A stretch of DNA of 64,000 bases from Pseudomonas frederiksbergensis (GTDB lineage: Bacteria > Pseudomonadota > Gammaproteobacteria > Pseudomonadales > Pseudomonadaceae): NCBI RefSeq assembly GCF_900105495.1, contig NZ_FNTF01000002.1:595501-659500 (forward strand). The letters run 5' to 3'. The notes below the pieces were generated by a model, which saw only the letters and a program-made list of their open reading frames with translations, was not told the DNA's origin and did no database searches. Positions 1 to 64,000 of the stretch are shown here, in pieces. A program made the position numbers and the translations under genes. Numbering within the stretch: the first letter of the stretch is position 1; each line of letters opens with the position of its first letter.

Positions 1-1
1 C

Positions 2-691
2 CCGGACGAGGTCAAGACCCTGGCCCAGCGCTATTTCGGCCCGATCGCCAAACGTGATGTGCCCTCGGCAAAAATCCCGTTGGAACTGGCCGAACCCGGC
101 GAGCGCAAGATCACCCTGCATGTGCAGACTCAACTGCCAAGCCTGATGCTGGGCTTCAACGTGCCAAGCATCGCCACCGCTGAAGACAAACGCTCGGTCA
201 ACGCCTTGCGCCTGATCTCCGCCCTGCTCGACGGCGGCTACAGCGGACGCATCCCGACACAACTGGAGCGCGGCGAAGAGCTGGTCTCCGGCGGTTCGTC
301 GAGTTACGACGCCTACACCCGTGGCGACAGCCTGTTCACCTTGTCGGCGACGCCCAATACCCAGAAAAACAAAACCATGGCCCAGGCCGAAGCGGGCCTC
401 TGGAAACTGCTCGAACAGCTGAAAACCACCGCGCCGTCCGCTGAAGAACTGGAACGCGTCCGCGCGCAGGTCATCGCCGGCCTGGTTTACGAGCGTGACT
501 CGATCACCAGCCAGGCCACCGCCATTGGTCAACTGGAAACCGTCGGCCTGTCCTGGAAGCTGATGGACACCGAACTCGCCGAGCTGGAAAGCGTGACCCC
601 GCAAGACATCCAGAAAGCCGCCAAGCTGTATTTCACCCGCGAACGTCTCAGCGTCGCCCATGTATTGCCAGAGGAGACGACTCATGAGTGA
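2..691 (+). CDS. M16 family zinc peptidase, C-terminal part (5' end outside window)
   Basis: The reading frame is open from the first bases of the window, so the gene begins upstream and only about the last 230 residues are visible. These match the C-terminal half of M16 (pitrilysin/insulinase-like) peptidases: a glycine-rich YSGRIPTQLERGEE segment, then helical repeats ending near YFTRERLSVAHVLPEE. The zinc motif HxxEH, which sits in the N-terminal half of catalytic members, would lie outside the window. The stop overlaps the start of the next M16 gene by 8 bases, so the two are probably translationally coupled and form a two-subunit peptidase. In PAO1 the equivalent pair lies beside rsmD. 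The family call is secure; the substrate is unknown. Confidence 0.85.
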   Translation, partial: PDEVKTLAQRYFGPIAKRDVPSAKIPLELAEPGERKITLHVQTQLPSLMLGFNVPSIATAEDKRSVNALRLISALLDGGYSGRIPTQLERGEELVSGGSSSYDAYTRGDSLFTLSATPNTQKNKTMAQAEAGLWKLLEQLKTTAPSAEELERVRAQVIAGLVYERDSITSQATAIGQLETVGLSWKLMDTELAELESVTPQDIQKAAKLYFTRERLSVAHVLPEETTHE

Positions 692-2174
692 GCGTAAAAA
701 ACCGCGCCTGGCGCTGATTGGCCTGATCGTTGTCGCCTTGATCGGATCTGCCGCTTTCTACTTCTCCAAGACCGACGATTCCAAGGCCAGCGAAGCGCTG
801 GACAAGGCCAAGGCCAGCCAGAAACTGCAATCACTGGCCGAACTCGACGGCAAAGCGCCAAGCCACCGCACCCTGGACGTGCAGACGTGGAAAACCGCCG
901 AGGGCGCCAAGGTGCTGTTCGTCGAAGCCCGGGAGCTGCCGATGTTCGACATGCGCCTGATCTTTGCCGCCGGCAGCAGCCAGGACGGTGACGCACCTGG
1001 CCTTTCCATGCTGACCAACGCCATGCTCAACGAAGGTGTGGCCGGCAAAGATGTCGGCGCCATCGCTCAGGGCTTCGAAGGCCTGGGCGCAGACTTTGGC
1101 AACGGCGCATTCAAAGACATGGCTCTGGCTTCGCTGCGCAGCCTCAGTGCCGCGAACAAACGCGAACCGGCGCTGAAGTTGTTCTCGGAAGTCGTCGGCA
1201 AACCGACCTTCCCGGCCGATTCCTTTGCGCGCATCAAGAACCAGATGCTCGCCGGTTTCGAGTACCAGAAGCAGAACCCCGGCAAGCTCGCGAGCCTGGA
1301 GCTGATGAACCGTCTGTATGGCGATCATCCGTACGCACATTCCAGCGACGGCACGGCTAAGACCGTTCCGGCGATTACCGTGGCCCAGATGCGCGCGTTC
1401 CATGAGAAGGCTTATGCAGCCGGCAACGTGGTGATTGCGCTGGTGGGCGACCTGTCTCGCGCTGAAGCCGAAGCGATTGCCGCACAAGTTTCCAGTGCGC
1501 TGCCTAAAGGTCCGGAGCTGGCGAAAATCCCGCAGCCGGAGGAACCGAAAGCCAGCATCGGCCACATCGAGTTTCCATCCAAGCAGACCAACCTGATGCT
1601 CGCGCAATTGGGCATCGACCGTGACGACCCGGACTACGCGGCACTGTCCATGGGCAACCAAATCCTCGGTGGCGGTGGTTTCGGTACACGACTGATGAGC
1701 GAAGTGCGCGAGAAGCGCGGCCTGACTTACGGCGTCTATTCGGGTTTCACCCCGATGCAGGCGCGCGGCCCGTTCATGATCAACCTGCAAACCCGCGCCG
1801 AGATGAGCGAAGGCACGTTGAAGCTGGTGCAGGATGTGCTCGCCGACTACCTTAAAACCGGCCCGACCCAGAAAGAACTCGACGACGCCAAGCGTGAACT
1901 GGCCGGCAGCTTCCCGCTGTCCACTGCCAGCAACGCCGATATCGTCGGTCAACTCGGCGCCATGGGTTTCTACAACCTGCCGCTGAGTTACCTGGATGAC
2001 TTTATGCGCGAGTCCCAGAGCCTGACGGTCGAGCAGGTCAGAACTGCACTGAACAAACACTTGAGCACGGACAAAATGGTCATCGTCAGCGCTGGCCCGA
2101 CCGTGCCGCAAAAGCCGTTACCGGCCCCCACTGATAAACCTGCCGAGCAACCGCTCGGGGTTCCGGAGCATTAA
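684..2174 (+). CDS. M16 family peptidase-like subunit, membrane-anchored
   Basis: This 496-residue protein has a cytoplasmic N-terminus followed by one membrane segment (LALIGLIVVALIGSAAFYF, about residues 9-27), suggesting a periplasmic domain anchored in the inner membrane. The start at 684 is favoured by a GAGGAG ribosome site 7 bases upstream; a start 24 bases earlier would lie inside that site. Two M16 domains are visible. The usual HxxEH zinc motif is absent where expected (after SMLTNAMLNEG), whereas the R/Y pair of inactive M16 subunits is present in EKRGLTYGVYSGF. I infer that it is the non-catalytic partner of the preceding gene. It overlaps rsmD by one base. Confidence 0.85.
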   Translation: MSERKKPRLALIGLIVVALIGSAAFYFSKTDDSKASEALDKAKASQKLQSLAELDGKAPSHRTLDVQTWKTAEGAKVLFVEARELPMFDMRLIFAAGSSQDGDAPGLSMLTNAMLNEGVAGKDVGAIAQGFEGLGADFGNGAFKDMALASLRSLSAANKREPALKLFSEVVGKPTFPADSFARIKNQMLAGFEYQKQNPGKLASLELMNRLYGDHPYAHSSDGTAKTVPAITVAQMRAFHEKAYAAGNVVIALVGDLSRAEAEAIAAQVSSALPKGPELAKIPQPEEPKASIGHIEFPSKQTNLMLAQLGIDRDDPDYAALSMGNQILGGGGFGTRLMSEVREKRGLTYGVYSGFTPMQARGPFMINLQTRAEMSEGTLKLVQDVLADYLKTGPTQKELDDAKRELAGSFPLSTASNADIVGQLGAMGFYNLPLSYLDDFMRESQSLTVEQVRTALNKHLSTDKMVIVSAGPTVPQKPLPAPTDKPAEQPLGVPEH

Positions 2175-2785
2175 TGGCCACTCGTCCAAAAAAACCCGTA
2201 CACAACGTCCATAACGGCGTGAACCAACTGCGCATCATCGGCGGTGAATGGGGCAGCCGAAAGCTGAGCTTCCCGGATGCCCCAGGCCTGCGACCTACCC
2301 CGGACCGGGTGCGTGAAACCCTGTTCAACTGGCTCGCGCCGTATGTCGCTGGCGCCAAGGTCCTGGACCCGTTCGCCGGCAGCGGCGCGTTGTTCCTCGA
2401 AGCCTTGTCCCGTGGCGCGGCCATGGGCCAGGCGCTGGACGCCAGCAACATCGCGGTCGCCAGCATCAAGGAACATCTGGGCACGCTGCGCTGCACCACC
2501 GGCCAGATTCAGACCGCCGATGCCCTGCGCTACCTGGAAACCCAGACAGCGACTGCGTACGACCTGGTGTTCCTCGATCCGCCGTTCAACCAGAACCTGT
2601 TGCCAGGCGTTTGTGCATTACTTGAAGAACGTCAGTGGCTGGCCGACGAAGCCTGGATCTACACTGAAAGCGAGAATGCGCCATCGAGCCTTGGCTTACC
2701 AGGCAACTGGCGCCTGCACCGGGAGCAGAAATCCGGGCGGGTGTATTACGCGCTGTGGCAACGTATGGCAGAGATTGCCGGTTAA
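2174..2785 (+). CDS. rsmD: 16S rRNA (guanine(966)-N2)-methyltransferase RsmD
   Basis: RsmD methylates N2 of G966 in 16S rRNA using S-adenosylmethionine, acting on assembled 30S particles. The 203-residue protein has the family start RIIGGEWGSRKLSF, the conserved RPTPDRVRETLFNWL, SAM motif I (VLDPFAGSGALFLEAL, about residues 63-78) and the catalytic DPPF at 135-138. The length is normal for the family. The start codon overlaps the stop of the M16 gene (TAATG), so it is likely translated from the same transcript. The link between M16 peptidase genes and rsmD is conserved in Pseudomonas. Confidence 0.95.
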   Translation: MATRPKKPVHNVHNGVNQLRIIGGEWGSRKLSFPDAPGLRPTPDRVRETLFNWLAPYVAGAKVLDPFAGSGALFLEALSRGAAMGQALDASNIAVASIKEHLGTLRCTTGQIQTADALRYLETQTATAYDLVFLDPPFNQNLLPGVCALLEERQWLADEAWIYTESENAPSSLGLPGNWRLHREQKSGRVYYALWQRMAEIAG

Positions 2786-2848
2786 TCAACCGGCCTGAAA
2801 AAGGGGCGCGCCTCACACGAGGCTCGCACCGCTGCATCGAGAACCATC

Positions 2849-3847
2849 GTGCCTCATCTGCCAGAACGCTTCACCCCCGCCTTCGGCCTCGGCAACCCGC
2901 ACTTGCAGACCTTGTGGGGACCACTGTGGCGCAAAACCACGCACATCGAACGCCAGCGCGAACGCTTGTGGCTTGAGGATGGCGACTTTCTCGACCTCGA
3001 CTGGCACGGCCCACACAGCGTCAGTGCGCCACTGGTGTTGGTGTTGCACGGTCTGACCGGCTCTTCAAATTCGCCTTACGTGGCCGGCGTGCAAAAAGCG
3101 CTAGGTGCCCAAGGCTGGGCCAGCGTCGCACTGAACTGGCGCGGCTGTTCGGGCGAACCGAATCTGTTGCCGCGCAGTTACCACTCCGGCGTCAGTGAAG
3201 ACCTCGCCGAAACCATCAAACACCTGAAAGCCCAACGACCGCTCGCGCCGTTGTATGCGGTCGGCTATTCCCTGGGCGGCAATGTGTTGCTCAAGCACTT
3301 GGGCGAATCCGGCAGCAACAGTGGCGTGCTCGGTGCGGTGGCGGTGTCGGTGCCGTTTCGTCTTGATCAATGCGCCGACCGTATCGGCCAGGGTTTTTCG
3401 AAGTTCTATCAGGCGCATTTCATGCGGGAGATGGTCGCCTACATCAAGAACAAGCAACGCCAGTTCCAGCATGACGGGCGCGAGGATGGCCTGGCGGCGC
3501 TGGCCGCGTTGGGCTCACTGGAGAACATGCGCACGTTCTGGGATTTCGATGGCCGGGTCACCGCGCCGTTGAACGGTTTCGCCGATGCCGAGGATTACTA
3601 TCGCCGCGCTTCGAGTCGCTATTTCCTTGGCGAGATTCGTACGCCGACCCTGATCATTCAAGCGGCCGACGACCCCTTTGTCTTTCCTCATAGCCTGCCG
3701 CAAGCCGACGAATTGTCCGCCTGCACTCAATTCGAGCTACAGACCAAGGGTGGGCATGTCGGCTTCGTCGAAGGCTCGTTCAAGCAACCGGGTTACTACC
3801 TGGAACGCCGCATCCCGCAGTGGCTGACTTCCGTGGGCCGCCAGTAA
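2849..3847 (+). CDS. YheT-like alpha/beta-hydrolase
   Basis: The protein has 332 residues and the features of the YheT/EMB8 hydrolase family: the N-terminal F-GLGNPHLQTLWGPLW signature, LVLHGLTGSSNSPYV around the oxyanion region, and the nucleophile elbow GYSLGGN. A late aspartate (QAADDPFVF) and histidine (KGGHVGFVEG) complete a plausible Ser-Asp-His triad. Members are cytosolic esterases or hydrolases with poorly known substrates. The gene follows rsmD by 63 bases and is followed after 2 bases by the AraC regulator, so the three may share a transcript. The specific reaction is not assignable from sequence. Confidence 0.88.
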   Translation: MPHLPERFTPAFGLGNPHLQTLWGPLWRKTTHIERQRERLWLEDGDFLDLDWHGPHSVSAPLVLVLHGLTGSSNSPYVAGVQKALGAQGWASVALNWRGCSGEPNLLPRSYHSGVSEDLAETIKHLKAQRPLAPLYAVGYSLGGNVLLKHLGESGSNSGVLGAVAVSVPFRLDQCADRIGQGFSKFYQAHFMREMVAYIKNKQRQFQHDGREDGLAALAALGSLENMRTFWDFDGRVTAPLNGFADAEDYYRRASSRYFLGEIRTPTLIIQAADDPFVFPHSLPQADELSACTQFELQTKGGHVGFVEGSFKQPGYYLERRIPQWLTSVGRQ

Positions 3848-3849
3848 GA

Positions 3850-4680
3850 ATGGGCGTCGATCAAGGTGAGTCGATCCGATTCTGGCAAACAGCGCCGCTG
3901 GCCGGCGTCGAATTATTGTCTGCGCGCTACATCGAACACCGCTTCGCGCCCCATGTGCACGACGGGTACGTGATCGGCATGATCATGGCCGGCGCCCAAC
4001 GCTATCGCTATCGCGGCGCCGAACACCTGGCCGGTAGCGGTACGCTGGTGCTGATCAATCCGGACGAACTGCACACCGGCCATAAAGGCACGGAGGATGG
4101 TTGGTTGTATCGGGCGTTCTATCCCGACAGCGGTCAGATTCTGTCGCTACTCGATGAGCTTGAACTGCCGACCAGCAACTTGCCGGCGTTCGGTGCGACG
4201 CTGTATCGCGATCCGGATCTGGTAGAGGGTTTCTGCCAGCTGCATCGTCTGCTGGAGAGTCCGTCCACTGCCTTGCAGCAACAAACGGTGTGGCGGGAAA
4301 TGATGCTGTCGCTGCTGCAACGGCACGCAGCGGTGCCGATTGCAGGCAAGCCGGGCAAGGAACACCGGGCGGTGACGCTGGCCAAGGAGTTGCTGCAAGC
4401 ACAATTGGCGGCGCCGCCTTCGCTGGAAGAACTGGCAGCGGCGGTCAACCTTTCGCCCTTTCACTTCGCCCGGGTGTTCCGTCGCGCCACGGGCATGCCA
4501 CCGCACACCTGGCTGATGCAGCAGCGCATCGCTCGGGCGCGGGCGTTGTTACAGAACGGTTGTTTGCCGCTGGAAGTGGCGACGCAGTTGGGGTTTGCTG
4601 ACCAGAGTCATCTGAGCCGGCAGTTCAAGCAGGTTTACGGGGTTGGGCCGGGGGCGTATCGAAGTGCGCGCTTACGGTGA
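3850..4680 (+). CDS. AraC-family transcriptional regulator with cupin-like sensor
   Basis: The 276-residue protein has an N-terminal AraC-binding cupin-like domain (EHRFAPHVHDGYVIGMIMAGAQ, then LINPDELHTG) and a C-terminal double helix-turn-helix ending in FADQSHLSRQFKQVYGVGPGAYR, the AraC signature. I chose the ATG at 3850, which begins 2 bases after the hydrolase stop; an in-frame start 30 bases upstream lies inside the hydrolase. Close spacing suggests co-transcription with the YheT-like gene. Regulators of this type (AraC-ligand/HTH with an EHxFxPHxHDxY motif) often control a neighbouring exporter or catabolic gene, but no such target is visible here. The effector is unknown. Confidence 0.88.
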   Translation: MGVDQGESIRFWQTAPLAGVELLSARYIEHRFAPHVHDGYVIGMIMAGAQRYRYRGAEHLAGSGTLVLINPDELHTGHKGTEDGWLYRAFYPDSGQILSLLDELELPTSNLPAFGATLYRDPDLVEGFCQLHRLLESPSTALQQQTVWREMMLSLLQRHAAVPIAGKPGKEHRAVTLAKELLQAQLAAPPSLEELAAAVNLSPFHFARVFRRATGMPPHTWLMQQRIARARALLQNGCLPLEVATQLGFADQSHLSRQFKQVYGVGPGAYRSARLR

Positions 4681-4703
4681 TATCTCAACGCATCAATTGC
4701 CCC

Positions 4704-4809
4704 TTGTGGGAGTGAGCCTGCTCCGGGCGGCGTTCCGACGATTGCGGTTTAACAGTCAACATTGATGCTGACTGGTATCCCCTAATCGCGAGACAGGCTC
4801 ACTCCCACA
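4704..4809. repeat. Dispersed palindromic repeat, family B copy 1
   Basis: A TGTGGGAGTGAGCCTGCTC arm is followed about 60 bases later by its inverted partner CAGGCTCACTCCCACA. It fills the gap between the convergent AraC and sulfurtransferase genes and may act as a bidirectional transcript end. Related copies lie near 8.6, 11.3, 29.3, 47.7, 54.8 and 56.9 kb. Confidence 0.8.
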
Positions 4810-4820
4810 TTCGATCGGGA

Positions 4821-5675
4821 TTACTCGCCGATGGCGATGGCGTGCGCAGGATCGTTGATCCACTCGCTCCATGAACCGGCATACAACGAGCCTAACGGAT
4901 AACCCGCCAGACACAGCGCAAACAAGTTGTGACAGGCCGTCACGCCAGAACCGCAGTACGACACCAGATCAGCCGGCGAACGATTACCGAGCTTCTCGGC
5001 AAAACGCTGCTTGAGCTGATCGGCCGGCAGAAAACGCCCGTCGCTGCCCAGGTTGTCGGTGAACGCCGCACATTGCGCGCCGGGAATGTGCCCGGCAATC
5101 GGGTCGATCGGCTCTACTTCGCCTTTGAAACGCGGCAAGCCGCGAGCATCAAGCAGGGTCAGCGCGGGCTGGCCGAGACGTTGCTGGAGCTGTTCGGCAC
5201 TCAAGACCAGCGACTTGTCCGGTGTCCCCGTGAAGGTGCCACGTTGAATCTGCGGCGCATCAAGACTCAGGGGCAAACCGGCCGCGTGCCAGGCCTTGAG
5301 CCCGCCATCGAGGATGAACACGCCGTCACGTTTACCCAGCCAGGCCAGCAACCACCAGGCCCGCGCCGCGTAGGCACCCGGGCCGTCGTCGTACAAAACC
5401 ACATCGCTGTCGGCGTTGACGCCCCAGGCTTGTAGACGTTCGATCAAGTCTTCAGGTTCAGGCAACGGGTGGCGCCCGGTCACACCCTTGACCACTGTCC
5501 CGCTCAAATCACGCTCAAGATCGGCAAAGCTCGACTCGGCAATATGCCCTTCGGCATAGCTGCGCTGCCCGTAATCCGGGTCTTCGAGGGCAAAACGACA
5601 ATCCAGAATCACCAGCCCCGGCTGCTCCTTTTTCAGGTCCAACGCTTGCGGGCTGATCAGTTGCGCTATGGGCAT
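4821..5675 (-). CDS. sseA: Thiosulfate/3-mercaptopyruvate sulfurtransferase, two-rhodanese-domain
   Basis: The enzyme transfers sulfane sulfur from 3-mercaptopyruvate or thiosulfate to a thiol or cyanide acceptor. The 284-residue protein has two rhodanese domains. The N-terminal inactive one begins VILDCRFALEDPDYGQRSYAEGHI; the C-terminal one carries LLDARGLPRFKGEVEPIDPIAGHIPGA and the active-site loop CGSGVTACHN. A CG[S/T]GV[T/S] loop favours 3-mercaptopyruvate sulfurtransferase over thiosulfate rhodanese, but substrate preference needs assay. It is monocistronic, opposite the AraC gene and separated from laoR by 44 bases. Confidence 0.88.
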   Translation of the reverse strand: MPIAQLISPQALDLKKEQPGLVILDCRFALEDPDYGQRSYAEGHIAESSFADLERDLSGTVVKGVTGRHPLPEPEDLIERLQAWGVNADSDVVLYDDGPGAYAARAWWLLAWLGKRDGVFILDGGLKAWHAAGLPLSLDAPQIQRGTFTGTPDKSLVLSAEQLQQRLGQPALTLLDARGLPRFKGEVEPIDPIAGHIPGAQCAAFTDNLGSDGRFLPADQLKQRFAEKLGNRSPADLVSYCGSGVTACHNLFALCLAGYPLGSLYAGSWSEWINDPAHAIAIGE

Positions 5676-5719
5676 AACGGGCTCCTGTGATTAGACGATA
5701 TTTGATGCAACTGCACTTT

Positions 5720-6391
5720 CTAGCCCGCTTCTTCCAACGCCTGGGCCAGTGGCACGTAAAACTCCTCGAACAGCGCGGTCACCGCGGCGCGAGACTGATC
5801 CGTGACAAAACCGGCCTCCAGCACCAGCACCTGATACACGCCACGTTTTATGGCCTGCTCGCTCAGGTGATTGGAGTTTTCACGGGTGGTGCACAGAAAA
5901 CGCACCCAGGACGTCAGGATGATCCAGGCATTGAGCGTCAGGGATTCGATCTGAACCTTGTCCATTTGCAGGATGCCAGCCTCGACGAAGCCCGCGTAGA
6001 TGTGCGTGCCATGGATCAGACAGCGCTGGGAAAAGCGTCGATAACGGGCGGCCAGGTCCGGATCACTGTCGAGCAGGTGCTCCAGATCACGGTGCAAAAA
6101 CCGGTAGCGCCACATGGCGGCCAGCAGTTCCTTAAGGTAGAAGCGCTTGTCATCGACCGTGGCGGCACGCCCCTGGGGCGGGCGCAGGAAGCTGTCCACC
6201 AGGCTTTCGTACTCACTGAACAGCACCGCGATAATCGCCTGCTTGTTGGGGAAGTGGTAGTACAGGTTGCCCGGGGAAATTTCCATGTGGGCAGCAATGT
6301 GGTTGGTGCTGATGCTGCGCTCACCTTGCTGATTGAACAGCTCCAGGCTGTTCTGCACGATGCGCTCGCTGGTTTTGATCCGAGGGGCCAT
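5720..6391 (-). CDS. laoR: TetR-family repressor, LaoR-like
   Basis: The 223-residue regulator has an N-terminal TetR helix-turn-helix (TSERIVQNSLELFNQQGE, then SISTNHIAAHMEISPGNLYYHFPNKQAI) and a ligand-binding C-terminus. It is transcribed divergently from the aldehyde dehydrogenase gene. The same arrangement of regulator, aldehyde dehydrogenase, small Tat protein and alcohol dehydrogenase is the P. aeruginosa laoABCR locus (PA0364-PA0367, from memory), where LaoR represses genes for oxidation of long-chain alcohols. I assign the name by this context and family. A 5-bp inverted repeat over the laoC promoter region is its likely operator. Confidence 0.82.
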   Translation of the reverse strand: MAPRIKTSERIVQNSLELFNQQGERSISTNHIAAHMEISPGNLYYHFPNKQAIIAVLFSEYESLVDSFLRPPQGRAATVDDKRFYLKELLAAMWRYRFLHRDLEHLLDSDPDLAARYRRFSQRCLIHGTHIYAGFVEAGILQMDKVQIESLTLNAWIILTSWVRFLCTTRENSNHLSEQAIKRGVYQVLVLEAGFVTDQSRAAVTALFEEFYVPLAQALEEAG

Positions 6392-6477
6392 GGCTTGGGC
6401 TTTAATTCAAAGTGCGTTGACGGGCATCTTACGACCTATCCGCGGATGGATAAAACAAAGCTGCGCCAGGATGTCAT

Positions 6478-6506
6478 TTGACTTTCTAGAGCATAGACTC
6501 TAAAAA
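6478..6506 (+). promoter_or_regulatory. Putative laoC promoter with overlapping inverted repeat
   Basis: TTGACT (6478-6483) and a weak -10 TAAAAA (6501-6506) are 17 bases apart. Between them lies TAGAG (6487-6491) with its inverted partner CTCTA (6498-6502), positioned where a bound TetR protein would block RNA polymerase. The GTG start of laoC is about 30 bases downstream after a CCGGAG ribosome site. This is inferred from sequence only. Confidence 0.4.
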
Positions 6507-6537
6507 GGCCTTTATTACAATAAATCCGGAGTCGACC

Positions 6538-7968
6538 GTGACTGCTGACATCGCCTATCTGCAAAACCTGCAGCAGCCTCTGGAAGAACTCCAGACCCTG
6601 TTCGACGATCAACGCGCGGCGTACGCCGCCAACCCGATGCCGCCCGCCGCCCAGCGCCAGCAATGGCTGAAAGCCCTGCGCGACCTGTTGAGCAATGAGC
6701 GTCAGGCATTGATCGATGCCATCAGCCAGGATTTCAGTCATCGCAGCGCCGATGAAACCCTGCTCGCCGAACTGATGCCCAGCCTGCACGGCATTCACTA
6801 CGCCAGTCGGCACCTCAAAGGCTGGATGAAGGCGTCGAAGCGCAAGGTCGGGATTGCCTTTCAACCCGCGGCGGCCAAAGTCATTTATCAACCGTTGGGT
6901 GTGGTCGGGGTGATCGTGCCTTGGAACTACCCGCTGTATCTGGCCATCGGCCCATTGGTCGGCGCGTTGTCTGCAGGCAATCGGGTGATGCTCAAGCTCA
7001 GCGAATCGACCCCTGCCACCGGTCTGTTGCTCAAGGAACTGCTGGGCCGAATCTTCCCTCAGGACCTGGTTTGCGTGGTGCTGGGTGAAGCCGACATCGG
7101 TGTCGCGTTCTCCAGATTGCGCTTCGATCACTTGCTGTTCACCGGCGCCACCAGCATCGGCAAACACGTGATGCGTGCAGCGGCCGAAAACCTGACCCCG
7201 GTGACCCTCGAACTCGGCGGCAAATCCCCGGCCATCGTCTCGCGCGACGTGCCGCTCAAGGACGCTGCCGAACGCATCGCCTTCGGCAAGACGCTCAACG
7301 CCGGACAGACCTGCGTGGCCCCGGACTATGTGCTGGTGCCGGAAGATCGTGTCGGCGCTTTCGTCGAAGCCTATCGGCAAGCAGTTCGCGGTTTTTATCC
7401 GACCTTGGCCGACAACCCGGACTACACCGCGATCATCAATGACCGACAATTGGCGCGCCTCAACGGCTACATCAGCGACGCCACCAGCAAGGGCGCGCTG
7501 CTGATTCCGTTGTTCGACAAGGGCCAAGGGCGACGCATGAGCCACAGCCTGCTGCTCAATGTCAGTAACGACATGATGGTGATGCAGGATGAAATCTTTG
7601 GTCCGCTGTTGCCGATCGTTCCCTACAAGGATCTGGATCAGGCCTTTGCCTACATCAATGAACGACCTCGTCCGCTGGCCCTGTATTACTTCGGCTACGA
7701 CAAGCGTGAGCAACACCGCGTACTTCACGAAACCCATTCCGGCGGCGTGTGCCTGAACGACACCCTGCTGCACGTCGCTCAGGACGACATGCCATTCGGC
7801 GGTATCGGCGCTTCGGGCATGGGCCATTACCACGGTCATGAAGGTTTCCTGACCTTCAGCAAAGCCAAAAGCGTGCTGATCAAACAACGGTTCAATGCGG
7901 CTAAATTGATCTACCCGCCGTACGGAAAATCCATTCAGAAGCTGATCCAGAAGCTGTTTATCCGCTAA
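6538..7968 (+). CDS. laoC: Coniferyl-aldehyde-dehydrogenase-family aldehyde dehydrogenase, LaoC-like
   Basis: NAD(P)-dependent oxidation of aldehydes to acids; in the lao system it would oxidise long-chain fatty aldehydes. The 476-residue protein has the aldehyde dehydrogenase signature: cofactor-binding FTGATSIGKHV, general base E225 in LELGGKS, and catalytic C259 in NAGQTCVAP. The sequence is of the short class-3-like type annotated as coniferyl aldehyde dehydrogenase, and its C-terminus (YPPYGKSIQKLIQKLF) could associate with membrane. The start is GTG at 6538 behind CCGGAG. laoB follows after 28 bases. The coniferyl name reflects family annotation; the neighbours favour fatty aldehydes. 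Confidence 0.86.
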   Translation: MTADIAYLQNLQQPLEELQTLFDDQRAAYAANPMPPAAQRQQWLKALRDLLSNERQALIDAISQDFSHRSADETLLAELMPSLHGIHYASRHLKGWMKASKRKVGIAFQPAAAKVIYQPLGVVGVIVPWNYPLYLAIGPLVGALSAGNRVMLKLSESTPATGLLLKELLGRIFPQDLVCVVLGEADIGVAFSRLRFDHLLFTGATSIGKHVMRAAAENLTPVTLELGGKSPAIVSRDVPLKDAAERIAFGKTLNAGQTCVAPDYVLVPEDRVGAFVEAYRQAVRGFYPTLADNPDYTAIINDRQLARLNGYISDATSKGALLIPLFDKGQGRRMSHSLLLNVSNDMMVMQDEIFGPLLPIVPYKDLDQAFAYINERPRPLALYYFGYDKREQHRVLHETHSGGVCLNDTLLHVAQDDMPFGGIGASGMGHYHGHEGFLTFSKAKSVLIKQRFNAAKLIYPPYGKSIQKLIQKLFIR

Positions 7969-7996
7969 CGATCATTCCCATCGGGTAATAACAATA

Positions 7997-8542
7997 ATGA
8001 GCCCAAGTCTGTCCGACACACCCGCGCTGTCACGGCGCGGCTTGCTTAAATTCAGCCTGGGTGCCAGCGCTTTTCTCGCCACCGCCGGTTTGGGCGCGAG
8101 CCTCAGCGGTTGCTCATCGAGCGCGCCAGCCAGCGGTTTTGCGATTCTGCGCAGCGGTGACTTGCTGTTTCTGCGGGCACTGCTTCCGGTGATGCTCGAC
8201 GGCGCCGTGGCCGATGAAAAAATGCCGGCGGCCGTCGCTGAAACCCTGCACTGCCTGGATAACGGTCTGAATCACCTGTCGCCGGAAATGCTCAAGCTGA
8301 CCCGGCAGCTATTCGATGTGCTGGGAATGAGCATCACCCGCGGACCACTGACCGGGATCTGGGGCAGTTGGGATAACGCCAGTGCCGACGATATCCGGCA
8401 CTTTCTCGATCGCTGGGAAAACAGCTCGCTGAGTTTGCTGCGCATGGGTCATAGCTCCTTGATGCAACTGGTGATGATGGCGTGGTACAGCCGGCCGGAG
8501 TCATGGGCACATTGCGGGTATCCCGGGCCGCCCACCGTTTAA
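7997..8542 (+). CDS. laoB: Small Tat-signal protein, LaoB-like
   Basis: The 181-residue protein begins with a twin-arginine signal (SRRGLLKFSL, residues 12-21), a hydrophobic stretch and a possible lipobox LSGC with cysteine 39, so it is probably exported folded and may be lipidated. The rest is mainly helical with no enzyme motif I recognise. It resembles the small subunit partner seen beside GMC dehydrogenases (gluconate 2-dehydrogenase subunit-3-like proteins), which often carries the Tat signal for the complex. LaoA itself has no signal peptide, so LaoB could carry it across the membrane. That idea is inference from the operon. Confidence 0.75.
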   Translation: MSPSLSDTPALSRRGLLKFSLGASAFLATAGLGASLSGCSSSAPASGFAILRSGDLLFLRALLPVMLDGAVADEKMPAAVAETLHCLDNGLNHLSPEMLKLTRQLFDVLGMSITRGPLTGIWGSWDNASADDIRHFLDRWENSSLSLLRMGHSSLMQLVMMAWYSRPESWAHCGYPGPPTV

Positions 8543-8558
8543 GACCGAGTCGACCCAA

Positions 8559-8633
8559 TCGCGAGCAGGCTCACTCCCACAGTGGGCACGCGATCCAATA
8601 TGGGAGCGAGCCTGCTCGCGATGACGTCAGCCG
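8559..8633. repeat. Dispersed palindromic repeat, family B copy 2
   Basis: TCGCGAGCAGGCTCACTCCCA is followed by the inverted arm TGGGAGCGAGCCTGCTCGCGA. It lies within the lao operon, between laoB and laoA, and could form a hairpin in the transcript that reduces readthrough or changes mRNA stability. Confidence 0.8.
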
Positions 8634-8671
8634 CTTCACCATAGAATCCAAAATAAAAAGAGAACCTGAAG

Positions 8672-10267
8672 ATGCCCGTACCCGATCCGTTCCGCGAAGG
8701 CCTGGCCCGTGGCTGGAAAACCTACAACGGTTCACAACTGACCCAAGACCTGGCCCTCGAAGCGGACGTGGCGATTATCGGCAGCGGCGCGGGCGGCGGC
8801 ACCACCGCCGAAATCCTCAGCGCTGCGGGCTACAAGGTCTTGCTGATCGAGGAAGGCCCGCTCAAGACCAGCAGCGACTTCAAGATGCTCGAAGACCAGG
8901 CCTACACCAGCCTCTATCAGGAAGGCATTGGCCGCATGAGCAAGGACGGCGCGATCACCATCCTTCAGGGCCGCGCAGTGGGCGGCACCACGCTGATCAA
9001 CTGGACTTCAAGCTTTCGTACGCCGGACCCGACCCTCGACCACTGGGCCAAGGAACACGAGGTCAAAGGCCACACGCCGGCCGAGATGGCGCCGTGGTTC
9101 GAGAAAATGGAACAACGCCTGGGCGTCGCGCCCTGGATGATCCCGCCCAACGCCAACAACGACGTGATCCGCAAAGGCTGCGAAAAACTCGGCTATGCCT
9201 GGCATGTGATCCCGCGCAACGTGCGTGGCTGCTGGAACCTTGGCTACTGCGGCATGGGTTGCCCGACCAACGCCAAGCAATCGATGCTGGTCACGACCAT
9301 CCCGGCGGCGCTGGAAAAAGGCGGCGAGTTGCTCTATCTGGCTCGCGCCGAAAAGCTCTTGATCAGCGGCGACAAGGTCACAGGCTTGCACTGCGTAGCG
9401 ATGGACGACCGCTGCGTCGCACCTACCGGACACACGATCACGGTCAAGGCGCGGCATTACGTGCTGGCCGGTGGCGGGATCAACAGCCCGGCGCTGCTCA
9501 TGCGCTCCGAGGCGCCCGATCCGCACAAACGGTTGGGCAAACGGACGTTTCTACATCTGGTGAACATGTCGGCCGGGCTGTTCGATGAGGTGATCAACCC
9601 GTTTTTTGGCGCCCCACAATCAATCTATTCCGACCATTTCCAATGGCAGGACGGCACCACCGGAAAAATGTCTTACAAACTCGAAGTGCCGCCGCTGCAC
9701 CCGGCACTGGCGACGACCCTGCTCGGCGGTTTTGGCAAAGAAAACGCCCAGCACATGGAAAACCTGCCCCACACCCACGCCATGCTGGCATTGCTGCGGG
9801 ACGGCTTTCATCCGGACAGCCCCGGCGGCAGCGTCGAGTTGCGCGGTGACGGCACGCCGGTGCTCGACTATCAGGTTTCACCTTATACCTGGGACGGATT
9901 GCGTCGCTCGTTCCACAGCATGGCCGAGATCCAGTTCGCGGGCGGTGCCAAGGCGGTAATGCCCATGCACGCCGACGCTCGCTACGTGAAAACCCTGGCC
10001 GAAGCGCGCACGCTGATCGACGGCCTGAGCCTTGAGCTGTATCGCACACGCCTGGGCAGTGCCCATGTGATGGGCGGTTGCGCCATGGGTGAAGACCCGA
10101 AAAACGCCGTGGCCGACAGCCTCGGCCGGCATCATCAACTAGGCAATCTGTCGATTCATGACGGCTCGCTGTTCCCCACCAGCATTGGCGCAAACCCGCA
10201 ATTGTCGGTCTACGGGCTGACCGCGCAGCTGGCAACTTCTTTGGCCGAACGTTTGAAAAACCCATGA
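8672..10267 (+). CDS. laoA: GMC-family FAD-dependent alcohol dehydrogenase, LaoA-like
   Basis: The 531-residue flavoprotein has an FAD dinucleotide-binding motif near the N-terminus (AIIGSGAGGGTTAEIL, about residues 35-50), a second FAD contact GRAVGGTTLINWTSSFR, and the C-terminal GMC region with HVMGGCAMG and NPQLSVYGLTAQLATS. A cysteine-rich patch (RGCWNLGYCGMGCPTNAK) resembles GMC members linked to alcohol and gluconate dehydrogenases. By context it oxidises long-chain alcohols to aldehydes, passing electrons onward, before LaoC forms the fatty acid. An ATG with AGAGAACCTGAAG upstream gives the start. A palindromic repeat separates it from laoB. Confidence 0.85.
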   Translation: MPVPDPFREGLARGWKTYNGSQLTQDLALEADVAIIGSGAGGGTTAEILSAAGYKVLLIEEGPLKTSSDFKMLEDQAYTSLYQEGIGRMSKDGAITILQGRAVGGTTLINWTSSFRTPDPTLDHWAKEHEVKGHTPAEMAPWFEKMEQRLGVAPWMIPPNANNDVIRKGCEKLGYAWHVIPRNVRGCWNLGYCGMGCPTNAKQSMLVTTIPAALEKGGELLYLARAEKLLISGDKVTGLHCVAMDDRCVAPTGHTITVKARHYVLAGGGINSPALLMRSEAPDPHKRLGKRTFLHLVNMSAGLFDEVINPFFGAPQSIYSDHFQWQDGTTGKMSYKLEVPPLHPALATTLLGGFGKENAQHMENLPHTHAMLALLRDGFHPDSPGGSVELRGDGTPVLDYQVSPYTWDGLRRSFHSMAEIQFAGGAKAVMPMHADARYVKTLAEARTLIDGLSLELYRTRLGSAHVMGGCAMGEDPKNAVADSLGRHHQLGNLSIHDGSLFPTSIGANPQLSVYGLTAQLATSLAERLKNP

Positions 10268-10295
10268 AAATGGAGAATATTCCCATCGTCTATAG

Positions 10296-11217
<922 letters not shown>

Positions 11218-11250
11218 ATCAGATAATTTTGTAGCGGCTGTACCGGCCCT

Positions 11251-11345
11251 ATCGCGAGCAGGCTCGCTCCTACAGTGGAGATGTGTTGTTAACCAAATGT
11301 TGTGGGCAAAGGAATTCCACTGTGGGAGCGAGCCTGCTCGCGAAA
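11251..11345. repeat. Dispersed palindromic repeat, family B copy 3
   Basis: ATCGCGAGCAGGCTCGCTCC pairs with GGGAGCGAGCCTGCTCGCGA. It sits between the convergent fdx gene and the small membrane protein gene. Confidence 0.8.
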
Positions 11346-11378
11346 GGGCCATCAGCCACACCGAAGATGTAACTGACT

Positions 11379-11702
11379 TCACTCCGTCTGCTCAAACCCT
11401 TCCCCGATACACCCCAGACACCGCACGAACGCCGCTTTCGCCGGGTCGACCACCAACGCCTGCCCCGCATCGCCGACGCCGCCACCCAGCGCGGTAAACG
11501 GCAACGACAGCACAAACGCTCCGGCCCCGATCACCGTCGCCACCACCAGCAAAGGTCGGGCAATCAGCAAATCGCCGAGCATGGCGTACGCCGGGGGATT
11601 CTGGATGGTGTAGCGCGGGTCGCCGCTGCCGGTGTTTGCTGCCAGCGCTGGCGCACCGACGCTCAGCAGCAAAACGACGACAAGGGTTCGAAACAGGGTC
11701 AT
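11379..11702 (-). CDS. Small conserved inner-membrane protein
   Basis: The 107-residue protein starts with a signal-like segment ([21 protein letters not shown], cleavage likely after ALA) and has one further hydrophobic helix ([25 protein letters not shown]). A short C-terminal region has two cysteines ([10 protein letters not shown]). It resembles a small Pseudomonas protein family sometimes labelled multidrug transporter, but nothing in the sequence shows transport. It lies upstream of mutM on the same strand, 53 bases away. Function is unknown. Confidence 0.7.
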
Positions 11703-11755
11703 GGCAGGGTCCTTGGGCTAGGCAATCAGAACACTGACTATAGACCCTAAGCGTT

Positions 11756-12568
11756 TCAGCTCTGACAACGTGGGCAAAACACGCTGGCGCGCTGCCCGAG
11801 CTTCACTTCCCGCAGTTCCGTGCCGCAGACCTTGCAGGGCGCACCGCCACGGCCGTACACGAACAGTTCCTGCTGGAAATAACCCGGCTGACCGTCCCCG
11901 CCGATAAAGTCGCGCAGTGTGGTGCCGCCGCGCTCGATAGCGGCCGCCAGGATGCGTTTGATCTCGATCGCCAGTTTCAGATAACGCGCCCGAGAGATGC
12001 TCTTGGCCTCACGACGCGGGTCGATACCGGCAGCGAACAACGCTTCGGTTGCGTAGATATTGCCCACGCCGACCACCACCGCGTTGTCCATGATGAACGG
12101 CTTGACCGCCATGGAACGCCCGCGGGACTGCTGGAACAAGCGCTCGCCGTCGAACAGGTCGGTCAATGGCTCCGGCCCCAGGCGAATCAACAACTCATGG
12201 TTGAGCGGGTCGAGACTCCAGAGCATCGCGCCAAACCGACGCGGGTCGGTGTAACGCAGGGCCAGGCCGGATTCCAGCTCGATGTCCACATGTTCATGCT
12301 TGGCCGCCGGCATGCCGACTTCCACCAGACGCAAATTACCCGACATCCCCAAATGGCTGATCAGCGTGCCGACTTCGGCATTGATCAGCAGGTACTTCGC
12401 GCGTCGCTCCACCAGCACGATGCGCTGGCCAGACAGCCGCACATCCAGGTCTTCGGGAATCGGCCAGCGCAAGCGCCGCTCACGCACGATCACCCGGCTG
12501 ACGCGCTGGCCTTCCAGGTGTGGCGCAATTCCGCGGCGGGTGGTTTCGACTTCAGGCAGTTCCGGCAT
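11756..12568 (-). CDS. mutM: Formamidopyrimidine-DNA glycosylase (Fpg)
   Basis: A bifunctional DNA glycosylase/AP lyase that removes 8-oxoguanine and formamidopyrimidines. The 270-residue protein starts PELPEVET, providing the catalytic N-terminal proline and glutamate, has the helix-two-turn-helix region ([15 protein letters not shown]) and ends in the Zn finger C-x2-C-x16-C-x2-C ([11 protein letters not shown] to FCPRCQS). The length is normal. The HDOD gene starts upstream on the same strand, so the two may be co-transcribed. Confidence 0.97.
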
Positions 12569-12596
12569 GGCGCTCTCGAATCAGGCTGTGCAACGC

Positions 12597-13466
12597 TCAG
12601 CGGTGAGCGCCAAGGTCACGAATCGTTTGTTTGAGGGACTCGAAGTCGTAGTCCGAGAGACCGACATAATCGAGAACCAGCGGTGCGATGCTGTCCCACT
12701 CGTGGTCATCACGCTGGTTGCCCAGCACCCGGAAGGACGCACAAATGTGCTCGGCCATTTTCAGGATCGCCAGCAGGTTTTTCAGCTGACTGTTGCGCGA
12801 CGACTCATCGCTGAAGATCGCCAACGCATTGTGGTGATTGGCGATGGCGGCGGTCACATGCTCCGGCAGGCGCCAGGATTTGGCGGTGTAATAACCCACC
12901 ACCGCATGGTTGGTATTGAACACCCGATTCTCGGTATCCACCACCCGGCATTCAGCGCTGGCGCTGGCGTAAGCCTCTTCCAGAACGGTCATGTAGTTGG
13001 GGAAGCGCTGGAGCATCAGCGGCACGCCGCAGTCATGGAACAGACCCAGGGCGTACGCTTCATCGCCAGCCTGGGTGCCGATGCGCTTGGCCAGGGTCAG
13101 GCAGGTCATCGCCACGTCCTGGGCGGTATCCCAGAAACGGTTCAAGGTGACGATGGTGTCGTCGTTCATCTCGCCCTTGATCGACTGCGCGTTGATCAGG
13201 TTGATGACCGAGCGGCTGCCCAGCAGGTTCACCGCACGCTGAATCGAGGCAATCTTGTTGCTCAAGCCGTAATACGGCGAATTGACGATTTTCAACAAGG
13301 CGCCAGAGAGGCCCGGGTCCTGGGAGATCAGCTTCGCGATCACCTCCAGATCCGGATCGGGCATGTACTGTTCCATCTGCAAATCCACCATGATTTGCGG
13401 CTGGGCCGGCACGCTGATGCCTTGCAGGGACTGTTGAATCTGTTCGGTGGTCAGCTCTGGGGACAT
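12597..13466 (-). CDS. HDOD-domain signalling protein
   Basis: The 289-residue protein consists mostly of an HDOD domain: PDLEVIAKLISQDPGLSGALLKIVNSPYYG, SIQRAVNLLGSRSVINLI, and the degenerate HD-like core LGLFHDCGVPLMLQRF followed by VVGYYTAKSWRLPEHVTAAIANHHN. HDOD proteins are non-catalytic relatives of HD phosphohydrolases found in signalling and stress pathways. No GGDEF, EAL or receiver domain is attached. It lies 28 bases upstream of mutM on the same strand, as in other pseudomonads. The specific role is unknown. Confidence 0.88.
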   Translation of the reverse strand: MSPELTTEQIQQSLQGISVPAQPQIMVDLQMEQYMPDPDLEVIAKLISQDPGLSGALLKIVNSPYYGLSNKIASIQRAVNLLGSRSVINLINAQSIKGEMNDDTIVTLNRFWDTAQDVAMTCLTLAKRIGTQAGDEAYALGLFHDCGVPLMLQRFPNYMTVLEEAYASASAECRVVDTENRVFNTNHAVVGYYTAKSWRLPEHVTAAIANHHNALAIFSDESSRNSQLKNLLAILKMAEHICASFRVLGNQRDDHEWDSIAPLVLDYVGLSDYDFESLKQTIRDLGAHR

Positions 13467-13550
13467 AAGTACACACTCTGGGACAGGCGGCGATTCTAAC
13501 CCTTATAAAGTTGGATCCGACACACTCGCCGGTATGTCATCGAAATTTCA

Positions 13551-13666
13551 TTGTGGCGAGGGGGTTTACCCCCGTTGGGGCGCGAAGCGGCCCCGTTTGG
13601 CGAATCTACGACTGCTTCGCAGCCGAACGGGGCGGTGCGACGTTTCGCTAAACCCCCTCGCCACAG
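13551..13666. repeat. Dispersed palindromic repeat, family C copy 1
   Basis: TTGTGGCGAGGGGGTTTACC at the left is mirrored by TAAACCCCCTCGCCACAG at the right, with an inner CGACTGCTTCGCAGCCG segment. It occupies the divergent gap between the HDOD gene and rlmI. Other copies lie at 40.8 and 46.8 kb. Confidence 0.8.
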
Positions 13667-13733
13667 GTCTATCGGCCAAACCGTGGCCGTGCGCAACACG
13701 CTATACTCCCGCTCTTTTTTCCGGAGCGACGTC

Positions 13734-14930
13734 ATGTCCCTGCCTAGCCTGCGCCTCAAAGCCAACGCCGACCGTCGCCTGCGAAACGGCCACTTGTGGG
13801 TCTACAGCAACGAAATCGATGTAGCCGCTACGCCTTTGCACGGTTTCAAGGCCGGCGACCAGGCGATCCTCGAAGCCGCCAGCGGCAAGCCGCTGGGCAT
13901 CGTTGCCATGAGCCCGAACAACCTGATCTGCGCCCGCCTCTTGTCGCGCGACATCAAGTTGCCGCTGGACAAGTCGCTGCTGGTGCATCGCCTGAACGTC
14001 GCGCTGTCCCTGCGCGATCGCCTGTTCGACAAGCCGTTCTATCGCCTGGTCTACGGCGATTCCGACCTGTTGCCAGGTCTGGTCGTCGATCGTTTCGGCG
14101 ACATCCTGGTGGTACAGATCGCTTCGGCGACCATGGAAGCCCATAAAGAAGACGTGATCGCAGCGCTGACCCAAGTGATCAAGCCTAGCGGCATTCTGTT
14201 CAAGAACGACTCCGCGGCCCGTGATGCCGAAGGCCTCAACCGCTACGTCGAAACCGTGTTCGGCCTGGTGCCGGAGTGGGTTGCGCTGGAAGAAAACGGC
14301 GTGAAATTCGAAGCGCCCGTCATCCAGGGACAGAAAACCGGCTGGTTCTACGACCACCGCATGAACCGCGCACGCCTGGCACCTTACGCCAAAGGCAAAC
14401 GCGTACTGGACCTGTACAGCTACATCGGCGGCTGGGGCGTGCAAGCGGCCGCGTTCGGCGCCAGTGAAGTGTTCTGCGTCGATGCATCGGCTTTCGCCCT
14501 CGACGGCGTCGAGCGCAACGCCGCGCTGAACGGTTTCGCCGACAAGATGACCTGCATTGAAGGTGACGTGTTCGAAGCCCTGAAAGAGCTGAAAGCCAGC
14601 GAAGAGCGTTTCGACGTGATCGTTGCCGATCCTCCGGCGTTCATCAAACGCAAAAAAGACATGAAGAACGGTGAAGGTGCCTACCGTCGCCTGAACGAGC
14701 AAGCCATGCGCCTGCTCAGCAAGGACGGCATCCTGGTCAGCGCTTCGTGCTCGATGCACCTGCCCGAGGACGATCTGCAGAACATCCTGCTGACCAGCGC
14801 CCGTCACCTGGACCGCAATATCCAGATGCTGGAGCGTGGCGGTCAGGGCCCGGATCACCCGGTTCACCCGGCCATCGCCGAAACCCGCTACATCAAGAGC
14901 ATCACCTGCCGTCTGCTGCCAAACAGCTGA
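13734..14930 (+). CDS. rlmI: 23S rRNA (cytosine-C5) methyltransferase, RlmI-like
   Basis: The protein is a SAM-dependent rRNA methyltransferase of the RlmI/RlmK class, expected to form m5C1962 in 23S rRNA. The 398-residue protein has an N-terminal PUA-like RNA-binding domain (LRLKANADRRLRNGHLWVYSNEID), SAM motif I VLDLYSYIGGWGVQAA, the DPPAF motif and the catalytic-cysteine region SCSMHLPEDD. The start at 13734 has CCGGAG 8 bases upstream; an earlier in-frame start runs through the repeat. A clear terminator follows, marking the edge of the accessory operon. Confidence 0.9.
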   Translation: MSLPSLRLKANADRRLRNGHLWVYSNEIDVAATPLHGFKAGDQAILEAASGKPLGIVAMSPNNLICARLLSRDIKLPLDKSLLVHRLNVALSLRDRLFDKPFYRLVYGDSDLLPGLVVDRFGDILVVQIASATMEAHKEDVIAALTQVIKPSGILFKNDSAARDAEGLNRYVETVFGLVPEWVALEENGVKFEAPVIQGQKTGWFYDHRMNRARLAPYAKGKRVLDLYSYIGGWGVQAAAFGASEVFCVDASAFALDGVERNAALNGFADKMTCIEGDVFEALKELKASEERFDVIVADPPAFIKRKKDMKNGEGAYRRLNEQAMRLLSKDGILVSASCSMHLPEDDLQNILLTSARHLDRNIQMLERGGQGPDHPVHPAIAETRYIKSITCRLLPNS

Positions 14931-14944
14931 TTTCGCCGGTATGA

Positions 14945-14982
14945 CAGGGAGCCAGTCGGCTCCCTGTTCTGTTATCTGTTAT
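14945..14982 (+). terminator. Rho-independent terminator of rlmI
   Basis: A perfect 9-bp stem (CAGGGAGCC 14945-14953, GGCTCCCTG 14958-14966) with a 4-base loop is followed by a T-rich tail TTCTGTTATCTGTTATT. It isolates the following peptide operon from rlmI transcription. Confidence 0.8.
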
Positions 14983-15131
14983 TGAATTCTCCAACTTCCT
15001 ACTCCAGCGGTCTTAATGACTTGTAGGATGCTTCGCTTTGCCTTATATATTTTCAGATAGAACTTACAAGATTCATTCACCCGTCAGATGAATCCGACAA
15101 AATTACTGGAACATTCCTACCCAATCTCCCC

Positions 15132-15159
15132 TTGATAAGAATTCATTACAAACTATGAT
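15132..15159 (+). promoter_or_regulatory. Sigma70-like promoter of the peptide/SagB/AurF operon
   Basis: TTGATA (15132-15137) and TATGAT (15154-15159) are 16 bases apart in an AT-rich region. Transcription would begin near 15166, leaving a leader of about 45 bases before the 23-codon peptide gene. No operator repeat is obvious. Confidence 0.6.
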
Positions 15160-15211
15160 TAAGTCGTCACAACGGAGTGACACTCACTATCAACTACAAG
15201 GAGTTTAAAAC

Positions 15212-15283
15212 ATGAAAGCAATTACTCTGGAAACCAACAAACTCGCCAACCTGGCTTTTCTGGTCGCACCAAAAGCCCGCTAA
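15212..15283 (+). CDS. 23-residue peptide, candidate precursor of a modified peptide
   Basis: A short open frame has one of the best ribosome sites in the window (AAGGAG at 15198-15203, 8 bases before ATG). The peptide begins MKAITLETNK, continues with LANLA, and ends FLVAPKAR; it has no Cys or Ser but has two Thr, two Asn and three Lys. It sits between a promoter and a terminator-like hairpin, ahead of genes for a SagB-type dehydrogenase, an AurF-type oxygenase and an exporter. That arrangement fits a highly expressed precursor peptide with readthrough to lower-expressed enzymes. Alternatively it is a regulatory leader peptide, but it has no run of one amino acid that would point to attenuation. 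I do not recognise a family. Confidence 0.65.
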   Translation: MKAITLETNKLANLAFLVAPKAR

Positions 15284-15289
15284 GTAAAT

Positions 15290-15327
15290 AAAACACTGGG
15301 GAGTGCCGGCTACCCAGCGTTTTCTAT
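15290..15327 (+). terminator. Hairpin between peptide gene and enzyme genes (partial terminator)
   Basis: An 11-position stem with one A/C mismatch (left arm 15290-15300, right arm 15313-15323, 12-base loop) ends in TTTT followed by CTAT. It lies 6 bases after the peptide stop and 27 bases before the SagB-type gene. It probably terminates most transcripts after the peptide or protects the short mRNA, letting some polymerase read into the enzyme genes. Confidence 0.6.
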
Positions 15328-15354
15328 GGCAAAAACCAGAGTGAGTCGTCAATC

Positions 15355-16431
15355 ATGCAGATAAACCCTTATATATTCATACTTCCTCGCACGCCCGACC
15401 AAATAGTCTGGGATTACAAGAACCACAAACAATTCGAATTGAATCTTGAATATTCAGCCCGTCTCGCACAGCTTATCGACAATCCTGAAAAGTTTGATGA
15501 CAACAACATAATCGACACGCAACTCCTGAATGCGGGAATACTCACATCTTCCATCCAGACTCCGCTTGAATGGGGCTGGGATGAACTGTCGAAGATATTT
15601 CATATCGGAACCAAGAACATTCCTTGTGAATATACTCCCCAGGATATTAATGAATGGTCGAGACACTACTTGGAGCATTGCGCCGAAGTACTGGCCACTC
15701 CCGCCCCGGAGACCCGACGCACAGAGCCGACAACCGAACGAATTGCCCTGCCTCAACCTTCCTGCTTCCCGGCAAAAGCGCTTGTAGCGACCTTGATCGA
15801 CCGAAAAACCTGTCGCTCCTTCACGGGTGAAAGAGTTTCTCTCGACGCTGTGGGCACGCTTTTGTATTTGTCCCTTGGCTATCTGCGTGAGCGCGACAAT
15901 GACATCGACGAAACCATCGCTGAAGGTCTCGGCGCCCGGCGCAGCAGCCCCTCCGGCGGAGGGTTGAATGCCTGCGACGGTTTTCTTCATGTTCAGAACG
16001 TCAGTGGCCTGGATCCTGGGCTCTACGCCTACCACCCCGACGAACATGCTCTGAGCTTCGTCAATCCAACGCCTGATTTGCCCTTGGGCCAGTTGTTGTG
16101 TGGGCAGCACTTCATCAACAACCTGCCAGTCGGGCTGTTCATCACCGCTCGCTTCGACAAACTGTGGTGGAAATATGAACACTCACGGGCCTACCGAATG
16201 GCTTATGTCGAGGCTGGTCATATCTCCCAGACCTTTCAACTGGTGGCCACCGCACTTGGGTTAAGCACCTGGCTGACGGGTGCACTGGCCGACGACCAGG
16301 TCGAAACGTTGCTGGGGATCGAGGACAGCGCCGAACAACCGTTGTTTTTTGTCGGCTGCGGCCAGAGTGACGGGCAAGTGATGTGCAAGGAATTGAAAGC
16401 ACTGCTAAGCAGCCGGGGGCCACAACAATGA
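15355..16431 (+). CDS. SagB/ThcOx-family nitroreductase-like FMN dehydrogenase
   Basis: The 358-residue protein carries a C-terminal SagB-type nitroreductase domain: TCRSFTGERVSLDAVGTLLYLSLGY (about 152-176), the FMN-binding ARRSSPSGGGLNACDGF (194-210), YAYHPDEHAL, and EAGHISQTFQLVATALGL (286-303). SagB enzymes oxidise azoline rings in peptide natural products or carry out other flavin-dependent dehydrogenations. The first 85 residues (WDYKNHKQFELNLEYSARL, later LLNAGILTS) look like a small winged-helix, possibly a peptide-recognition element. Several rare ATA codons occur at the start. The stop overlaps the next start as ATGA. No YcaO cyclodehydratase is present, so an azole product is not implied. 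Confidence 0.85.
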   Translation: MQINPYIFILPRTPDQIVWDYKNHKQFELNLEYSARLAQLIDNPEKFDDNNIIDTQLLNAGILTSSIQTPLEWGWDELSKIFHIGTKNIPCEYTPQDINEWSRHYLEHCAEVLATPAPETRRTEPTTERIALPQPSCFPAKALVATLIDRKTCRSFTGERVSLDAVGTLLYLSLGYLRERDNDIDETIAEGLGARRSSPSGGGLNACDGFLHVQNVSGLDPGLYAYHPDEHALSFVNPTPDLPLGQLLCGQHFINNLPVGLFITARFDKLWWKYEHSRAYRMAYVEAGHISQTFQLVATALGLSTWLTGALADDQVETLLGIEDSAEQPLFFVGCGQSDGQVMCKELKALLSSRGPQQ

Positions 16432-17405
16432 CCGAGCCTCGCACAGACGACCTGTCACTGCCCGACGCCTGGGCACAGCGCTACACCCTCGGTGACTGGA
16501 ACAGCCGAGCCTCGGTACGCACCAGCGAACATACCTATCAATTGCCATCCGATCTGGAACGGCAACTGGAAACACGACACTGGTTCCCGCCCGCCTTCCT
16601 GTCCTACCTGAATCACCCGGTGATCGAAGCCGCCGGCAGCGCGATCATCCATCGATTGTCGGCCAACCATCTGGTGTATTTCCTCGACTACACCACCCGG
16701 CTCGAACATCGGATCGTCAACCGCTCCGTGGAAACCATCGTCCACGATGAGCTCGGGGTGTCCATCCCCCGCCGAATGAAAACCGCCGCCCTCCAGCTGT
16801 ATACCGATGAGGGTTATCACGCGCTGTTCTCCAACAGTCTCGCCGAGCAGATCGCCGACCTCTACGGCATGAACCAGCGCCCGGTGATGCCACGTCGCAT
16901 TACCCGACTGAACGCCCTGCTTGACCAGGCACCTGACAGGCATAAGGCGCTGGCCTGGTTTCTCGTCGGTTTCGTGTCCGAGACCATCATCGCCCGGGAA
17001 CTGCTCGAGGTTTGCCGCAACGAGCTAGTGTCCAGCGTCCAGGAAATGCTCAGGGACCACCTCACCGACGAGGCCCGGCACAGTCGTTATTTTTGCCAAG
17101 TGTTCCATTATCTGTGGCTGACCCTGAACAGCAGCCAACGCACGTTCGCCGCGAAACTGCTGGTGGACATCATCCTGATGTTCTTTGAGGTCGATGAGCG
17201 ATGGCTGAAGGGAAGCCTGAACAGCGTGGACCTCGGGGAAAATTGTGTCGCAGAAATCCTCAGTACCTTGACCGGCCCGCAAGCCTGCCTTCAGCGCGCC
17301 CGATCAGGTGCTGGCGCGACGCTCCAGGCAATGGAGAAGGCAGGTTTTTTCGACCTGCCGTTTAACCAGCAGCTCTTCGCACAGGCGGGACTTGTCGATG
17401 GATGA
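16428..17405 (+). CDS. AurF-type di-iron oxygenase
   Basis: The 325-residue protein fits the p-aminobenzoate N-oxygenase (AurF) family. Two E-x(28-37)-D-E-x2-H iron-binding motifs are visible: E93 to D127-E128-x2-H131 (DEGYH) and E185 to D214-E215-x2-H218 (DEARH). Family members oxidise amines to hydroxylamine, nitroso or nitro groups, or make other oxidations using a di-iron site. The ATG at 16428 overlaps the SagB-gene stop, giving tight coupling. An in-frame start 45 bases earlier lies inside the preceding gene and lacks a ribosome site. The substrate is unknown; with a peptide gene upstream, a lysine or terminal amine of the peptide, or a derived amino acid, is possible. Confidence 0.85.
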   Translation: MTEPRTDDLSLPDAWAQRYTLGDWNSRASVRTSEHTYQLPSDLERQLETRHWFPPAFLSYLNHPVIEAAGSAIIHRLSANHLVYFLDYTTRLEHRIVNRSVETIVHDELGVSIPRRMKTAALQLYTDEGYHALFSNSLAEQIADLYGMNQRPVMPRRITRLNALLDQAPDRHKALAWFLVGFVSETIIARELLEVCRNELVSSVQEMLRDHLTDEARHSRYFCQVFHYLWLTLNSSQRTFAAKLLVDIILMFFEVDERWLKGSLNSVDLGENCVAEILSTLTGPQACLQRARSGAGATLQAMEKAGFFDLPFNQQLFAQAGLVDG

Positions 17406-18603
17406 AGGAAAATCCGCGGTCAGTGTCAAACACCGCCGCTCTGCCATCACCCTGTTAATGACCATGGTATTGCTCGGGGTCTTCCCTCTGGATGTCCTGC
17501 TGCCATCGTTCCCGGCGCTGGCCGAACACTTCCGGACCACCCCAGGCGACATCGCGTTTTCCATCAGTCTGTTTGCCATCGGGATCGCACTGTCCCAACT
17601 GCTGGTCGGGCCGCTCTCGGATGTCATCGGGCGTAAAAGTCTGCTGCTGGGTGGGATGGCGGTCTCGATTGTCGGTGCGACAGGTTGCGTGCTGTCCACC
17701 GACTACGCCTGGTTCCTGGTGTTCCGGGTGGTGCAGGCCATCGGCTGTGGTTGCTTCGTACTCTCGCAGGCGCTGATCCAGGACCTGTTCGACGGCAAGG
17801 AGCGGGACCAACTGCGGATTCTGATGGTTACCGCCAGCGGCATCTTCATTTCCGTCTCGCCACTGGCTGGCACCCTGTTGCAACAGGCACTGGACTGGCC
17901 CGCAAGCTTCATTGTCTTTATTGCCCTCGCCGCCGCCGTGTTCCTCAAGGCCTGCTTCTTTCTTGAAAACCGGCACACCGCCACCACCCCGCGCCGAAGC
18001 ATTCTTCAGTCCTACCGGCGTGTCTGTAGCGATGCAGGGTTCCTCGGCTATTGGCTGATCGCCGCAATCGCCTTCACCTGCCACTTTTCCTTCATTGTCA
18101 TCTCACCCCTGATCTTCATGGAGCAGTTACAGCTTTCAGCCTACGAGTTTTCCCTGACACTGCTGCTGTATGGCGTGGCCTACATCTTCGGCGGCATTGT
18201 CGCTCGAACCCTCGCCGGGCGGATCGCGGCCCATACACAGATCGTCGTCGGCCTGGGCCTGATCTTCTTTTCGGGGCTGGTGATGCTCTTGCTCTCAAAC
18301 CGGCTGGGGCTTTCAGCCCTGACCGTGCTGATTCCGATGATCATCTGCACCGCCGGCACGACCATCGTCCGCCCTGTCGCCACCTCCAAAGCCATGGAAG
18401 TGTTCCCGGACAATGCCGGCACATCGGCGTCGGCCGGAAACACGCTGGTGTTCATCTGCGGTGGCCTGATCAGCGCCCTGATCAATCTCAGTGGAGCCCA
18501 TCTGCAAACGACTCTGGCGTTGAGTTTCCTCGTCTTGAGCACCGTCGGCGTTTCCTTCAATGCGCTGATCACGCGTCGGCAGCTCTCATTGAATAGCGGG
18601 TGA
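17398..18603 (+). CDS. MFS drug-resistance-type exporter (Bcr/CflA-like)
   Basis: The 401-residue membrane protein has about 12 hydrophobic segments. It shows the MFS motif between helices 2 and 3 (GPLSDVIGRKSLLLGG), the N-terminal FPLDVLLPSFPALAEHF typical of Bcr/CflA drug exporters, and a cytosolic start. The start ATG at 17398 overlaps the oxygenase stop by 8 bases. As the last gene of the operon, it is the natural candidate to export the product or to confer self-resistance. Substrate cannot be assigned from sequence. Confidence 0.87.
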   Translation: MDEGKSAVSVKHRRSAITLLMTMVLLGVFPLDVLLPSFPALAEHFRTTPGDIAFSISLFAIGIALSQLLVGPLSDVIGRKSLLLGGMAVSIVGATGCVLSTDYAWFLVFRVVQAIGCGCFVLSQALIQDLFDGKERDQLRILMVTASGIFISVSPLAGTLLQQALDWPASFIVFIALAAAVFLKACFFLENRHTATTPRRSILQSYRRVCSDAGFLGYWLIAAIAFTCHFSFIVISPLIFMEQLQLSAYEFSLTLLLYGVAYIFGGIVARTLAGRIAAHTQIVVGLGLIFFSGLVMLLLSNRLGLSALTVLIPMIICTAGTTIVRPVATSKAMEVFPDNAGTSASAGNTLVFICGGLISALINLSGAHLQTTLALSFLVLSTVGVSFNALITRRQLSLNSG

Positions 18604-18861
18604 TTCCTGCCGGTCGTCATCCCACACGCCCCGTCAGCGCTGGATCCCCCTTTTCCGGCATTCCCTCCTGACGCCAGCCGTGTAGAATCGCGACATTCAT
18701 CGCCAGTCATCCCCCGGCGGGTTTATGAGCTCAAGCTGAAGCGCGCGGCGATCCCGCAAAGTTATCGGCAACTTCCGGACACACGGCCATTTCTGAGTGT
18801 TCCAGACGTCAATAGAAGCTCACTTCCCTTTTGATACCTGATTAGCCGCCCGGAGTGCTTC

Positions 18862-20703
18862 ATGCCTGATTACCGCTCGAAAACATCCACCCATGGCCGC
18901 AACATGGCCGGCGCCCGCGCACTGTGGCGCGCAACGGGGATGAAAGATGACGACTTCAAAAAGCCGATCATCGCCATTGCCAACTCCTTCACCCAGTTCG
19001 TACCGGGCCACGTCCACCTCAAGGACCTGGGCCAACTGGTCGCCCGCGAAATCGAACGCGCCGGCGGTGTAGCCAAAGAATTCAACACCATCGCCGTAGA
19101 TGACGGCATCGCCATGGGCCACGACGGCATGCTGTATTCGCTGCCGAGCCGCGAGATCATCGCCGACTCCGTCGAGTACATGGTCAACGCCCACTGCGCC
19201 GACGCGATCGTCTGCATCTCCAACTGCGACAAGATCACCCCTGGCATGCTGATGGCCGCCCTGCGCCTGAACATCCCGGTGATCTTCGTTTCCGGCGGCC
19301 CGATGGAAGCCGGCAAGACCAAACTGGCCAGCCACGGTCTCGACCTCGTCGACGCCATGGTGATCGCCGCCGACTCCAGCGCTTCTGACGAGAAAGTCGC
19401 TGAGTACGAGCGCAGCGCCTGCCCGACCTGCGGCTCGTGCTCCGGCATGTTCACCGCCAACTCGATGAACTGCCTGGTCGAAGCCCTGGGCCTGGCATTG
19501 CCGGGCAACGGTTCGACCCTCGCCACCCACAGCGACCGCGAGCAGCTGTTCCTGCAGGCCGGCCGCACCATCGTCGAGCTGTGCAAGCGTTACTACGGCG
19601 ACAACGATGAGTCGGTATTGCCGCGCAACATCGCCAACTTCAAGGCGTTCGAAAACGCCATGACGCTGGACATCGCCATGGGCGGCTCCACCAACACCAT
19701 CCTGCACTTGCTGGCCGCGGCCCAGGAAGCCGAGATCGATTTCGACCTGCGCGACATCGACCGTCTCTCCCGTCACGTGCCGCAACTGTGCAAAGTCGCG
19801 CCGAACATCCAGAAGTACCACATGGAAGACGTGCACCGCGCCGGCGGGATCTTCAGCATCCTCGGCTCGCTGGCCCGTGGCGGTCTGCTGCACACCGACC
19901 TGCCGACCGTGCACAGCAAAACCCTGGCTGAAGGCATCGCCAAGTGGGACATCACCCAGACCGATGACGAAGCGGTGCATCACTTCTTCAAGGCCGGCCC
20001 TGCGGGCATCCCGACGCAAACCGCGTTCAGCCAGTCGACCCGTTGGGAAACCCTGGACGACGACCGTGAAAACGGCTGCATCCGCAGTGTCGAACACGCT
20101 TATTCGAAAGAAGGCGGCCTGGCTGTTCTCTACGGCAACATCGCGCTGGACGGCTGCGTGGTGAAAACCGCCGGCGTCGACGAGTCGATTCATGTCTTCG
20201 AAGGCAACGCGAAGATCTTCGAAAGCCAGGACAGCGCAGTACGCGGCATCCTCGCGGACGAAGTGAAGGCCGGCGACATCGTGATCATTCGTTACGAAGG
20301 TCCGAAAGGCGGCCCGGGCATGCAGGAAATGCTGTACCCGACGTCGTACCTGAAATCCAAAGGCCTGGGCAAAGCTTGCGCCCTGCTCACCGATGGCCGT
20401 TTCTCCGGCGGCACCTCGGGCCTGTCCATCGGCCACGCTTCGCCAGAAGCGGCTGCCGGTGGCGCGATTGGCCTGGTGCAGGATGGCGACAAAGTGCTGA
20501 TCGACATTCCGAACCGCTCGATCAACCTGTTGATCAGCGACGAAGAAATGGCCGGTCGCCGTGCCGAGCAGGATCAGAAAGGCTGGAAGCCAGTGGAAAA
20601 ACGTCCACGCAAGGTAACCACCGCACTGAAGGCTTACGCTCTGTTGGCGACCAGCGCCGACAAGGGTGCCGTGCGTAACAAGGCGATGCTCGACGGGCTC
20701 TAA
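18862..20703 (+). CDS. ilvD: Dihydroxy-acid dehydratase
   Basis: IlvD dehydrates 2,3-dihydroxy-3-methylbutanoate and its homologue to 2-oxo acids in valine, isoleucine and leucine synthesis. The 613-residue protein has the family landmarks: the cluster cysteine in [34 protein letters not shown], and the C-terminal [21 protein letters not shown]. The length is normal for the bacterial long form. A CCGGAG site precedes the ATG. The 257-base gap upstream separates it from the exporter gene and should hold its own promoter. An incomplete terminator and a repeat follow it. Confidence 0.98.
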
Positions 20704-20720
20704 GCGTCAGTCGCAGAAAT

Positions 20721-20745
20721 AAAAATGCCCCGTTAAGTGCGGGGC
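20721..20745 (+). terminator. ilvD 3' hairpin lacking its T-tract
   Basis: AAAAATGCCCCG, a 7-base loop and CGGGGC would form a stem typical of a Pseudomonas terminator, but the expected ATTTTT after the right arm is replaced by TGATCGTTCCC, the start of a REP-like repeat. Its efficiency is therefore doubtful. Confidence 0.45.
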
Positions 20746-20746
20746 T

Positions 20747-20849
20747 GATCGTTCCCACGCTCCCGCGTGGGAATGCCTCAAGGGACGCTCCGCGTCCAGT
20801 GACGCGGAGCGTCACGGGCTGCATTCCCACGCGGAGCGTGGGAACGATC
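20747..20849. repeat. REP/REPIN-like repeat, family A copy 1
   Basis: GATCGTTCCCACGCTCCCGC at one end is mirrored by GAGCGTGGGAACGATC at the other, with inner arms GGACGCTCCGCGTC and GACGCGGAGCGTCACG. It separates convergent ilvD and pchP. Confidence 0.88.
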
Positions 20850-20859
20850 ATCGTGGTGC

Positions 20860-21915
20860 TTACTGAATCTCTTCAGGCTTCACGATCACCCAGTTCTTGT
20901 CCGCCGTAACCTGCAACCCTTCCTTGGCCTGAGCCGCGGCGTGCTTGGCCATCATGCCGTTAATCTGGGTCATGTATTTGTCTTTGCGGTTGATCCACAA
21001 GTGGATGCCACCCTTGGCCACGTCGACATCGTGGAACAGCATGTAACCGTCGCTGGTCGGGGTATCGCCACCCACCAGTACCGGTTTTTTCCACTCATCG
21101 ATGTAGGTCAGGATCGCCGCATGCTTACCGGCCATCCAGGTCGCCGGGGTCCACAGGTACGGGGTCAGCTCGAGGCCGAGGTTGGCCTTCTCGTCATACT
21201 TGCCCGCGGTGATCTGCTTGCGTGCTGTGGTCAGTTCGCCGGTCTTCGGGTCCTTGAGCAACAAACTCACGCCGATCACGTTCTGCGGTTTGACGTTGTA
21301 GCCGTACTTCGGATCGGCGGCGACCATGCGCACCAGTTCTTCGGAGGCGGCGGTCATCACGTAGACCTCAATGCCGTTCTCCATCAGCTTGTTGTAGAGC
21401 TCTTTCTGGCCGGTGAAGATTTTCGGCGGGTTGACGTCGAGTTTCTTGACCACGTCGCCTTCGTAATACGTCACCGGCACCGGTTTACCGGACGCCATCA
21501 ACTCATCGACGTAGCCTTTGAGTTCCTGGAGGGTGAAGCCGGAGAACACTTGCGCGACCCATGGATAGCAGACCATGTCGTCGAGTTCGCAGAGGCGATA
21601 GTAGTAGCTGAACAGGCTTTCCTTGTGATCGGCGGTGTCTTTGAACGGCATCAGTTTCAGGGAGGGGTCGAGCTTCTCGCGGGTGATCAGACCCTTGTTT
21701 TCCATGAACGGCAGCAACGACTCTTCGAGGTCGTAGCGGTAACTGGTGTTATCCATGTCGAACACCGCGTAGTTACCTTTGTTGGCATTGGCGGCAATCA
21801 TTGCGTCCAGCGCCTTGGCCTGATCGGCTGGCCAATGCTTCAAATCCGTAGCGAATACCTGGCCGGCAAGGCCCAGGCAAAGTGCAGCGACCAGAAATTT
21901 CGGTGCGAGCTTCAT
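20860..21915 (-). CDS. pchP: HAD-superfamily phosphorylcholine phosphatase-like periplasmic enzyme
   Basis: The protein has a signal peptide (MKLAPKFLVAALCLGLAGQVFA) and HAD motifs: the nucleophile loop DMDNT (53-57), the TAASEE region for motif II, and the acidic GDTPTSDGYML late in the protein. These match PchP of P. aeruginosa and P. fluorescens, a Mg-dependent phosphatase that releases choline from phosphorylcholine derived from host or plant phospholipids. I start at 21915 because AAGGA lies about 10 bases upstream; a TTG start 6 bases earlier is also possible. The 351-residue length is normal. Other HAD phosphatases of similar length exist, so the name is likely rather than certain. Confidence 0.8.
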   Translation of the reverse strand: MKLAPKFLVAALCLGLAGQVFATDLKHWPADQAKALDAMIAANANKGNYAVFDMDNTSYRYDLEESLLPFMENKGLITREKLDPSLKLMPFKDTADHKESLFSYYYRLCELDDMVCYPWVAQVFSGFTLQELKGYVDELMASGKPVPVTYYEGDVVKKLDVNPPKIFTGQKELYNKLMENGIEVYVMTAASEELVRMVAADPKYGYNVKPQNVIGVSLLLKDPKTGELTTARKQITAGKYDEKANLGLELTPYLWTPATWMAGKHAAILTYIDEWKKPVLVGGDTPTSDGYMLFHDVDVAKGGIHLWINRKDKYMTQINGMMAKHAAAQAKEGLQVTADKNWVIVKPEEIQ

Positions 21916-22170
21916 CGGCAATGCTTCCTTGTTAAAAGACCCTGATTCAAAGAGCTCGACGCTATCAAATAAATATGACAGCCCTCGTCTGCCCGCGACC
22001 GCTTGCGTCCCTATTACGCCAGCTGCACCCCTGTCCGCGACATCCGCTTATTCCAAAAACGACAGTAGTCAGATGTTTTCGATATTAATTCATTAGATAT
22101 CAAGCTGTTAGGCTTGCCGGTTCGCGGCTGCCCCGGAAGGTGGCCGGCACAAGTCTCTATCGGAGTTCCA

Positions 22171-23562
22171 ATGAATCTGCCGCTGATCCTCAATCTGCTG
22201 GTGTTCCTCGCCCTGCTCTTTGGCCTGGCGCAAACCCGTCACACCACCTGGAGCCTGGCGAAGAAAGTCCTGCTCGCGTTAGTGCTGGGCGTGGTGTTCG
22301 GTGTGGCTCTGCACACCGTCTACGGTGCCGGCAACCCGGTACTGAAAGCCTCGATCGGCTGGTTCGATCTGGTGGGCAACGGTTACGTGCAGTTGCTGCA
22401 AATGATCGTGATCCCATTGGTGTTCGCCTCGATCCTCAGCGCCGTGGCCCGTCTGCACAACGCCTCGTCGCTGGGCAAGATCAGCTTCCTGACCATCGGC
22501 ACGCTGCTGTTCACCACGGCCATTGCGGCGCTGATCGGTATCGGGCTGACCAACCTCTTCGGCCTGACCGCCGAAGGCCTGGTGGCTGGCACTCAGGAAA
22601 TGGCGCGTCTGCAAACCATCCAGACCGACTACGCGGGCAAGGTTGCCGACCTGAATGTGCCGCAGCTGTTGCTGTCGTTCATTCCGCAAAACCCGTTCGC
22701 CGACCTCGCTCGCGCCAAGCCGACCTCGATCATCAGCGTGGTGATTTTTGCTGCATTCCTTGGGGTCGCGGCGCTGCAACTGCTGAAAGATGACGTCGAG
22801 AAAGGTCAGAAAGTGATCAACGCCATCGACACCCTGCAAGCCTGGGTGATGCGTCTGGTGCGTCTGGTGATGAAGCTGACCCCTTACGGCGTATTGGCGC
22901 TGATGACCAAAGTGGTCGCCGGCTCCAACCTGCAGGACATCATCAAACTCGGCAGTTTCGTGGTGATTTCCTACCTCGGGCTGGGCCTGATGTTTGTGGT
23001 CCATGGCCTGCTGGTCTCGGCGGCCGGGATCAATCCGCTGCGGTTCTTCCGCAAGATCTGGCCGGTGCTGACGTTTGCTTTCACCAGCCGCTCCAGCGCT
23101 GCGACCATTCCGCTGAGCATCGAAGCCCAGACCCGCCGCTTGGGTATTCCACAGTCCATCGCCAGTTTCGCTGCGTCGTTTGGCGCGACCATTGGCCAGA
23201 ACGGTTGTGCCGGTCTGTACCCGGCGATGTTGGCGGTGATGGTCGCGCCAACCGTGGGCATCAACCCGCTGGACCCGCTGTGGATCGCGACGCTGGTGGC
23301 GATTGTGACGCTGAGTTCGGCCGGTGTGGCGGGGGTTGGCGGTGGCGCGACGTTTGCCGCGTTGATCGTATTGCCAGCGATGGGCTTGCCGGTGTCACTG
23401 GTGGCGTTGCTGATTTCGGTTGAGCCGCTGATCGACATGGGCCGCACGGCGTTGAACGTCAGCGGTTCGATAACGGCCGGTGCGATCACCAGCCAGATCA
23501 TGCAGCAGACCGATAAAGAGCTGCTGGATGCGGATGCGCATTCGGAGTTGGCTCACGCTTAA
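22171..23562 (+). CDS. tcyP: L-cystine / dicarboxylate-family sodium symporter (TcyP-like)
   Basis: The 463-residue inner-membrane protein is a member of the dicarboxylate/amino-acid:cation symporter family. It has many hydrophobic helices, the pattern [15 protein letters not shown], the serine-rich [23 protein letters not shown] and the transport core [23 protein letters not shown]. The early helices and the [17 protein letters not shown] pattern are typical of the TcyP/YdjN L-cystine group. The start at 22171 follows CGGAG. An upstream in-frame extension lacks a good site. It is monocistronic, ending in a repeat next to the convergent folA. Confidence 0.85.
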
Positions 23563-23570
23563 CCCGCTCT

Positions 23571-23673
23571 GATCGTTCCCATGCTCCCGCGTGGGAATGC
23601 CTCAAGGGACGCTCCGCGTCCAGTGACGCGGAGCGTCACGGGCTGCATTCCCACGCAGAGCGTGGGAACGATC
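23571..23673. repeat. REP/REPIN-like repeat, family A copy 2
   Basis: A full copy runs from GATCGTTCCCATGCTCCCGC to AGAGCGTGGGAACGATC. Its last base lies in the folA stop codon, so it spans almost the whole gap between tcyP and folA. Confidence 0.88.
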
Positions 23674-24185
23674 TATGCGCGCTCCCACACCTCGAAGTTG
23701 TAGGCCGGCTTGTCGCCTTCCGCTGGATTCGGCACGTTCGACACCAGCTTCCACTGCTTCAAATCAAACTCCGGAAACCACGCATCCCCTTCCGGGCTCA
23801 GCGCCACGCGCGTCAAATACAGCCGATCAGCCTGCGCCAACCCCTGCGCATACAACTGCGCCCCGCCGATCAGCATCAGCTCATCGACGCCCTGCTCCCG
23901 AGCCCACTCTTCAGCGCGAACCACCGCAGCCTCCAGCGACGGATAAACTTCCGCGCCCTCGAGTTGCAGATCCGCCTGACGGCTGACCACGATGTTCAAC
24001 CGGCCCGGCAACGGACGACCGAGGGAATCCCAGGTCTTGCGACCCATGATGATCGGCTTGCCGAGGGTCGTGGCCTTGAAGTATTTGAAGTCCCCCGGCA
24101 AGTGCCAGGGCATGCTGTTGTCGACGCCGATCACACGGTTTTCACCGAGGGCTGCGATCAGGCTGAGGGGGAGTGATTTAGTCAT
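23673..24185 (-). CDS. folA: Dihydrofolate reductase
   Basis: FolA reduces dihydrofolate to tetrahydrofolate with NADPH and is the trimethoprim target. The 170-residue protein has LIAALGENRVIGVDNSMPWHLPGDFKYFK, the NADPH-binding IIMGRKTWDSLGRPLPGR and LMLIGGAQLYAQGL, all diagnostic. I start at MTKSLPLSLI (24185); a longer frame upstream would run into the opposite gene's leader. The DUF2868 gene is divergent. thyA, its metabolic partner, is about 13 kb away in the same window. Confidence 0.97.
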   Translation of the reverse strand: MTKSLPLSLIAALGENRVIGVDNSMPWHLPGDFKYFKATTLGKPIIMGRKTWDSLGRPLPGRLNIVVSRQADLQLEGAEVYPSLEAAVVRAEEWAREQGVDELMLIGGAQLYAQGLAQADRLYLTRVALSPEGDAWFPEFDLKQWKLVSNVPNPAEGDKPAYNFEVWERA

Positions 24186-24270
24186 GCCGGCGAGGATACC
24201 AGAGCCTCCCGTACCCCGATAAGCGTCACAGCGGTTATGCTCACAGCTCGATTGAGCGACGGGATGCCGC

Positions 24271-25650
24271 GTGACTGAACTGACTCCACTGCAAAACCTC
24301 TGGCTGACCGAGACGGTGCGCCTGCGTGAAGAACACGCCGGCCCCCTGGATGATCTGGAAGCCAACCGACTGGCCCGCAGCGCGGGCGGTGATCTGCCGA
24401 CACGGATTCAACGCCGCGCCCTATGGCTGGCCGAGCGCGATGGGCTGACCAATGCCCTCACACATTGGCTGCAAGGCGCACGTTTGGCGCTGATCGTGAT
24501 GGCGCTGCTGGCCATTGCCAGCGGCGCCGGCCTGGCGTTTGCCGCGTTGGGCGACGGACAAACCCCGGTCAATGTGTTCTGGGCCTTGGGCAGTTTGCTC
24601 GGACTGAACCTGATTCTATTGCTGAGCTGGGCGCTGAGCCTAGTCTTCGCCGGCGAACACGGCGCAACGCTGGGACGCCTATGGTTATGGCTCAGCGAAA
24701 AACTCGCCCGCGATGCCAAAGCCGCGCAACTGGCCCCGGCCCTGCTGCTCTTGCTGCAACGACAGAAACTCAATCGCTGGGCGGTTGGCGTACTGGTCAA
24801 CAGCTTGTGGTTGCTCGCCATGCTCAGCGCGCTGGTCATGCTGTTGATGCTGATGGCGACCCGGCGTTATGGCTTCGTCTGGGAAACCACGCTCCTGGGC
24901 GGCGACACCTTCGTCGCCATGACCCAGGCCCTCGGCGCCCTGCCGGCCATGCTGGGTTTCAACGTTCCGACCGTGGAGATGATCCGCGCCAGCGGCGATG
25001 CCGCGCTCAACATCGAAAGCGCCCGTCAAGCCTGGGCCACATGGCTGGTCGGCGTGCTGGTGGTCTACGGTGTTTTGCCGCGCCTGTTGCTGGCGCTGTT
25101 TTGCCTGTGGCGCTGGAAAACCGGCCAAGCGGCCTTGCACCTGGATTTGAACCTGCCCGGCTACGCCCAACTGCGTGAACGGCTGATGCCGACCAGTGAA
25201 CGCCTGGGCATCAGCGACGCGGCGCCAGAACAACTGCATCGAATCGAAAACGGGGTCAGCGACCTACCAAGCGATGGCGCGCTGTTGGTGGCCATCGAGC
25301 TGGACGATCAACGCCCCTGGCCGCCGCCACTGCCGAAGTCCGTGAGCAATGCCGGCATCCTCGACAGTCGCGAATCGCGGCACAAACTCCTCGAACAACT
25401 GAGCCGCTTTCCCCCGGCCCGTCTGGCCATCGCTTGCGATCCTCGACGCTCGCCGGACCGCGGCAGCCTGGCACTGATCGCCGAACTGGCCCGCAGCGCC
25501 AGCGCCACCCGTGTCTGGTTGCTGCAAGCACCGCCGGGCGAGGCGCTCGACGCCCAAAGGCTGGGCGACTGGCACGTGGCGCTGCAACAGTTGGACTTGC
25601 CGTTCGCCGATTGCGCGCCGTTGAACTGGCTGGAGAGCGGTCATGACTAA
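24271..25650 (+). CDS. DUF2868 membrane protein
   Basis: The 459-residue protein starts at GTG and contains at least four hydrophobic segments (for example LALIVMALLAIASGAGLAFA and LGLNLILLLSWALSLVF) with a soluble C-terminal part that includes LLVAIELDDQRPWPP and a conserved WLLQAPPGEALD-like stretch. These features match the DUF2868 family, which nearly always precedes a DUF3482 GTPase. The end overlaps that GTPase gene by 8 bases. The pair may form a membrane-associated GTPase system of unknown role. Confidence 0.85.
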   Translation: MTELTPLQNLWLTETVRLREEHAGPLDDLEANRLARSAGGDLPTRIQRRALWLAERDGLTNALTHWLQGARLALIVMALLAIASGAGLAFAALGDGQTPVNVFWALGSLLGLNLILLLSWALSLVFAGEHGATLGRLWLWLSEKLARDAKAAQLAPALLLLLQRQKLNRWAVGVLVNSLWLLAMLSALVMLLMLMATRRYGFVWETTLLGGDTFVAMTQALGALPAMLGFNVPTVEMIRASGDAALNIESARQAWATWLVGVLVVYGVLPRLLLALFCLWRWKTGQAALHLDLNLPGYAQLRERLMPTSERLGISDAAPEQLHRIENGVSDLPSDGALLVAIELDDQRPWPPPLPKSVSNAGILDSRESRHKLLEQLSRFPPARLAIACDPRRSPDRGSLALIAELARSASATRVWLLQAPPGEALDAQRLGDWHVALQQLDLPFADCAPLNWLESGHD

Positions 25651-27019
25651 TCCGTGGAAAGCGCCCTTGAAGCTCGCCGTGGTCGGCCACACCAATGTCG
25701 GCAAAACCTCGTTGCTGCGCACCCTGACCCGCGATGTCGGTTTTGGTGAGGTGTCACATCGCCCCAGCACCACACGACACGTCGAAGGCGCACGGTTGTC
25801 GGTGGACGGCGAGCCGTTGCTCGACCTCTACGATACCCCCGGCCTGGAAGATGCCATCGCGCTGCTCGACTATCTCGAACGCCTGGAACGTCCCGGCGAA
25901 CGTCTCGACGGCCCGGCACGGTTAGCGCGATTTCTTGAAGGCAGCGAAGCACGACAACGGTTTGAACAGGAAGCCAAGGTGCTGCGGCAACTGCTGACCT
26001 GCGACGCCGGTCTCTACGTGATCGACGCCCGGGAACCGGTGCTGGCCAAATACCGCGACGAACTGGAAGTGTTGGCCAGCTGCGGCAAACCGCTGTTGCC
26101 GGTATTGAATTTCGTCAGCAGCGCCAACCACCGCGAACCGGATTGGCGCGAGGCATTGGCACGTCTGGGCTTGCATGCATTGGTGCGTTTCGACAGCGTC
26201 GCACCGCCGGAGGATGGCGAACGTCGACTCTATGAAAGCCTCGCCCTGCTGCTGGAAAACGCCCGGCCGCAACTGGAACGTTTGATCGCCGATCAGCAAG
26301 CGCAACGTCGGGCCCGGCAACAGAGTGCAGCGCGGCTGATTGCCGAATTATTGATCGACTGCGCCGCCTGCCGACGCAGCGTGGTCAGCGAAGCCGAGCA
26401 AGAACAGCAGGCCATCAACGAACTGCGCAAAGCGGTTCGACAACGGGAACAACGCTGCGTCGAAGCGCTGCTCAAGCTCTACGCCTTCCGCCCACAGGAC
26501 GCGGCGGCCAGTGATCTGCCGCTGCTCGATGGCCGCTGGGGTGACGACCTGTTCAACCCGGAAACCTTGAAGCAACTCGGCGTGCGAGTCGGTGGCGGTA
26601 TCGCGGCCGGCGCGGCAGCCGGGGCCGGCGTGGACTTGCTGGTCGGCGGCCTGACCCTCGGCGCGGCCGCATTGGCTGGCGCGATTGCCGGTGGCGCCCT
26701 GCAAACGGCCCGCAGTTATGGCAGTCGGTTGATGGGCAAGATCAAAGGCCAGCGTGAACTGACCGTCGATGACAGCGTGCTGCGGCTGTTGGCGTTGCGC
26801 CAGCGGCAACTGCTGCATGCGCTCAATGCGCGCGGGCACGCGGCGATGGACAGCATTCAGGTCGCCACACCCCAGGACAAATCCTGGCGCGAAGGCAAAC
26901 TGCCCGAACCGCTGAACAAGGCCCGGGCGCATCCGCAGTGGTCGTCACTCAATCCCTATCCGAAGTTGAGCCAGGCGGAACGGCAGGAGCAGATCGAAGC
27001 GTTGGCGCAGCAGCTCTGA
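25643..27019 (+). CDS. DUF3482 GTPase
   Basis: The 458-residue protein has a P-loop GHTNVGKTSLLRTL (about 15-28), a G3-like LYDTPGLEDA, and a C-terminal region with alanine-glycine-rich hydrophobic repeats (GGGIAAGAAAGAGVDLLVGG, then GAAALAGAIAGGAL) that could insert in or bind membrane. This is the DUF3482 GTPase family of Era/TrmE-like GTPases. It is coupled to the DUF2868 gene by an 8-base overlap. A short repeat follows the stop. Confidence 0.86.
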   Translation: MTNPWKAPLKLAVVGHTNVGKTSLLRTLTRDVGFGEVSHRPSTTRHVEGARLSVDGEPLLDLYDTPGLEDAIALLDYLERLERPGERLDGPARLARFLEGSEARQRFEQEAKVLRQLLTCDAGLYVIDAREPVLAKYRDELEVLASCGKPLLPVLNFVSSANHREPDWREALARLGLHALVRFDSVAPPEDGERRLYESLALLLENARPQLERLIADQQAQRRARQQSAARLIAELLIDCAACRRSVVSEAEQEQQAINELRKAVRQREQRCVEALLKLYAFRPQDAAASDLPLLDGRWGDDLFNPETLKQLGVRVGGGIAAGAAAGAGVDLLVGGLTLGAAALAGAIAGGALQTARSYGSRLMGKIKGQRELTVDDSVLRLLALRQRQLLHALNARGHAAMDSIQVATPQDKSWREGKLPEPLNKARAHPQWSSLNPYPKLSQAERQEQIEALAQQL

Positions 27020-27023
27020 ACCT

Positions 27024-27055
27024 GATCGTTTCCACGCTCCCGCGTGGGAACGATC
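27024..27055. repeat. Short REP-like palindrome, family A copy 3
   Basis: A single GATCGTTTCCACGCTCC / GCGTGGGAACGATC hairpin without the inner arms of the longer copies. It separates the convergent DUF3482 gene and the next gene. Confidence 0.8.
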
Positions 27056-27060
27056 AACCA

Positions 27061-27483
27061 CTACCAATCGACCTTCAGAAACTCTCTCACCAACGCTGTG
27101 ACACGACTGCGATCCGTGCGATCCGCGCGCCCGTCATTGTCCACATCCGAACTCAGTATCACCTCCAGCCCACCATCGTTATCAAGATCGTGAGCCGCGG
27201 CTTTATAGGCAATCTTCTGCCCCTCGTGAAAATGCAGCCGCACCGTTTCAGGTGTACCGTCAGCGGATGGATTCTGCGAGAAGATGCGCAAGTGTCGCTC
27301 CTCACCTTCACCCTCGTTGAACCAGGCGCATTTCAAATAGGTTTTGCCAAAAGAACTGAGCCGCTGCCGATCCACATCCATCGTCTCACGCTGCAACCGA
27401 TCATCTTCATGGAACTCAAAATGAACGGTATCTGCCGAGCCCTTCCTGCTTCGATCCTGTGCAATCACTTTCAAATAACGCAT
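27061..27483 (-). CDS. Small hypothetical protein with calcium-binding-like loops
   Basis: The 140-residue protein has no signal peptide and no family I recognise. Two acidic loops near the C-terminal half, DLDNDGGLEVI and DVDNDGRADRTD, follow the D-x-D-x-D-G pattern of EF-hand-like or FG-GAP/thrombospondin-3-type calcium sites. The N-terminal part is beta-rich and repeats a motif of the type VHFEFHEDD / VRLHFHEGQ about 70 residues apart, so it may be an internal duplication. It lies 85 bases from the phnZ-like gene on the same strand, but nothing ties it to phosphonates. Confidence 0.65.
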   Translation of the reverse strand: MRYLKVIAQDRSRKGSADTVHFEFHEDDRLQRETMDVDRQRLSSFGKTYLKCAWFNEGEGEERHLRIFSQNPSADGTPETVRLHFHEGQKIAYKAAAHDLDNDGGLEVILSSDVDNDGRADRTDRSRVTALVREFLKVDW

Positions 27484-27568
27484 CCGTGCGCTTCCTTGCG
27501 AAAAGCCCAGATTGAACCGTTACTGCAAGCCCCTCCATCCGCCGTTTCTCAATTGCCTGTGAGACAAC

Positions 27569-28138
27569 TCATTGCACCTTGCGGGACAAGAGACCGACCG
27601 CCTTGCGTTTCAACACCTCCAGATCCATCACCGGCACCGCCATCTCCTTTGCCAACTCATCCCACTGGCGCATCCGCAGACTGACCTCGCACAACGGATC
27701 TTGCTCGAACGCTTCAGCCTCGGCCGCCGTCATCACCCCGCCTTGATACTCCAGCGTCCGACGACTGGCTTTGCTCAAGCGCTCGTAGTACCCAGGCTCT
27801 TTCAGCGTCAGGTAACGCTTGGCCTGAACGTGGTACTCCACCAGCCGCGCCATGCGCTCGCTGAAACCTGCCCGGCGTAAGTAGTCCGCGCCCAGGCGCT
27901 CGTGACTGACCACGCCGAAGCCGCCCATGTTCTCGGCACTCTCGGCGCAGATATGCCCGATGTCGTGGAAGAACGCAGCCAGGACCACTTCGTCATCGAA
28001 ACCCTCGGCCATCGCCCGTTCGGCAGCCTGGGACATGTGCTCGATCTGCGACACCGGCTCGCCGATGTAATCGCTGTCGCCAAAGCGCTCGTACAGACCG
28101 AACACCTCGGCGATCACTTGCTCATTGCGGTCCATCAA
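27569..28138 (-). CDS. phnZ: PhnZ-like HD-domain mixed-valent di-iron oxygenase
   Basis: The 189-residue protein has the PhnZ-type HD motif: QIEHMSQAAERAMAEGFDDEVVLAAFFHDIGHIC, then GFGVVSHERLGADYLRRAGF and LVEYHVQAKRYLT. In known cases PhnZ cleaves 2-amino-1-hydroxyethylphosphonate to glycine and phosphate. The gene overlaps by 4 bases the FAD oxidoreductase gene upstream and follows an ABC transporter set of the 2-aminoethylphosphonate type, which supports the call. The usual partner PhnY is not present in the window. Confidence 0.85.
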   Translation of the reverse strand: MMDRNEQVIAEVFGLYERFGDSDYIGEPVSQIEHMSQAAERAMAEGFDDEVVLAAFFHDIGHICAESAENMGGFGVVSHERLGADYLRRAGFSERMARLVEYHVQAKRYLTLKEPGYYERLSKASRRTLEYQGGVMTAAEAEAFEQDPLCEVSLRMRQWDELAKEMAVPVMDLEVLKRKAVGLLSRKVQ

Positions 28139-29268
28139 CGCTCTCCCAGCAACGTCGCTACGTTACGTTCAGCCATCGCCGGGCCGACGCTCATGCCGAC
28201 ACCCGTGTGCATCAGTGCCACGCTCACACCCGGCATCGGCCGCAGAAACGAGAACGGCCCCGGCCCCCGTGAACCATAGACGCCCTGCCAGCGTTCGACC
28301 ACTTGCACCCTGCAGCCCAACGCCTGCTCGGCCAGTTCAATCATCCAGTTATCCACCTGCTCGGCGTTGAACGGCGACGGATCGCTGCCGTAATGGTGGG
28401 AGTCGCCAATGATCAACTCGCCATAAGGTGTCGGGCTGATCAGCAGGTGAATGCCGTGTTCATGCAGGTGCGGTTCCTCGCGCAGGATTTGCGCCTGCAC
28501 CGCCGCCGCTTGCGGCAGATCGGCGAAGGCGCCGTAGTGCACGCAACTCAGACCGGTGAGCAGCGCGTGTTGCAGGTTGAGGTTGATATGCGGTCGGGCG
28601 CGAAGCATTTGCAGGCGGCAGATTTGCGGGTTGAGTTCGACGATCGGCTCGGCCAGCAGCGTCTGATAATCGTGGCCGGAACAGACGATGATCTGCTCGG
28701 CACTGAAGGCTCCGGCGGTGCTGTGCACGCGGCCGGGCTCGATGTCGCGCACGAGTGTGGAGAAGTGAAACGTGACATCGAGGTCGCGATGCAGGTAGTC
28801 GATCAGCGCTGGAATCGCTTCGCGGGAATACAGTTGCTGATCGTCCATCCCGTGCAACGCGGCGCGGTGATGGCTGAATTGGCCGCGGTACACATCGCGC
28901 AATGCAGCGCCGCGTAGCAGGTCGACGCGGTAACCGTGTTCCACGGCGCGACCGGCGCAGAAGGCTTCCAGCAGGTGTTCTTCGGCTTCGGTGCGGGCAA
29001 ACAGGTATGAACCGTTGCGCTTGAGTTGCAGGTCGGCGAGTTGTGCCCATTGGCCCCAGATCTCGCGGCTGGCTTTGGCCAGTTCGAGCATCGGGCCCGG
29101 TGGCTGGCCGGTGACCAGGGCCTGGCCGAAGTTGCGAACCGAGGCGCCCAGCGGGGTTTCGCTGCGTTCGAAAACGGTGACTTTCAGACCGCGCCGGGCG
29201 GCGGCGTAGGCGTGGGACAGGCCGAGAATGCCGGCGCCGACGATCAGCATGTCGTTGTGGTGTGTCAT
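28135..29268 (-). CDS. Phosphonate-associated FAD-dependent amine oxidoreductase (TIGR03364 type)
   Basis: The 377-residue protein is a D-amino-acid-oxidase-like flavoprotein: MLIVGAGILGLSHAYAAARRGLKVTVFER is the FAD-binding fold, and the C-terminal YGSRGPGPFSFLRPMPGVSVALMHTGVGMSVGPAMAE completes it. It resembles the FAD oxidoreductase found beside phnZ and aminoethylphosphonate transporters (named PbfD in other work, from memory). I start at MTHHNDMLIV because it follows ACCTCTCC in the reverse sense (GGAGAGGT); a longer frame runs into a repeat. Its likely substrate is 2-aminoethylphosphonate or an N-alkylated form. Confidence 0.82.
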   Translation of the reverse strand: MTHHNDMLIVGAGILGLSHAYAAARRGLKVTVFERSETPLGASVRNFGQALVTGQPPGPMLELAKASREIWGQWAQLADLQLKRNGSYLFARTEAEEHLLEAFCAGRAVEHGYRVDLLRGAALRDVYRGQFSHHRAALHGMDDQQLYSREAIPALIDYLHRDLDVTFHFSTLVRDIEPGRVHSTAGAFSAEQIIVCSGHDYQTLLAEPIVELNPQICRLQMLRARPHINLNLQHALLTGLSCVHYGAFADLPQAAAVQAQILREEPHLHEHGIHLLISPTPYGELIIGDSHHYGSDPSPFNAEQVDNWMIELAEQALGCRVQVVERWQGVYGSRGPGPFSFLRPMPGVSVALMHTGVGMSVGPAMAERNVATLLGER

Positions 29269-29296
29269 GGAGAGGTGTCCTGAATTCGAAGCCGCC

Positions 29297-29367
29297 TTCG
29301 CGGGCAAGCCCGCTCCCACAGGGTCCGTGGTGTTCACAAAACCTGTGGGAGCGGGCTTGCCCGCGAA
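29297..29367. repeat. Dispersed palindromic repeat, family B copy 4
   Basis: TTCGCGGGCAAGCCCGCTCC and GGAGCGGGCTTGCCCGCGAA form long inverted arms. Here the repeat separates the transporter genes from the FAD oxidoreductase gene, inside an otherwise continuous minus-strand cluster. Confidence 0.8.
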
Positions 29368-29392
29368 GGGGCCCTGTCAGCCGATGAAAATC

Positions 29393-30418
29393 TTACTTGG
29401 CAGCCACTTTCTCGGACTTGCCGTCATAGCGCTTGCGCCACTCGGCCAGGATCTGGTCGCGATTCTTCGAGGCCCAGGCAAAGTCGTTCTTGATCAAACG
29501 CTGCTCATAATCGGCCGGCAATTCGGTCTGCGGCTTGGCGATACCCGGTTGCGCGAGGACGGCGAAGTTCTCTTTATAAAGCTCCATCGCCGCCGGGCTC
29601 GCGGAGAAGTCAGCCAGTTGCTTCGCCGCCTCTTCGTGCGGGGTGCCCTTGATGACTGCGGTCGCTTCGATCTCCCAGCCCAGGCCTTCTTTCGGCAGGA
29701 TGATGTCCAGTGGCGCGCCTTGGCGTTTCAGCTGAACGGCCGGGTACTCGAAGGAAATGCCGATCGGAAATTCGCCCGACGCCGCCAGTTTGCAGGGCTT
29801 GGAACCGGAGTGAACGTACTGGCCGATGTTCTGGTGCAGGTCGTCCATGTACTGCCAGCCCTGCTTCTCGCCGAAGGTTTGCAGCCAGGCGCTGACGTCG
29901 AGGAAACCGGTGCCGGACGAGGCCGGGTTGGGCATCACGATCTTGCCTTTGTACTCAGGCTTGGTCAGGTCCTGCCAGCTCACCGGTTTGGTTAAACCCT
30001 GCTTTTCGGCCTCGACGGTGTTGAAGCAAATGGTCGCCGCCCAGACGTCCATGCCGACCCAGGCTGGCGGGTTGGCGGCGTCGCGGTAGTTGCTGCCGAT
30101 CTTGCCCAGGTCTTTCGGTGCGTAGCTTTGCAGCATGCCTTGCTGGTCGAGAATCGCCAGGCTCGACGCCGCCAGGCCCCACACGGCGTCAGCCTGCGGG
30201 CGGGCTTTTTCGGCCAGCAGTTTGGCGGTGATGATGCCGGTGGAGTCGCGCACCCACTTGATCTCGACGTCCGGGTTGGCCTTTTCGAAGGCTGCTTTGT
30301 AAGTCTTCAATTGCTCGGCTTCGAGGGCGGTGTACACCGTCAACTCGGTTTTCGCCGCGAAGGCGTTCAGGCTGAAAGCGGTGAGGACAGCAGCGGCCAG
30401 GGCCATAGGCTTGAACAT
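29393..30418 (-). CDS. aepX: 2-aminoethylphosphonate ABC transporter, substrate-binding protein
   Basis: The 341-residue protein has a signal peptide (MFKPMALAAAVLTAFSLNAFA, cleavage after residue 22) and the fold of iron/phosphonate-type binding proteins (LTVYTALEAEQLKTYKAAFEKANPDV, VWGLAASSLAILDQQGML). It begins the transporter genes' downstream end: ATPase, permease, then this gene in the minus direction, so the order is 33250 to 29393. The set matches the AEP transporter called AepXVW in pseudomonads (from memory). The neighbouring phnZ and FAD oxidoreductase genes point to AEP or a close relative as ligand. Confidence 0.83.
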   Translation of the reverse strand: MFKPMALAAAVLTAFSLNAFAAKTELTVYTALEAEQLKTYKAAFEKANPDVEIKWVRDSTGIITAKLLAEKARPQADAVWGLAASSLAILDQQGMLQSYAPKDLGKIGSNYRDAANPPAWVGMDVWAATICFNTVEAEKQGLTKPVSWQDLTKPEYKGKIVMPNPASSGTGFLDVSAWLQTFGEKQGWQYMDDLHQNIGQYVHSGSKPCKLAASGEFPIGISFEYPAVQLKRQGAPLDIILPKEGLGWEIEATAVIKGTPHEEAAKQLADFSASPAAMELYKENFAVLAQPGIAKPQTELPADYEQRLIKNDFAWASKNRDQILAEWRKRYDGKSEKVAAK

Positions 30419-30449
30419 GATCTTTTCCTGTTTGAGTTGAGGGGTTGAA

Positions 30450-32174
30450 TCAATGACCAGGCGCGGTCTGCCGCCAGGCCTGGGAGCGGCGCAACAAACC
30501 GCGCGAAGCCCAGGCCAGCAGCAGGGACACGCCCGCCGAGGTGAACAGAATCAGGGTCGACATCGCCGCCGCGCCGCCGACGTTGCCGGCGTCGTCCATG
30601 TTCAGCACCGCCACCGCCGCGAGGATGGTGTCGGGGCTGTAGAGGAAGATCGCTGCCGAGACGGTGGTCATGGCCGAGACGAACAGGTAGCGCACGATGT
30701 CCAGCAACGCCGGCAGGCAGATCGGCACGGTGACGCGCAGGTAATGCCGATACAGCGGCGCCTTGAGCGACAGCGCGGCGGCTTCGAACTCGGCGTCGAG
30801 TTGGCGCAACGCGGTGGTGGCGGTCATTTGCGCGGTGGTCAAATAGTGAGCAATGGTGCAGACCACCAGCAGGGTCATGGTCCCGTAGAGCACATGCAGA
30901 GGGTTGCCGCTGAGGTTGAAGAAGAAGACGTAACCCAGGCCCAGCACCAGACCCGGCACCGCCATCGGTACGAAACTGAGCATGCGCAGTGTCAGGTTCA
31001 GTCCGCGCTGGCCCTTGGTTTTTTCCATCAGGTAGGCGCCGGTGAAGATCAGCACGCTGCCGATCAACGCCGTGCACAAGGCCATCTTCACGCTGTTGCC
31101 ATAGGCCAGCCAGCCGCCGCCCGCCGTGTCGTTGAACTGGTAATGATTGAGCGACAGCGACAGGTTGTACGGCCAGAATTTCACCAGCGACGAGTACACC
31201 GCCATGCCGAACACCAGCAGCAACACCGCGCAGATCAGCAGCACGATGGTCAGGTAGCAACCGTCGCGCAGTTTCGACGGCGCCGGTTGAAAGACCTGCG
31301 CTCGACCGCTCATGGAATCGCCGTGACGCCGACGCAACCAGGCATCGACACCGAAACTGAACAGCGCCGGCAACAGCAGGACCATGCCGATCAACGCGCC
31401 GCGACCGAATTGTTGCTGGCCAACCACGGCTTTGTAGGCTTCCAGCGCCAGCACCTGATAATCGCCGCCGACCACCACGGGCACGCCGAAGTCGGTGATG
31501 GTCAGGGTGAACACCAGACAGAACGCCGCGAACACAGCCTGACGCGTTGCCGGCCAAGTGATGCTGCGAAAGGCCTTCGCCGGACTGGCGCCCATGCTGG
31601 AGGCGGCATCGAACAGTCGCGCATCCGCCAGGGACAGGGCCGACAGCAAAATCATCAGCGCGTGTGGGAAGGTGTAGATGACCTCACCCAGAACAATGCC
31701 CCAGAAACCGTAGATATTGTCTGAGAGCAAACCGCGCAACATGCCCTGGTTGCCGAACAGATAGACCAGCGCAATACCCGGCAACATCGACGGCGCCATC
31801 AGCGGCAACAGCGACATGCCGCGCCAGATGCCTTTGCCTGGAATCAAGGTGCGTTGCAGGGCGTAGGCAAACAGGTAAGCCAGCGGTACGACAATCGCCG
31901 CCACGCTCAGGGAAACTTTCAGGCTATTGCCGAGCAACCAGTGGAAATTCGCACTGGTCGCCAATTCACGGGCGGCCACCAGACCGCCGCCCTGCCCGGC
32001 TTCCGAGCTGAAACCGCGCCAGAAGATCGCCAGCAACGGCATCAGTACCGCAACGCCGAGCAACACCAGCAACAGGACTTTGCCGCCGACCACGAACACC
32101 CGGTCGCCGATCTCGGCACGGGAGGTCTGCCGAACCTGCTTGTGCGGTATCGGCAGCGCGAGGTTCGCGCTCAT
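30450..32174 (-). CDS. 2-aminoethylphosphonate ABC transporter, fused permease
   Basis: The 574-residue protein carries two fused permease units, each with about six hydrophobic helices, as in iron/phosphonate transporters. The EAA-type loops are visible as FDAASSMGASPAKAFRSITWPATRQAVFAAF in the first half and FEAAALSLKAPLYRHYLRVTVPICLPAL in the second. It overlaps the ATPase stop by one base and precedes the binding protein by 31 bases. Together these form a complete importer. Confidence 0.88.
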   Translation of the reverse strand: MSANLALPIPHKQVRQTSRAEIGDRVFVVGGKVLLLVLLGVAVLMPLLAIFWRGFSSEAGQGGGLVAARELATSANFHWLLGNSLKVSLSVAAIVVPLAYLFAYALQRTLIPGKGIWRGMSLLPLMAPSMLPGIALVYLFGNQGMLRGLLSDNIYGFWGIVLGEVIYTFPHALMILLSALSLADARLFDAASSMGASPAKAFRSITWPATRQAVFAAFCLVFTLTITDFGVPVVVGGDYQVLALEAYKAVVGQQQFGRGALIGMVLLLPALFSFGVDAWLRRRHGDSMSGRAQVFQPAPSKLRDGCYLTIVLLICAVLLLVFGMAVYSSLVKFWPYNLSLSLNHYQFNDTAGGGWLAYGNSVKMALCTALIGSVLIFTGAYLMEKTKGQRGLNLTLRMLSFVPMAVPGLVLGLGYVFFFNLSGNPLHVLYGTMTLLVVCTIAHYLTTAQMTATTALRQLDAEFEAAALSLKAPLYRHYLRVTVPICLPALLDIVRYLFVSAMTTVSAAIFLYSPDTILAAVAVLNMDDAGNVGGAAAMSTLILFTSAGVSLLLAWASRGLLRRSQAWRQTAPGH

Positions 32175-33250
32175 CAGGCAAACACCTGCAGGCAGCGCGG
32201 CGGCAAGGCGACCATGATCTGCTGCGCGCCGAGGCGCGGCATGGCTTCCGGTGCCAGTTCCGCCAGCAATGCATGGCCCGGCAGTTGATCGAGTTCGAAG
32301 CTCATGCGGCAGCGGTTGCCGAGGAAGGTGATTTCGCGAACCTTGGCCGGGAACAGGTTTTCTTCATGCACGGGCGGGTTGACGTTGATCGCTTCGGGAC
32401 GGCAAAACAGACGACCCGATGCGGCGTTGCCCGAATCGGCGGCCAGGCGCATGTTCATCCCGCCGACCCGGGCATGGCTGTCGCTGCTGCGCTGGAATGG
32501 CAGCCAGTTGCCCTGGCCGACGAACTCCGCCACAAACGGTGTGGCCGGGCGGTCGTAGATTTCCTGAGGCGTGGCGTATTGCTCGACCTTGCCGTTGTTC
32601 ATCACGGCGATGCGGTCGGCCATCAGCATGGCTTCGTCCTGATTGTGGGTGACCATCAGGGTGGTGATGCCGAGGTTGCGCTGCAGTTGGCGCAGTTCGG
32701 TGCACAGGTGCTCGCGGACCCGGGCATCGAGGGCCGACATCGGTTCGTCCAGCAGCAGCAACGAAGGTGCCGGCGCCAGGGCCCGAGCCAGTGCGACGCG
32801 CTGCTGTTGGCCGCCGGACAATTGGCCGGGGTACTTTTTCTCACTGCCGATCAGGCCGACCAGCTCCAGCATCTGACCGACACGCTGGCGCACTTCATCG
32901 CGACCACTGCCGGCGAGGCCGTAGGCTATGTTCGCTTCGACGGTGAGATTGGGAAACAGCGCGTAGGACTGAAACAGAATGCCGTAGTCCCGAGCCTGGG
33001 GCGCCAGGTGGGAAACGTCGCGATCGCCGAGGTACAACTCGCCGCTGTCCTGCTTCTCAAGACCAGCGATGCAACGCAACAAAGTGGTTTTGCCGCAGCC
33101 CGACGGGCCAAGCAGGCACACCAGTTCACCGGCTTCCACGTCGAGGGAAACGTTATCCAGCGCGGTAAAGGCGCCGAAGCGTTTCTGCACGCCACGCACT
33201 TTCATCGGGGCGCCGGGGTTGGTCAGGGCAGTTGCGATCGAGTGGTTCAT
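32174..33250 (-). CDS. 2-aminoethylphosphonate ABC transporter, ATP-binding protein
   Basis: The 358-residue ATPase has Walker A GPSGCGKTTLLRC, signature LSGGQQQRVALARAL, Walker B LLLLDEPMSALD and a switch histidine in VTHNQDEAMLMADR. The C-terminal domain (about 260-358) is a TOBE/MalK-like regulatory fold. It is first in the transporter operon and overlaps the permease gene by one base. The context, not its sequence, indicates phosphonate as the cargo. Confidence 0.88.
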   Translation of the reverse strand: MNHSIATALTNPGAPMKVRGVQKRFGAFTALDNVSLDVEAGELVCLLGPSGCGKTTLLRCIAGLEKQDSGELYLGDRDVSHLAPQARDYGILFQSYALFPNLTVEANIAYGLAGSGRDEVRQRVGQMLELVGLIGSEKKYPGQLSGGQQQRVALARALAPAPSLLLLDEPMSALDARVREHLCTELRQLQRNLGITTLMVTHNQDEAMLMADRIAVMNNGKVEQYATPQEIYDRPATPFVAEFVGQGNWLPFQRSSDSHARVGGMNMRLAADSGNAASGRLFCRPEAINVNPPVHEENLFPAKVREITFLGNRCRMSFELDQLPGHALLAELAPEAMPRLGAQQIMVALPPRCLQVFA

Positions 33251-33362
33251 GGACAGGCCTCATCAAGCAGATGAAGGCCATCCTAGATTTGTAATGCGTC
33301 CGTCATGTGGCAGTGAGGCAAAAACGGCTGATAGTGGTATTCGAGGATTTGGGTTCACCGCC

Positions 33363-33470
33363 GATCGTTCCCACGCTCTGCGTGGGAATGCAGCCCGGGA
33401 CGCTCTGCGTCCCAAGAGCCGAACGCGGAGCGTCCGTTGAGGCATTCCCACGCAGAGCGTGGGAACGATC
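33363..33470. repeat. REP/REPIN-like repeat, family A copy 4
   Basis: A full copy (GATCGTTCCCACGCTCTGCG to AGAGCGTGGGAACGATC) lies between the LysR gene and the ATPase gene, within a same-strand cluster. Its right end is 2 bases from the LysR stop codon. Confidence 0.88.
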
Positions 33471-33471
33471 A

Positions 33472-34335
33472 TTACGCGGGGGCCATTTCCTGCGCCAACC
33501 CCAGAAACGCCGCCGGCAGCCGTGCGTTTTTTCGCTCCTTGAGGCAGTACAAATACTCAGGGATCTGCGGCGCATTCTCCAGGGTCAGCACGCGCAGTTG
33601 CGGATCATGCGGCACTTCCTGTCGGGCGATGATGCTGATGCCGATGTTGCGCAACACCGCCTCACGGATCGACTCACGGCTGCCAATCTCCAGCAGCGGC
33701 CCGAAACTCACCCCGGCGCCGGCCAGCAACTCTTCGGTCAGGCGTCGAGTAGTCGAGCCCGACTCGCGCATCAATAACGTATGCCCGGCCAACGCACTGA
33801 GCGGCACATGCTCGTGAACCGCCAGCGGATGATTGCGATGCACCGCCAGCACCAGCGGATCGCTGCCGAGCACCCGGCGAATCAACCGAGCATCGTCGAG
33901 CAACTGCGACGACGCCGCGACATCCACCCGGTAATCCTCCAGCGCTTCAAGCACCTGCTGGGAGTTGCCGATCTCCACCGACACTTCCACCTGCGGCAAG
34001 CGCTCGCGAAAGGTCTTCACCAGATCGAGGATGTAATACGGCGCCGTCGCGGCGATGCGCAACGTGCCCTGGACCTGACCGCTGTTGCGCAGGAAAAACT
34101 CGATGTCGGCTTCCTGCTGCAACAGCACCTTCACCATCGGCAACAGCCGCGCACCTTCATCGCTGACGCTGAGGCGGCGGCCGCCACGGTAGAACAGTTC
34201 AACCGAGTACTGACTTTCCAGATTGCGAATCTGGGTCGTCACCGTGGGTTGGCTCAGGCCGAGTTTTTTTGCCGCCAGGGTAATGCTGCCCAAGCGGGCA
34301 ACCATGTAAAACGCCTTCAGCTCGGCACTCAGCAC
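33472..34335 (-). CDS. LysR-family regulator of the phosphonate genes
   Basis: The 287-residue protein has the LysR helix-turn-helix (LKAFYMVARLGSITLAAKKLGLSQPTVTTQIRNLE) and a substrate-binding domain (GTLRIAATAPYYILDLV onward). It begins at GTG (34335) behind the strong site GGGGAAGGG. It sits 222 bases upstream of the AEP transporter ATPase gene on the same strand and is the likely activator of the AEP genes, as in the AEP systems of other pseudomonads. Its start is only 16 bases after cadA, so it may be partly read through from the metal-induced operon. Confidence 0.85.
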   Translation of the reverse strand: MLSAELKAFYMVARLGSITLAAKKLGLSQPTVTTQIRNLESQYSVELFYRGGRRLSVSDEGARLLPMVKVLLQQEADIEFFLRNSGQVQGTLRIAATAPYYILDLVKTFRERLPQVEVSVEIGNSQQVLEALEDYRVDVAASSQLLDDARLIRRVLGSDPLVLAVHRNHPLAVHEHVPLSALAGHTLLMRESGSTTRRLTEELLAGAGVSFGPLLEIGSRESIREAVLRNIGISIIARQEVPHDPQLRVLTLENAPQIPEYLYCLKERKNARLPAAFLGLAQEMAPA

Positions 34336-34351
34336 ACCCTTCCCCCATCGC

Positions 34352-36637
34352 TTATTTGCGCAACAGGCGCAAACCGTTGAACACCACCAACAGGCTCACA
34401 CCCATGTCGGCGAACACCGCCATCCACATGGTGGCGATCCCGGCGAAGGTTACCCCAAGAAAGATCGCTTTGATGACCAATGCCAAGGCAATGTTCTGTT
34501 TGAGGATGCTTGAGGTTTGCCGTGACAGGCGAATGAAGGTCGGGATCTTGCGCAGATCGTCGTCCATCAGGGCGACATCGGCGGTCTCGATGGCGGTATC
34601 GGTGCCCGCTGCCGCCATGGCAAAACCGATCTCGGCGCGCGCCAGCGCCGGAGCGTCGTTGATGCCGTCGCCGACCATGCCAACGTTATGGCCCCGAGCA
34701 TAAAGGTCATCGATGGCTTGCAGTTTGTCGGTCGGCAGCAGATCGCCCCTGGCCTCGTCGATGCCGACTTGCGCGGCAATCGCCTGAGCGGTGTGGACGT
34801 TGTCGCCGGTGAGCATCAGGGTTTTGATGCCCAGCGCGTGCAATTGCTGGATCGCCTCGCGGCTGGACTCTTTCACGGTGTCAGCCACGGCGAACAGCGC
34901 CAGCGGGCCGGATTTGTCGAGCAGCAACACCACGGACTTGCCCTGTTGCTCCAGCGCGAACAGCTTTTCCTCCAGTTCAGGCGAGCACAGGTTCAGTTCT
35001 TCCACTAAACGGTGATTACCCAAGTGATAAACCTGACCGTTGATTTCGCCGCGTACACCGCGACCGGCCAGCGCCTCGAAGTTATCCACAATCAGCGGAG
35101 CGAATTGTTTATCCACAGCCGCGTTAGCAATGGCCAGGGATACCGGGTGATCGGAGCGACCGGCGAGCGCTGCGGCAATCGCCGGGGCTGATTCGTCCGC
35201 CGTCGGATCAAGCGACAGGTAATCGGTCTGCACCGGTTTGCCGTGGGTGATCGTGCCGGTCTTGTCCAACGCCAGGTAATCGAGTTTGTAGCCGCCCTCC
35301 AGATAGACGCCGCCCTTCACCAGAATGCCTTTGCGCGCCGCCGCCGCGAGGCCGCTGACGATGGTCACTGGCGTAGAAATCACCAGCGCGCATGGGCAGG
35401 CGACCACTAACAACACCAACGCCCGGTAGATCCAGTCAAACCACAGTGCCCCCATAAACAGTGGCGGAATCACCGCCACCGCGAGAGCCAGGATGAACAC
35501 CGCCGGGGTGTAGATTTTCGAGAAGCTGTCGACGAAACGCTGGGTCGGCGCCCGCGCGCCCTGGGCCTGTTCCACGGCGTGGATGATCCGCGCCAGGGTC
35601 GAGTTGTTGGCCGCCGCAGTGACCGAGTACTCAAGGGAACCGGCCTGATTGATGGTGCCGGCGAAGACTTTATCGCCGATGGTCTTCTCCACCGGCAGGC
35701 TTTCGCCGGTGATCGGCGCCTGATCGATGGTCGAACTGCCCGACACCACTTCACCGTCCAGACCGATTCGCTCACCGGGACGCACCCGCACCCGCGCACC
35801 CAACTCGATGGCTTTGACAGGCTGCAAGACCCAACTGCCGTCGGCCTGCTGCACCGTGGCCTGTTCCGGGGTCATCTGCATCAGGCCACTGATGGCGTTG
35901 CGCGCCCGGTCCAAAGACTTGGCCTCGATCAATTCGGCAACGGTGAACAGGAACATCACCATCGCCGCTTCCGGCCACTGACCGATCAGGATCGCGCCAG
36001 TCACTGCGATGCTCATCAGCGCGTTGATGTTCAGGTTGAGGTTTTTAAGTGCGATCCAGCCCTTTTTATAGGTGCCGAGGCCGCCGCTGAGGATCGAGAT
36101 CAGCGCGATGACCGCCACCACCCAGTTCGGCGCAGCGTTGGTGAAGTGGATAACTTCGGCGATCAGGGCGCCAACACCCGACAGCGCCAAGGGCCACCAG
36201 TGCTTTTTCTCGGGCGCCGGCGCTGGCGGTTCAACGCCCTGCTCCAGCGGCTCGGCCAGCATGCCGAGGGACTTGATCGCGTCGATGATCGGCGCAGTGC
36301 TCGGCAGGTCATGGGTGACGCCCAACACGCGGTTGATCAGGTTGAATTCCAGTTGCTGCACGCCCGAGAGTTTGCCGAGTTTGTTCTCGATCAGCGTCTG
36401 CTCGGTCGGACAATCCATGGCGTCGATGCGGAAATTGCTCAGTCGCGCACCGGCCGTTGGGGTTTCGCTCAACTTGATCAGCGACGGTGCCGCCACTTTG
36501 GCGGAACAGCAGGAATCCCCGTGGCTGCCATGCTCATGCTTCTGTACAGGCTGCAGCTTGTGGCTGTGATCGTGATCGTGATCGTGATCGTGATCGTGAT
36601 CAGCCTCGGGTTTGTGCGTGTGAAGGGAATCGCTCAT
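34352..36637 (-). CDS. cadA: Heavy-metal-translocating P1B-type ATPase (Cd/Zn/Pb)
   Basis: CadA exports Cd2+, Zn2+ or Pb2+ with ATP. The 761-residue protein has a His-Asp repeat (residues 14-26), a heavy-metal-associated domain with MDCPTEQ at about 74-80 in place of the common CxxC, the membrane metal motif CPC (414-416), the phosphorylated aspartate in DKTGTITHGKP (458), the SDHPVS motif, and the hinge GDGINDAPAL. I start at 36637 (MSDSLHTHKP); a longer frame runs back through cadR's promoter. cadR is divergent and should control it from a shared promoter. Confidence 0.93.
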   Translation of the reverse strand: MSDSLHTHKPEADHDHDHDHDHDHSHKLQPVQKHEHGSHGDSCCSAKVAAPSLIKLSETPTAGARLSNFRIDAMDCPTEQTLIENKLGKLSGVQQLEFNLINRVLGVTHDLPSTAPIIDAIKSLGMLAEPLEQGVEPPAPAPEKKHWWPLALSGVGALIAEVIHFTNAAPNWVVAVIALISILSGGLGTYKKGWIALKNLNLNINALMSIAVTGAILIGQWPEAAMVMFLFTVAELIEAKSLDRARNAISGLMQMTPEQATVQQADGSWVLQPVKAIELGARVRVRPGERIGLDGEVVSGSSTIDQAPITGESLPVEKTIGDKVFAGTINQAGSLEYSVTAAANNSTLARIIHAVEQAQGARAPTQRFVDSFSKIYTPAVFILALAVAVIPPLFMGALWFDWIYRALVLLVVACPCALVISTPVTIVSGLAAAARKGILVKGGVYLEGGYKLDYLALDKTGTITHGKPVQTDYLSLDPTADESAPAIAAALAGRSDHPVSLAIANAAVDKQFAPLIVDNFEALAGRGVRGEINGQVYHLGNHRLVEELNLCSPELEEKLFALEQQGKSVVLLLDKSGPLALFAVADTVKESSREAIQQLHALGIKTLMLTGDNVHTAQAIAAQVGIDEARGDLLPTDKLQAIDDLYARGHNVGMVGDGINDAPALARAEIGFAMAAAGTDTAIETADVALMDDDLRKIPTFIRLSRQTSSILKQNIALALVIKAIFLGVTFAGIATMWMAVFADMGVSLLVVFNGLRLLRK

Positions 36638-36668
36638 TGGGTCGCGTCCGGAAAGGTGCCTGTTGCCA

Positions 36669-36699
36669 AGTAAAGACCCTGTAGCCACTATAGGGTCAA
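36669..36699 (-). promoter_or_regulatory. MerR-type cadA promoter with CadR operator
   Basis: Reading toward cadA, the -35 TTGACC (36694-36699) and the -10 TTTACT (36669-36674) are 19 bases apart, the long spacing that MerR-type activators correct. Between them lies a dyad with arms ACCCTATAG / CTACAGGGT (36676-36696, one mismatch) as the CadR binding site. Confidence 0.8.
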
Positions 36700-36722
36700 G
36701 CACCCTTTTGGAGATTGCCGTC

Positions 36723-37172
36723 ATGAAGATCGGAGAACTGGCCAGACTCACCGACTGCGCTGTGGAAACCATTCGCTATTACGAGCGCGAAAACCTCCTG
36801 CCAGAGCCGGCCCGCAGCGACGGCAACTACCGCGTCTACACCCAGGCCCACGCCGAGCGTCTGACGTTCATCCGCAACTGCCGCACCCTCGACATGACGC
36901 TGGAAGAAATCCGCAGCCTGCTGGCCCTGCGCGACAGTCCGCAGGATCAGTGCGAAAGCGTGAATGCGCTGATCGACGAACACATTCATCACGTGAAGGC
37001 GCGGATCGACGGGTTGATGGCGTTGCAGACACAACTGCTCGACCTGCGCCAACGTTGCAGCGAAGGGCCGGATATCGATCAGTGCGGGATTTTGCAGCGG
37101 CTGGAGGTCAGCGGCGGGGTTGTAGCGACGGAGGTTGAGCATTCCCATGTCGGCCGCAGCCACGGCCATTAG
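36723..37172 (+). CDS. cadR: Cd(II)/Pb(II)-responsive MerR-family regulator
   Basis: The 149-residue protein has the MerR winged-helix start (KIGELARLTDCAVETIRYYERENLLPEPARSDGNYRVY), a dimerisation helix, and the metal cysteines C77, C112 and C121. A histidine-rich tail (EVEHSHVGRSHGH) is typical of CadR and may bind metal too. A TTTTGGAG site precedes the ATG. It is divergent from cadA and acts on the MerR-type promoter between them. A family A repeat follows. Confidence 0.93.
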   Translation: MKIGELARLTDCAVETIRYYERENLLPEPARSDGNYRVYTQAHAERLTFIRNCRTLDMTLEEIRSLLALRDSPQDQCESVNALIDEHIHHVKARIDGLMALQTQLLDLRQRCSEGPDIDQCGILQRLEVSGGVVATEVEHSHVGRSHGH

Positions 37173-37180
37173 CAGCCGAT

Positions 37181-37211
37181 GATCGTTCCCACGCTCTGCG
37201 TGGGAACGATC
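37181..37211. repeat. Short REP-like palindrome, family A copy 5
   Basis: A single hairpin GATCGTTCCCACGCTC / GCGTGGGAACGATC separates convergent cadR and thyA. Confidence 0.8.
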
Positions 37212-37219
37212 AGGTGGGG

Positions 37220-38191
37220 CTAGACCGCCATCGGCGCGGTCATTGGGGCGTGGTGTTCGTAGCCTTCCAGCGAAAAATCGCTCGGCTCGATCAACTCCAG
37301 CCACTCCGGCTGATAAACACCGGTCTTGGCGAACTCCGGCACACGGTCGCTGATCACCAGTTTCGGCATCGGGAACGGCTCGCGCTTGAGCTGTTCATTC
37401 AGCATGTCCAAATGGTTTTCATAGACGTGGGCATCACCGATGAAATAGGTGAACCAGCGCGGCGTGTAACCGGTCAGGCGACCGATCAGGCTCAGCAGCG
37501 CGGCGCCTTCGGTAAGGTTGAACGGCGTGCCCAGGCCCAAATCGTTGGAGCGGATGTACAGAGTCAAAGAGATCTCTTTGGTCTCCACATTCGGGTGGAA
37601 CTGGTACAGCAAGTGGCACGGCGGCAGGGCCATTTCGTCGAGCTGGGCCACGTTCCAGCCGTGGAACAGGATGCGGCGGCTGCCCGGGTCCTTGATGATG
37701 GTGTCGACGCACTGGCGGATCTGGTCGATCGCCTTGTACAGCACCACGTAGGCTTGACCGTCTTCTTCGCCTTCGGCGATCTGGCGATAGCCCTGACTCA
37801 GGGTCTGTTCGATGGCGGCCTGGTTGCTGACCGGGATCTGCTTGTATGCCGGCCATTTGCGCCATTGCACGCCGTAGATCTCGCCAAGGTCGTCTTCGCC
37901 CTGACGGAACGGATTGGCCAGCCACTGGGCGTTTTCGTTGGCGTTCTGATCCCAGACCTTGCAGCCCAGCGCACGGAATTCGGCGGCGTTGTTCACCCCG
38001 CGCAGAAAACCGCACATCTCGCCGATGGCCGATTTGAAGGCCATTTTGCGGGTAGTGATCGCCGGGAAACCTTCCTTGAGGTCATAACGCAGCATCGCGC
38101 CAGGGAAGCTGATGGTGTTCACGCCGGTGCGGTTGGCCTGTTTGGTGCCGTTCTTGATGACGTGGGCGACCAGTTCGAGATATTGCTTCAT
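37220..38191 (-). CDS. thyA: Thymidylate synthase
   Basis: ThyA methylates dUMP to dTMP using methylene-tetrahydrofolate, producing dihydrofolate for FolA. The 323-residue protein carries the catalytic cysteine C192 in [13 protein letters not shown], the earlier [11 protein letters not shown] and the nucleotide-binding [13 protein letters not shown]. It is longer than the 264-residue E. coli enzyme because of an insertion around residues 88-150 (including [21 protein letters not shown]), a normal long form in pseudomonads. lgt lies 48 bases upstream on the same strand, the conserved lgt-thyA pairing. Confidence 0.97.
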
Positions 38192-38239
38192 GAGTTACCT
38201 GTGTCCTTGAACCCGGGACCGTCGCCCCGGGGTTCGAAT

Positions 38240-39046
38240 TTATACAACCGCTGCTGGAGCCGCCGGTGCACGGCGATACGCCAGCCAGATCAGGAACAGA
38301 CCGCCGAGGATCATCGGTACGCACAGTACCTGACCCATGGTCAGCCAGTTCCAGGCCAGATAGCCCAGTTGCGCGTCCGGTACGCGGACGAATTCGACGA
38401 TGAAACGGAAGATGCCATAGAACAGCGCGAACATCCCGGACACCGCCATGGTCGGCCGCGGCTTGCGCGAGAACAACCAGAGAATGGCGAACAGCGCCAC
38501 GCCTTCGAGCGCGAACTGATACAGCTGCGACGGGTGGCGCGCCAGTTGCGCCGGATCGGTCGGGAAGACCATTGCCCACGGCACATCGGTGGCCTTGCCC
38601 CACAACTCGGCGTTGATGAAGTTGCCGATCCGTCCGGCACCCAGACCGATCGGCACCATCGGTGCGACGAAGTCCATCAGCTGGAAGAACGACTTGCCGT
38701 TCTTTTTACCAAACCACAACGCCGCCAGCATCACGCCGATGAACCCGCCGTGGAACGACATGCCGCCCTTCCACACTTCAAAGATCAACAACGGATTGGC
38801 GATGTAAGCACTCAGATCGTAGAACAGCACATAGCCCAAGCGGCCGCCGACGATGACCCCCATCGACATCCAGAACACCATGTCGGAGAGCTTCTCTTTA
38901 CTCCAGGTCGGGTCGAAGCGGTTCAACCGGCGCGACGCCAGCAGCCAGGCGCCGCCGATGCCGATCAGGTACATCAAGCCGTACCAGTGGATTTTCAGCG
39001 GACCGATGGCCAAGGCCACCGGGTCAATCTGCGGGTAAGGCAGCAT
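38240..39046 (-). CDS. lgt: Prolipoprotein diacylglyceryl transferase
   Basis: Lgt adds diacylglyceryl to the lipobox cysteine of prolipoproteins in the inner membrane. The 268-residue protein has about seven hydrophobic segments and the Lgt signature [18 protein letters not shown]. It also has [14 protein letters not shown] and [13 protein letters not shown]. The length is normal. It lies directly upstream of thyA on the same strand, an arrangement conserved in many gammaproteobacteria. Confidence 0.97.
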
Positions 39047-39128
39047 TGCGACTCCTCGTTAGAGTTGAAACCTTCAAATTCCCGGGCGACGCTGTCACGC
39101 CAGGATTAAGCCAGGATTGCGCTACGCG

Positions 39129-39911
39129 TCAGAGCAAGAAGCTCAAGCCGACGCAAAACAGCAAAGCGGCAAACAGTCTTTTCAGCAAGCGCGGCGACAG
39201 CGAGTGGGCCAGTCGCGCACCGAGGCGGGCGAAGACCATGCTGGTCAGGGCAATCCCCAGCAACGCCGGCAAATAAACAAAACCGAGACTATGGGCCGGC
39301 AGCAGCGGATCGTGCCACCCCAGAATCATGAAACTTAATGCACTGGCCAAGGCGATTGGCAGGCCACAGGCCGACGAAGTGGCCACCGCCTGCTGCATCG
39401 GCACGCTGCGCCAGGTCAGGAACGGCACGGTCAACGAACCGCCGCCGATCCCGAAAATCGCCGAGGCCCAGCCAATCACACTGCCCGCCACGGTCAGACC
39501 GACTTTGCCCGGCACCGTTCGGCTGGCCTTGGGTTTGAAGTCCAAAGCGAGTTGAACGGCGATGATCAGCGCAAATACACCAATAATCTTCTGCAAATTA
39601 GGCCCGGAAATCGCTTCGGCCGTCAGCGCGCCGAAACCGGCACCAATCAGAATGCCGAGGGTCATCCAGGCAAAAATCGGCCAACGCACGGCACCGCGAC
39701 GGTGATGTTCGCGGATCGCATTGATCGAGGTAAATATGATGGTCGCCAGGGAGGTGCCGACTGCCAGATGCGTCAGGATCGACGCATCAAATCCCTGCAA
39801 GGTGAAACTGAACACCAGCACCGGGACAATGATGATCCCGCCGCCTACCCCGAACAGCCCGGCCAGCACGCCCGCACAGGCGCCCAGCGCCAGATAGAGC
39901 AGAAATTCCAT
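39129..39911 (-). CDS. TauE/SafE-family sulfite/sulfonate exporter-like protein
   Basis: The 260-residue membrane protein has two similar halves, each with hydrophobic segments, and the family motifs LAGLFGVGGGIIIVPVL and ASAIFGIGGGSLTVPFLTWR. These identify the TauE/SafE (DUF81) permease family, linked to export of sulfite, sulfoacetate or similar anions. I start at MEFLLY (39911), after GGGGATGTGGCC; a start 18 bases earlier is also possible. Nearby genes do not identify a substrate. It is upstream of lgt with 82 bases between. Confidence 0.85.
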   Translation of the reverse strand: MEFLLYLALGACAGVLAGLFGVGGGIIIVPVLVFSFTLQGFDASILTHLAVGTSLATIIFTSINAIREHHRRGAVRWPIFAWMTLGILIGAGFGALTAEAISGPNLQKIIGVFALIIAVQLALDFKPKASRTVPGKVGLTVAGSVIGWASAIFGIGGGSLTVPFLTWRSVPMQQAVATSSACGLPIALASALSFMILGWHDPLLPAHSLGFVYLPALLGIALTSMVFARLGARLAHSLSPRLLKRLFAALLFCVGLSFLL

Positions 39912-40045
39912 GGCCACATCCCCAAGCATCCCGAATCAGGAGCGGCATGGTAACGGAAGCATGGCCTCTGGCTCCACTGTGGATGGCGATGGATCGATGA
40001 GCGATGTCTGCGTAGAGTGAGCAAAAAACACACAAGGACCACCTT

Positions 40046-40777
40046 ATGTGCCTGATTGTTTTCGCTTGGCGACCGGGTCACGCCCAGCCGCTGATCGTGG
40101 CGGCCAACCGCGACGAATTCTATGCCCGGCCCAGCCTGCCGCTGGCGCAGTGGCCCGAAGCACCACAGGTGTATGCCGGTCGCGACCTGGAGGCCGGCGG
40201 CACCTGGCTCGGTGTTGGCGCCAATGGACGCTTCGCCGCACTGACCAATATCCGCGATCCGCATCAACCGCCCGCACGCAAGTCGCGAGGAGAGCTGGTG
40301 GCGCGATTTCTTGGCGGGGATATGCCGATAGATGACTACTTGAGCGACGTTGTTGCACGTTCGCTGGAATATTCCGGATTTAACCTGCTGGTTGGCAATG
40401 CCAACGAACTGTGGCACTTCAATGCCCGGGAGACTGAGGCGGTAATGCTGCCACCGGGGGTTTATGGGTTGTCGAACGCCGGGCTGGATACGCCATGGCC
40501 GAAACTGCTCAAGGCGCGGGCGGCGCTGGAAGAAGTGCTGGACGACCCGCAACCCCAGGCTTTATTGGCCTTGCTGAATGATCCGCAGACCGCACCCTTT
40601 GCCGAACTGCCGGATACCGGGGTCGGGTTGGCCACCGAGACATTGCTGTCGAGTGTGTTTATTGCCAGTCCGACTTATGGGACGCGAGCGAGTACGGCGT
40701 TGATCGTGCATGCGGATGGGACGCGGCATTTGGTCGAGCGGAGTTTTGGGCCGTATGGCGGGCATTTGGGGAGGTAG
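40046..40777 (+). CDS. NRDE (TANGO2-like) family protein
   Basis: The 243-residue protein starts MCLIVFAWRPGHAQPLIVAANRDEFYARP. This contains the NRDE motif and an N-terminal cysteine that could act as an Ntn-hydrolase nucleophile after removal of Met. It also has AGRDLEAGGTWLGVGANGRFAALTN, a family hallmark. The role in bacteria is unclear; human TANGO2 is linked to acyl-CoA or heme handling. It is divergent from the TauE-like gene and followed by a family C repeat. Confidence 0.88.
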   Translation: MCLIVFAWRPGHAQPLIVAANRDEFYARPSLPLAQWPEAPQVYAGRDLEAGGTWLGVGANGRFAALTNIRDPHQPPARKSRGELVARFLGGDMPIDDYLSDVVARSLEYSGFNLLVGNANELWHFNARETEAVMLPPGVYGLSNAGLDTPWPKLLKARAALEEVLDDPQPQALLALLNDPQTAPFAELPDTGVGLATETLLSSVFIASPTYGTRASTALIVHADGTRHLVERSFGPYGGHLGR

Positions 40778-40806
40778 AGGTCAGGGTTTGAAGCTCGGGC
40801 GATTAA

Positions 40807-40939
40807 TTGTGGCGAGGGAGCTTGCTCCCGCTGGAGTGCGAAGCGCTCCCGATCCGGCCAATGCGTTCTTTCAGAAAAATCGCATCGGCCGGATTACGAC
40901 TGCTTCGCAGCCGAACGGGAGCAAGCTCCCTCGCCACAG
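40807..40939. repeat. Dispersed palindromic repeat, family C copy 2
   Basis: TTGTGGCGAGGGAGCTTGCTC and GAGCAAGCTCCCTCGCCACAG form the outer arms, with inner CGACTGCTTCGCAGCCG. It lies between the convergent NRDE and ptsP genes. Confidence 0.85.
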
Positions 40940-40951
40940 GCCATCAGCCTT

Positions 40952-43231
40952 TTAGAGGGTCTTGGCCGAAGCCGGATTAATCATCCGCGCCAACCCAAGG
41001 TTCTTCAGCGCCAATTGCAGCGAGCTGTGGATAACTTGCGGGTTGTCGATGGTCATCAGCTCCGCGAGCAATTCCTTGGCCTTGCTCAGGTTGATCTGAC
41101 GCAACATCCACTTCACTTTCGGCAGGTTGGTGGCGTTCATCGACAGGCTGTCGAAGCCCATCGCCATCAACAGCACCGCCGCCGCCGGGTCACCGGCCAT
41201 CTCACCGCAGATGCTCACTGGCTTGCCTTCGGCATGCGCGTCACGCACCACGCTCTGAAGGGCTTGCAGCACCGCCGGGTGCAGATAGTCGTAGAGGTCG
41301 GCTACCCGCGGGTTGTTTCGATCCACCGCCAACAGGTACTGGGTCAGGTCGTTGGAACCGACCGACAGGAAGTCTACTTGCCGCGCCAGTTCCTTGGTCT
41401 GATAAACCGCTGCCGGAATTTCGATCATCACGCCGATCGGCGGCATAGGCACGTCACAGCCTTCGTCGCGGACTTCGCCCCAGGCCCGGTGAATCAGGTG
41501 CAGGGCTTCTTCCAGTTCGTGAGTGCCGGAGATCATCGGCAGCAGAATCCGCAGATTGTTCAAGCCTTCGCTGGCCTTGAGCATGGCGCGGGTCTGCACC
41601 AGGAAGATTTCCGGGTGGTCGAGCGTGACGCGAATGCCGCGCCAGCCGAGGAACGGGTTGTCTTCCTTGATCGGGAAGTACGACAGCGATTTGTCGCCGC
41701 CGATGTCCAGGCTGCGCATCGTCACCGGTTGCGGGTGGAAGGCGGCGAGCTGCTCGCGATAGATCGCCAGCTGCTCCTTTTCGCTTGGGAACCTCTGATT
41801 GATCATGAACGGCACTTCGGTGCGGTACAGACCGACGCCTTCGGCTCCGCGCTTCTGCGCTCGCGCCACATCCGCCAGCAGGCCGGTATTGACCCACAGC
41901 GGCATGCGATGGCCATCGAGGGTCACGCACGGCAAGTCCCGCAGTGCATCCAGCCCGAGGGCCAGTTGCTTCTCTTCCTCGACCACTTCGGCGAACTGCT
42001 TGCGCAGCACTTCGCTGGGGTTGGTGTAGACCTCGCCGTGGTAGCCGTCGACGATCATCTGGATGCCGTCGACCTTGGAATACGGCAAGTCGACCAGGCC
42101 CATCACCGTCGGGATACCCATGGCGCGTGCCAGGATCGCCACGTGAGAGTTGCCGGAACCGAGTACCGACACCAGGCCGACCAGTTTGCCTTCCGGCACC
42201 TCGCCGAGCATTGCCGGCGTCAGTTCTTCGCTGATCAGAATGGTGTTGTCGGGGTAGACCAGGGTCTGCTGACGCTCTTCCTGCAAGTAGGCGAGCAAGC
42301 GCCGACCGAGGTCCTTGACGTCCGAGGCGCGCTCACGCAGGTAGGCGTCGTCCATCAATTCGAAACGGTTGACGTGTTCGGCGACCACCTGACGCAATGC
42401 GCCTTGGGCCCACTGGCCAGTCTTGATCACGGTAGTGATTTCGCTACCCAGTGACGCGTCGTCGAGCATCATCAGGTAAACATCGAACAGCGCGCGCTCT
42501 TCCGGGCGCAACTGGTTGGCCAGTTTGGCGGACAAGGCGCGCATGTCGGCGCGCACGCCTTCGATGGCGGTCTTGAACAGCCCGAGCTCAGCCGCGATGT
42601 CGGTGATGGTCTTGTCCGGCACCACGTCCAGGTCGGCCGGCGGCAGCATGACCACCGCGGTACCGACCGCCGCACCCGGCGAACCCGGTACGCCGATGAA
42701 CTTGGCTTCCTGGATGCCCTTGCCCTGACGGCCCAGCCCGCGGATCGAACCGGTGGCCTCGGCGTGGGCGATAACGCCGGCGAGCTGCGCGCTCATGGTC
42801 ACGAGGAAGGCTTCTTCACCTTCGTCGAACTGGCGACGTTCTTTTTGCTGAATGACCAACACGCCGACAACGCGGCGGTGGTGAATGATCGGCGCCCCGA
42901 GGAACGAGGCATAACGCTCTTCACCGGTTTCGGCGAAGTAGCGGTAGCGCGGGTGATCCGCGGCGTTTTCGAGGTTCAGCGGTTCTTCACGCGTGCCGAC
43001 CAGGCCAACCAGACCTTCGTTGGGTGCCATGCTGACTTTGCCGATCGAGCGCTTGTTCAAGCCCTCGGTGGCCATCAGCACGAAGCGGTTGGTCTCAGGG
43101 TCAAGCAGGTAGACCGAGCAGACCTGGCTGCCCATGGCCTCTTTGACGCGCAATACAATAATGCCCAACGCCGCCTTGAGATCCTTGGCGGAGTTAACTT
43201 CCTGGACGATCTTGCGCAGCGTATTGAGCAT
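40952..43231 (-). CDS. ptsP: Phosphoenolpyruvate-protein phosphotransferase PtsP (EI-Ntr)
   Basis: EI-Ntr takes phosphate from PEP and passes it to NPr in the nitrogen PTS, a regulatory phosphorelay. The 759-residue protein has an N-terminal GAF domain (about 1-150, AMGSQVCSVYLLDPETNRFVL), the phosphorylated histidine in GSGNSHVAILARAMGIPTVMG, and the PEP-binding C-terminal half (GVGLYRTEVPFM, NPFLGWRGIRVTL, SVGSNDLTQYLLAVDRNN). I start at MLNTLRKIVQEV (43231); the longer frame runs into rppH. It is 22 bases downstream of rppH, the conserved rppH-ptsP operon. Confidence 0.96.
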   Translation of the reverse strand: MLNTLRKIVQEVNSAKDLKAALGIIVLRVKEAMGSQVCSVYLLDPETNRFVLMATEGLNKRSIGKVSMAPNEGLVGLVGTREEPLNLENAADHPRYRYFAETGEERYASFLGAPIIHHRRVVGVLVIQQKERRQFDEGEEAFLVTMSAQLAGVIAHAEATGSIRGLGRQGKGIQEAKFIGVPGSPGAAVGTAVVMLPPADLDVVPDKTITDIAAELGLFKTAIEGVRADMRALSAKLANQLRPEERALFDVYLMMLDDASLGSEITTVIKTGQWAQGALRQVVAEHVNRFELMDDAYLRERASDVKDLGRRLLAYLQEERQQTLVYPDNTILISEELTPAMLGEVPEGKLVGLVSVLGSGNSHVAILARAMGIPTVMGLVDLPYSKVDGIQMIVDGYHGEVYTNPSEVLRKQFAEVVEEEKQLALGLDALRDLPCVTLDGHRMPLWVNTGLLADVARAQKRGAEGVGLYRTEVPFMINQRFPSEKEQLAIYREQLAAFHPQPVTMRSLDIGGDKSLSYFPIKEDNPFLGWRGIRVTLDHPEIFLVQTRAMLKASEGLNNLRILLPMISGTHELEEALHLIHRAWGEVRDEGCDVPMPPIGVMIEIPAAVYQTKELARQVDFLSVGSNDLTQYLLAVDRNNPRVADLYDYLHPAVLQALQSVVRDAHAEGKPVSICGEMAGDPAAAVLLMAMGFDSLSMNATNLPKVKWMLRQINLSKAKELLAELMTIDNPQVIHSSLQLALKNLGLARMINPASAKTL

Positions 43232-43253
43232 GGCTCGGGGTCGAACTCCGTCG

Positions 43254-43733
43254 TCAGTCGCGCGATAAAAGGCGCGGGGCAAGCTCTTTGAGAGCGCGTC
43301 GATACACTTCGCGCTTGAATGTCACCACCTGGCCCAACGGATACCAATAGCTGACCCAGCGCCAGCCATCGAATTCCGGTTTACCGGTCAAATCCATCCG
43401 CACCCGCTGCTCGTTGGAGACCAGGCGCAGGAGAAACCATTTCTGTTTCTGGCCGATGCACAGCGGTTGGCTGTGCGTGCGGACCAGACGTTGCGGCAAA
43501 CGATAGCGCAACCAGCCCCGGGTGCAGGCGAGAATTTCAACATCTTCGCGCTCTAGACCCACTTCTTCGTTCAACTCGCGGTACAAGGCGTCTTCCGGCG
43601 TCTCCTGGGGGTTGATCCCGCCCTGTGGAAACTGCCAGGCATCTTGATTGATACGGCGAGCCCATAGCACCTGTCCGGCATCATTCGTGAGAATGATCCC
43701 GACATTGGGGCGGAAACCATCGGGGTCGATCAC
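43254..43733 (-). CDS. rppH: RNA pyrophosphohydrolase
   Basis: RppH removes pyrophosphate from 5'-triphosphorylated RNA, starting RNase E-dependent decay. The 159-residue protein starts [14 protein letters not shown] and has the Nudix box [23 protein letters not shown]. The start is GTG at 43733; a longer frame adds 20 residues with no family similarity. ptsP lies 22 bases downstream on the same strand. Confidence 0.95.
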
Positions 43734-43876
43734 GGCAACAACCTCGCAAACGCATGTCGCCGCATTGTTCCACAAAGGTTGTGATAGCAGCAACGAGCCG
43801 GTCTACCTTATGTGCACTCTTGTGAAAAGTCCGTATTCTGGACGCCTTTCTACAGACTTTTCAGCGAGTAACTGCA

Positions 43877-44533
43877 ATGCGGCTGGCTTTATTCGACTTG
43901 GACAACACGCTCTTGGGCGGTGACAGTGACCACGCCTGGGGCGATTACCTGTGCGAGCGCGGCTTCCTCGACGCCGTTGCCTACAAGGCACGCAACGACG
44001 AGTTCTATCAGGATTACCTGGCCGGCAAGCTCGATAACGATGCCTACCTGAACTTCTGCCTCGAAGTCCTCGGCCGCACCGAGATGGCCACGCTGGATCA
44101 ATGGCACCTGGATTACATGCGCGATTGCATTGAGCCGATTGTCTTGCCCAAGGCTATCGAACTGCTGGCCAAGCACCGCGAGGCCGGCGACAAACTGGTG
44201 ATCATCACCGCGACCAACCGTTTTGTTACCGGGCCGATTGCAGCACGTCTGGGCGTTGAAACCCTGATCGCCACCGAATGTGAAATGGTTGATGGCCGCT
44301 ATACCGGGCGCAGCACCGACGTTCCGTGCTTCCGGGAAGGCAAGGTGACGCGGTTGAATCGTTGGCTGGAAGAAACCGGGTATTCGTTGGAGGACAGCTA
44401 TTTCTACAGCGACTCGATGAATGATTTCGCGCTGCTGGAGCAAGTGGCCAATCCGGTTGCGGTCGATCCGGACCCGAATTTGCGCGCTGAAGCCGAGAAG
44501 CGTGGCTGGCCGGTGATTTCGTTGCGCGATTGA
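43877..44533 (+). CDS. HAD-IB family phosphatase, candidate histidinol-phosphatase
   Basis: The 218-residue protein has the HAD nucleophile [13 protein letters not shown] near the N-terminus, motif [12 protein letters not shown] and motif [12 protein letters not shown]. It belongs to the HAD-IB (SerB-like) phosphatases. The P. aeruginosa homologue in the same position beside rppH (PA0335) has been reported as the histidinol-phosphate phosphatase of histidine synthesis, from memory; pseudomonads lack the classical HisB/HisN type. I apply that function by position and family, with moderate confidence. Confidence 0.82.
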
Positions 44534-44539
44534 AATCGC

Positions 44540-44644
44540 CTGTAGCAGCTGCCGAGGTACGAGGCTGCGTTGGGCTGCGCAGCGGCCCCGGGGGGCGGTC
44601 CTGCGGACACGCAACGCAGCCTCGTACCTCGGCAGCTGCTACAG
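44540..44644. repeat. Dispersed palindromic repeat, family D copy 1
   Basis: CTGTAGCAGCTGCCGAGGTA at the left is mirrored by TACCTCGGCAGCTGCTACAG at the right, with further complementary arms inside. It lies between the convergent HAD phosphatase and DUF2269 genes. Confidence 0.85.
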
Positions 44645-44652
44645 ATTTCGCG

Positions 44653-45081
44653 CTAAACCGGCTTGGCCCCCATCAACCCCGCAATGGCAACAAAGCAGAC
44701 AAAACTGAACAGTGCGAGGGCAAAGGTAAACCGCCCAGTGCCCGCTGCCGGCGCTTTACGCAGCCGATTCAGCCGCACCAGCAACCAGAACCAGCCCAAC
44801 GCCGCGACGGTGTACAGCACACTGGAAGCCAACAACCAGATCTGCCCCAGCGGCCAGCCCACCAGATGCACCATCCACCAGCCGGTAAACGGCATGCTCA
44901 GCAGCGCCAGCCCCATCACCAGCCAGATAAACACCCACGGTCGCTGCAACGTGCGCGTGTGAGCCGTTGCGTCGCCGTTACGGCGCGTGCGCCAGACCCA
45001 GATCGCCAGACCCAGCGCGCTGACCAGCAGCAACACCGTCGCCACCATATGAGCGATTTTCAGGGCGGTTAACGTTTCCAT
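44653..45081 (-). CDS. DUF2269 small integral membrane protein
   Basis: The 142-residue protein has four hydrophobic helices (for example LKIAHMVATVLLLVSALGLAIWVW and WVFIWLVMGLALLSMPFTGWWMV) and a basic linker (TRRNGDATAHTRTLQR). It resembles the DUF2269 family of small membrane proteins. Function is unknown. It lies 39 bases downstream of ilvA on the same strand and may be in its transcript. Confidence 0.78.
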   Translation of the reverse strand: METLTALKIAHMVATVLLLVSALGLAIWVWRTRRNGDATAHTRTLQRPWVFIWLVMGLALLSMPFTGWWMVHLVGWPLGQIWLLASSVLYTVAALGWFWLLVRLNRLRKAPAAGTGRFTFALALFSFVCFVAIAGLMGAKPV

Positions 45082-45120
45082 TGTTCGATTTCCTTATGGC
45101 CTGGCCATCAGCGTAGCCGC

Positions 45121-46635
45121 TCAGCCGAGAAACAGCTGATAGGCCGGGTTGTCGCTTTCGTCCCAGTACGGGTAGCCGATTTCTTCCAGCGCTGCGGGCA
45201 CCAGATGACGTTCTTCATGAGGCACTTGCAGGCCCGCGACCACACGACCATCCGCCGCGCCATGGTTGCGGTAATGGAACATCGAAATGTTCCAGCGCCC
45301 GCCAAGCTTGTTGAGGAAGTTGAACAGCGCGCCCGGACGCTCCGGGAATTCGAAGCGCAGAATCACTTCATCCACCACATGCGCCGCACGGCCGCCGACC
45401 ATGTGGCGGATGTGCAACTTGGCGAGTTCGTTGTCGGTCAGGTCGAGCACCGGGAAACCCTGCTCGGTCAGGCTGGCAAGCAGCGCACTGCGCGGATCGT
45501 TTTCAGGGTGCGTCTGCACGCCGACGAAGATGTGCGCCTCGCTGCCGGTGTTGTAGCGATAGTTGAATTCGGTGATCTGGCGCTTGCCGATGGCCTCGCA
45601 GAACGCCTTGAAGCTGCCCGGTTTCTCGGGGATGGTCACGGCGATAATCGCTTCGCGGCCCTCGCCCAGTTCGGCGCGCTCGGCGACGTGGCGCAGGCGG
45701 TCGAAGTTGACGTTGGCACCGGAGTCGATGGCCACGAAGGTATGCCCGGTGACACCGCGCTGCTCGACGTACTTCTTGATCCCGGCCACGCCCAGGGCGC
45801 CGGCAGGTTCGGTGATCGAGCGGGTATCGTCGTAGATGTCCTTGATCGCCGCGCAGATTTCATCGGTGCTGACGGTGATCACTTCATCGACATAATCTTT
45901 GCAGATGTCGAACGTGTGCTGACCAATCTGCGCCACAGCGACGCCGTCGGCGAAGAGGCCCACGGTCGGCAGGATCACGCGTTCACCAGCGGCCATGGCG
46001 GCTTGCAGGCAGTTGGAATCGTCCGGCTCTACGCCGATGATTTTGATTTCAGGCCGCAGGTACTTCACGTATGCCGCGATCCCGGCGATCAGTCCGCCAC
46101 CGCCCACCGGAACGAAGATTGCGTCCAGACGGCCAGGGTGCTGGCGCAGGATCTCCATGGCCACCGTGCCCTGCCCGGCAATGGTGTGGGGATCGTCGTA
46201 AGGGTGGATGTAGACGTAGCCTTTTTCGTCGACCAGTTTCAGCGAGTAGGCCAGGGCTTCGGGGAACGAATCCCCGTGCAGCACCACTTTGCCGCCACGT
46301 GAGCGCACGCCTTCGACTTTGATTTCCGGGGTGGTCTTGGGCATCACGATGGTCGCTTTCACGCCCAACACTTTCGCCGCCAGGGCCAGGCCTTGGGCGT
46401 GGTTGCCCGCGGAAGCCGTGACCACGCCGCGAGCGCGTTCTTCATCGGAAAGCTGCGTGAGCTTGTTATAGGCGCCACGAATCTTGAACGAGAACACCGG
46501 CTGCAAGTCTTCGCGCTTGAGCCAGATACTGTTGCCCAGCCGCTCGGAGAGCTGGCGGGCAGTCTGCAATGGGGTTTCTACGGCAACGTCATAAACGCGC
46601 GAGGTGAGGATCTTTTTGACGTACTGTTCGAGCAT
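45121..46635 (-). CDS. ilvA: Threonine ammonia-lyase, biosynthetic
   Basis: IlvA deaminates threonine to 2-oxobutanoate, the first step toward isoleucine, and is inhibited by isoleucine. The 504-residue protein has the PLP lysine K51 in VFSFKIRGAYNKL, the glycine-rich loop VGGGGLIAGIAAYV, and two C-terminal ACT-like regulatory domains (IAVTIPEKPGSFKAFCEAIG and EFPERPGALFNFLNKLG). The length fits the allosteric biosynthetic form. It is divergent from rpiA. Confidence 0.96.
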   Translation of the reverse strand: MLEQYVKKILTSRVYDVAVETPLQTARQLSERLGNSIWLKREDLQPVFSFKIRGAYNKLTQLSDEERARGVVTASAGNHAQGLALAAKVLGVKATIVMPKTTPEIKVEGVRSRGGKVVLHGDSFPEALAYSLKLVDEKGYVYIHPYDDPHTIAGQGTVAMEILRQHPGRLDAIFVPVGGGGLIAGIAAYVKYLRPEIKIIGVEPDDSNCLQAAMAAGERVILPTVGLFADGVAVAQIGQHTFDICKDYVDEVITVSTDEICAAIKDIYDDTRSITEPAGALGVAGIKKYVEQRGVTGHTFVAIDSGANVNFDRLRHVAERAELGEGREAIIAVTIPEKPGSFKAFCEAIGKRQITEFNYRYNTGSEAHIFVGVQTHPENDPRSALLASLTEQGFPVLDLTDNELAKLHIRHMVGGRAAHVVDEVILRFEFPERPGALFNFLNKLGGRWNISMFHYRNHGAADGRVVAGLQVPHEERHLVPAALEEIGYPYWDESDNPAYQLFLG

Positions 46636-46746
46636 CGGAAAGCATCACTGAGCGGGTTGGGCAGGGCCAAGGAGTCTAACCCGGCTTTCGCCTGAGCGAC
46701 CACACTAAACAGGTGGTTTTAGCCGCTCACTGGCGCTGGAGATCCA

Positions 46747-46872
46747 TTGTGGCGAGGGAGCTTGCTCCCGTTGGAGCGCGAAGCGGTCCCCCTGCATTCT
46801 TTCAGACATACCGCGCGGGCAGGTTTTTACGGCTGCTGCGCAGCCGAGCGGGAGCAAGCTCCCTCGCCACAG
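46747..46872. repeat. Dispersed palindromic repeat, family C copy 3
   Basis: TTGTGGCGAGGGAGCTTGCTC and GAGCAAGCTCCCTCGCCACAG outer arms, close to copy 2. It takes up much of the 339-base gap between ilvA and rpiA. The rest of the gap holds the rpiA promoter and no gene. Confidence 0.85.
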
Positions 46873-46906
46873 GCAAGCCCCATCGCCACCATTCGACATA
46901 CCGGCA

Positions 46907-46935
46907 ATGACCTTCCCCATCGCGAAGCCTATAAT
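46907..46935 (+). promoter_or_regulatory. Putative rpiA promoter
   Basis: A perfect -10 TATAAT (46930-46935) lies 17 bases after ATGACC (46907-46912), about 40 bases upstream of the rpiA start. The -35 is weak, so the assignment rests mostly on the -10. Confidence 0.5.
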
Positions 46936-46974
46936 GCCGGCCTTTCGTTCCCTCTTCGGCACTTCGGAGCCCGC

Positions 46975-47649
46975 ATGACCCAGGATCAACTCAAACAGGC
47001 AGTGGCTCAGGCCGCCGTCGACTTCATCCTCCCGAAACTCGACGACAAGAGCATCGTCGGGGTCGGCACCGGCTCCACCGCCAACTGCTTCATCGACGCA
47101 CTGGCCAAGCACAAAGGCGCGTTCGACGGCGCGGTCGCCAGTTCCGAAGCCACCGCCGCCCGCCTCAAGGGCCACGGCATTCCGGTGTATGAGCTGAACA
47201 CGGTCAGCGACCTGGAGTTCTACGTCGACGGCGCCGACGAAAGCGACGAGCACCTGAACCTGATCAAGGGCGGCGGCGCAGCCCTGACCCGCGAGAAGAT
47301 TGTGGCGGCTGTGGCCAAGACCTTCATCTGCATCGCCGACGCCAGCAAACTGGTGCCGGTGCTCGGTGCGTTCCCGCTACCGGTAGAAGTCATCCCGATG
47401 GCCCGCAGCCACGTGGCCCGCGAGCTGGTGAAGCTGGGCGGCGACCCGGTTTACCGCGAAGGCGTGCTGACCGACAACGGCAACATCATCCTCGATGTGT
47501 TCAACATGCAGATCACCAACCCGGTGGAGCTGGAGAAGCAGATCAACGCCATCGTCGGCGTGGTCACCAACGGTTTGTTCGCCGCACGTCCGGCGGATTT
47601 GCTGCTGCTGGGCACCAGCGAAGGCGTGAAGACCCTGCGCGCAAAATAA
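46975..47649 (+). CDS. rpiA: Ribose-5-phosphate isomerase A
   Basis: RpiA interconverts ribose 5-phosphate and ribulose 5-phosphate in the pentose phosphate pathway. The 224-residue protein has [16 protein letters not shown], the catalytic [25 protein letters not shown] and [15 protein letters not shown], all family hallmarks, and normal length. I start at [10 protein letters not shown] (46975); a longer frame extends into the upstream repeat. A family B repeat follows. Confidence 0.97.
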
Positions 47650-47663
47650 AACATACGCAAAAC

Positions 47664-47755
47664 CTGTGGGAGTGAGCCTGCTCGCGATAGCGGTCTTTCA
47701 GTCAACATCTCGATCGACTGACACGGCCTCATCGCGAGCAGGCTCGCTCCCACAG
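47664..47755. repeat. Dispersed palindromic repeat, family B copy 5
   Basis: CTGTGGGAGTGAGCCTGCTC and GAGCAGGCTCGCTCCCACAG form inverted arms between the convergent rpiA and the next gene. Confidence 0.82.
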
Positions 47756-47772
47756 TAGATTTGGGGTGTTGG

Positions 47773-48690
47773 TCAGGGTTGTGCCGGTTTTTTGAAGACG
47801 TAGAACAGGTTCGGCTCGCTCACCAGGTACATCGTGCCGTCGTCATCCATGGCGATCCCTTCCGCTTGCGGCACTGTCTTCTGCAACCCCTGACGCCCCT
47901 TGCTCAATGACATGGTGCTCAGCGGTCGCCCGTCTACATCAAGCTCCAGAATCAGCCGCGATTCATCCGACAACGCCAACAGATGGCCGCTGCGCTCGTC
48001 GTATTGCAGGCTCGACAGGTCCGTCACGAACATCCCGGCATCACGCTTGGGGTTGTTCACTACGTGCACTGCGTAGGATTTTTCCGGGTTGTAATGGGGA
48101 AAACCCTGCACTTCGTAGATCAGCATCGGGTCGCGTTCCTTGGCGACAAACAACCGCTTGCCCACCGAGTCGTAAGCCAGGCCTTCGAAGCCCTTGTTGC
48201 CGCTCATGTGTACACCAAGGGTCATCTGCTCGGCATCCGCCGCGTCGAGGAACGTTGTGTCGTTTTCCAGATGAATCTTGATCAGCCGCTGCTCGCGCTC
48301 GTCAGTGATCACGTAGGTGTCGGCACTGATGAATTCCACGGCTTCCGGATCGCCAAACCCGACCAACGCAATGCGTCGAATAATCTGACCGTCCAGCGAC
48401 AGCTCGATCAGCTCTGAGTTTTTGTTGGTGACGGTGAACAGGCTTTTGCGCACAGGATCGAAAGTCAACGCCGACACATCGTCATCCAGCCCGACAATGA
48501 CTCGCGCCTCGACCGCTACCTGGTACTGATCCAGAGCGATGGACTGACCGTTCATGGGCTGCCAAAGGGTGTTCAGGTTGAACCAGGCGCGCTCGAACAG
48601 GCGCAGGTACTGGCCGGCCGCAACCAAAGCGATCAGCGCAATGACCGACACAATCAGAATCAGGGGTTTGGGGCGGGCAAGTCGGCGCAT
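47773..48690 (-). CDS. SdiA-regulated family protein, first paralogue
   Basis: The protein of about 305 residues has an N-terminal membrane anchor (PLILIVSVIALIALVAAGQYL) and then a beta-propeller-like domain with DDDVSALTFDPVRKSLFTVTNKNSELIELSLDGQIIRRI, LSSLQYDERSGHLLALSDESRLILELD and a C-terminal AEGIAMDDDGTMYLVSEPNLFYVF. These match the SdiA-regulated (YjiK) family of envelope proteins. I favour the ATG at 48690; a GTG 42 bases upstream also gives an open frame. It lies 130 bases downstream of a paralogue on the same strand, with similar architecture, so they are likely tandem duplicates. Function is unknown. Confidence 0.75.
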   Translation of the reverse strand: MRRLARPKPLILIVSVIALIALVAAGQYLRLFERAWFNLNTLWQPMNGQSIALDQYQVAVEARVIVGLDDDVSALTFDPVRKSLFTVTNKNSELIELSLDGQIIRRIALVGFGDPEAVEFISADTYVITDEREQRLIKIHLENDTTFLDAADAEQMTLGVHMSGNKGFEGLAYDSVGKRLFVAKERDPMLIYEVQGFPHYNPEKSYAVHVVNNPKRDAGMFVTDLSSLQYDERSGHLLALSDESRLILELDVDGRPLSTMSLSKGRQGLQKTVPQAEGIAMDDDGTMYLVSEPNLFYVFKKPAQP

Positions 48691-48820
48691 TCGGGCAAAG
48701 CTCGGAATCAAAACGGGTGGATGAAATACCACGCCAGTCTGAATTGAAGCTTAATGGCCAGTGGCCGCGGTCCCGCAGGTGTACCCCAACAGACGGCCGC
48801 GCGCCACCCTCACGATGGGC

Positions 48821-49750
48821 TTATTTGTGCTTTTCGAAGCGGTAGAACAGATTTGGTTCGCTCACCAGATACAACGTGCCCGCTTCATCCATGGTCACGC
48901 CTTCGGCGCGAGGGATGGTCTTGTTCAAACCATTGAAGCCGCTCAGCAAGGTCATGAAGCTGACCTGCTCGCCCTTCTCGTCCAGCTCCAGCAACAAGTG
49001 CGAGTCAGCAGACAGCACCAGCATATGGCCCGTGCGCGGGTCGATGGCCAGGGCCGAGAGGTTGCGGATGTCCAGTTCGTCACTGGCGAGTTTTTGCTTG
49101 TCACCGGTGAGTGTCTGGCCGTCGTTGCTTTTCCAGGTGAACAACGCCGGGGGACGTTCTACACCCAGCAACATTTGCTGATTGCGCGAATCCCAGGCAA
49201 TGGCTTCGAACGCCTTGTTCTGGTCTTTCGAAGGACCGAGGTCGTATTTCGGGAAGTTGGCGATGTTCAGCTCGCGGGTATCGGCATCGACCTTGACGAT
49301 GGAGAGCATGTGGTCGCGCTCATCGACGATGGCCAGCAGACCGTTGCCCATGGCGGTGACCCCCTCCGGATTGCTCCAACCCACCAGCGGCATCTTGCGC
49401 AGCACGTCGCCTTGCAACGTCAGCTCGACCAGGAACGGTTTATTGCCCATGACCGAAAACAGGGTTTTTGACTGAGGGTCGTAAGCCAGGTCCGACGCCT
49501 CGTCCTTCTCCATGCCCGGCAGCACCTTGGCATCGATCACTGCCCGATAATCCGGTAGCCAAGTGCTTTCCTGGCGTTCGGCGGGGCTTTCGAAACGCTC
49601 CAGCAGCCAGAGCACGCCTCGGTCATCCCAATGCATCGCGAACGCGAGGCCATAGGCGGCAGCGGCCACCAGCAAAATCCAGGAATACCAACGCATGACA
49701 AAGCGCGAACGGCGTGCAGTTTTAAGCTTGGGCAGGGGTTGGGTGACCAT
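48821..49750 (-). CDS. SdiA-regulated family protein, second paralogue
   Basis: The 309-residue protein has an N-terminal membrane anchor (YSWILLVAAAAYGLAFAM) and a propeller-like region with KDEASDLAYDPQSKTLFSVMGNKPFLVELTLQGDVLRKM and LSALAIDPRTGHMLVLSADSHLLLELDEKG. It ends with the same AEGVTMDEAGTLYLVSEPNLFYRF motif as its downstream neighbour. It belongs to the SdiA-regulated/YjiK family of envelope proteins of unknown function. The two copies have diverged but align over their full length. No sensor or enzyme motif is visible. Confidence 0.78.
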   Translation of the reverse strand: MVTQPLPKLKTARRSRFVMRWYSWILLVAAAAYGLAFAMHWDDRGVLWLLERFESPAERQESTWLPDYRAVIDAKVLPGMEKDEASDLAYDPQSKTLFSVMGNKPFLVELTLQGDVLRKMPLVGWSNPEGVTAMGNGLLAIVDERDHMLSIVKVDADTRELNIANFPKYDLGPSKDQNKAFEAIAWDSRNQQMLLGVERPPALFTWKSNDGQTLTGDKQKLASDELDIRNLSALAIDPRTGHMLVLSADSHLLLELDEKGEQVSFMTLLSGFNGLNKTIPRAEGVTMDEAGTLYLVSEPNLFYRFEKHK

Positions 49751-49895
49751 CGAGGGATGCGTTCCAGAAATTCAGGCTAAGGGTAATAGCACAAGTGGGA
49801 CCGGCTCAGACGCCGCAAGTCCTGGAATTATCCGGAAGATATGTGAAAAAAACGGGAAATGGCGGTAAAGCCCTTTGCGGGCACCCCAGCCTGAT

Positions 49896-50006
49896 GATCG
49901 TTCCCACGCTCCGCGTGGGAATGCATCCCGTGACGCTCCGCGTCACATTCGAAGCGGGACGCGGAGCGTCCATGGCGGCATTCCCACGCAGAGCGTGGGA
50001 ACGATC
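49896..50006. repeat. REP/REPIN-like repeat, family A copy 6
   Basis: A full copy (GATCGTTCCCACGCTCCGCG to AGAGCGTGGGAACGATC) with inner arms. It lies between the same-strand FAH and SdiA-regulated genes and could end or stabilise the FAH-gene transcript. Confidence 0.88.
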
Positions 50007-50031
50007 ATCACAGGGGTCAGCGGTGATCTGA

Positions 50032-50697
50032 CTAGCGGACGCTGCTGGTGAAACGGCTGACGCCTGGCAATTCCAGTACCAGTTCGTCACCGACATTCAG
50101 CGGACCGACGCCAACCGGCGTACCCGTGAGGATCACGTCACCGGCCTGCAGCGAGAAGCAACCGGCCATGTGCTGGATCATCGGCACGATCGGGTTGAGC
50201 ATCGCGCTGCTGTTGCCGTCCTGGCGCACTTCGCCGTTGATGGTCAGGCGGATGCCGATGTCGGTCAGGTCAGCGAATGTGCTGCCGGACACGAATGGCG
50301 CAATCACCGCCGCACCGTCGAAGGACTTGGCGATTTCCCACGGCAGGCCCTTGGCTTTCAGCTCGGCCTGCTTGTCGCGCAGGGTCAGGTCCAGGGCCGG
50401 GGCGAAGCCAGAAATAGCATCCAGCACTTCTTCACGGCTCGGTTTGGTCGACAAAGGCTTGCCGATCAACACCGCGATTTCCGCTTCGTAATGCACCGAA
50501 CCACGTTCGGTCGGAATGCTGAAACCACCTTCCAGCGGCACGACGCAACTGCCCGGCTTGATGAACAACAGCGGTTCTGTAGGCACCGGGTTGTCCAGTT
50601 CCTTGGCGTGTTCGGCGTAGTTACGGCCGATGCACACCACTTTCCCCAACGGAAAGTGAATACGCGTGCCGTCGACATACTGGTGCTGATAGCTCAT
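50032..50697 (-). CDS. Fumarylacetoacetate hydrolase (FAH) family protein
   Basis: The 221-residue protein has the FAH fold and metal-site motifs: VVCIGRNYAEHAKEL, PLLFIKPGSC, the acidic HYEAEIAVLIG and the later GDVILTGTPVGVGPL. Members include fumarylpyruvate hydrolase and oxaloacetate decarboxylase; the short single-domain form fits acylpyruvase/oxaloacetate decarboxylase-like (FAHD1-like) enzymes. I start at MSYQHQYVDG (50697) behind GGGGGCGGTA. It is 36 bases downstream of the D-2-hydroxyglutarate dehydrogenase gene and may share its transcript. Confidence 0.86.
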   Translation of the reverse strand: MSYQHQYVDGTRIHFPLGKVVCIGRNYAEHAKELDNPVPTEPLLFIKPGSCVVPLEGGFSIPTERGSVHYEAEIAVLIGKPLSTKPSREEVLDAISGFAPALDLTLRDKQAELKAKGLPWEIAKSFDGAAVIAPFVSGSTFADLTDIGIRLTINGEVRQDGNSSAMLNPIVPMIQHMAGCFSLQAGDVILTGTPVGVGPLNVGDELVLELPGVSRFTSSVR

Positions 50698-50733
50698 TAC
50701 CGCCCCCTGTTTCGTAGCTTTTAAATTCAAAAG

Positions 50734-52128
50734 TCAAACAGCGAAAATCTTGCCCGGGTTCATGATGCCGTTCGGATCGAACACCGCTTTGACCGCTTTC
50801 ATGTACTCGATCTCAACCGGCGAGCGGCTGTAGGTCAAGTAATCACGCTTGGTCATGCCCACGCCGTGCTCGGCGGAAATCGAGCCGTTGTACTTCTCGA
50901 CGGTTTCGAACACCCACTTGTTGACGGTCGCGCACTTGGCGAAGAACTCGTCCTTGCTCAGGTTTTCCGGCTTGAGGATGTTCAGGTGCAGGTTGCCGTC
51001 ACCGATGTGGCCGAACCAGACGATTTCGAAATCCGGGTAGTGTTCGCCGACGATCGCGTCGATTTCCTTCAGGAACGCCGGGACTTTCGACACAGTGACC
51101 GAAATGTCGTTCTTATACGGCGTCCAGTGGGAAATGGTTTCGGAGATGTATTCGCGCAGCTTCCAGAGGTTCTGCAGCTGGGTTTCGCTCTGGCTCATCA
51201 CGCCGTCCAGCACCCAGCCCTGCTCAACGCAGTGCTCGAAGGTTTCCAGGGCGTGGTTGGCCACTTCTTCGGTGGTCGCTTCGAATTCCAGCAGCGCGTA
51301 GAACGGGCAATCTGTTTCGAAGGGCGCGGGTACGTCGCCCCGGCCCATGACCTTGGCCAAGGCTTTATCGGAGAAGAATTCGAACGCGGTCAGGTCGAGC
51401 TTGCTCTGGAACGCGTGCAGCACCGGCATGATCGAGTCGAAATCGGTAGTACCGAGGACCATCGCGGTGAGGTTTTTCGGCGCGCGGTCCAGACGCATGG
51501 TGGCTTCGACCACAAAACCGAGGGTGCCTTCAGCGCCAATGAACAGCTGGCGCAGGTCGTAACCGGTGGCGTTCTTGATCAGGTCTTTGTTCAGTTCCAG
51601 CAGATCGCCCTTGCCGGTGACCACTTTCATGCCAGCGACCCAGTTTCGGGTCATGCCGTAGCGAATGACCTTGATCCCGCCGGCATTGGTGCCGATATTG
51701 CCGCCAATCTGGCTGGAACCTGCCGAAGCGAAATCCACCGGGTAGTACAGGCCTTTTTCTTCGGCGACGTTCTGCAGGTGTTCGGTGACCACGCCCGGCT
51801 GGCAGACCGCAGTGCGGTCAGTCAGGTTGACGTCGAGAATCTGGTTCATGTAGTCGAAGGACACGACGACTTCGCCATTGGCAGCCACGGCAGCGGCGGA
51901 CAGCCCGGTACGACCGCCGGACGGCACCAGCGCAACCTTGTGCTCATTGGCCCAACGGACGATGGCCTGGACCTGCCCGGTGGTCTTGGGGAACACGATG
52001 GCGGTCGGGGCCGGGGCGAAATGCTTGGTCCAATCCTTACCGTAAGCATTCAGGGAGTCGGCATCGGTCAGCACCTTGCCAGGCTCAACCAGGGTCTTCA
52101 GCTCTTCAATCAGGGCAGGATTGGTCAT
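50734..52128 (-). CDS. FAD-linked D-2-hydroxyglutarate dehydrogenase
   Basis: The 464-residue flavoprotein has a PCMH-type FAD-binding domain (VFPKTTGQVQAIVRWANEHKVALVPSGGRTGLSAAAV, SSQIGGNIGTNAGG) and a C-terminal FAD-oxidase domain ending SAEHGVGMTKRDYL. It matches the D-2-hydroxyglutarate dehydrogenase next to serA in Pseudomonas (PA0317 in PAO1, from memory). There it regenerates 2-oxoglutarate from the D-2-hydroxyglutarate made by SerA, pulling serine synthesis forward. I start at MTNPALIEEL (52128). GlcD-type glycolate oxidases are related, but the serA neighbour favours this call. Confidence 0.88.
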   Translation of the reverse strand: MTNPALIEELKTLVEPGKVLTDADSLNAYGKDWTKHFAPAPTAIVFPKTTGQVQAIVRWANEHKVALVPSGGRTGLSAAAVAANGEVVVSFDYMNQILDVNLTDRTAVCQPGVVTEHLQNVAEEKGLYYPVDFASAGSSQIGGNIGTNAGGIKVIRYGMTRNWVAGMKVVTGKGDLLELNKDLIKNATGYDLRQLFIGAEGTLGFVVEATMRLDRAPKNLTAMVLGTTDFDSIMPVLHAFQSKLDLTAFEFFSDKALAKVMGRGDVPAPFETDCPFYALLEFEATTEEVANHALETFEHCVEQGWVLDGVMSQSETQLQNLWKLREYISETISHWTPYKNDISVTVSKVPAFLKEIDAIVGEHYPDFEIVWFGHIGDGNLHLNILKPENLSKDEFFAKCATVNKWVFETVEKYNGSISAEHGVGMTKRDYLTYSRSPVEIEYMKAVKAVFDPNGIMNPGKIFAV

Positions 52129-52194
52129 CGACAGAACTCTCGAACAATTCATGGTCATCCTGAGAACGCTTCACGTCGCAGGAATGAGTGTTTA

Positions 52195-52226
52195 GCGGGG
52201 TGCGTATGCTAGCATACCGACCCCGC
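52195..52226. promoter_or_regulatory. 32-base dyad between the D-2-hydroxyglutarate dehydrogenase gene and serA
   Basis: Arms of 16 bases with two mismatches: outer GCGGGGT / ACCCCGC and an inner perfect palindrome GTATGCTAGCATAC (52204-52217). It lies in the divergent gap, 66 bases from the dehydrogenase start and about 107 from serA. It could be a regulator operator for either gene or an extruded hairpin. Confidence 0.55.
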
Positions 52227-52332
52227 AGGGTAGTGCCCAACGGCTATTCTGCGGTAACGGCATTCTTGCCGTTCGGGTCAGCGTCTGCTGGCTATTTCCT
52301 GCCATTTTTCTCCGGGATACAGGTTTACGCAG

Positions 52333-53562
52333 ATGAGCAAGACTTCTCTCGATAAGAGCAAGATCAAGTTCCTTCTTCTCGAAGGCGTCCACCAATCGGC
52401 TGTCGACGTCCTCAAGTCGGCGGGCTACACCAGCATCGAGTACCTCACAGGTTCTCTGCCGGAAGCCCAGCTGAAGGAAAAGATCGCTGATGCGCACTTC
52501 ATCGGCATTCGCTCGCGCACTCAACTGACCGAAGAGATCTTCGATCACGCGAAGAAACTGGTCGCTGTCGGCTGTTTCTGCATCGGCACCAACCAGGTCG
52601 ACCTTAACGCTGCCCGCGAACGCGGCATCGCCGTGTTCAACGCTCCGTACTCCAACACTCGCTCCGTTGCCGAGCTGGTGCTGGCCGAAGCGATCCTGTT
52701 GCTGCGCGGCATCCCTGAGAAGAACGCTTCCTGCCACCGTGGCGGCTGGATCAAGAGCGCTGCCAACTCCTTCGAGATCCGTGGCAAGAAGCTCGGCATC
52801 GTCGGTTACGGCTCGATCGGTACTCAACTGTCGGTCCTGGCTGAAGGCCTGGGCATGCAGGTGTGCTTCTACGACACCGTGACCAAGCTGCCATTGGGCA
52901 ACGCCACTCAGGTCGGCAACCTGCACGAGCTGCTGGGCATGTCCGACATCGTCACCCTGCACGTTCCGGAAACCGCGGCGACCCAGTGGATGATCGGCGA
53001 GAAGGAAATCCGCGCCATCAAGAAGGGCGGCATCCTGATCAACGCGGCTCGCGGCACTGTAGTTGAACTGCAAGCCCTGGCGGACGCGATCAAGGACAAG
53101 CACCTGATCGGCGCGGCCATCGACGTCTTCCCGGTGGAGCCACGCTCCAACGAAGAAGAGTTCGAAAGCCCGCTGCGTGGCCTGGACAACGTGATCCTGA
53201 CCCCGCACATCGGCGGTTCCACCGCTGAGGCGCAAGCCAACATCGGTCTGGAAGTGGCGGAAAAACTGGTCAAGTACAGCGACAACGGTACCTCGGTATC
53301 GTCGGTGAACTTCCCGGAAGTGGCCCTGCCGGCTCACCCTGGCAAGCACCGTCTGCTGCACATCCACGAAAACATTCCGGGTGTGATGAGCGAGATCAAC
53401 AAGGTCTTCGCCGAAAACGGCATCAACATTTCCGGTCAGTTCCTGCAGACCAACGAGAAAGTCGGCTACGTCGTGATCGATGTCGACGCCGAATACTCGG
53501 AAATGGCGCAAGAGAAGCTGCAGCACATCAACGGCACCATTCGTTGCCGCGTGTTGTTCTGA
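52333..53562 (+). CDS. serA: D-3-phosphoglycerate dehydrogenase
   Basis: SerA oxidises 3-phosphoglycerate to 3-phosphohydroxypyruvate with NAD, the first step in serine synthesis, and can reduce 2-oxoglutarate to D-2-hydroxyglutarate. The 409-residue protein has the nucleotide-binding KKLGIVGYGSIGTQLS, the catalytic region ILTPHIGGSTAEAQ, and a C-terminal ACT domain (RLLHIHENIPGVMSEINKVF) for serine feedback. The length matches the E. coli type. A terminator follows directly. Confidence 0.97.
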   Translation: MSKTSLDKSKIKFLLLEGVHQSAVDVLKSAGYTSIEYLTGSLPEAQLKEKIADAHFIGIRSRTQLTEEIFDHAKKLVAVGCFCIGTNQVDLNAARERGIAVFNAPYSNTRSVAELVLAEAILLLRGIPEKNASCHRGGWIKSAANSFEIRGKKLGIVGYGSIGTQLSVLAEGLGMQVCFYDTVTKLPLGNATQVGNLHELLGMSDIVTLHVPETAATQWMIGEKEIRAIKKGGILINAARGTVVELQALADAIKDKHLIGAAIDVFPVEPRSNEEEFESPLRGLDNVILTPHIGGSTAEAQANIGLEVAEKLVKYSDNGTSVSSVNFPEVALPAHPGKHRLLHIHENIPGVMSEINKVFAENGINISGQFLQTNEKVGYVVIDVDAEYSEMAQEKLQHINGTIRCRVLF

Positions 53563-53580
53563 TAGTGACTTGAGCGACAA

Positions 53581-53608
53581 AAAAAGGAGACCTTCGGGTC
53601 TCCTTTTT
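53581..53608 (+). terminator. Rho-independent terminator of serA
   Basis: AAAAAGGAGACC, loop TTCG, GGTCTCC and TTTTT form a classic hairpin with a T-run. It also has an A-run on the other side, so it can serve the convergent DUF4399 gene. Confidence 0.93.
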
Positions 53609-53625
53609 CATGGGCGCGACTAACG

Positions 53626-54051
53626 TTACTTAACGTTGACGGTAATTTTTTCCGAGACGATCGGCGGATCGAACGGCATGTGGCCGCTATCGCCCAGTTC
53701 CAGCTGCAAGGTGTGCTTGCCCGGTGTCAGCTTGATTTCGGCCTGGGTCTGCGCCTTGCCGAAGTGCAAATGGTTGGCATCATTCGGAATCGGGGCGCCA
53801 GCAGCTGGCAGTTTGTCGACGTCGATCAGCAAATGGTGATGGCCGGTGTTCTTGGTGACATCGCCCGCTGGTGCCAGCGCAATGTTCTCGACAGCGAACT
53901 TGACGACAACGGTCTGCGGAACCGTGGCGCCATCCGCAGGAGAAACGATGGATACTTCTGCACCTTTTGGAGCCGGTGTAGCCGCCGTTGCCAGCATCGA
54001 AGCCCCCATCAACAGGCCAGCCAATGCTGCACGTGACATAAAGGTTTTCAT
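53626..54051 (-). CDS. DUF4399 periplasmic protein
   Basis: The 141-residue protein has a signal peptide (MKTFMSRAALAGLLMGASMLATA) and a beta-sandwich-like domain with VSIVSPADGATVPQTVVVKFAVENI, KNTGHHHLLIDVDKLP, NDANHLHFGKAQTQAEIKL and GKHTLQLELGDSGHMPFDPP. These histidine-containing motifs are the DUF4399 hallmarks. The histidine groups could bind metal, but no function is established that I know of. It is convergent with serA and divergent from the short binding protein gene. Confidence 0.82.
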   Translation of the reverse strand: MKTFMSRAALAGLLMGASMLATAATPAPKGAEVSIVSPADGATVPQTVVVKFAVENIALAPAGDVTKNTGHHHLLIDVDKLPAAGAPIPNDANHLHFGKAQTQAEIKLTPGKHTLQLELGDSGHMPFDPPIVSEKITVNVK

Positions 54052-54186
54052 TTTCTTCTCCAGTTTTTTCGTAAAATCCGTGTGGCCATGACAACTTCAC
54101 GGCCAATCGTTGTCGAAGGCACTCGACAACCATAGCAAAGCGAGCCTGAATCAGAGCATCGCAATAATGAACTCAAAGGAGTGACC

Positions 54187-54771
54187 ATGCGCTTTTTGCC
54201 TGGCCTGATCTGCCTGCTACCCCTTCTGAGCCCTTTGGTTCATGCCGAACTGATTGACGACGTAAACGACCGCGGCGAATTGCGTATTGCCATTGAGGCT
54301 AATACACCGCCCTTCAATTTCAAGGAAGACGGCCAACTCTCGGGTTTTGAAGTCGAGTTGGGGCAAATGCTGGCCAATGAGCTGGATGTGCGGGCCGACT
54401 TCGTCATTACCGATTCCAACGATCTGCTGGCCGGTGTCGAAAGCGGTAAATACGACATCGCCATCAACCACATAGCAGTGACCCCGGACCTCAAGGATCG
54501 TTTCGATTTCAGCGAGCCTTACGTTCAGACCAACCCGCAATTGATCGCGCAGAAGGAAGAGCCACGTTCGATTTTGCTGGTGCAGTCGCTGACGCAAGAG
54601 AAACCAAAAGACACATCGCCGGTTAACCTGGCGATTCCGTTTCAGAAGGGCAACCCGGCATTTCATGCCAGCCTGGAGAACGCCCTGCAGCGGATCAAGG
54701 CGGATGGGCGACTGGAGGCACTGGAACAGAAGTGGTTGGGAGCGGATGCGAGCGTGGCGCCGAAACCCTGA
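54187..54771 (+). CDS. Short periplasmic amino-acid-binding-like protein
   Basis: The 194-residue protein has a signal peptide (MRFLPGLICLLPLLSPLVHA) and lobe 1 of an SBP_bac_3 domain (GELRIAIEANTPPFNFKEDGQLSGFEVELGQMLANEL to RFDFSEPYVQTNPQL). The second lobe of about 80 residues usually following this point is missing. The sequence resumes with AIPFQKGNPAFHASLENALQRIKADGRLEALEQKWLG, the normal C-terminal lobe-1 segment. The start at 54187 is set by AGGAG 5 bases upstream. No permease or ATPase gene is nearby. It may be a variant of the FliY-like gene found here in PAO1 (PA0314, from memory). Confidence 0.78.
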   Translation: MRFLPGLICLLPLLSPLVHAELIDDVNDRGELRIAIEANTPPFNFKEDGQLSGFEVELGQMLANELDVRADFVITDSNDLLAGVESGKYDIAINHIAVTPDLKDRFDFSEPYVQTNPQLIAQKEEPRSILLVQSLTQEKPKDTSPVNLAIPFQKGNPAFHASLENALQRIKADGRLEALEQKWLGADASVAPKP

Positions 54772-54791
54772 TTTCAGGCTGATGAGTAACC

Positions 54792-54882
54792 CTGTGGGAG
54801 CGAGCCTGCTCGCGAAAGCGGTGTATCAGTCGACATTAGGCTGCCAGACATATCGCCTTCGCGAGCAGGCTCACTCCCACAG
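54792..54882. repeat. Dispersed palindromic repeat, family B copy 6
   Basis: CTGTGGGAGCGAGCCTGCTC and GAGCAGGCTCACTCCCACAG form inverted arms between the convergent binding-protein and DUF523 genes. Confidence 0.82.
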
Positions 54883-54899
54883 TGGTTTTGTGTAGGTTC

Positions 54900-55385
54900 T
54901 CAGTCGAGTGTTGCCAGGGCCTGCGCCGCTTGTAGCAACTCGATTTCGCTGAAGACCTGAACCCCATTGCGCTTGAGCAATGCGGCAGTCACGCCCTCGC
55001 CACTCACCTTCACCCCACTGAACGTCCCGTCGTAGGTCAACAGATTCCCGCAAGACGGGCTGTTGGCCTTGAGCACGGCAATGCGGATGCCGTGCTTTTG
55101 CACCAGTTCCAACGCCTGAAAAGCCCCCGAGAGAAACTCGGCGCTGACGTCGTCGCCCTCGGTGGTGATCACTGAGGCGTGGCCATCCAGCACTTCACCA
55201 CCCTGCCCGCCCGGAATCTCGGCCGCTGCCCTTGGCGTCGGCAAGCCACCGGCCACCTCCGGACACAACGGCACCACCCGACCTTCATCAAGCCACTGCT
55301 GAAGCTGATCGAACGGCCCACTCGCCCCGCCGTCGTAACGTACGCGGTGGCCCAGCAGACAGCGGCTTACCAGAATCTTTTGCAT
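54900..55385 (-). CDS. DUF523 family protein
   Basis: The 161-residue protein starts KILVSRCLLGHRVRYDGG and has PLCPEVAGGLPTPRAAAEI and AVLKANSPSCG, the conserved cysteine-containing segments of the DUF523 family. Three conserved cysteines suggest a metal or thiol role, but none is established that I know of. The gene follows the 2OG oxygenase gene by 2 bases on the same strand, so they are co-transcribed. Confidence 0.85.
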   Translation of the reverse strand: MQKILVSRCLLGHRVRYDGGASGPFDQLQQWLDEGRVVPLCPEVAGGLPTPRAAAEIPGGQGGEVLDGHASVITTEGDDVSAEFLSGAFQALELVQKHGIRIAVLKANSPSCGNLLTYDGTFSGVKVSGEGVTAALLKRNGVQVFSEIELLQAAQALATLD

Positions 55386-55387
55386 AA

Positions 55388-56020
55388 TCAGAACGGCTCG
55401 TTGCCACGGCGCCGGAACCAGCCGGTCAACGACAGGCGATCGCGGGTCGCGGGCAGGACTTCATGGGGTACTTCACCCGACAGGAACACCACCAGGCAAC
55501 CACCTGCGGGCACCACATCATGTTCGACGCTTTCATCGAGGTACATGCGCAACTGGCCGCCGTGTTCGGGCAGCCAGGCGTCGTTGAGATAGACCACCGC
55601 CGACACCATGCGCCGGTCGTCGTCGCGGAAGCGGTCGACATGCTTGAGGTAGAACGCGCCGGGCGGGTACAGCGCGAAATGGCTTTCGAAATCTTCCAGC
55701 CCCAGAAACAAACCGCGATTCATCGCCTCGCGCAGGCTGTCCATCAAATCCAGATAACTGTCACACGCCAACGCCTGGCCGCGCTCGATCCACTGGATAT
55801 GGTCGCCGCGAATCCCCTCGCGAACTTCGGATGTCGCCCCGCGCCCTACGGCGGCCGGGGCCAATTCGCCCTCGGCAGCACGTTTACGGCACTCAGCCGC
55901 CAGTTCCCGGGTCAGACCCAGAGGAAGGAAAATATGCTGCTGCGACCAGCCGTGCTCGGCCAGGTCGTCGACGATACGTAACAGCAGCGGGTGATCAGAG
56001 GGTATTCGCATGCCGCGCAT
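55388..56020 (-). CDS. 2-oxoglutarate/Fe(II)-dependent oxygenase
   Basis: The 210-residue protein has a double-stranded-beta-helix oxygenase fold of the prolyl-4-hydroxylase type. The iron ligands are visible as H-x-D in FYLKHVDRFRDDD and the distal histidine in GEVPHEVLPATRDRLSLTGWFRRR; the last arginine group would bind 2-oxoglutarate. I start at 56020 (MRGMRIPSDH) because AGGAA lies 5 bases upstream; an alternative start is 9 bases later. The likely substrate is a protein side chain, but this is unproven. Confidence 0.82.
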   Translation of the reverse strand: MRGMRIPSDHPLLLRIVDDLAEHGWSQQHIFLPLGLTRELAAECRKRAAEGELAPAAVGRGATSEVREGIRGDHIQWIERGQALACDSYLDLMDSLREAMNRGLFLGLEDFESHFALYPPGAFYLKHVDRFRDDDRRMVSAVVYLNDAWLPEHGGQLRMYLDESVEHDVVPAGGCLVVFLSGEVPHEVLPATRDRLSLTGWFRRRGNEPF

Positions 56021-56128
56021 AGTATTCCTGTGCCTGAAAATCCGACAGAGCCGCGCAGCGGGTTGATACGAATTCTCGACAAGGACGAATGCCACACGGA
56101 GAATAGTCGCCTGCTGACAGGAGTCCCT

Positions 56129-56860
56129 ATGCGCCGTTTGCTTTTTTCACTGTTGATGTTCTGTGTATTGCCCGCTTGGGCAGACGGCCACGACCAGCTG
56201 TACAAGGTCGCCGGTTGGCCAGAACAACGCGCGCATTTCAACGACGCTCTCTCGGCCGCTCAGCAGCGGTACCAGAACAGCCTGCCGCCGGCAGTGTTCC
56301 AGGCGCTGGTGAATAACAGCAATCAGCGCTTTGCCCCCCAGGCCGTGGACCAGCGCGCCGAAGCGCAATTGCGCAAGGCCCTCGCCGATCCGAAACCTGC
56401 GCTGACATTCTTTCAGTCACCCTTGGGCAAGAAAATCGTGGCCGCCGAATTGCTTGCGACCCGTCGCGATCAGTTGGCAAAAAACGCCAAGGGCTTGCCC
56501 AAGATCCAGGCCAGCGACACCCGCATGCTGATCATCGGCCATCTGGCCCAGGCCTTGCCCGCTCGCGAAGCCGGCGCGGAAGTCAGCCTGGCGATCGCCG
56601 GCGTCGCGGCCGACAGCCTCAGTTCGATGATCCCCGGCCTGCTCGGCGGCGGTCAGGCTCAAGGCATGTTGAATGGTCAGCGTCAGCGCTTGATGGAGCA
56701 GATCGGCAACGACCTGAACAACACGCTGTTGTATGTCTATCGCGACCTGTCGGATGAAGAACTGGAAGAATTCGCGACCTTCGCCGAGTCCGCCGAGGGC
56801 AAGGCTTATTACCAGGCAGCCTTGGCGGCGATTCGCGCGGGGTTGGCGGTTGGGCAGTAA
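56129..56860 (+). CDS. Secreted protein of unknown function, DUF2059-like
   Basis: The 243-residue protein has a signal peptide (MRRLLFSLLMFCVLPAWA) and a helical body. It contains two similar segments: LTFFQSPLGKKIVAAELLATRRDQLAKNA, and LEEFATFAESAEGKAYYQAALAAIRAGL. The pattern of F-xx-S-x-G-K near the end is seen in DUF2059 proteins. The start at 56129 has CAGGAG upstream. It is divergent from the 2OG oxygenase gene. Function is unknown. Confidence 0.75.
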   Translation: MRRLLFSLLMFCVLPAWADGHDQLYKVAGWPEQRAHFNDALSAAQQRYQNSLPPAVFQALVNNSNQRFAPQAVDQRAEAQLRKALADPKPALTFFQSPLGKKIVAAELLATRRDQLAKNAKGLPKIQASDTRMLIIGHLAQALPAREAGAEVSLAIAGVAADSLSSMIPGLLGGGQAQGMLNGQRQRLMEQIGNDLNNTLLYVYRDLSDEELEEFATFAESAEGKAYYQAALAAIRAGLAVGQ

Positions 56861-56884
56861 TGTTTAGCGCCTGATAAATCGTTA

Positions 56885-56949
56885 TCGCGAGCAGGCTCGC
56901 TCCCACAGTGAGCGAGTTGTTCACATGTGGGAGCGAGCCTGCTCGCGAA
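56885..56949. repeat. Dispersed palindromic repeat, family B copy 7
   Basis: TCGCGAGCAGGCTCGCTCCC and GGGAGCGAGCCTGCTCGCGA with a short centre, between convergent genes. Confidence 0.82.
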
Positions 56950-56965
56950 GAGGCCAGCACAGACG

Positions 56966-57913
56966 CTAAAGATTCCGCCCCTTGATCCGCTTGGTCAAAA
57001 ACCCGAAATACTCCCGCCGCAACGCCATCGTTTCATTCGCCAGGTGATGCCGTGCCTCAGGCAACATCAGCACTTGCGGCCGATCGAACTTGCCCCGCAA
57101 CACTTCAAGGTTATGCTCCCAGTCCACGGTCATGTCCGCCTGCCCCTGCACAATCAGCGGTCGCCGCATGCTGTACGGTGCGGCTTCGATGTGCTTGATC
57201 CAGCGCGCCAGCGCACCGACCCAGGCAGTCGGCAAACGGAGCGGTTGCAACGGGTCCGCTTGCAGGAAGGGCAAAAAATCCGGGTCGTTGGAGTTCTCGC
57301 TGAAGCGCCGGGCGATGGCTTTGACGAAAGGTTTGAGCAGGTAATAACTGAGCTGCGACCAGCCCCAGGCCCGCGGCCTTACCAACGGTGACAGCAAGAT
57401 GACCTGGCCCTGGGCCGGACTGCTGGCCCCCTGATTGAGCACATGATCGATCACGATCGCGCCACCCGTGCTTTGCCCGCACAGGTGCCACGGCTGCGGC
57501 AGATCGAGAGATTGCGCCTCGGTGAACAACCCTTGCAGCGTGTCCTGATACTCGGTGAAATCCTTGATGCTGGCCCGTTCGCCACTGGACAGCCCGTGTC
57601 CCGGCAGGTCGCAGGCAATCACCGCAAAATCCTGCTCCAGCGCCCACTCGATCACATGCCGGTAAAGCCCCGTGTGATCGTAATAACCGTGGAACAAAAA
57701 CAGCGTCGCCTTCGCCCGCTCGGGCCACCAGACCTGGCTGACCACTTCATAACCATCGACCGCAAAACGCCCAAGGCCACTGCGCACGTTGCGCCCCGCA
57801 AAATCCAGCCCGTAGAAACGCTGGTAAGCCAGCGCCTCTACCGACAGCGGCTGCCAGTCGGCCAGCGGCCGCAGGCTGGCACGCAGATGATCGGGGTCGA
57901 AAGTGGCAGACAT
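56966..57913 (-). CDS. Alpha/beta-hydrolase, lysophospholipase-like
   Basis: The 315-residue protein has a serine-hydrolase fold with LFLFHGYYDHTGLYRHVIEWAL, DLPGHGLSSG, and the nucleophile elbow HLCGQSTGGAIVIDH. A late histidine (ARHHLANE) completes a likely triad. The HGYYDHTGLYRH region and DLPGHGLSSG resemble monoacylglycerol lipase or lysophospholipase (PldB-like) proteins. I start at MSATFDPDHL. It is divergent from the thioredoxin-like gene. The substrate is probably a lipid ester, by family only. Confidence 0.83.
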   Translation of the reverse strand: MSATFDPDHLRASLRPLADWQPLSVEALAYQRFYGLDFAGRNVRSGLGRFAVDGYEVVSQVWWPERAKATLFLFHGYYDHTGLYRHVIEWALEQDFAVIACDLPGHGLSSGERASIKDFTEYQDTLQGLFTEAQSLDLPQPWHLCGQSTGGAIVIDHVLNQGASSPAQGQVILLSPLVRPRAWGWSQLSYYLLKPFVKAIARRFSENSNDPDFLPFLQADPLQPLRLPTAWVGALARWIKHIEAAPYSMRRPLIVQGQADMTVDWEHNLEVLRGKFDRPQVLMLPEARHHLANETMALRREYFGFLTKRIKGRNL

Positions 57914-58010
57914 GAGCAATTCCAGAACGCGAAACAGACTTTATGGGCCTGCGATATTCATCTGTTGGGGCAAGCATGGCAAGCTAGCGCACCTTCGAGG
58001 ACTGAAATCC

Positions 58011-58622
58011 ATGCGCTCGCCCTACCGCGCCACATTGCTTGCCAGCCTGCTCACCCTCGTGTGTGCCGGCGTGCTATGGGCTGCCTACGACTGGTTTGAG
58101 GGGCGCTACCTGCGAGCGTTCAGCGAGCACACCGCGGTGTTCTCCGGCGACCCGCTGCGCCTGCCCGACAACCTCGCCGGCCCCGGCCCCATCCGCCTCG
58201 TGCACTTCTGGGACCCGGCCTGCCCGTGCAACGTCGGCAACCAACAACACCTGAGCGAACTGGTTGAGCACTATGTACCGCAAGGCGTGGAGTTTTATGC
58301 GGTACAAAAGCCTGGCAGCCACGGCCAGTTGCCGAACACCTTAAGCAGCCTGAAAAGCATCGTCGTCCTGCCGGGTGCCGAACAGATCCCCGCAAGCCCG
58401 GCCGTGGCGATCTGGGATCGCAACGGCAAACTGGCGTATTTCGGCCCGTACAGCGAAGGCCTGACCTGCAATTCCAGCAACAGCTTTATCGAACCGATTC
58501 TGCAAGCGTTGAACGAAGGCCGCGCGGTGAATGCCACGCACACACTGGCCGTGGGTTGTTACTGCCCGTGGCCAGTCGACACACAGAAGCAAACGCTGAC
58601 AGGAGACGCGAATCCCTCCTAA
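58011..58622 (+). CDS. Thioredoxin-fold membrane-anchored protein, DUF6436-like
   Basis: The 203-residue protein has an N-terminal anchor (ATLLASLLTLVCAGVLWAAYDWF) and a thioredoxin-like domain with IRLVHFWDPACPCNVGNQQHL. The C-P-C arrangement replaces the usual CxxC. A later LPGAEQIPASPAVAIWDRNGKLAYFGPY resembles a thioredoxin fold. A further C-Y-C motif lies near the C-terminus (VGCYCPWP). Related proteins are annotated DUF6436. The start at 58011 follows CGAGGACTGAAATCC. It probably works in periplasmic thiol chemistry; partner unknown. Confidence 0.75.
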   Translation: MRSPYRATLLASLLTLVCAGVLWAAYDWFEGRYLRAFSEHTAVFSGDPLRLPDNLAGPGPIRLVHFWDPACPCNVGNQQHLSELVEHYVPQGVEFYAVQKPGSHGQLPNTLSSLKSIVVLPGAEQIPASPAVAIWDRNGKLAYFGPYSEGLTCNSSNSFIEPILQALNEGRAVNATHTLAVGCYCPWPVDTQKQTLTGDANPS

Positions 58623-58700
58623 GTGCGATGGCCAGGTCGGCAAGCCGTGTTAAACAGTGGCGCCAGGAACTGCTGCCACACATAACAACAAGGAATCACC

Positions 58701-61112
58701 ATGAAACGCAGCCTGACCGTCCTCGCCCTGCTGGTTGCCGCACTCGCCGCAGGTGCAGGCTGGTACGTTTTCAGCAAGCAGCCGACACGCCAAGGCATGG
58801 TGGAGCTGCAACACCTGCAAGGTTCGGTCACCGTGCGCTACGACGAGCGCGGCATCCCGCACATCCGCGCCGATAACGAAACCGACCTGTACCGCGCCCT
58901 CGGCTACGTGCACGCCCAGGATCGGCTGTTCCAGATGGAAGTCCTGCGCCGTCTCGCACGCGGCGAGCTGGCCGAGGTACTGGGCCCGAAACTGCTCGAC
59001 ACCGACAAGCTGATGCGCAGCCTGCGCATTCGCGAACGCGCCGACACCTACCTGGCGAACATGGACAAACAGTCGCCGGCCTTTATCGCCATGCAAGCCT
59101 ATCTGGATGGCATCAACCAATATCAGGACGGCCATTCAAAACCTGCGGAATTTGATGTACTGGGCATTCCCAAACGTCCTTTCACCGCCCAGGACACCAT
59201 CAGCATCGCCGGTTACATGGCCTACAGTTTTGCTGCGGCGTTTCGCACCGAACCGTTGCTGACCTACGTGCGCGATCAGTTGGGCGCCAACTACCTGAAC
59301 GTCTTCGATCTCGACTGGCAGCCCAAGGGTGTACTGACGAAAAACCGCAGCGCTGCCCTGCCGCCCCTCGCCAGTACCGACTGGAAAGACCTCAACGCCC
59401 TCGCCCGTCTCAGCGAACAGGCGCTGGCCGACAACGGCTTGCCGCAGTTCGAGGGCAGCAACGCCTGGGCGGTCTCCGGCAGTCGGACCAAAAGCGGCAA
59501 GCCGCTGTTGGCCGGCGACCCGCATATCCGTTTTTCCGCGCCGTCGGTGTGGTATGAAGCGCAGCTCTCGGCACCGGGCTTCGAGCTCTACGGCCACTAT
59601 CAGGCATTGATGCCATTTGCCTCTCTCGGGATGAACCGCGACTTCGGCTGGAGCATCACCATGTTCCAGAACGACGACCTCGATCTGATTGCCGAGAAGG
59701 TCAACCCGGACAACGCCAATCAGGTCTGGTATCGCGGCAAGTGGGTGGACATGGTGACCAGCGAACAGCAGATCGCGGTCAAGGGCCAGGCACCAGTGAC
59801 ATTGGTGCTGCGCCAGTCGCCCCACGGCCCGATCGTCAACGATGCGCTGGGCAGCAGCGTCGGTAAAACGCCGATCGCCATGTGGTGGGGTTTTCTCGAA
59901 AGCCAGAATCCGATCCTTGAGGGCTTCTATCAGCTCAACCGCGCCGACACCCTGGCCAAGGCGCGCAGTGCCTCTGCAAAGATCCAGGCGCCGGGCCTGA
60001 ACATCGTCTGGGCCAACGCCAAGGGTGACATCGGCTGGTGGGCGGCGGCGCAATTGCCGAAACGTCCGGCGGGTGTGCGTCCGGGGTTCATACTCGATGG
60101 CAGCACCGCCGACGCGGACAAGGAAGGTTTCTACCCGTTCAGCGCCAACCCGCAGGAAGAGAACCCGGCACGCGGTTACATCGTCTCGGCCAACTTCCAG
60201 CCGGTGTCGCCGACCGGCATGGAGATTCCCGGTTACTACAACCTGGCCGATCGAGGTCAGCAGCTCAATCGCCAGCTCGGAGACAAAAACATCAAGTGGG
60301 ATCTGGACGCCAGCCAGAAGCTGCAACTGGGCACCACCACCGCTTACGGCCCGCGCCTGCTGGCGCCGCTATCGCCGGTATTGCGTGAAGTAGTGAGCGA
60401 TCCCGCCGAACTCAAACTGGTTGAGCAACTGGCCCAATGGCAAGGTGACTACCCGCTCGATTCCACCAGCGCCACGTTGTTCAACCAGTTCCTGTTCAAC
60501 CTGGCTGACGCGACGATGCACGATGAGCTGGGCAATGACTTCTTCGAGACTTTGCTGTCGACCCGGGTGATTGATTCCGCACTGCCTCGCCTGGCCGCGA
60601 CTGCCGATTCGCCGTGGTGGGACAACCGCAACACCCCCGACAAGGAAACCCGCGCCGATACGGTCAAGGTTGCCTGGCTGGCGAGCATTGCTCATCTCAA
60701 GGCCTCCCTCGGCGGCGATTTCGCGCAATGGCAGTGGGGCAAGGCGCACACGCTGACCCATGGCCATCCGCTAGGGCAGCAAAAGCCGCTGGAGCGGATT
60801 TTCAATGTCGGCCCGTTCGCGGCACCCGGCACCCATGAAGTACCCAACAACCTCTCGGCCAAAATCGGCCCCGCGCCGTGGCCAGTGACTTACGGCCCGT
60901 CGACCCGGCGCCTGATCGACTTCGCCGACCCGACCCACAGCCTGACCGTCAACCCGGTCGGCCAGAGTGGCGTACCGTTCGACAGCCACTATGACGATCA
61001 GGCTGAGGCGTATATCGAAGGGATCTACTACCAGGCGTATCTCAACGACGAAGAAGTCGCGGCCAATACCCGCAGTACGTTGAAGCTGTTGCCGGCGCGT
61101 TCAGCTCAGTAG
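58701..61112 (+). CDS. hacB: Penicillin-acylase-family AHL acylase (HacB-like)
   Basis: The 803-residue Ntn-hydrolase precursor has an N-terminal signal or anchor (LTVLALLVAALAAGAGWYVF), an alpha chain, and the autocleavage site with nucleophile serine S253 in QFEGSNAWAVSGSRT. The beta chain contains GDPHIRFSAPSVWYEAQL. The P. aeruginosa gene in the same position (PA0305) is HacB, which hydrolyses acyl-homoserine lactones (from memory), so this is a likely quorum-quenching enzyme; other acyl amides are possible. It follows the thioredoxin-like gene by 78 bases. Confidence 0.85.
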   Translation: MKRSLTVLALLVAALAAGAGWYVFSKQPTRQGMVELQHLQGSVTVRYDERGIPHIRADNETDLYRALGYVHAQDRLFQMEVLRRLARGELAEVLGPKLLDTDKLMRSLRIRERADTYLANMDKQSPAFIAMQAYLDGINQYQDGHSKPAEFDVLGIPKRPFTAQDTISIAGYMAYSFAAAFRTEPLLTYVRDQLGANYLNVFDLDWQPKGVLTKNRSAALPPLASTDWKDLNALARLSEQALADNGLPQFEGSNAWAVSGSRTKSGKPLLAGDPHIRFSAPSVWYEAQLSAPGFELYGHYQALMPFASLGMNRDFGWSITMFQNDDLDLIAEKVNPDNANQVWYRGKWVDMVTSEQQIAVKGQAPVTLVLRQSPHGPIVNDALGSSVGKTPIAMWWGFLESQNPILEGFYQLNRADTLAKARSASAKIQAPGLNIVWANAKGDIGWWAAAQLPKRPAGVRPGFILDGSTADADKEGFYPFSANPQEENPARGYIVSANFQPVSPTGMEIPGYYNLADRGQQLNRQLGDKNIKWDLDASQKLQLGTTTAYGPRLLAPLSPVLREVVSDPAELKLVEQLAQWQGDYPLDSTSATLFNQFLFNLADATMHDELGNDFFETLLSTRVIDSALPRLAATADSPWWDNRNTPDKETRADTVKVAWLASIAHLKASLGGDFAQWQWGKAHTLTHGHPLGQQKPLERIFNVGPFAAPGTHEVPNNLSAKIGPAPWPVTYGPSTRRLIDFADPTHSLTVNPVGQSGVPFDSHYDDQAEAYIEGIYYQAYLNDEEVAANTRSTLKLLPARSAQ

Positions 61113-61115
61113 TTG

Positions 61116-61225
61116 ATCGTTCCCACGCTCTGCGTGGGAATGCAGCCCGGGACGCTCTGCGTCCCTTACAGAGCCGAACGCGGAGCGTCCGTGGAGGCAT
61201 TCCCACGCAGAGCATGGGAACGATA
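61116..61225. repeat. REP/REPIN-like repeat, family A copy 7
   Basis: GATCGTTCCCACGCTCTGCG begins the repeat; the far end is mutated (GCATGGGAACGATA), so this is a decayed copy. It lies between convergent hacB and the GlxA-like gene. Confidence 0.85.
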
Positions 61226-61234
61226 GATCAGCGT

Positions 61235-62200
61235 TCAAACCATCGCCGCAAAGTTCAGCCTGAACTGCTGTGGCGTCACGCCCAGCCTGCGATTGAACAC
61301 ACTGCGCATGTGCTGGGCATCGCGAAATCCGCACTGGTAAGCCACGGTCTTCAGCGGCGAGTGGGTGCTTTCAAGCAACACCCGCGCCGCATCCACCCTG
61401 GCCCGTTCGACGAATTCTGCCGGGGTGACTTTCGCCTCTTTGGCAAACACCCGGGAAAAGTTGCGGGCGCTCATGTTGGCGGCGTTGGCCAGGTCGGCAA
61501 TCGCCAGGTCGCCCGTCAGGTTGGCCAATACATAGAGCTGCACCAACGCCACGGCCGAAGTGGGCTCGGCGTGTGGCGTGAGGAATGGGCTGAACTGTGA
61601 CTGCCCACCCGAGCGCTGAGTGAACACCACCAGTCGCTTTGCCACATTCAGCGCGACTTCCGGCCCGTGATCCCTGGCCAGTAAATACAGCGACAAATCA
61701 ATCCCCGCCGTGACACCCGCCGAGGTGTAGAGCTCGCCGTCCTGCACGTAAAGGCGATCCGCCTCGACCTGAGTCGACGGGCACAACTGCGCCAGCGCCG
61801 CGGCGTCACCCCAGTGGGTGGTGACCATTCGCCCTTCCAGCAACCCGGCCCGGGCGAGCATGAACGCGCCGTTGCAGATCGAGCCAAAGCGTTGCGCCTG
61901 AGCGCAGGCGTCGCGCAGCCAGGTATCGAACGCCGCACCAAAATCCATGAACGGCAACTGCGGCCCACCGGCCACCAGCAGCAAGTCATACGCCTCCAGC
62001 GCTTCGCTGAAATGCCGATGGGCATTGAGTGACAAACCGTTGGAACACGCCATCATCCCGCGCTCGACGCCGATCACCTCCAGTCGATAGTGATCGGGGG
62101 GTTCAAGGAAACGATTGGCTTCGCAAAACACATCCATGGGACCGGTGACGTCCAGGGACTGAACGCCGGCAAAGACCACGATGGCAACGGTTTTACTCAT
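61235..62200 (-). CDS. GlxA-family AraC regulator (DJ-1/PfpI plus AraC HTH)
   Basis: The 321-residue protein has an N-terminal DJ-1/PfpI-like domain (KTVAIVVFAGVQSLDVTGPMDVF, SICNGAFMLARAGLLEGRMVTTHW with the cysteine at the nucleophile elbow) and a C-terminal AraC helix-turn-helix (VTPAEFVERARVDAARVLLE, ending FNRRLGVTPQQFRLNF). These are GlxA-type regulators. The start at 62200 gives the usual DJ-1 N-terminus; a longer frame adds residues without family similarity. It is divergent from the HD-domain gene, a likely target. Confidence 0.88.
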   Translation of the reverse strand: MSKTVAIVVFAGVQSLDVTGPMDVFCEANRFLEPPDHYRLEVIGVERGMMACSNGLSLNAHRHFSEALEAYDLLLVAGGPQLPFMDFGAAFDTWLRDACAQAQRFGSICNGAFMLARAGLLEGRMVTTHWGDAAALAQLCPSTQVEADRLYVQDGELYTSAGVTAGIDLSLYLLARDHGPEVALNVAKRLVVFTQRSGGQSQFSPFLTPHAEPTSAVALVQLYVLANLTGDLAIADLANAANMSARNFSRVFAKEAKVTPAEFVERARVDAARVLLESTHSPLKTVAYQCGFRDAQHMRSVFNRRLGVTPQQFRLNFAAMV

Positions 62201-62250
62201 GGCAGGAATCGCCTTCCAGGTATTGAAATGAAAGTCAGCCATCACACGAC

Positions 62251-62400
62251 CTGTAGCAGCTGCCGAGCCTGCGAGGCTGCGTCCGGCTGCGCAGCAGTCG
62301 TGAAATCAGGCACTGCGGTCTTTCAGGTGAATCGCGTGCGCAGGGTTTACGACTGCTGCGCAGCCGGACGCAGCCTCGCAAGCTCGGCAGCTGCTACAGG
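62251..62400. repeat. Dispersed palindromic repeat, family D copy 2
   Basis: CTGTAGCAGCTGCCGAGC and GCTCGGCAGCTGCTACAG outer arms, with inner CTGCGCAGCAG and GCTGCGCAGCCGG segments. With the hairpin at 62429-62456, it makes up most of the 373-base gap between the GlxA-like and HD genes; no gene is seen in that gap. Confidence 0.85.
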
Positions 62401-62428
62401 GGGTGCGTGTATCCTGATTCAAACTTAG

Positions 62429-62456
62429 CCAATCCTCGCCCAACACGCGAGGTTGG
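62429..62456. promoter_or_regulatory. Inverted repeat upstream of HD gene
   Basis: CCAA-T-CCTCGC and GCGAGGTTGG pair over 10 positions with one bulge and a 7-base centre. It lies 117 bases before the HD-gene start and 228 bases before the GlxA-like start, outside the neighbouring repeat. It may be a regulator site or an RNA hairpin. Confidence 0.4.
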
Positions 62457-62573
62457 CACGATATGCATGCTCATTGGCCGGGATCGCAGCCTTGGATCGA
62501 TTGTCCGGTTTCGGGGGCGCGGACAGACTGAACCCATCAGCGCCGCCACGGCGCTCCCCATGAGGACAGCACG

Positions 62574-63215
62574 ATGAGCAGCACCATCGCCGGTATCAAA
62601 ATCCCCGACAGTGCGTTGGCCAAAGCCACCACGGAATACATTCGCGACGTCGAATCAGACTTGCTGTATCACCACTCGCGCCGGGTGTTTCTGTTCGGCG
62701 CCTTGAGCGGTGAACGCAAGCAACTGACCTACAACCCCGAACTGCTGTACGTCGGCGCGATGTTCCATGACTTGGGTCTGGTGGAGGGTCATCGCAGCGA
62801 CAACGAACGCTTCGAAGTCGATAGCGCCAATGCCGCCAAAGCGTTCCTCAAGCCTTACGGTTTGTCCGATGACGATATCGAGCAGGTCTGGTTGTCGATT
62901 GCCCTGCACACCACACCGGGCGTGCCGCAACACCTGCGACCTAATGTGGCGCTGGTCACCGCGGGTGTTGAAATGGATGTGCTGGGCATCGATTACGCAG
63001 CATTCCCCAGCGCGCAACGCGAAGCAGTGGTGCATGCCCACCCGCGTGGCGAAGGGTTCAAGGAATGCATCCTGTGTGCGTTTGCCAATGGCTTCAAACA
63101 CAAGCCGGATACCACGTTTGGCACCGTGAACGCGGATGTGCTGGTGGATAGCGAGCAGGGCTTCAAACCGATGAACTTCGTCGAGATCATCCGCAAGTCC
63201 CCTTGGGTTTCCTGA
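62574..63215 (+). CDS. HD-domain hydrolase, cyanamide-hydratase-like
   Basis: The 213-residue protein has the HD pattern with HHSRRVFLFG, the metal-binding MFHDLGLVEGH and the later IALHTTPGVPQHLRPNVALV. It closely resembles proteins annotated as cyanamide hydratase family HD hydrolases in bacteria and fungi. The start at 62574 has TGAGGA upstream. The divergent GlxA-like regulator may control it. The natural substrate is uncertain; related enzymes hydrate cyanamide or act on nitrile-like or other small nitrogen compounds. Confidence 0.82.
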   Translation: MSSTIAGIKIPDSALAKATTEYIRDVESDLLYHHSRRVFLFGALSGERKQLTYNPELLYVGAMFHDLGLVEGHRSDNERFEVDSANAAKAFLKPYGLSDDDIEQVWLSIALHTTPGVPQHLRPNVALVTAGVEMDVLGIDYAAFPSAQREAVVHAHPRGEGFKECILCAFANGFKHKPDTTFGTVNADVLVDSEQGFKPMNFVEIIRKSPWVS

Positions 63216-63219
63216 TCTT

Positions 63220-63330
63220 GATCGTTCCCACGCTCCGCGTGGGAATGCAGCCCGGGACGCTCCGCGTCCCCTCCAAAGCCGAACGCGGAGCGTCCGTTGA
63301 GGCATTCCCACGCAGAGCGTGGGAACGATC
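63220..63330. repeat. REP/REPIN-like repeat, family A copy 8
   Basis: A full copy from GATCGTTCCCACGCTCCGCG to AGAGCGTGGGAACGATC, with inner arms. It lies between the convergent HD gene and spuH. Confidence 0.88.
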
Positions 63331-63339
63331 AGGTGAGGC

Positions 63340-64000
63340 TCAAGCCGCTTCCGGCGCCTGCGGGGCGCGACGCACGTCCGGTTGTTTCCAGGAGTCGGCA
63401 GCGCTTTCTTCGATCGCCTGCTGGATCGCACGCTTGCGACTTTCTTCGGCACGGCGGCTGAAGAACCAGACCAGGAACGTCATCAGCGATACCGCCAGCA
63501 GAATCAGACTGGCCACGGCGTTGATCTCGGGTTTCACGCCCAGACGCACCGCCGAGAACACTTCCATCGGCAGGGTCGTGGAACCCGGGCCGGACACGAA
63601 GCTCGCCAATACCAGGTCATCCAGGGACAAGGCGAACGACATCATGCCGCCAGCCCCCAACGATGGCGCGATCATCGGAATGGTGATCAGGAAGAACACC
63701 TTCCACGGCCGCGCCCCAAGGTCCATGGCTGCTTCTTCGATGGACAGGTCCAGCTCACGCAAGCGCGCCGAGACCACCACCGCCACATACGCCGCACAGA
63801 ACGTGGTGTGGGCGATCCAGATGGTGAGGATGCCGCGTTCCTGTGGCCAACCGATCATCTGCGCCATCGCCACGAACAGCAGCAACAGCGACAGACCGGT
63901 GATCACCTCAGGCATCACCAGCGGCGCGGTGACCAGGCCACCGAACAGCGTGCGGCCCTTGAAGTGGGTGATACGGGTGAGTACGAATGCCGCCAGCGTC
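63340..64000 (-). CDS. spuH: Polyamine ABC transporter permease SpuH/PotI-like (5' end outside window)
   Basis: The frame is open to the right edge, so the N-terminal part is missing and about 219 residues are visible. They match the C-terminal two thirds of a PotI/PotC-type permease: LFGGLVTAPLVMPEVITGLSLLLLF, the EAA loop EEAAMDLGARPWKVFFLITIPMIAPSLGAGG, and the family motif FALSLDDLVLASFVSGPGSTTLPM. In PAO1 the spuDEFGH polyamine uptake operon lies beside hacB with spuH last. The sequence therefore predicts putrescine or spermidine import, with the other spu genes beyond the window. Confidence 0.9.
   Translation of the reverse strand, partial: TLAAFVLTRITHFKGRTLFGGLVTAPLVMPEVITGLSLLLLFVAMAQMIGWPQERGILTIWIAHTTFCAAYVAVVVSARLRELDLSIEEAAMDLGARPWKVFFLITIPMIAPSLGAGGMMSFALSLDDLVLASFVSGPGSTTLPMEVFSAVRLGVKPEINAVASLILLAVSLMTFLVWFFSRRAEESRKRAIQQAIEESAADSWKQPDVRRAPQAPEAA

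Follow-up and report, generated by a model that had tools for sequence, protein, structure and literature searches.

A conserved 23-residue peptide gene beside SagB-type and AurF-type enzymes marks a candidate RiPP-like operon in Pseudomonas

The window, by which we mean the whole 64,000-nucleotide stretch analyzed here, comes from the 6.39 Mb genome of a soil Pseudomonas and contains a 23-codon open reading frame directly in front of genes for a SagB-type flavin dehydrogenase, an AurF-type diiron oxygenase and an MFS exporter. The question raised by this locus is whether the enzymes act on the peptide. The original prediction, made from the sequence alone, was that the peptide is a substrate, or the source of a modified amino acid, in a RiPP-like pathway that fits no known class, with amine oxidation (at lysine or the N-terminus) or another oxidation suggested as the chemistry. 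Our comparisons indicate that the operon is probably a compact RiPP-like biosynthetic unit acting on the 23-residue peptide, and they point to a different residue.

Layout of the operon and its enzymes

All features of the operon lie on the forward strand. The peptide ORF (15212–15283; product MKAITLETNKLANLAFLVAPKAR, stop TAA) is preceded by a promoter-like TTGATA-16-TATGAT (15132–15159; 10 of 12 consensus matches), by an inverted repeat, GTCAC-N6-GTGAC, where transcription presumably begins (15166–15181; recognized by comparing type A upstream regions, defined below) and by a Shine–Dalgarno sequence, AAGGAG (15198–15203). An RNA hairpin with a 10-position stem and the loop GAGTGCCGGCTA follows (15291–15322), and then come sagB (15355–16431; 358 residues), aurF (16428–17405; 325 residues) and the gene of a Bcr/CflA-like MFS exporter (17398–18603; 401 residues), with a 4-base overlap between sagB and aurF and an 8-base overlap between aurF and the MFS gene. 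Direct reading thus upholds the layout first described, from the promoter-like site and the strongly started peptide gene to the hairpin and both overlaps. We take the neighbors, named from their sequences, to be an RNA-methyltransferase-like gene, whose end is at 14930, and an ilvD-like gene, which begins at 18862. Profile searches of the operon genes returned only the SagB/nitroreductase, AurF and MFS families and no radical SAM enzyme, and the operon holds no protease gene.

The three family assignments of the original prediction were confirmed by profiles above their cut-offs: TIGR03605 for SagB (118.8 bits; curated cut-off 78.4), PF11583 for AurF (66.7 bits; cut-off 29.6) and MFS_1 for the exporter (149.7 bits; cut-off 33.4), which resembles drug exporters. 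The best NCBIfam match of the window SagB, as of four relatives, is TIGR04511 (E 7.1e-48), in which we do not place it because its 163.6 bits fall below the curated cut-off of 240. The catalytic domain has a nitroreductase fold, and its relatives include azoline oxidases. Structure modeling predicts an RRE-like domain in the first 75 residues (15355–15579), for which a Pfam search returned no family. According to this model, an RRE/PqqD-type fold is fused to the modifying enzyme, an arrangement that is common, though not universal, among RiPP pathways.

In AurF, residues E93, E128, H131, E185, H211, E215 and H218, which we take to be the iron-binding residues, are invariant among 33 AurF sequences down to 30% identity, and the seven positions coincide with matching residues of AurF (3chh/2jcd). 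With all metal-ligand positions kept, the protein looks competent as a diiron oxygenase. It shares the Pfam family and these seven positions with the AurF p-aminobenzoate N-oxygenase, but its score against the model of 4-aminobenzoate N-oxygenases (NF045603) is 45.8 bits, far below the curated cut-off of 620, and we do not place it in that family. The genome has four AurF-family matches.

Conservation of the peptide and its link to AurF

Pattern matches in named genomes numbered 115, of which 103 were SagB relatives. Among the best 80 of these 103, an initial script detected the peptide in 79, and at the sole miss, L052, the peptide is there with a weaker ribosome-binding site. Loci from further genomes brought the set to 206 with a SagB match; three genomes with SagB fragments only (G044, G159 and G169) were left out. 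The peptide motif, composed after the first peptides had been seen, initially missed 15 of the 206 loci and was widened when seven of the 15, all from the clade, proved to have a peptide on reading by eye. The widened motif places a peptide gene at 198 of the 206 loci. These 198 are not independent, many duplicating the same genome, and they comprise 154 distinct leader sequences. Of the eight others, six belong to another, larger SagB family (L130 and L202–L206) and two lie outside the genus (L131 and L132), and every fetched locus of the SagB clade (198 of 198) has the gene. Two observations had been named as speaking against a precursor: SagB–AurF–MFS operons without an upstream peptide, and a kept hairpin beside an unconserved peptide. 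The first was seen at 0 of 198 clade loci, and the peptide is as well conserved as the hairpin.

Across 110 distinct 23-codon genes, mean pN/pS is 0.41 (uncorrected); of the other two forward frames, one is broken in all 110 genes and the other in 88. The median Shine–Dalgarno pairing energy is −8.0 kcal/mol for the peptide gene (n = 154) versus −2.4 kcal/mol for sagB (n = 144). By these sequence measures, the peptide gene is conserved as a protein beside the enzymes, as expected of a RiPP precursor. The idea of the peptide as a general element was discarded, with 4 of 60 pattern places lying away from sagB versus 2 in the control.

Four operon types share a single SagB clade. Type A (SagB–AurF–MFS; 179 loci) has peptides of 21–26 residues with [AE]-N-[LMWF], and type B (SagB–MFS without AurF; 11 loci) has peptides of 21–22 residues in which, aligned by eye, AAF, GHH, HHH or GFH replaces ANL. 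Type C (SagB–carbamoyltransferase–MFS; 4 loci) has peptides of 55–58 residues, and type D (SagB–methyltransferase–carbamoyltransferase–MFS; 3 loci) one of 33 residues; a further locus, L118, is ended by a contig edge. SagB matches at the cut-off occur in 119 of 398 sampled Pseudomonas genomes, four of which have solely another SagB family, and about 29% of the sampled genomes carry the operon when types A–D and decayed copies are pooled. At an E cut-off of 1e-45, a SagB search at class level (369 genomes) returned only the genome itself and one weak match (G664), and at phylum level (398 genomes) one more match outside the genus, G699. In this outgroup (locus L131), an ORF directly upstream of sagB ends in GGGGGPDKYVTYHAPAVRRAREWR, and no NCBIfam model matched it.

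All peptides share M-x-x-[IVA]-x-[ILM]-[EQ], which was also the motif used for collecting them, and diverge by operon type thereafter, as would a recognition leader with a core behind it. After the initial Met, only Ala12-Asn13-Leu14 is invariant among the 110 distinct 23-codon genes, despite the use of 4, 2 and 5 codons, respectively. The C-terminal residues, the basic end excepted, are more variable than the middle. On this basis, residues 1–7 are a putative leader strand, residues 11–17 a putative core and Asn13 the candidate site. The window peptide has no Cys, no Ser and three Lys, at positions that are Lys in 109 (Lys2), 78 (Lys10) and 104 (Lys21) of the 110. Amine oxidation at Lys is not what this pattern favors, since the invariant residues are Ala12-Asn13-Leu14 and it is Asn13, not Lys, that tracks AurF; near-invariant Lys2, in the leader-like stretch, may still be a modification target. 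The lack of Cys and Ser noted at the outset is true of the window peptide but not of every relative: 14 of the 110 have Cys16.

Every one of the 91 distinct peptides of type A carries the Asn, versus 0 of 9 from type B. In a SagB tree of 101 rows (sequences under 330 residues and near copies dropped; two rows in no group), type B forms one group in 88% of bootstrap trees, with its placement among the type A lineages not firmly resolved, so AurF and Asn may have changed together only once. An Asn also occurs in types C and D, within SN[DN]AY and without AurF, and this lessens its value as an AurF marker outside types A and B. Both facts would suit a variant of our main reading in which SagB uses the peptide and AurF does not, oxidizing instead a free amine or a later-released fragment, with the Asn13 link being historical; AurF itself acts on a small amine. 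We consider this somewhat unlikely because Asn13 persists in all 91 AurF-type peptides, though the SagB proteins of these operons diverge down to about 40% identity, and because the AurF-less type B operons vary at the site.

The leader RNA and alternative roles of the peptide

Promoter-like sites with 10 of 12 matches number 2 in the region versus 1.6 in shuffles, so near chance that the count alone is no evidence; CTAT(G/T)AT is kept at the promoter position in nine of the ten relatives printed. Among distinct upstream regions, the repeat, as TCAC-N5..8-GTGA, is present in 82 of the 134 from type A versus 0 of the 17 from other types (base-shuffle rate 0.004). Intergenic fold energy is unremarkable in the window (z −0.89), and z is below −2 in 99 of 153 distinct intergenic regions (64.7%). 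Of the 137 distinct intergenic regions of type A, 128 contain GCCGG (base-shuffle rate 0.12) and 111 contain [AG]TGCCGGC; outside type A, GCCGG is found in 1 of 10 type B regions and in 0 of 7 from types C and D.

The hairpin was aligned in 67 rows hand-picked for variety from 110 distinct ones and selected by loop motif, not by pairing. Compared with shuffles, more cells pair (88.2% versus 73.3%), more are changed on both sides (122 versus 40.7) and the covariation score is higher (0.517 versus 0.252), with 0 of 500 shuffles as high in each case; the number of pairs with both-side change (9 of 10) is unexceptional, at 93 of 500 shuffles. Sliding the partner by one column lowers pairing to at most 57%. 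A covariance model found one clear match in the own genome (E 1.2e-10), followed by its own reverse strand (0.012) and others at E of at least 0.6. In 149 genomes of the genus, it gave 48 matches at E ≤ 0.01, of which 38 are at sagB coordinates, namely all 37 with E ≤ 2.6e-6 and one weaker (G106); we attribute the 10 off sagB (E 4e-4 to 9e-3) to chance. Under stricter filters, no match came from three of the type A genomes in this set (G096, G117 and G119). Rfam yielded no gathering-threshold match in the window, and a sub-threshold hit to STnc370 on the minus strand, with 25.1 bits of the 54 needed (E 0.28), was judged chance.

Such an element invites the strongest rival to a substrate role: the peptide could be a regulatory leader acting by arrest or attenuation, the hairpin switching sagB–aurF–MFS and the enzymes using a free small molecule. 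Leader peptides regulate some resistance exporters, which the MFS protein resembles; examples of a hairpin after the peptide occur in all four operon types, with a conserved loop and a covarying stem in type A; and stop and stem are 7 or 8 bases apart in 90 of 112 cases. Yet the range of that distance is 6–24, and TTTT follows the stop in only 65 of 137 leaders. Across 136 leaders, pairing between the hairpin's 5′ arm and the peptide ORF shows no excess over synonymous recodings of the ORF (median z +0.28), and an attenuator with this pairing was rejected; whole-leader folding, which retains the hairpin in 66 of 137, speaks neither way. Arrest peptides are usually constrained at their C-terminal residues, the more variable part here apart from the basic end. 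A regulatory leader would also leave the RRE-like domain of SagB unexplained, as well as the variation of residues past position 7 with the tailoring enzymes. We therefore regard this reading as improbable, and regulatory and precursor roles could coexist. We infer that the hairpin and the GTCAC/GTGAC repeat stabilize or terminate a short, abundant peptide message.

The remaining alternative is that an azole (TOMM/LAP) pathway has degenerated, SagB oxidizing azolines from a YcaO encoded elsewhere. It could draw on the azoline oxidases related to the SagB catalytic domain, the one YcaO in the genome and Cys16 in some relatives, but is very improbable given that the cluster has no YcaO cyclodehydratase, that the genome's only match lies roughly 318 kb away from sagB in a frame of 736 residues (the size of the housekeeping E. 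coli type), that the 110 distinct 23-codon genes have no conserved Cys, Ser or Thr core position and that the window peptide, free of Cys and Ser, has its two Thr at variable positions (5 and 8) and none of the three residues after position 8.

Proposed pathway and relation to known systems

The original idea of a peptide-based, RiPP-like pathway of no known class thus stands in part, having survived both checks and gained the RRE-like domain while losing its lysine chemistry. In the pathway we propose, the peptide would be made in quantity from its strong ribosome-binding site, and the RRE-like domain would grip residues 1–7 (M-K-x-I-x-L-E) as a β-strand. The FMN domain of SagB would dehydrogenate a residue of the conserved middle segment, and diiron AurF would oxygenate this segment too, with Asn13 or an adjacent position the likeliest site. 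Trimming would fall to the cell's own peptidases, and export of the small product to the MFS protein. The near-invariant middle segment suggests, by analogy with PQQ, a single defined small product rather than a diversified peptide family. A more specific version, to which we give tentative credence at less than even chance, is that the operon represents a new RiPP class. SagB, bearing an RRE and independent of YcaO, and the diiron AurF-type oxygenase would both act on the 23-residue peptide, the oxygenase oxidizing the nitrogen of the invariant Asn (an N-hydroxy amide is one example), and the result would be a small, N-oxidized, exported metabolite; sister operons would pair the same leader and SagB core with a carbamoyltransferase or methyltransferase, and the operon-specific hairpin with its conserved AGUGCCGGC loop would set the peptide-to-enzyme dosage.

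Several known systems share parts of this arrangement. PQQ is made from PqqA, a precursor of about 23 residues that varies little and is recognized by a PqqD-type domain; the likeness extends to the near-constant precursor, the PqqD-type domain and the small product expected, but the operon here has no radical SAM enzyme, and its precursor and enzymes differ. ThcOx and McbC share the nitroreductase-fold FMN domain with the window SagB, and ThcOx also has an RRE-like region before that domain, matching the N-terminal domain here. These enzymes act after a YcaO-type cyclodehydratase on Cys, Ser or Thr, whereas the operon has neither such a gene nor such a conserved core residue. TIGR04511 proteins (putative peptide maturation dehydrogenases) are said to be accompanied by a precursor and a cyclase, which are not seen here.

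The nearest published relative that we found is cluster OS3 of Pseudomonas sp. Os17 (PMC7726476). Like the operon here, it has a SagB-type dehydrogenase and a small putative precursor and lacks both sagC and sagD; it differs in its 85-residue nitrile-hydratase-like protein, its acetyltransferase, its HEXXH protein and the 650 residues of its SagB. OS3 is a different SagB cluster, and the size of its SagB fits the peptide-less other family (L202–L206). RRE-bearing SagB enzymes and AurF oxygenases are each already known separately. We found no paper in the open-access literature searched that has SagB and AurF together, and the titles and abstract openings of the matches listed there contained no SagB/AurF pair acting on a 23-residue precursor without YcaO. 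There is a real chance of a new RiPP class once the chemistry is shown. If the proposal is true, about 29% of sampled Pseudomonas genomes would carry an overlooked pathway to a peptide-derived metabolite, with a precursor too short for most gene callers. RiPP chemistry would gain AurF-type diiron oxygenation, SagB would be revealed in a role without azolines, and the operon would offer a minimal two-enzyme system for bench work.

Conserved elements of the leader

An RNA hairpin separates the peptide gene from sagB (window 15291–15322), and its alignment (A6) reveals a covarying stem and a conserved loop, AGTGCCGGC, within which sits the palindrome GCCGGC. The hairpin is specific to the operon and matches no Rfam family. 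The inverted repeat GTCAC-N6-GTGAC (window 15166–15181) lies shortly 3′ of the −10 site, and 82 of the 134 distinct leaders of SagB–AurF–MFS operons contain a repeat resembling it. This repeat is a candidate operator or, alternatively, a candidate 5′-end stem-loop.

Possible decay and duplication of loci

Three loci (L049, L052 and L070) have a truncated sagB reading frame, yet the peptide gene upstream is whole; in certain strains the operon is apparently decaying. An identical peptide is encoded at two loci of a single genome on two contigs (L116 and L118), one locus sitting at the end of its contig, which reflects either duplication or assembly overlap.

SagB in other contexts

A second Pseudomonas SagB family (L130 and L202–L206), with open frames of 558–737 residues, lacks the peptide of the window operon and, judged by size, may be that of cluster OS3 in Pseudomonas sp. 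Os17. Outside the genus, a SagB relative (L131, 1493–3112) adjoins an open reading frame with the end GGGGGPDKYVTYHAPAVRRAREWR, possibly a further precursor. Three loci with the order SagB–methyltransferase–carbamoyltransferase–MFS (L126, L127 and L200) have a 33-residue peptide containing LSN[DN]AY. Where the order is SagB–carbamoyltransferase–MFS (L123, L124, L128 and L129), the peptide comprises 55–58 residues and begins M[KN]RV[TI]IEPTLNNQSNDAYQTPHFS; these operons constitute a further RiPP-like type.
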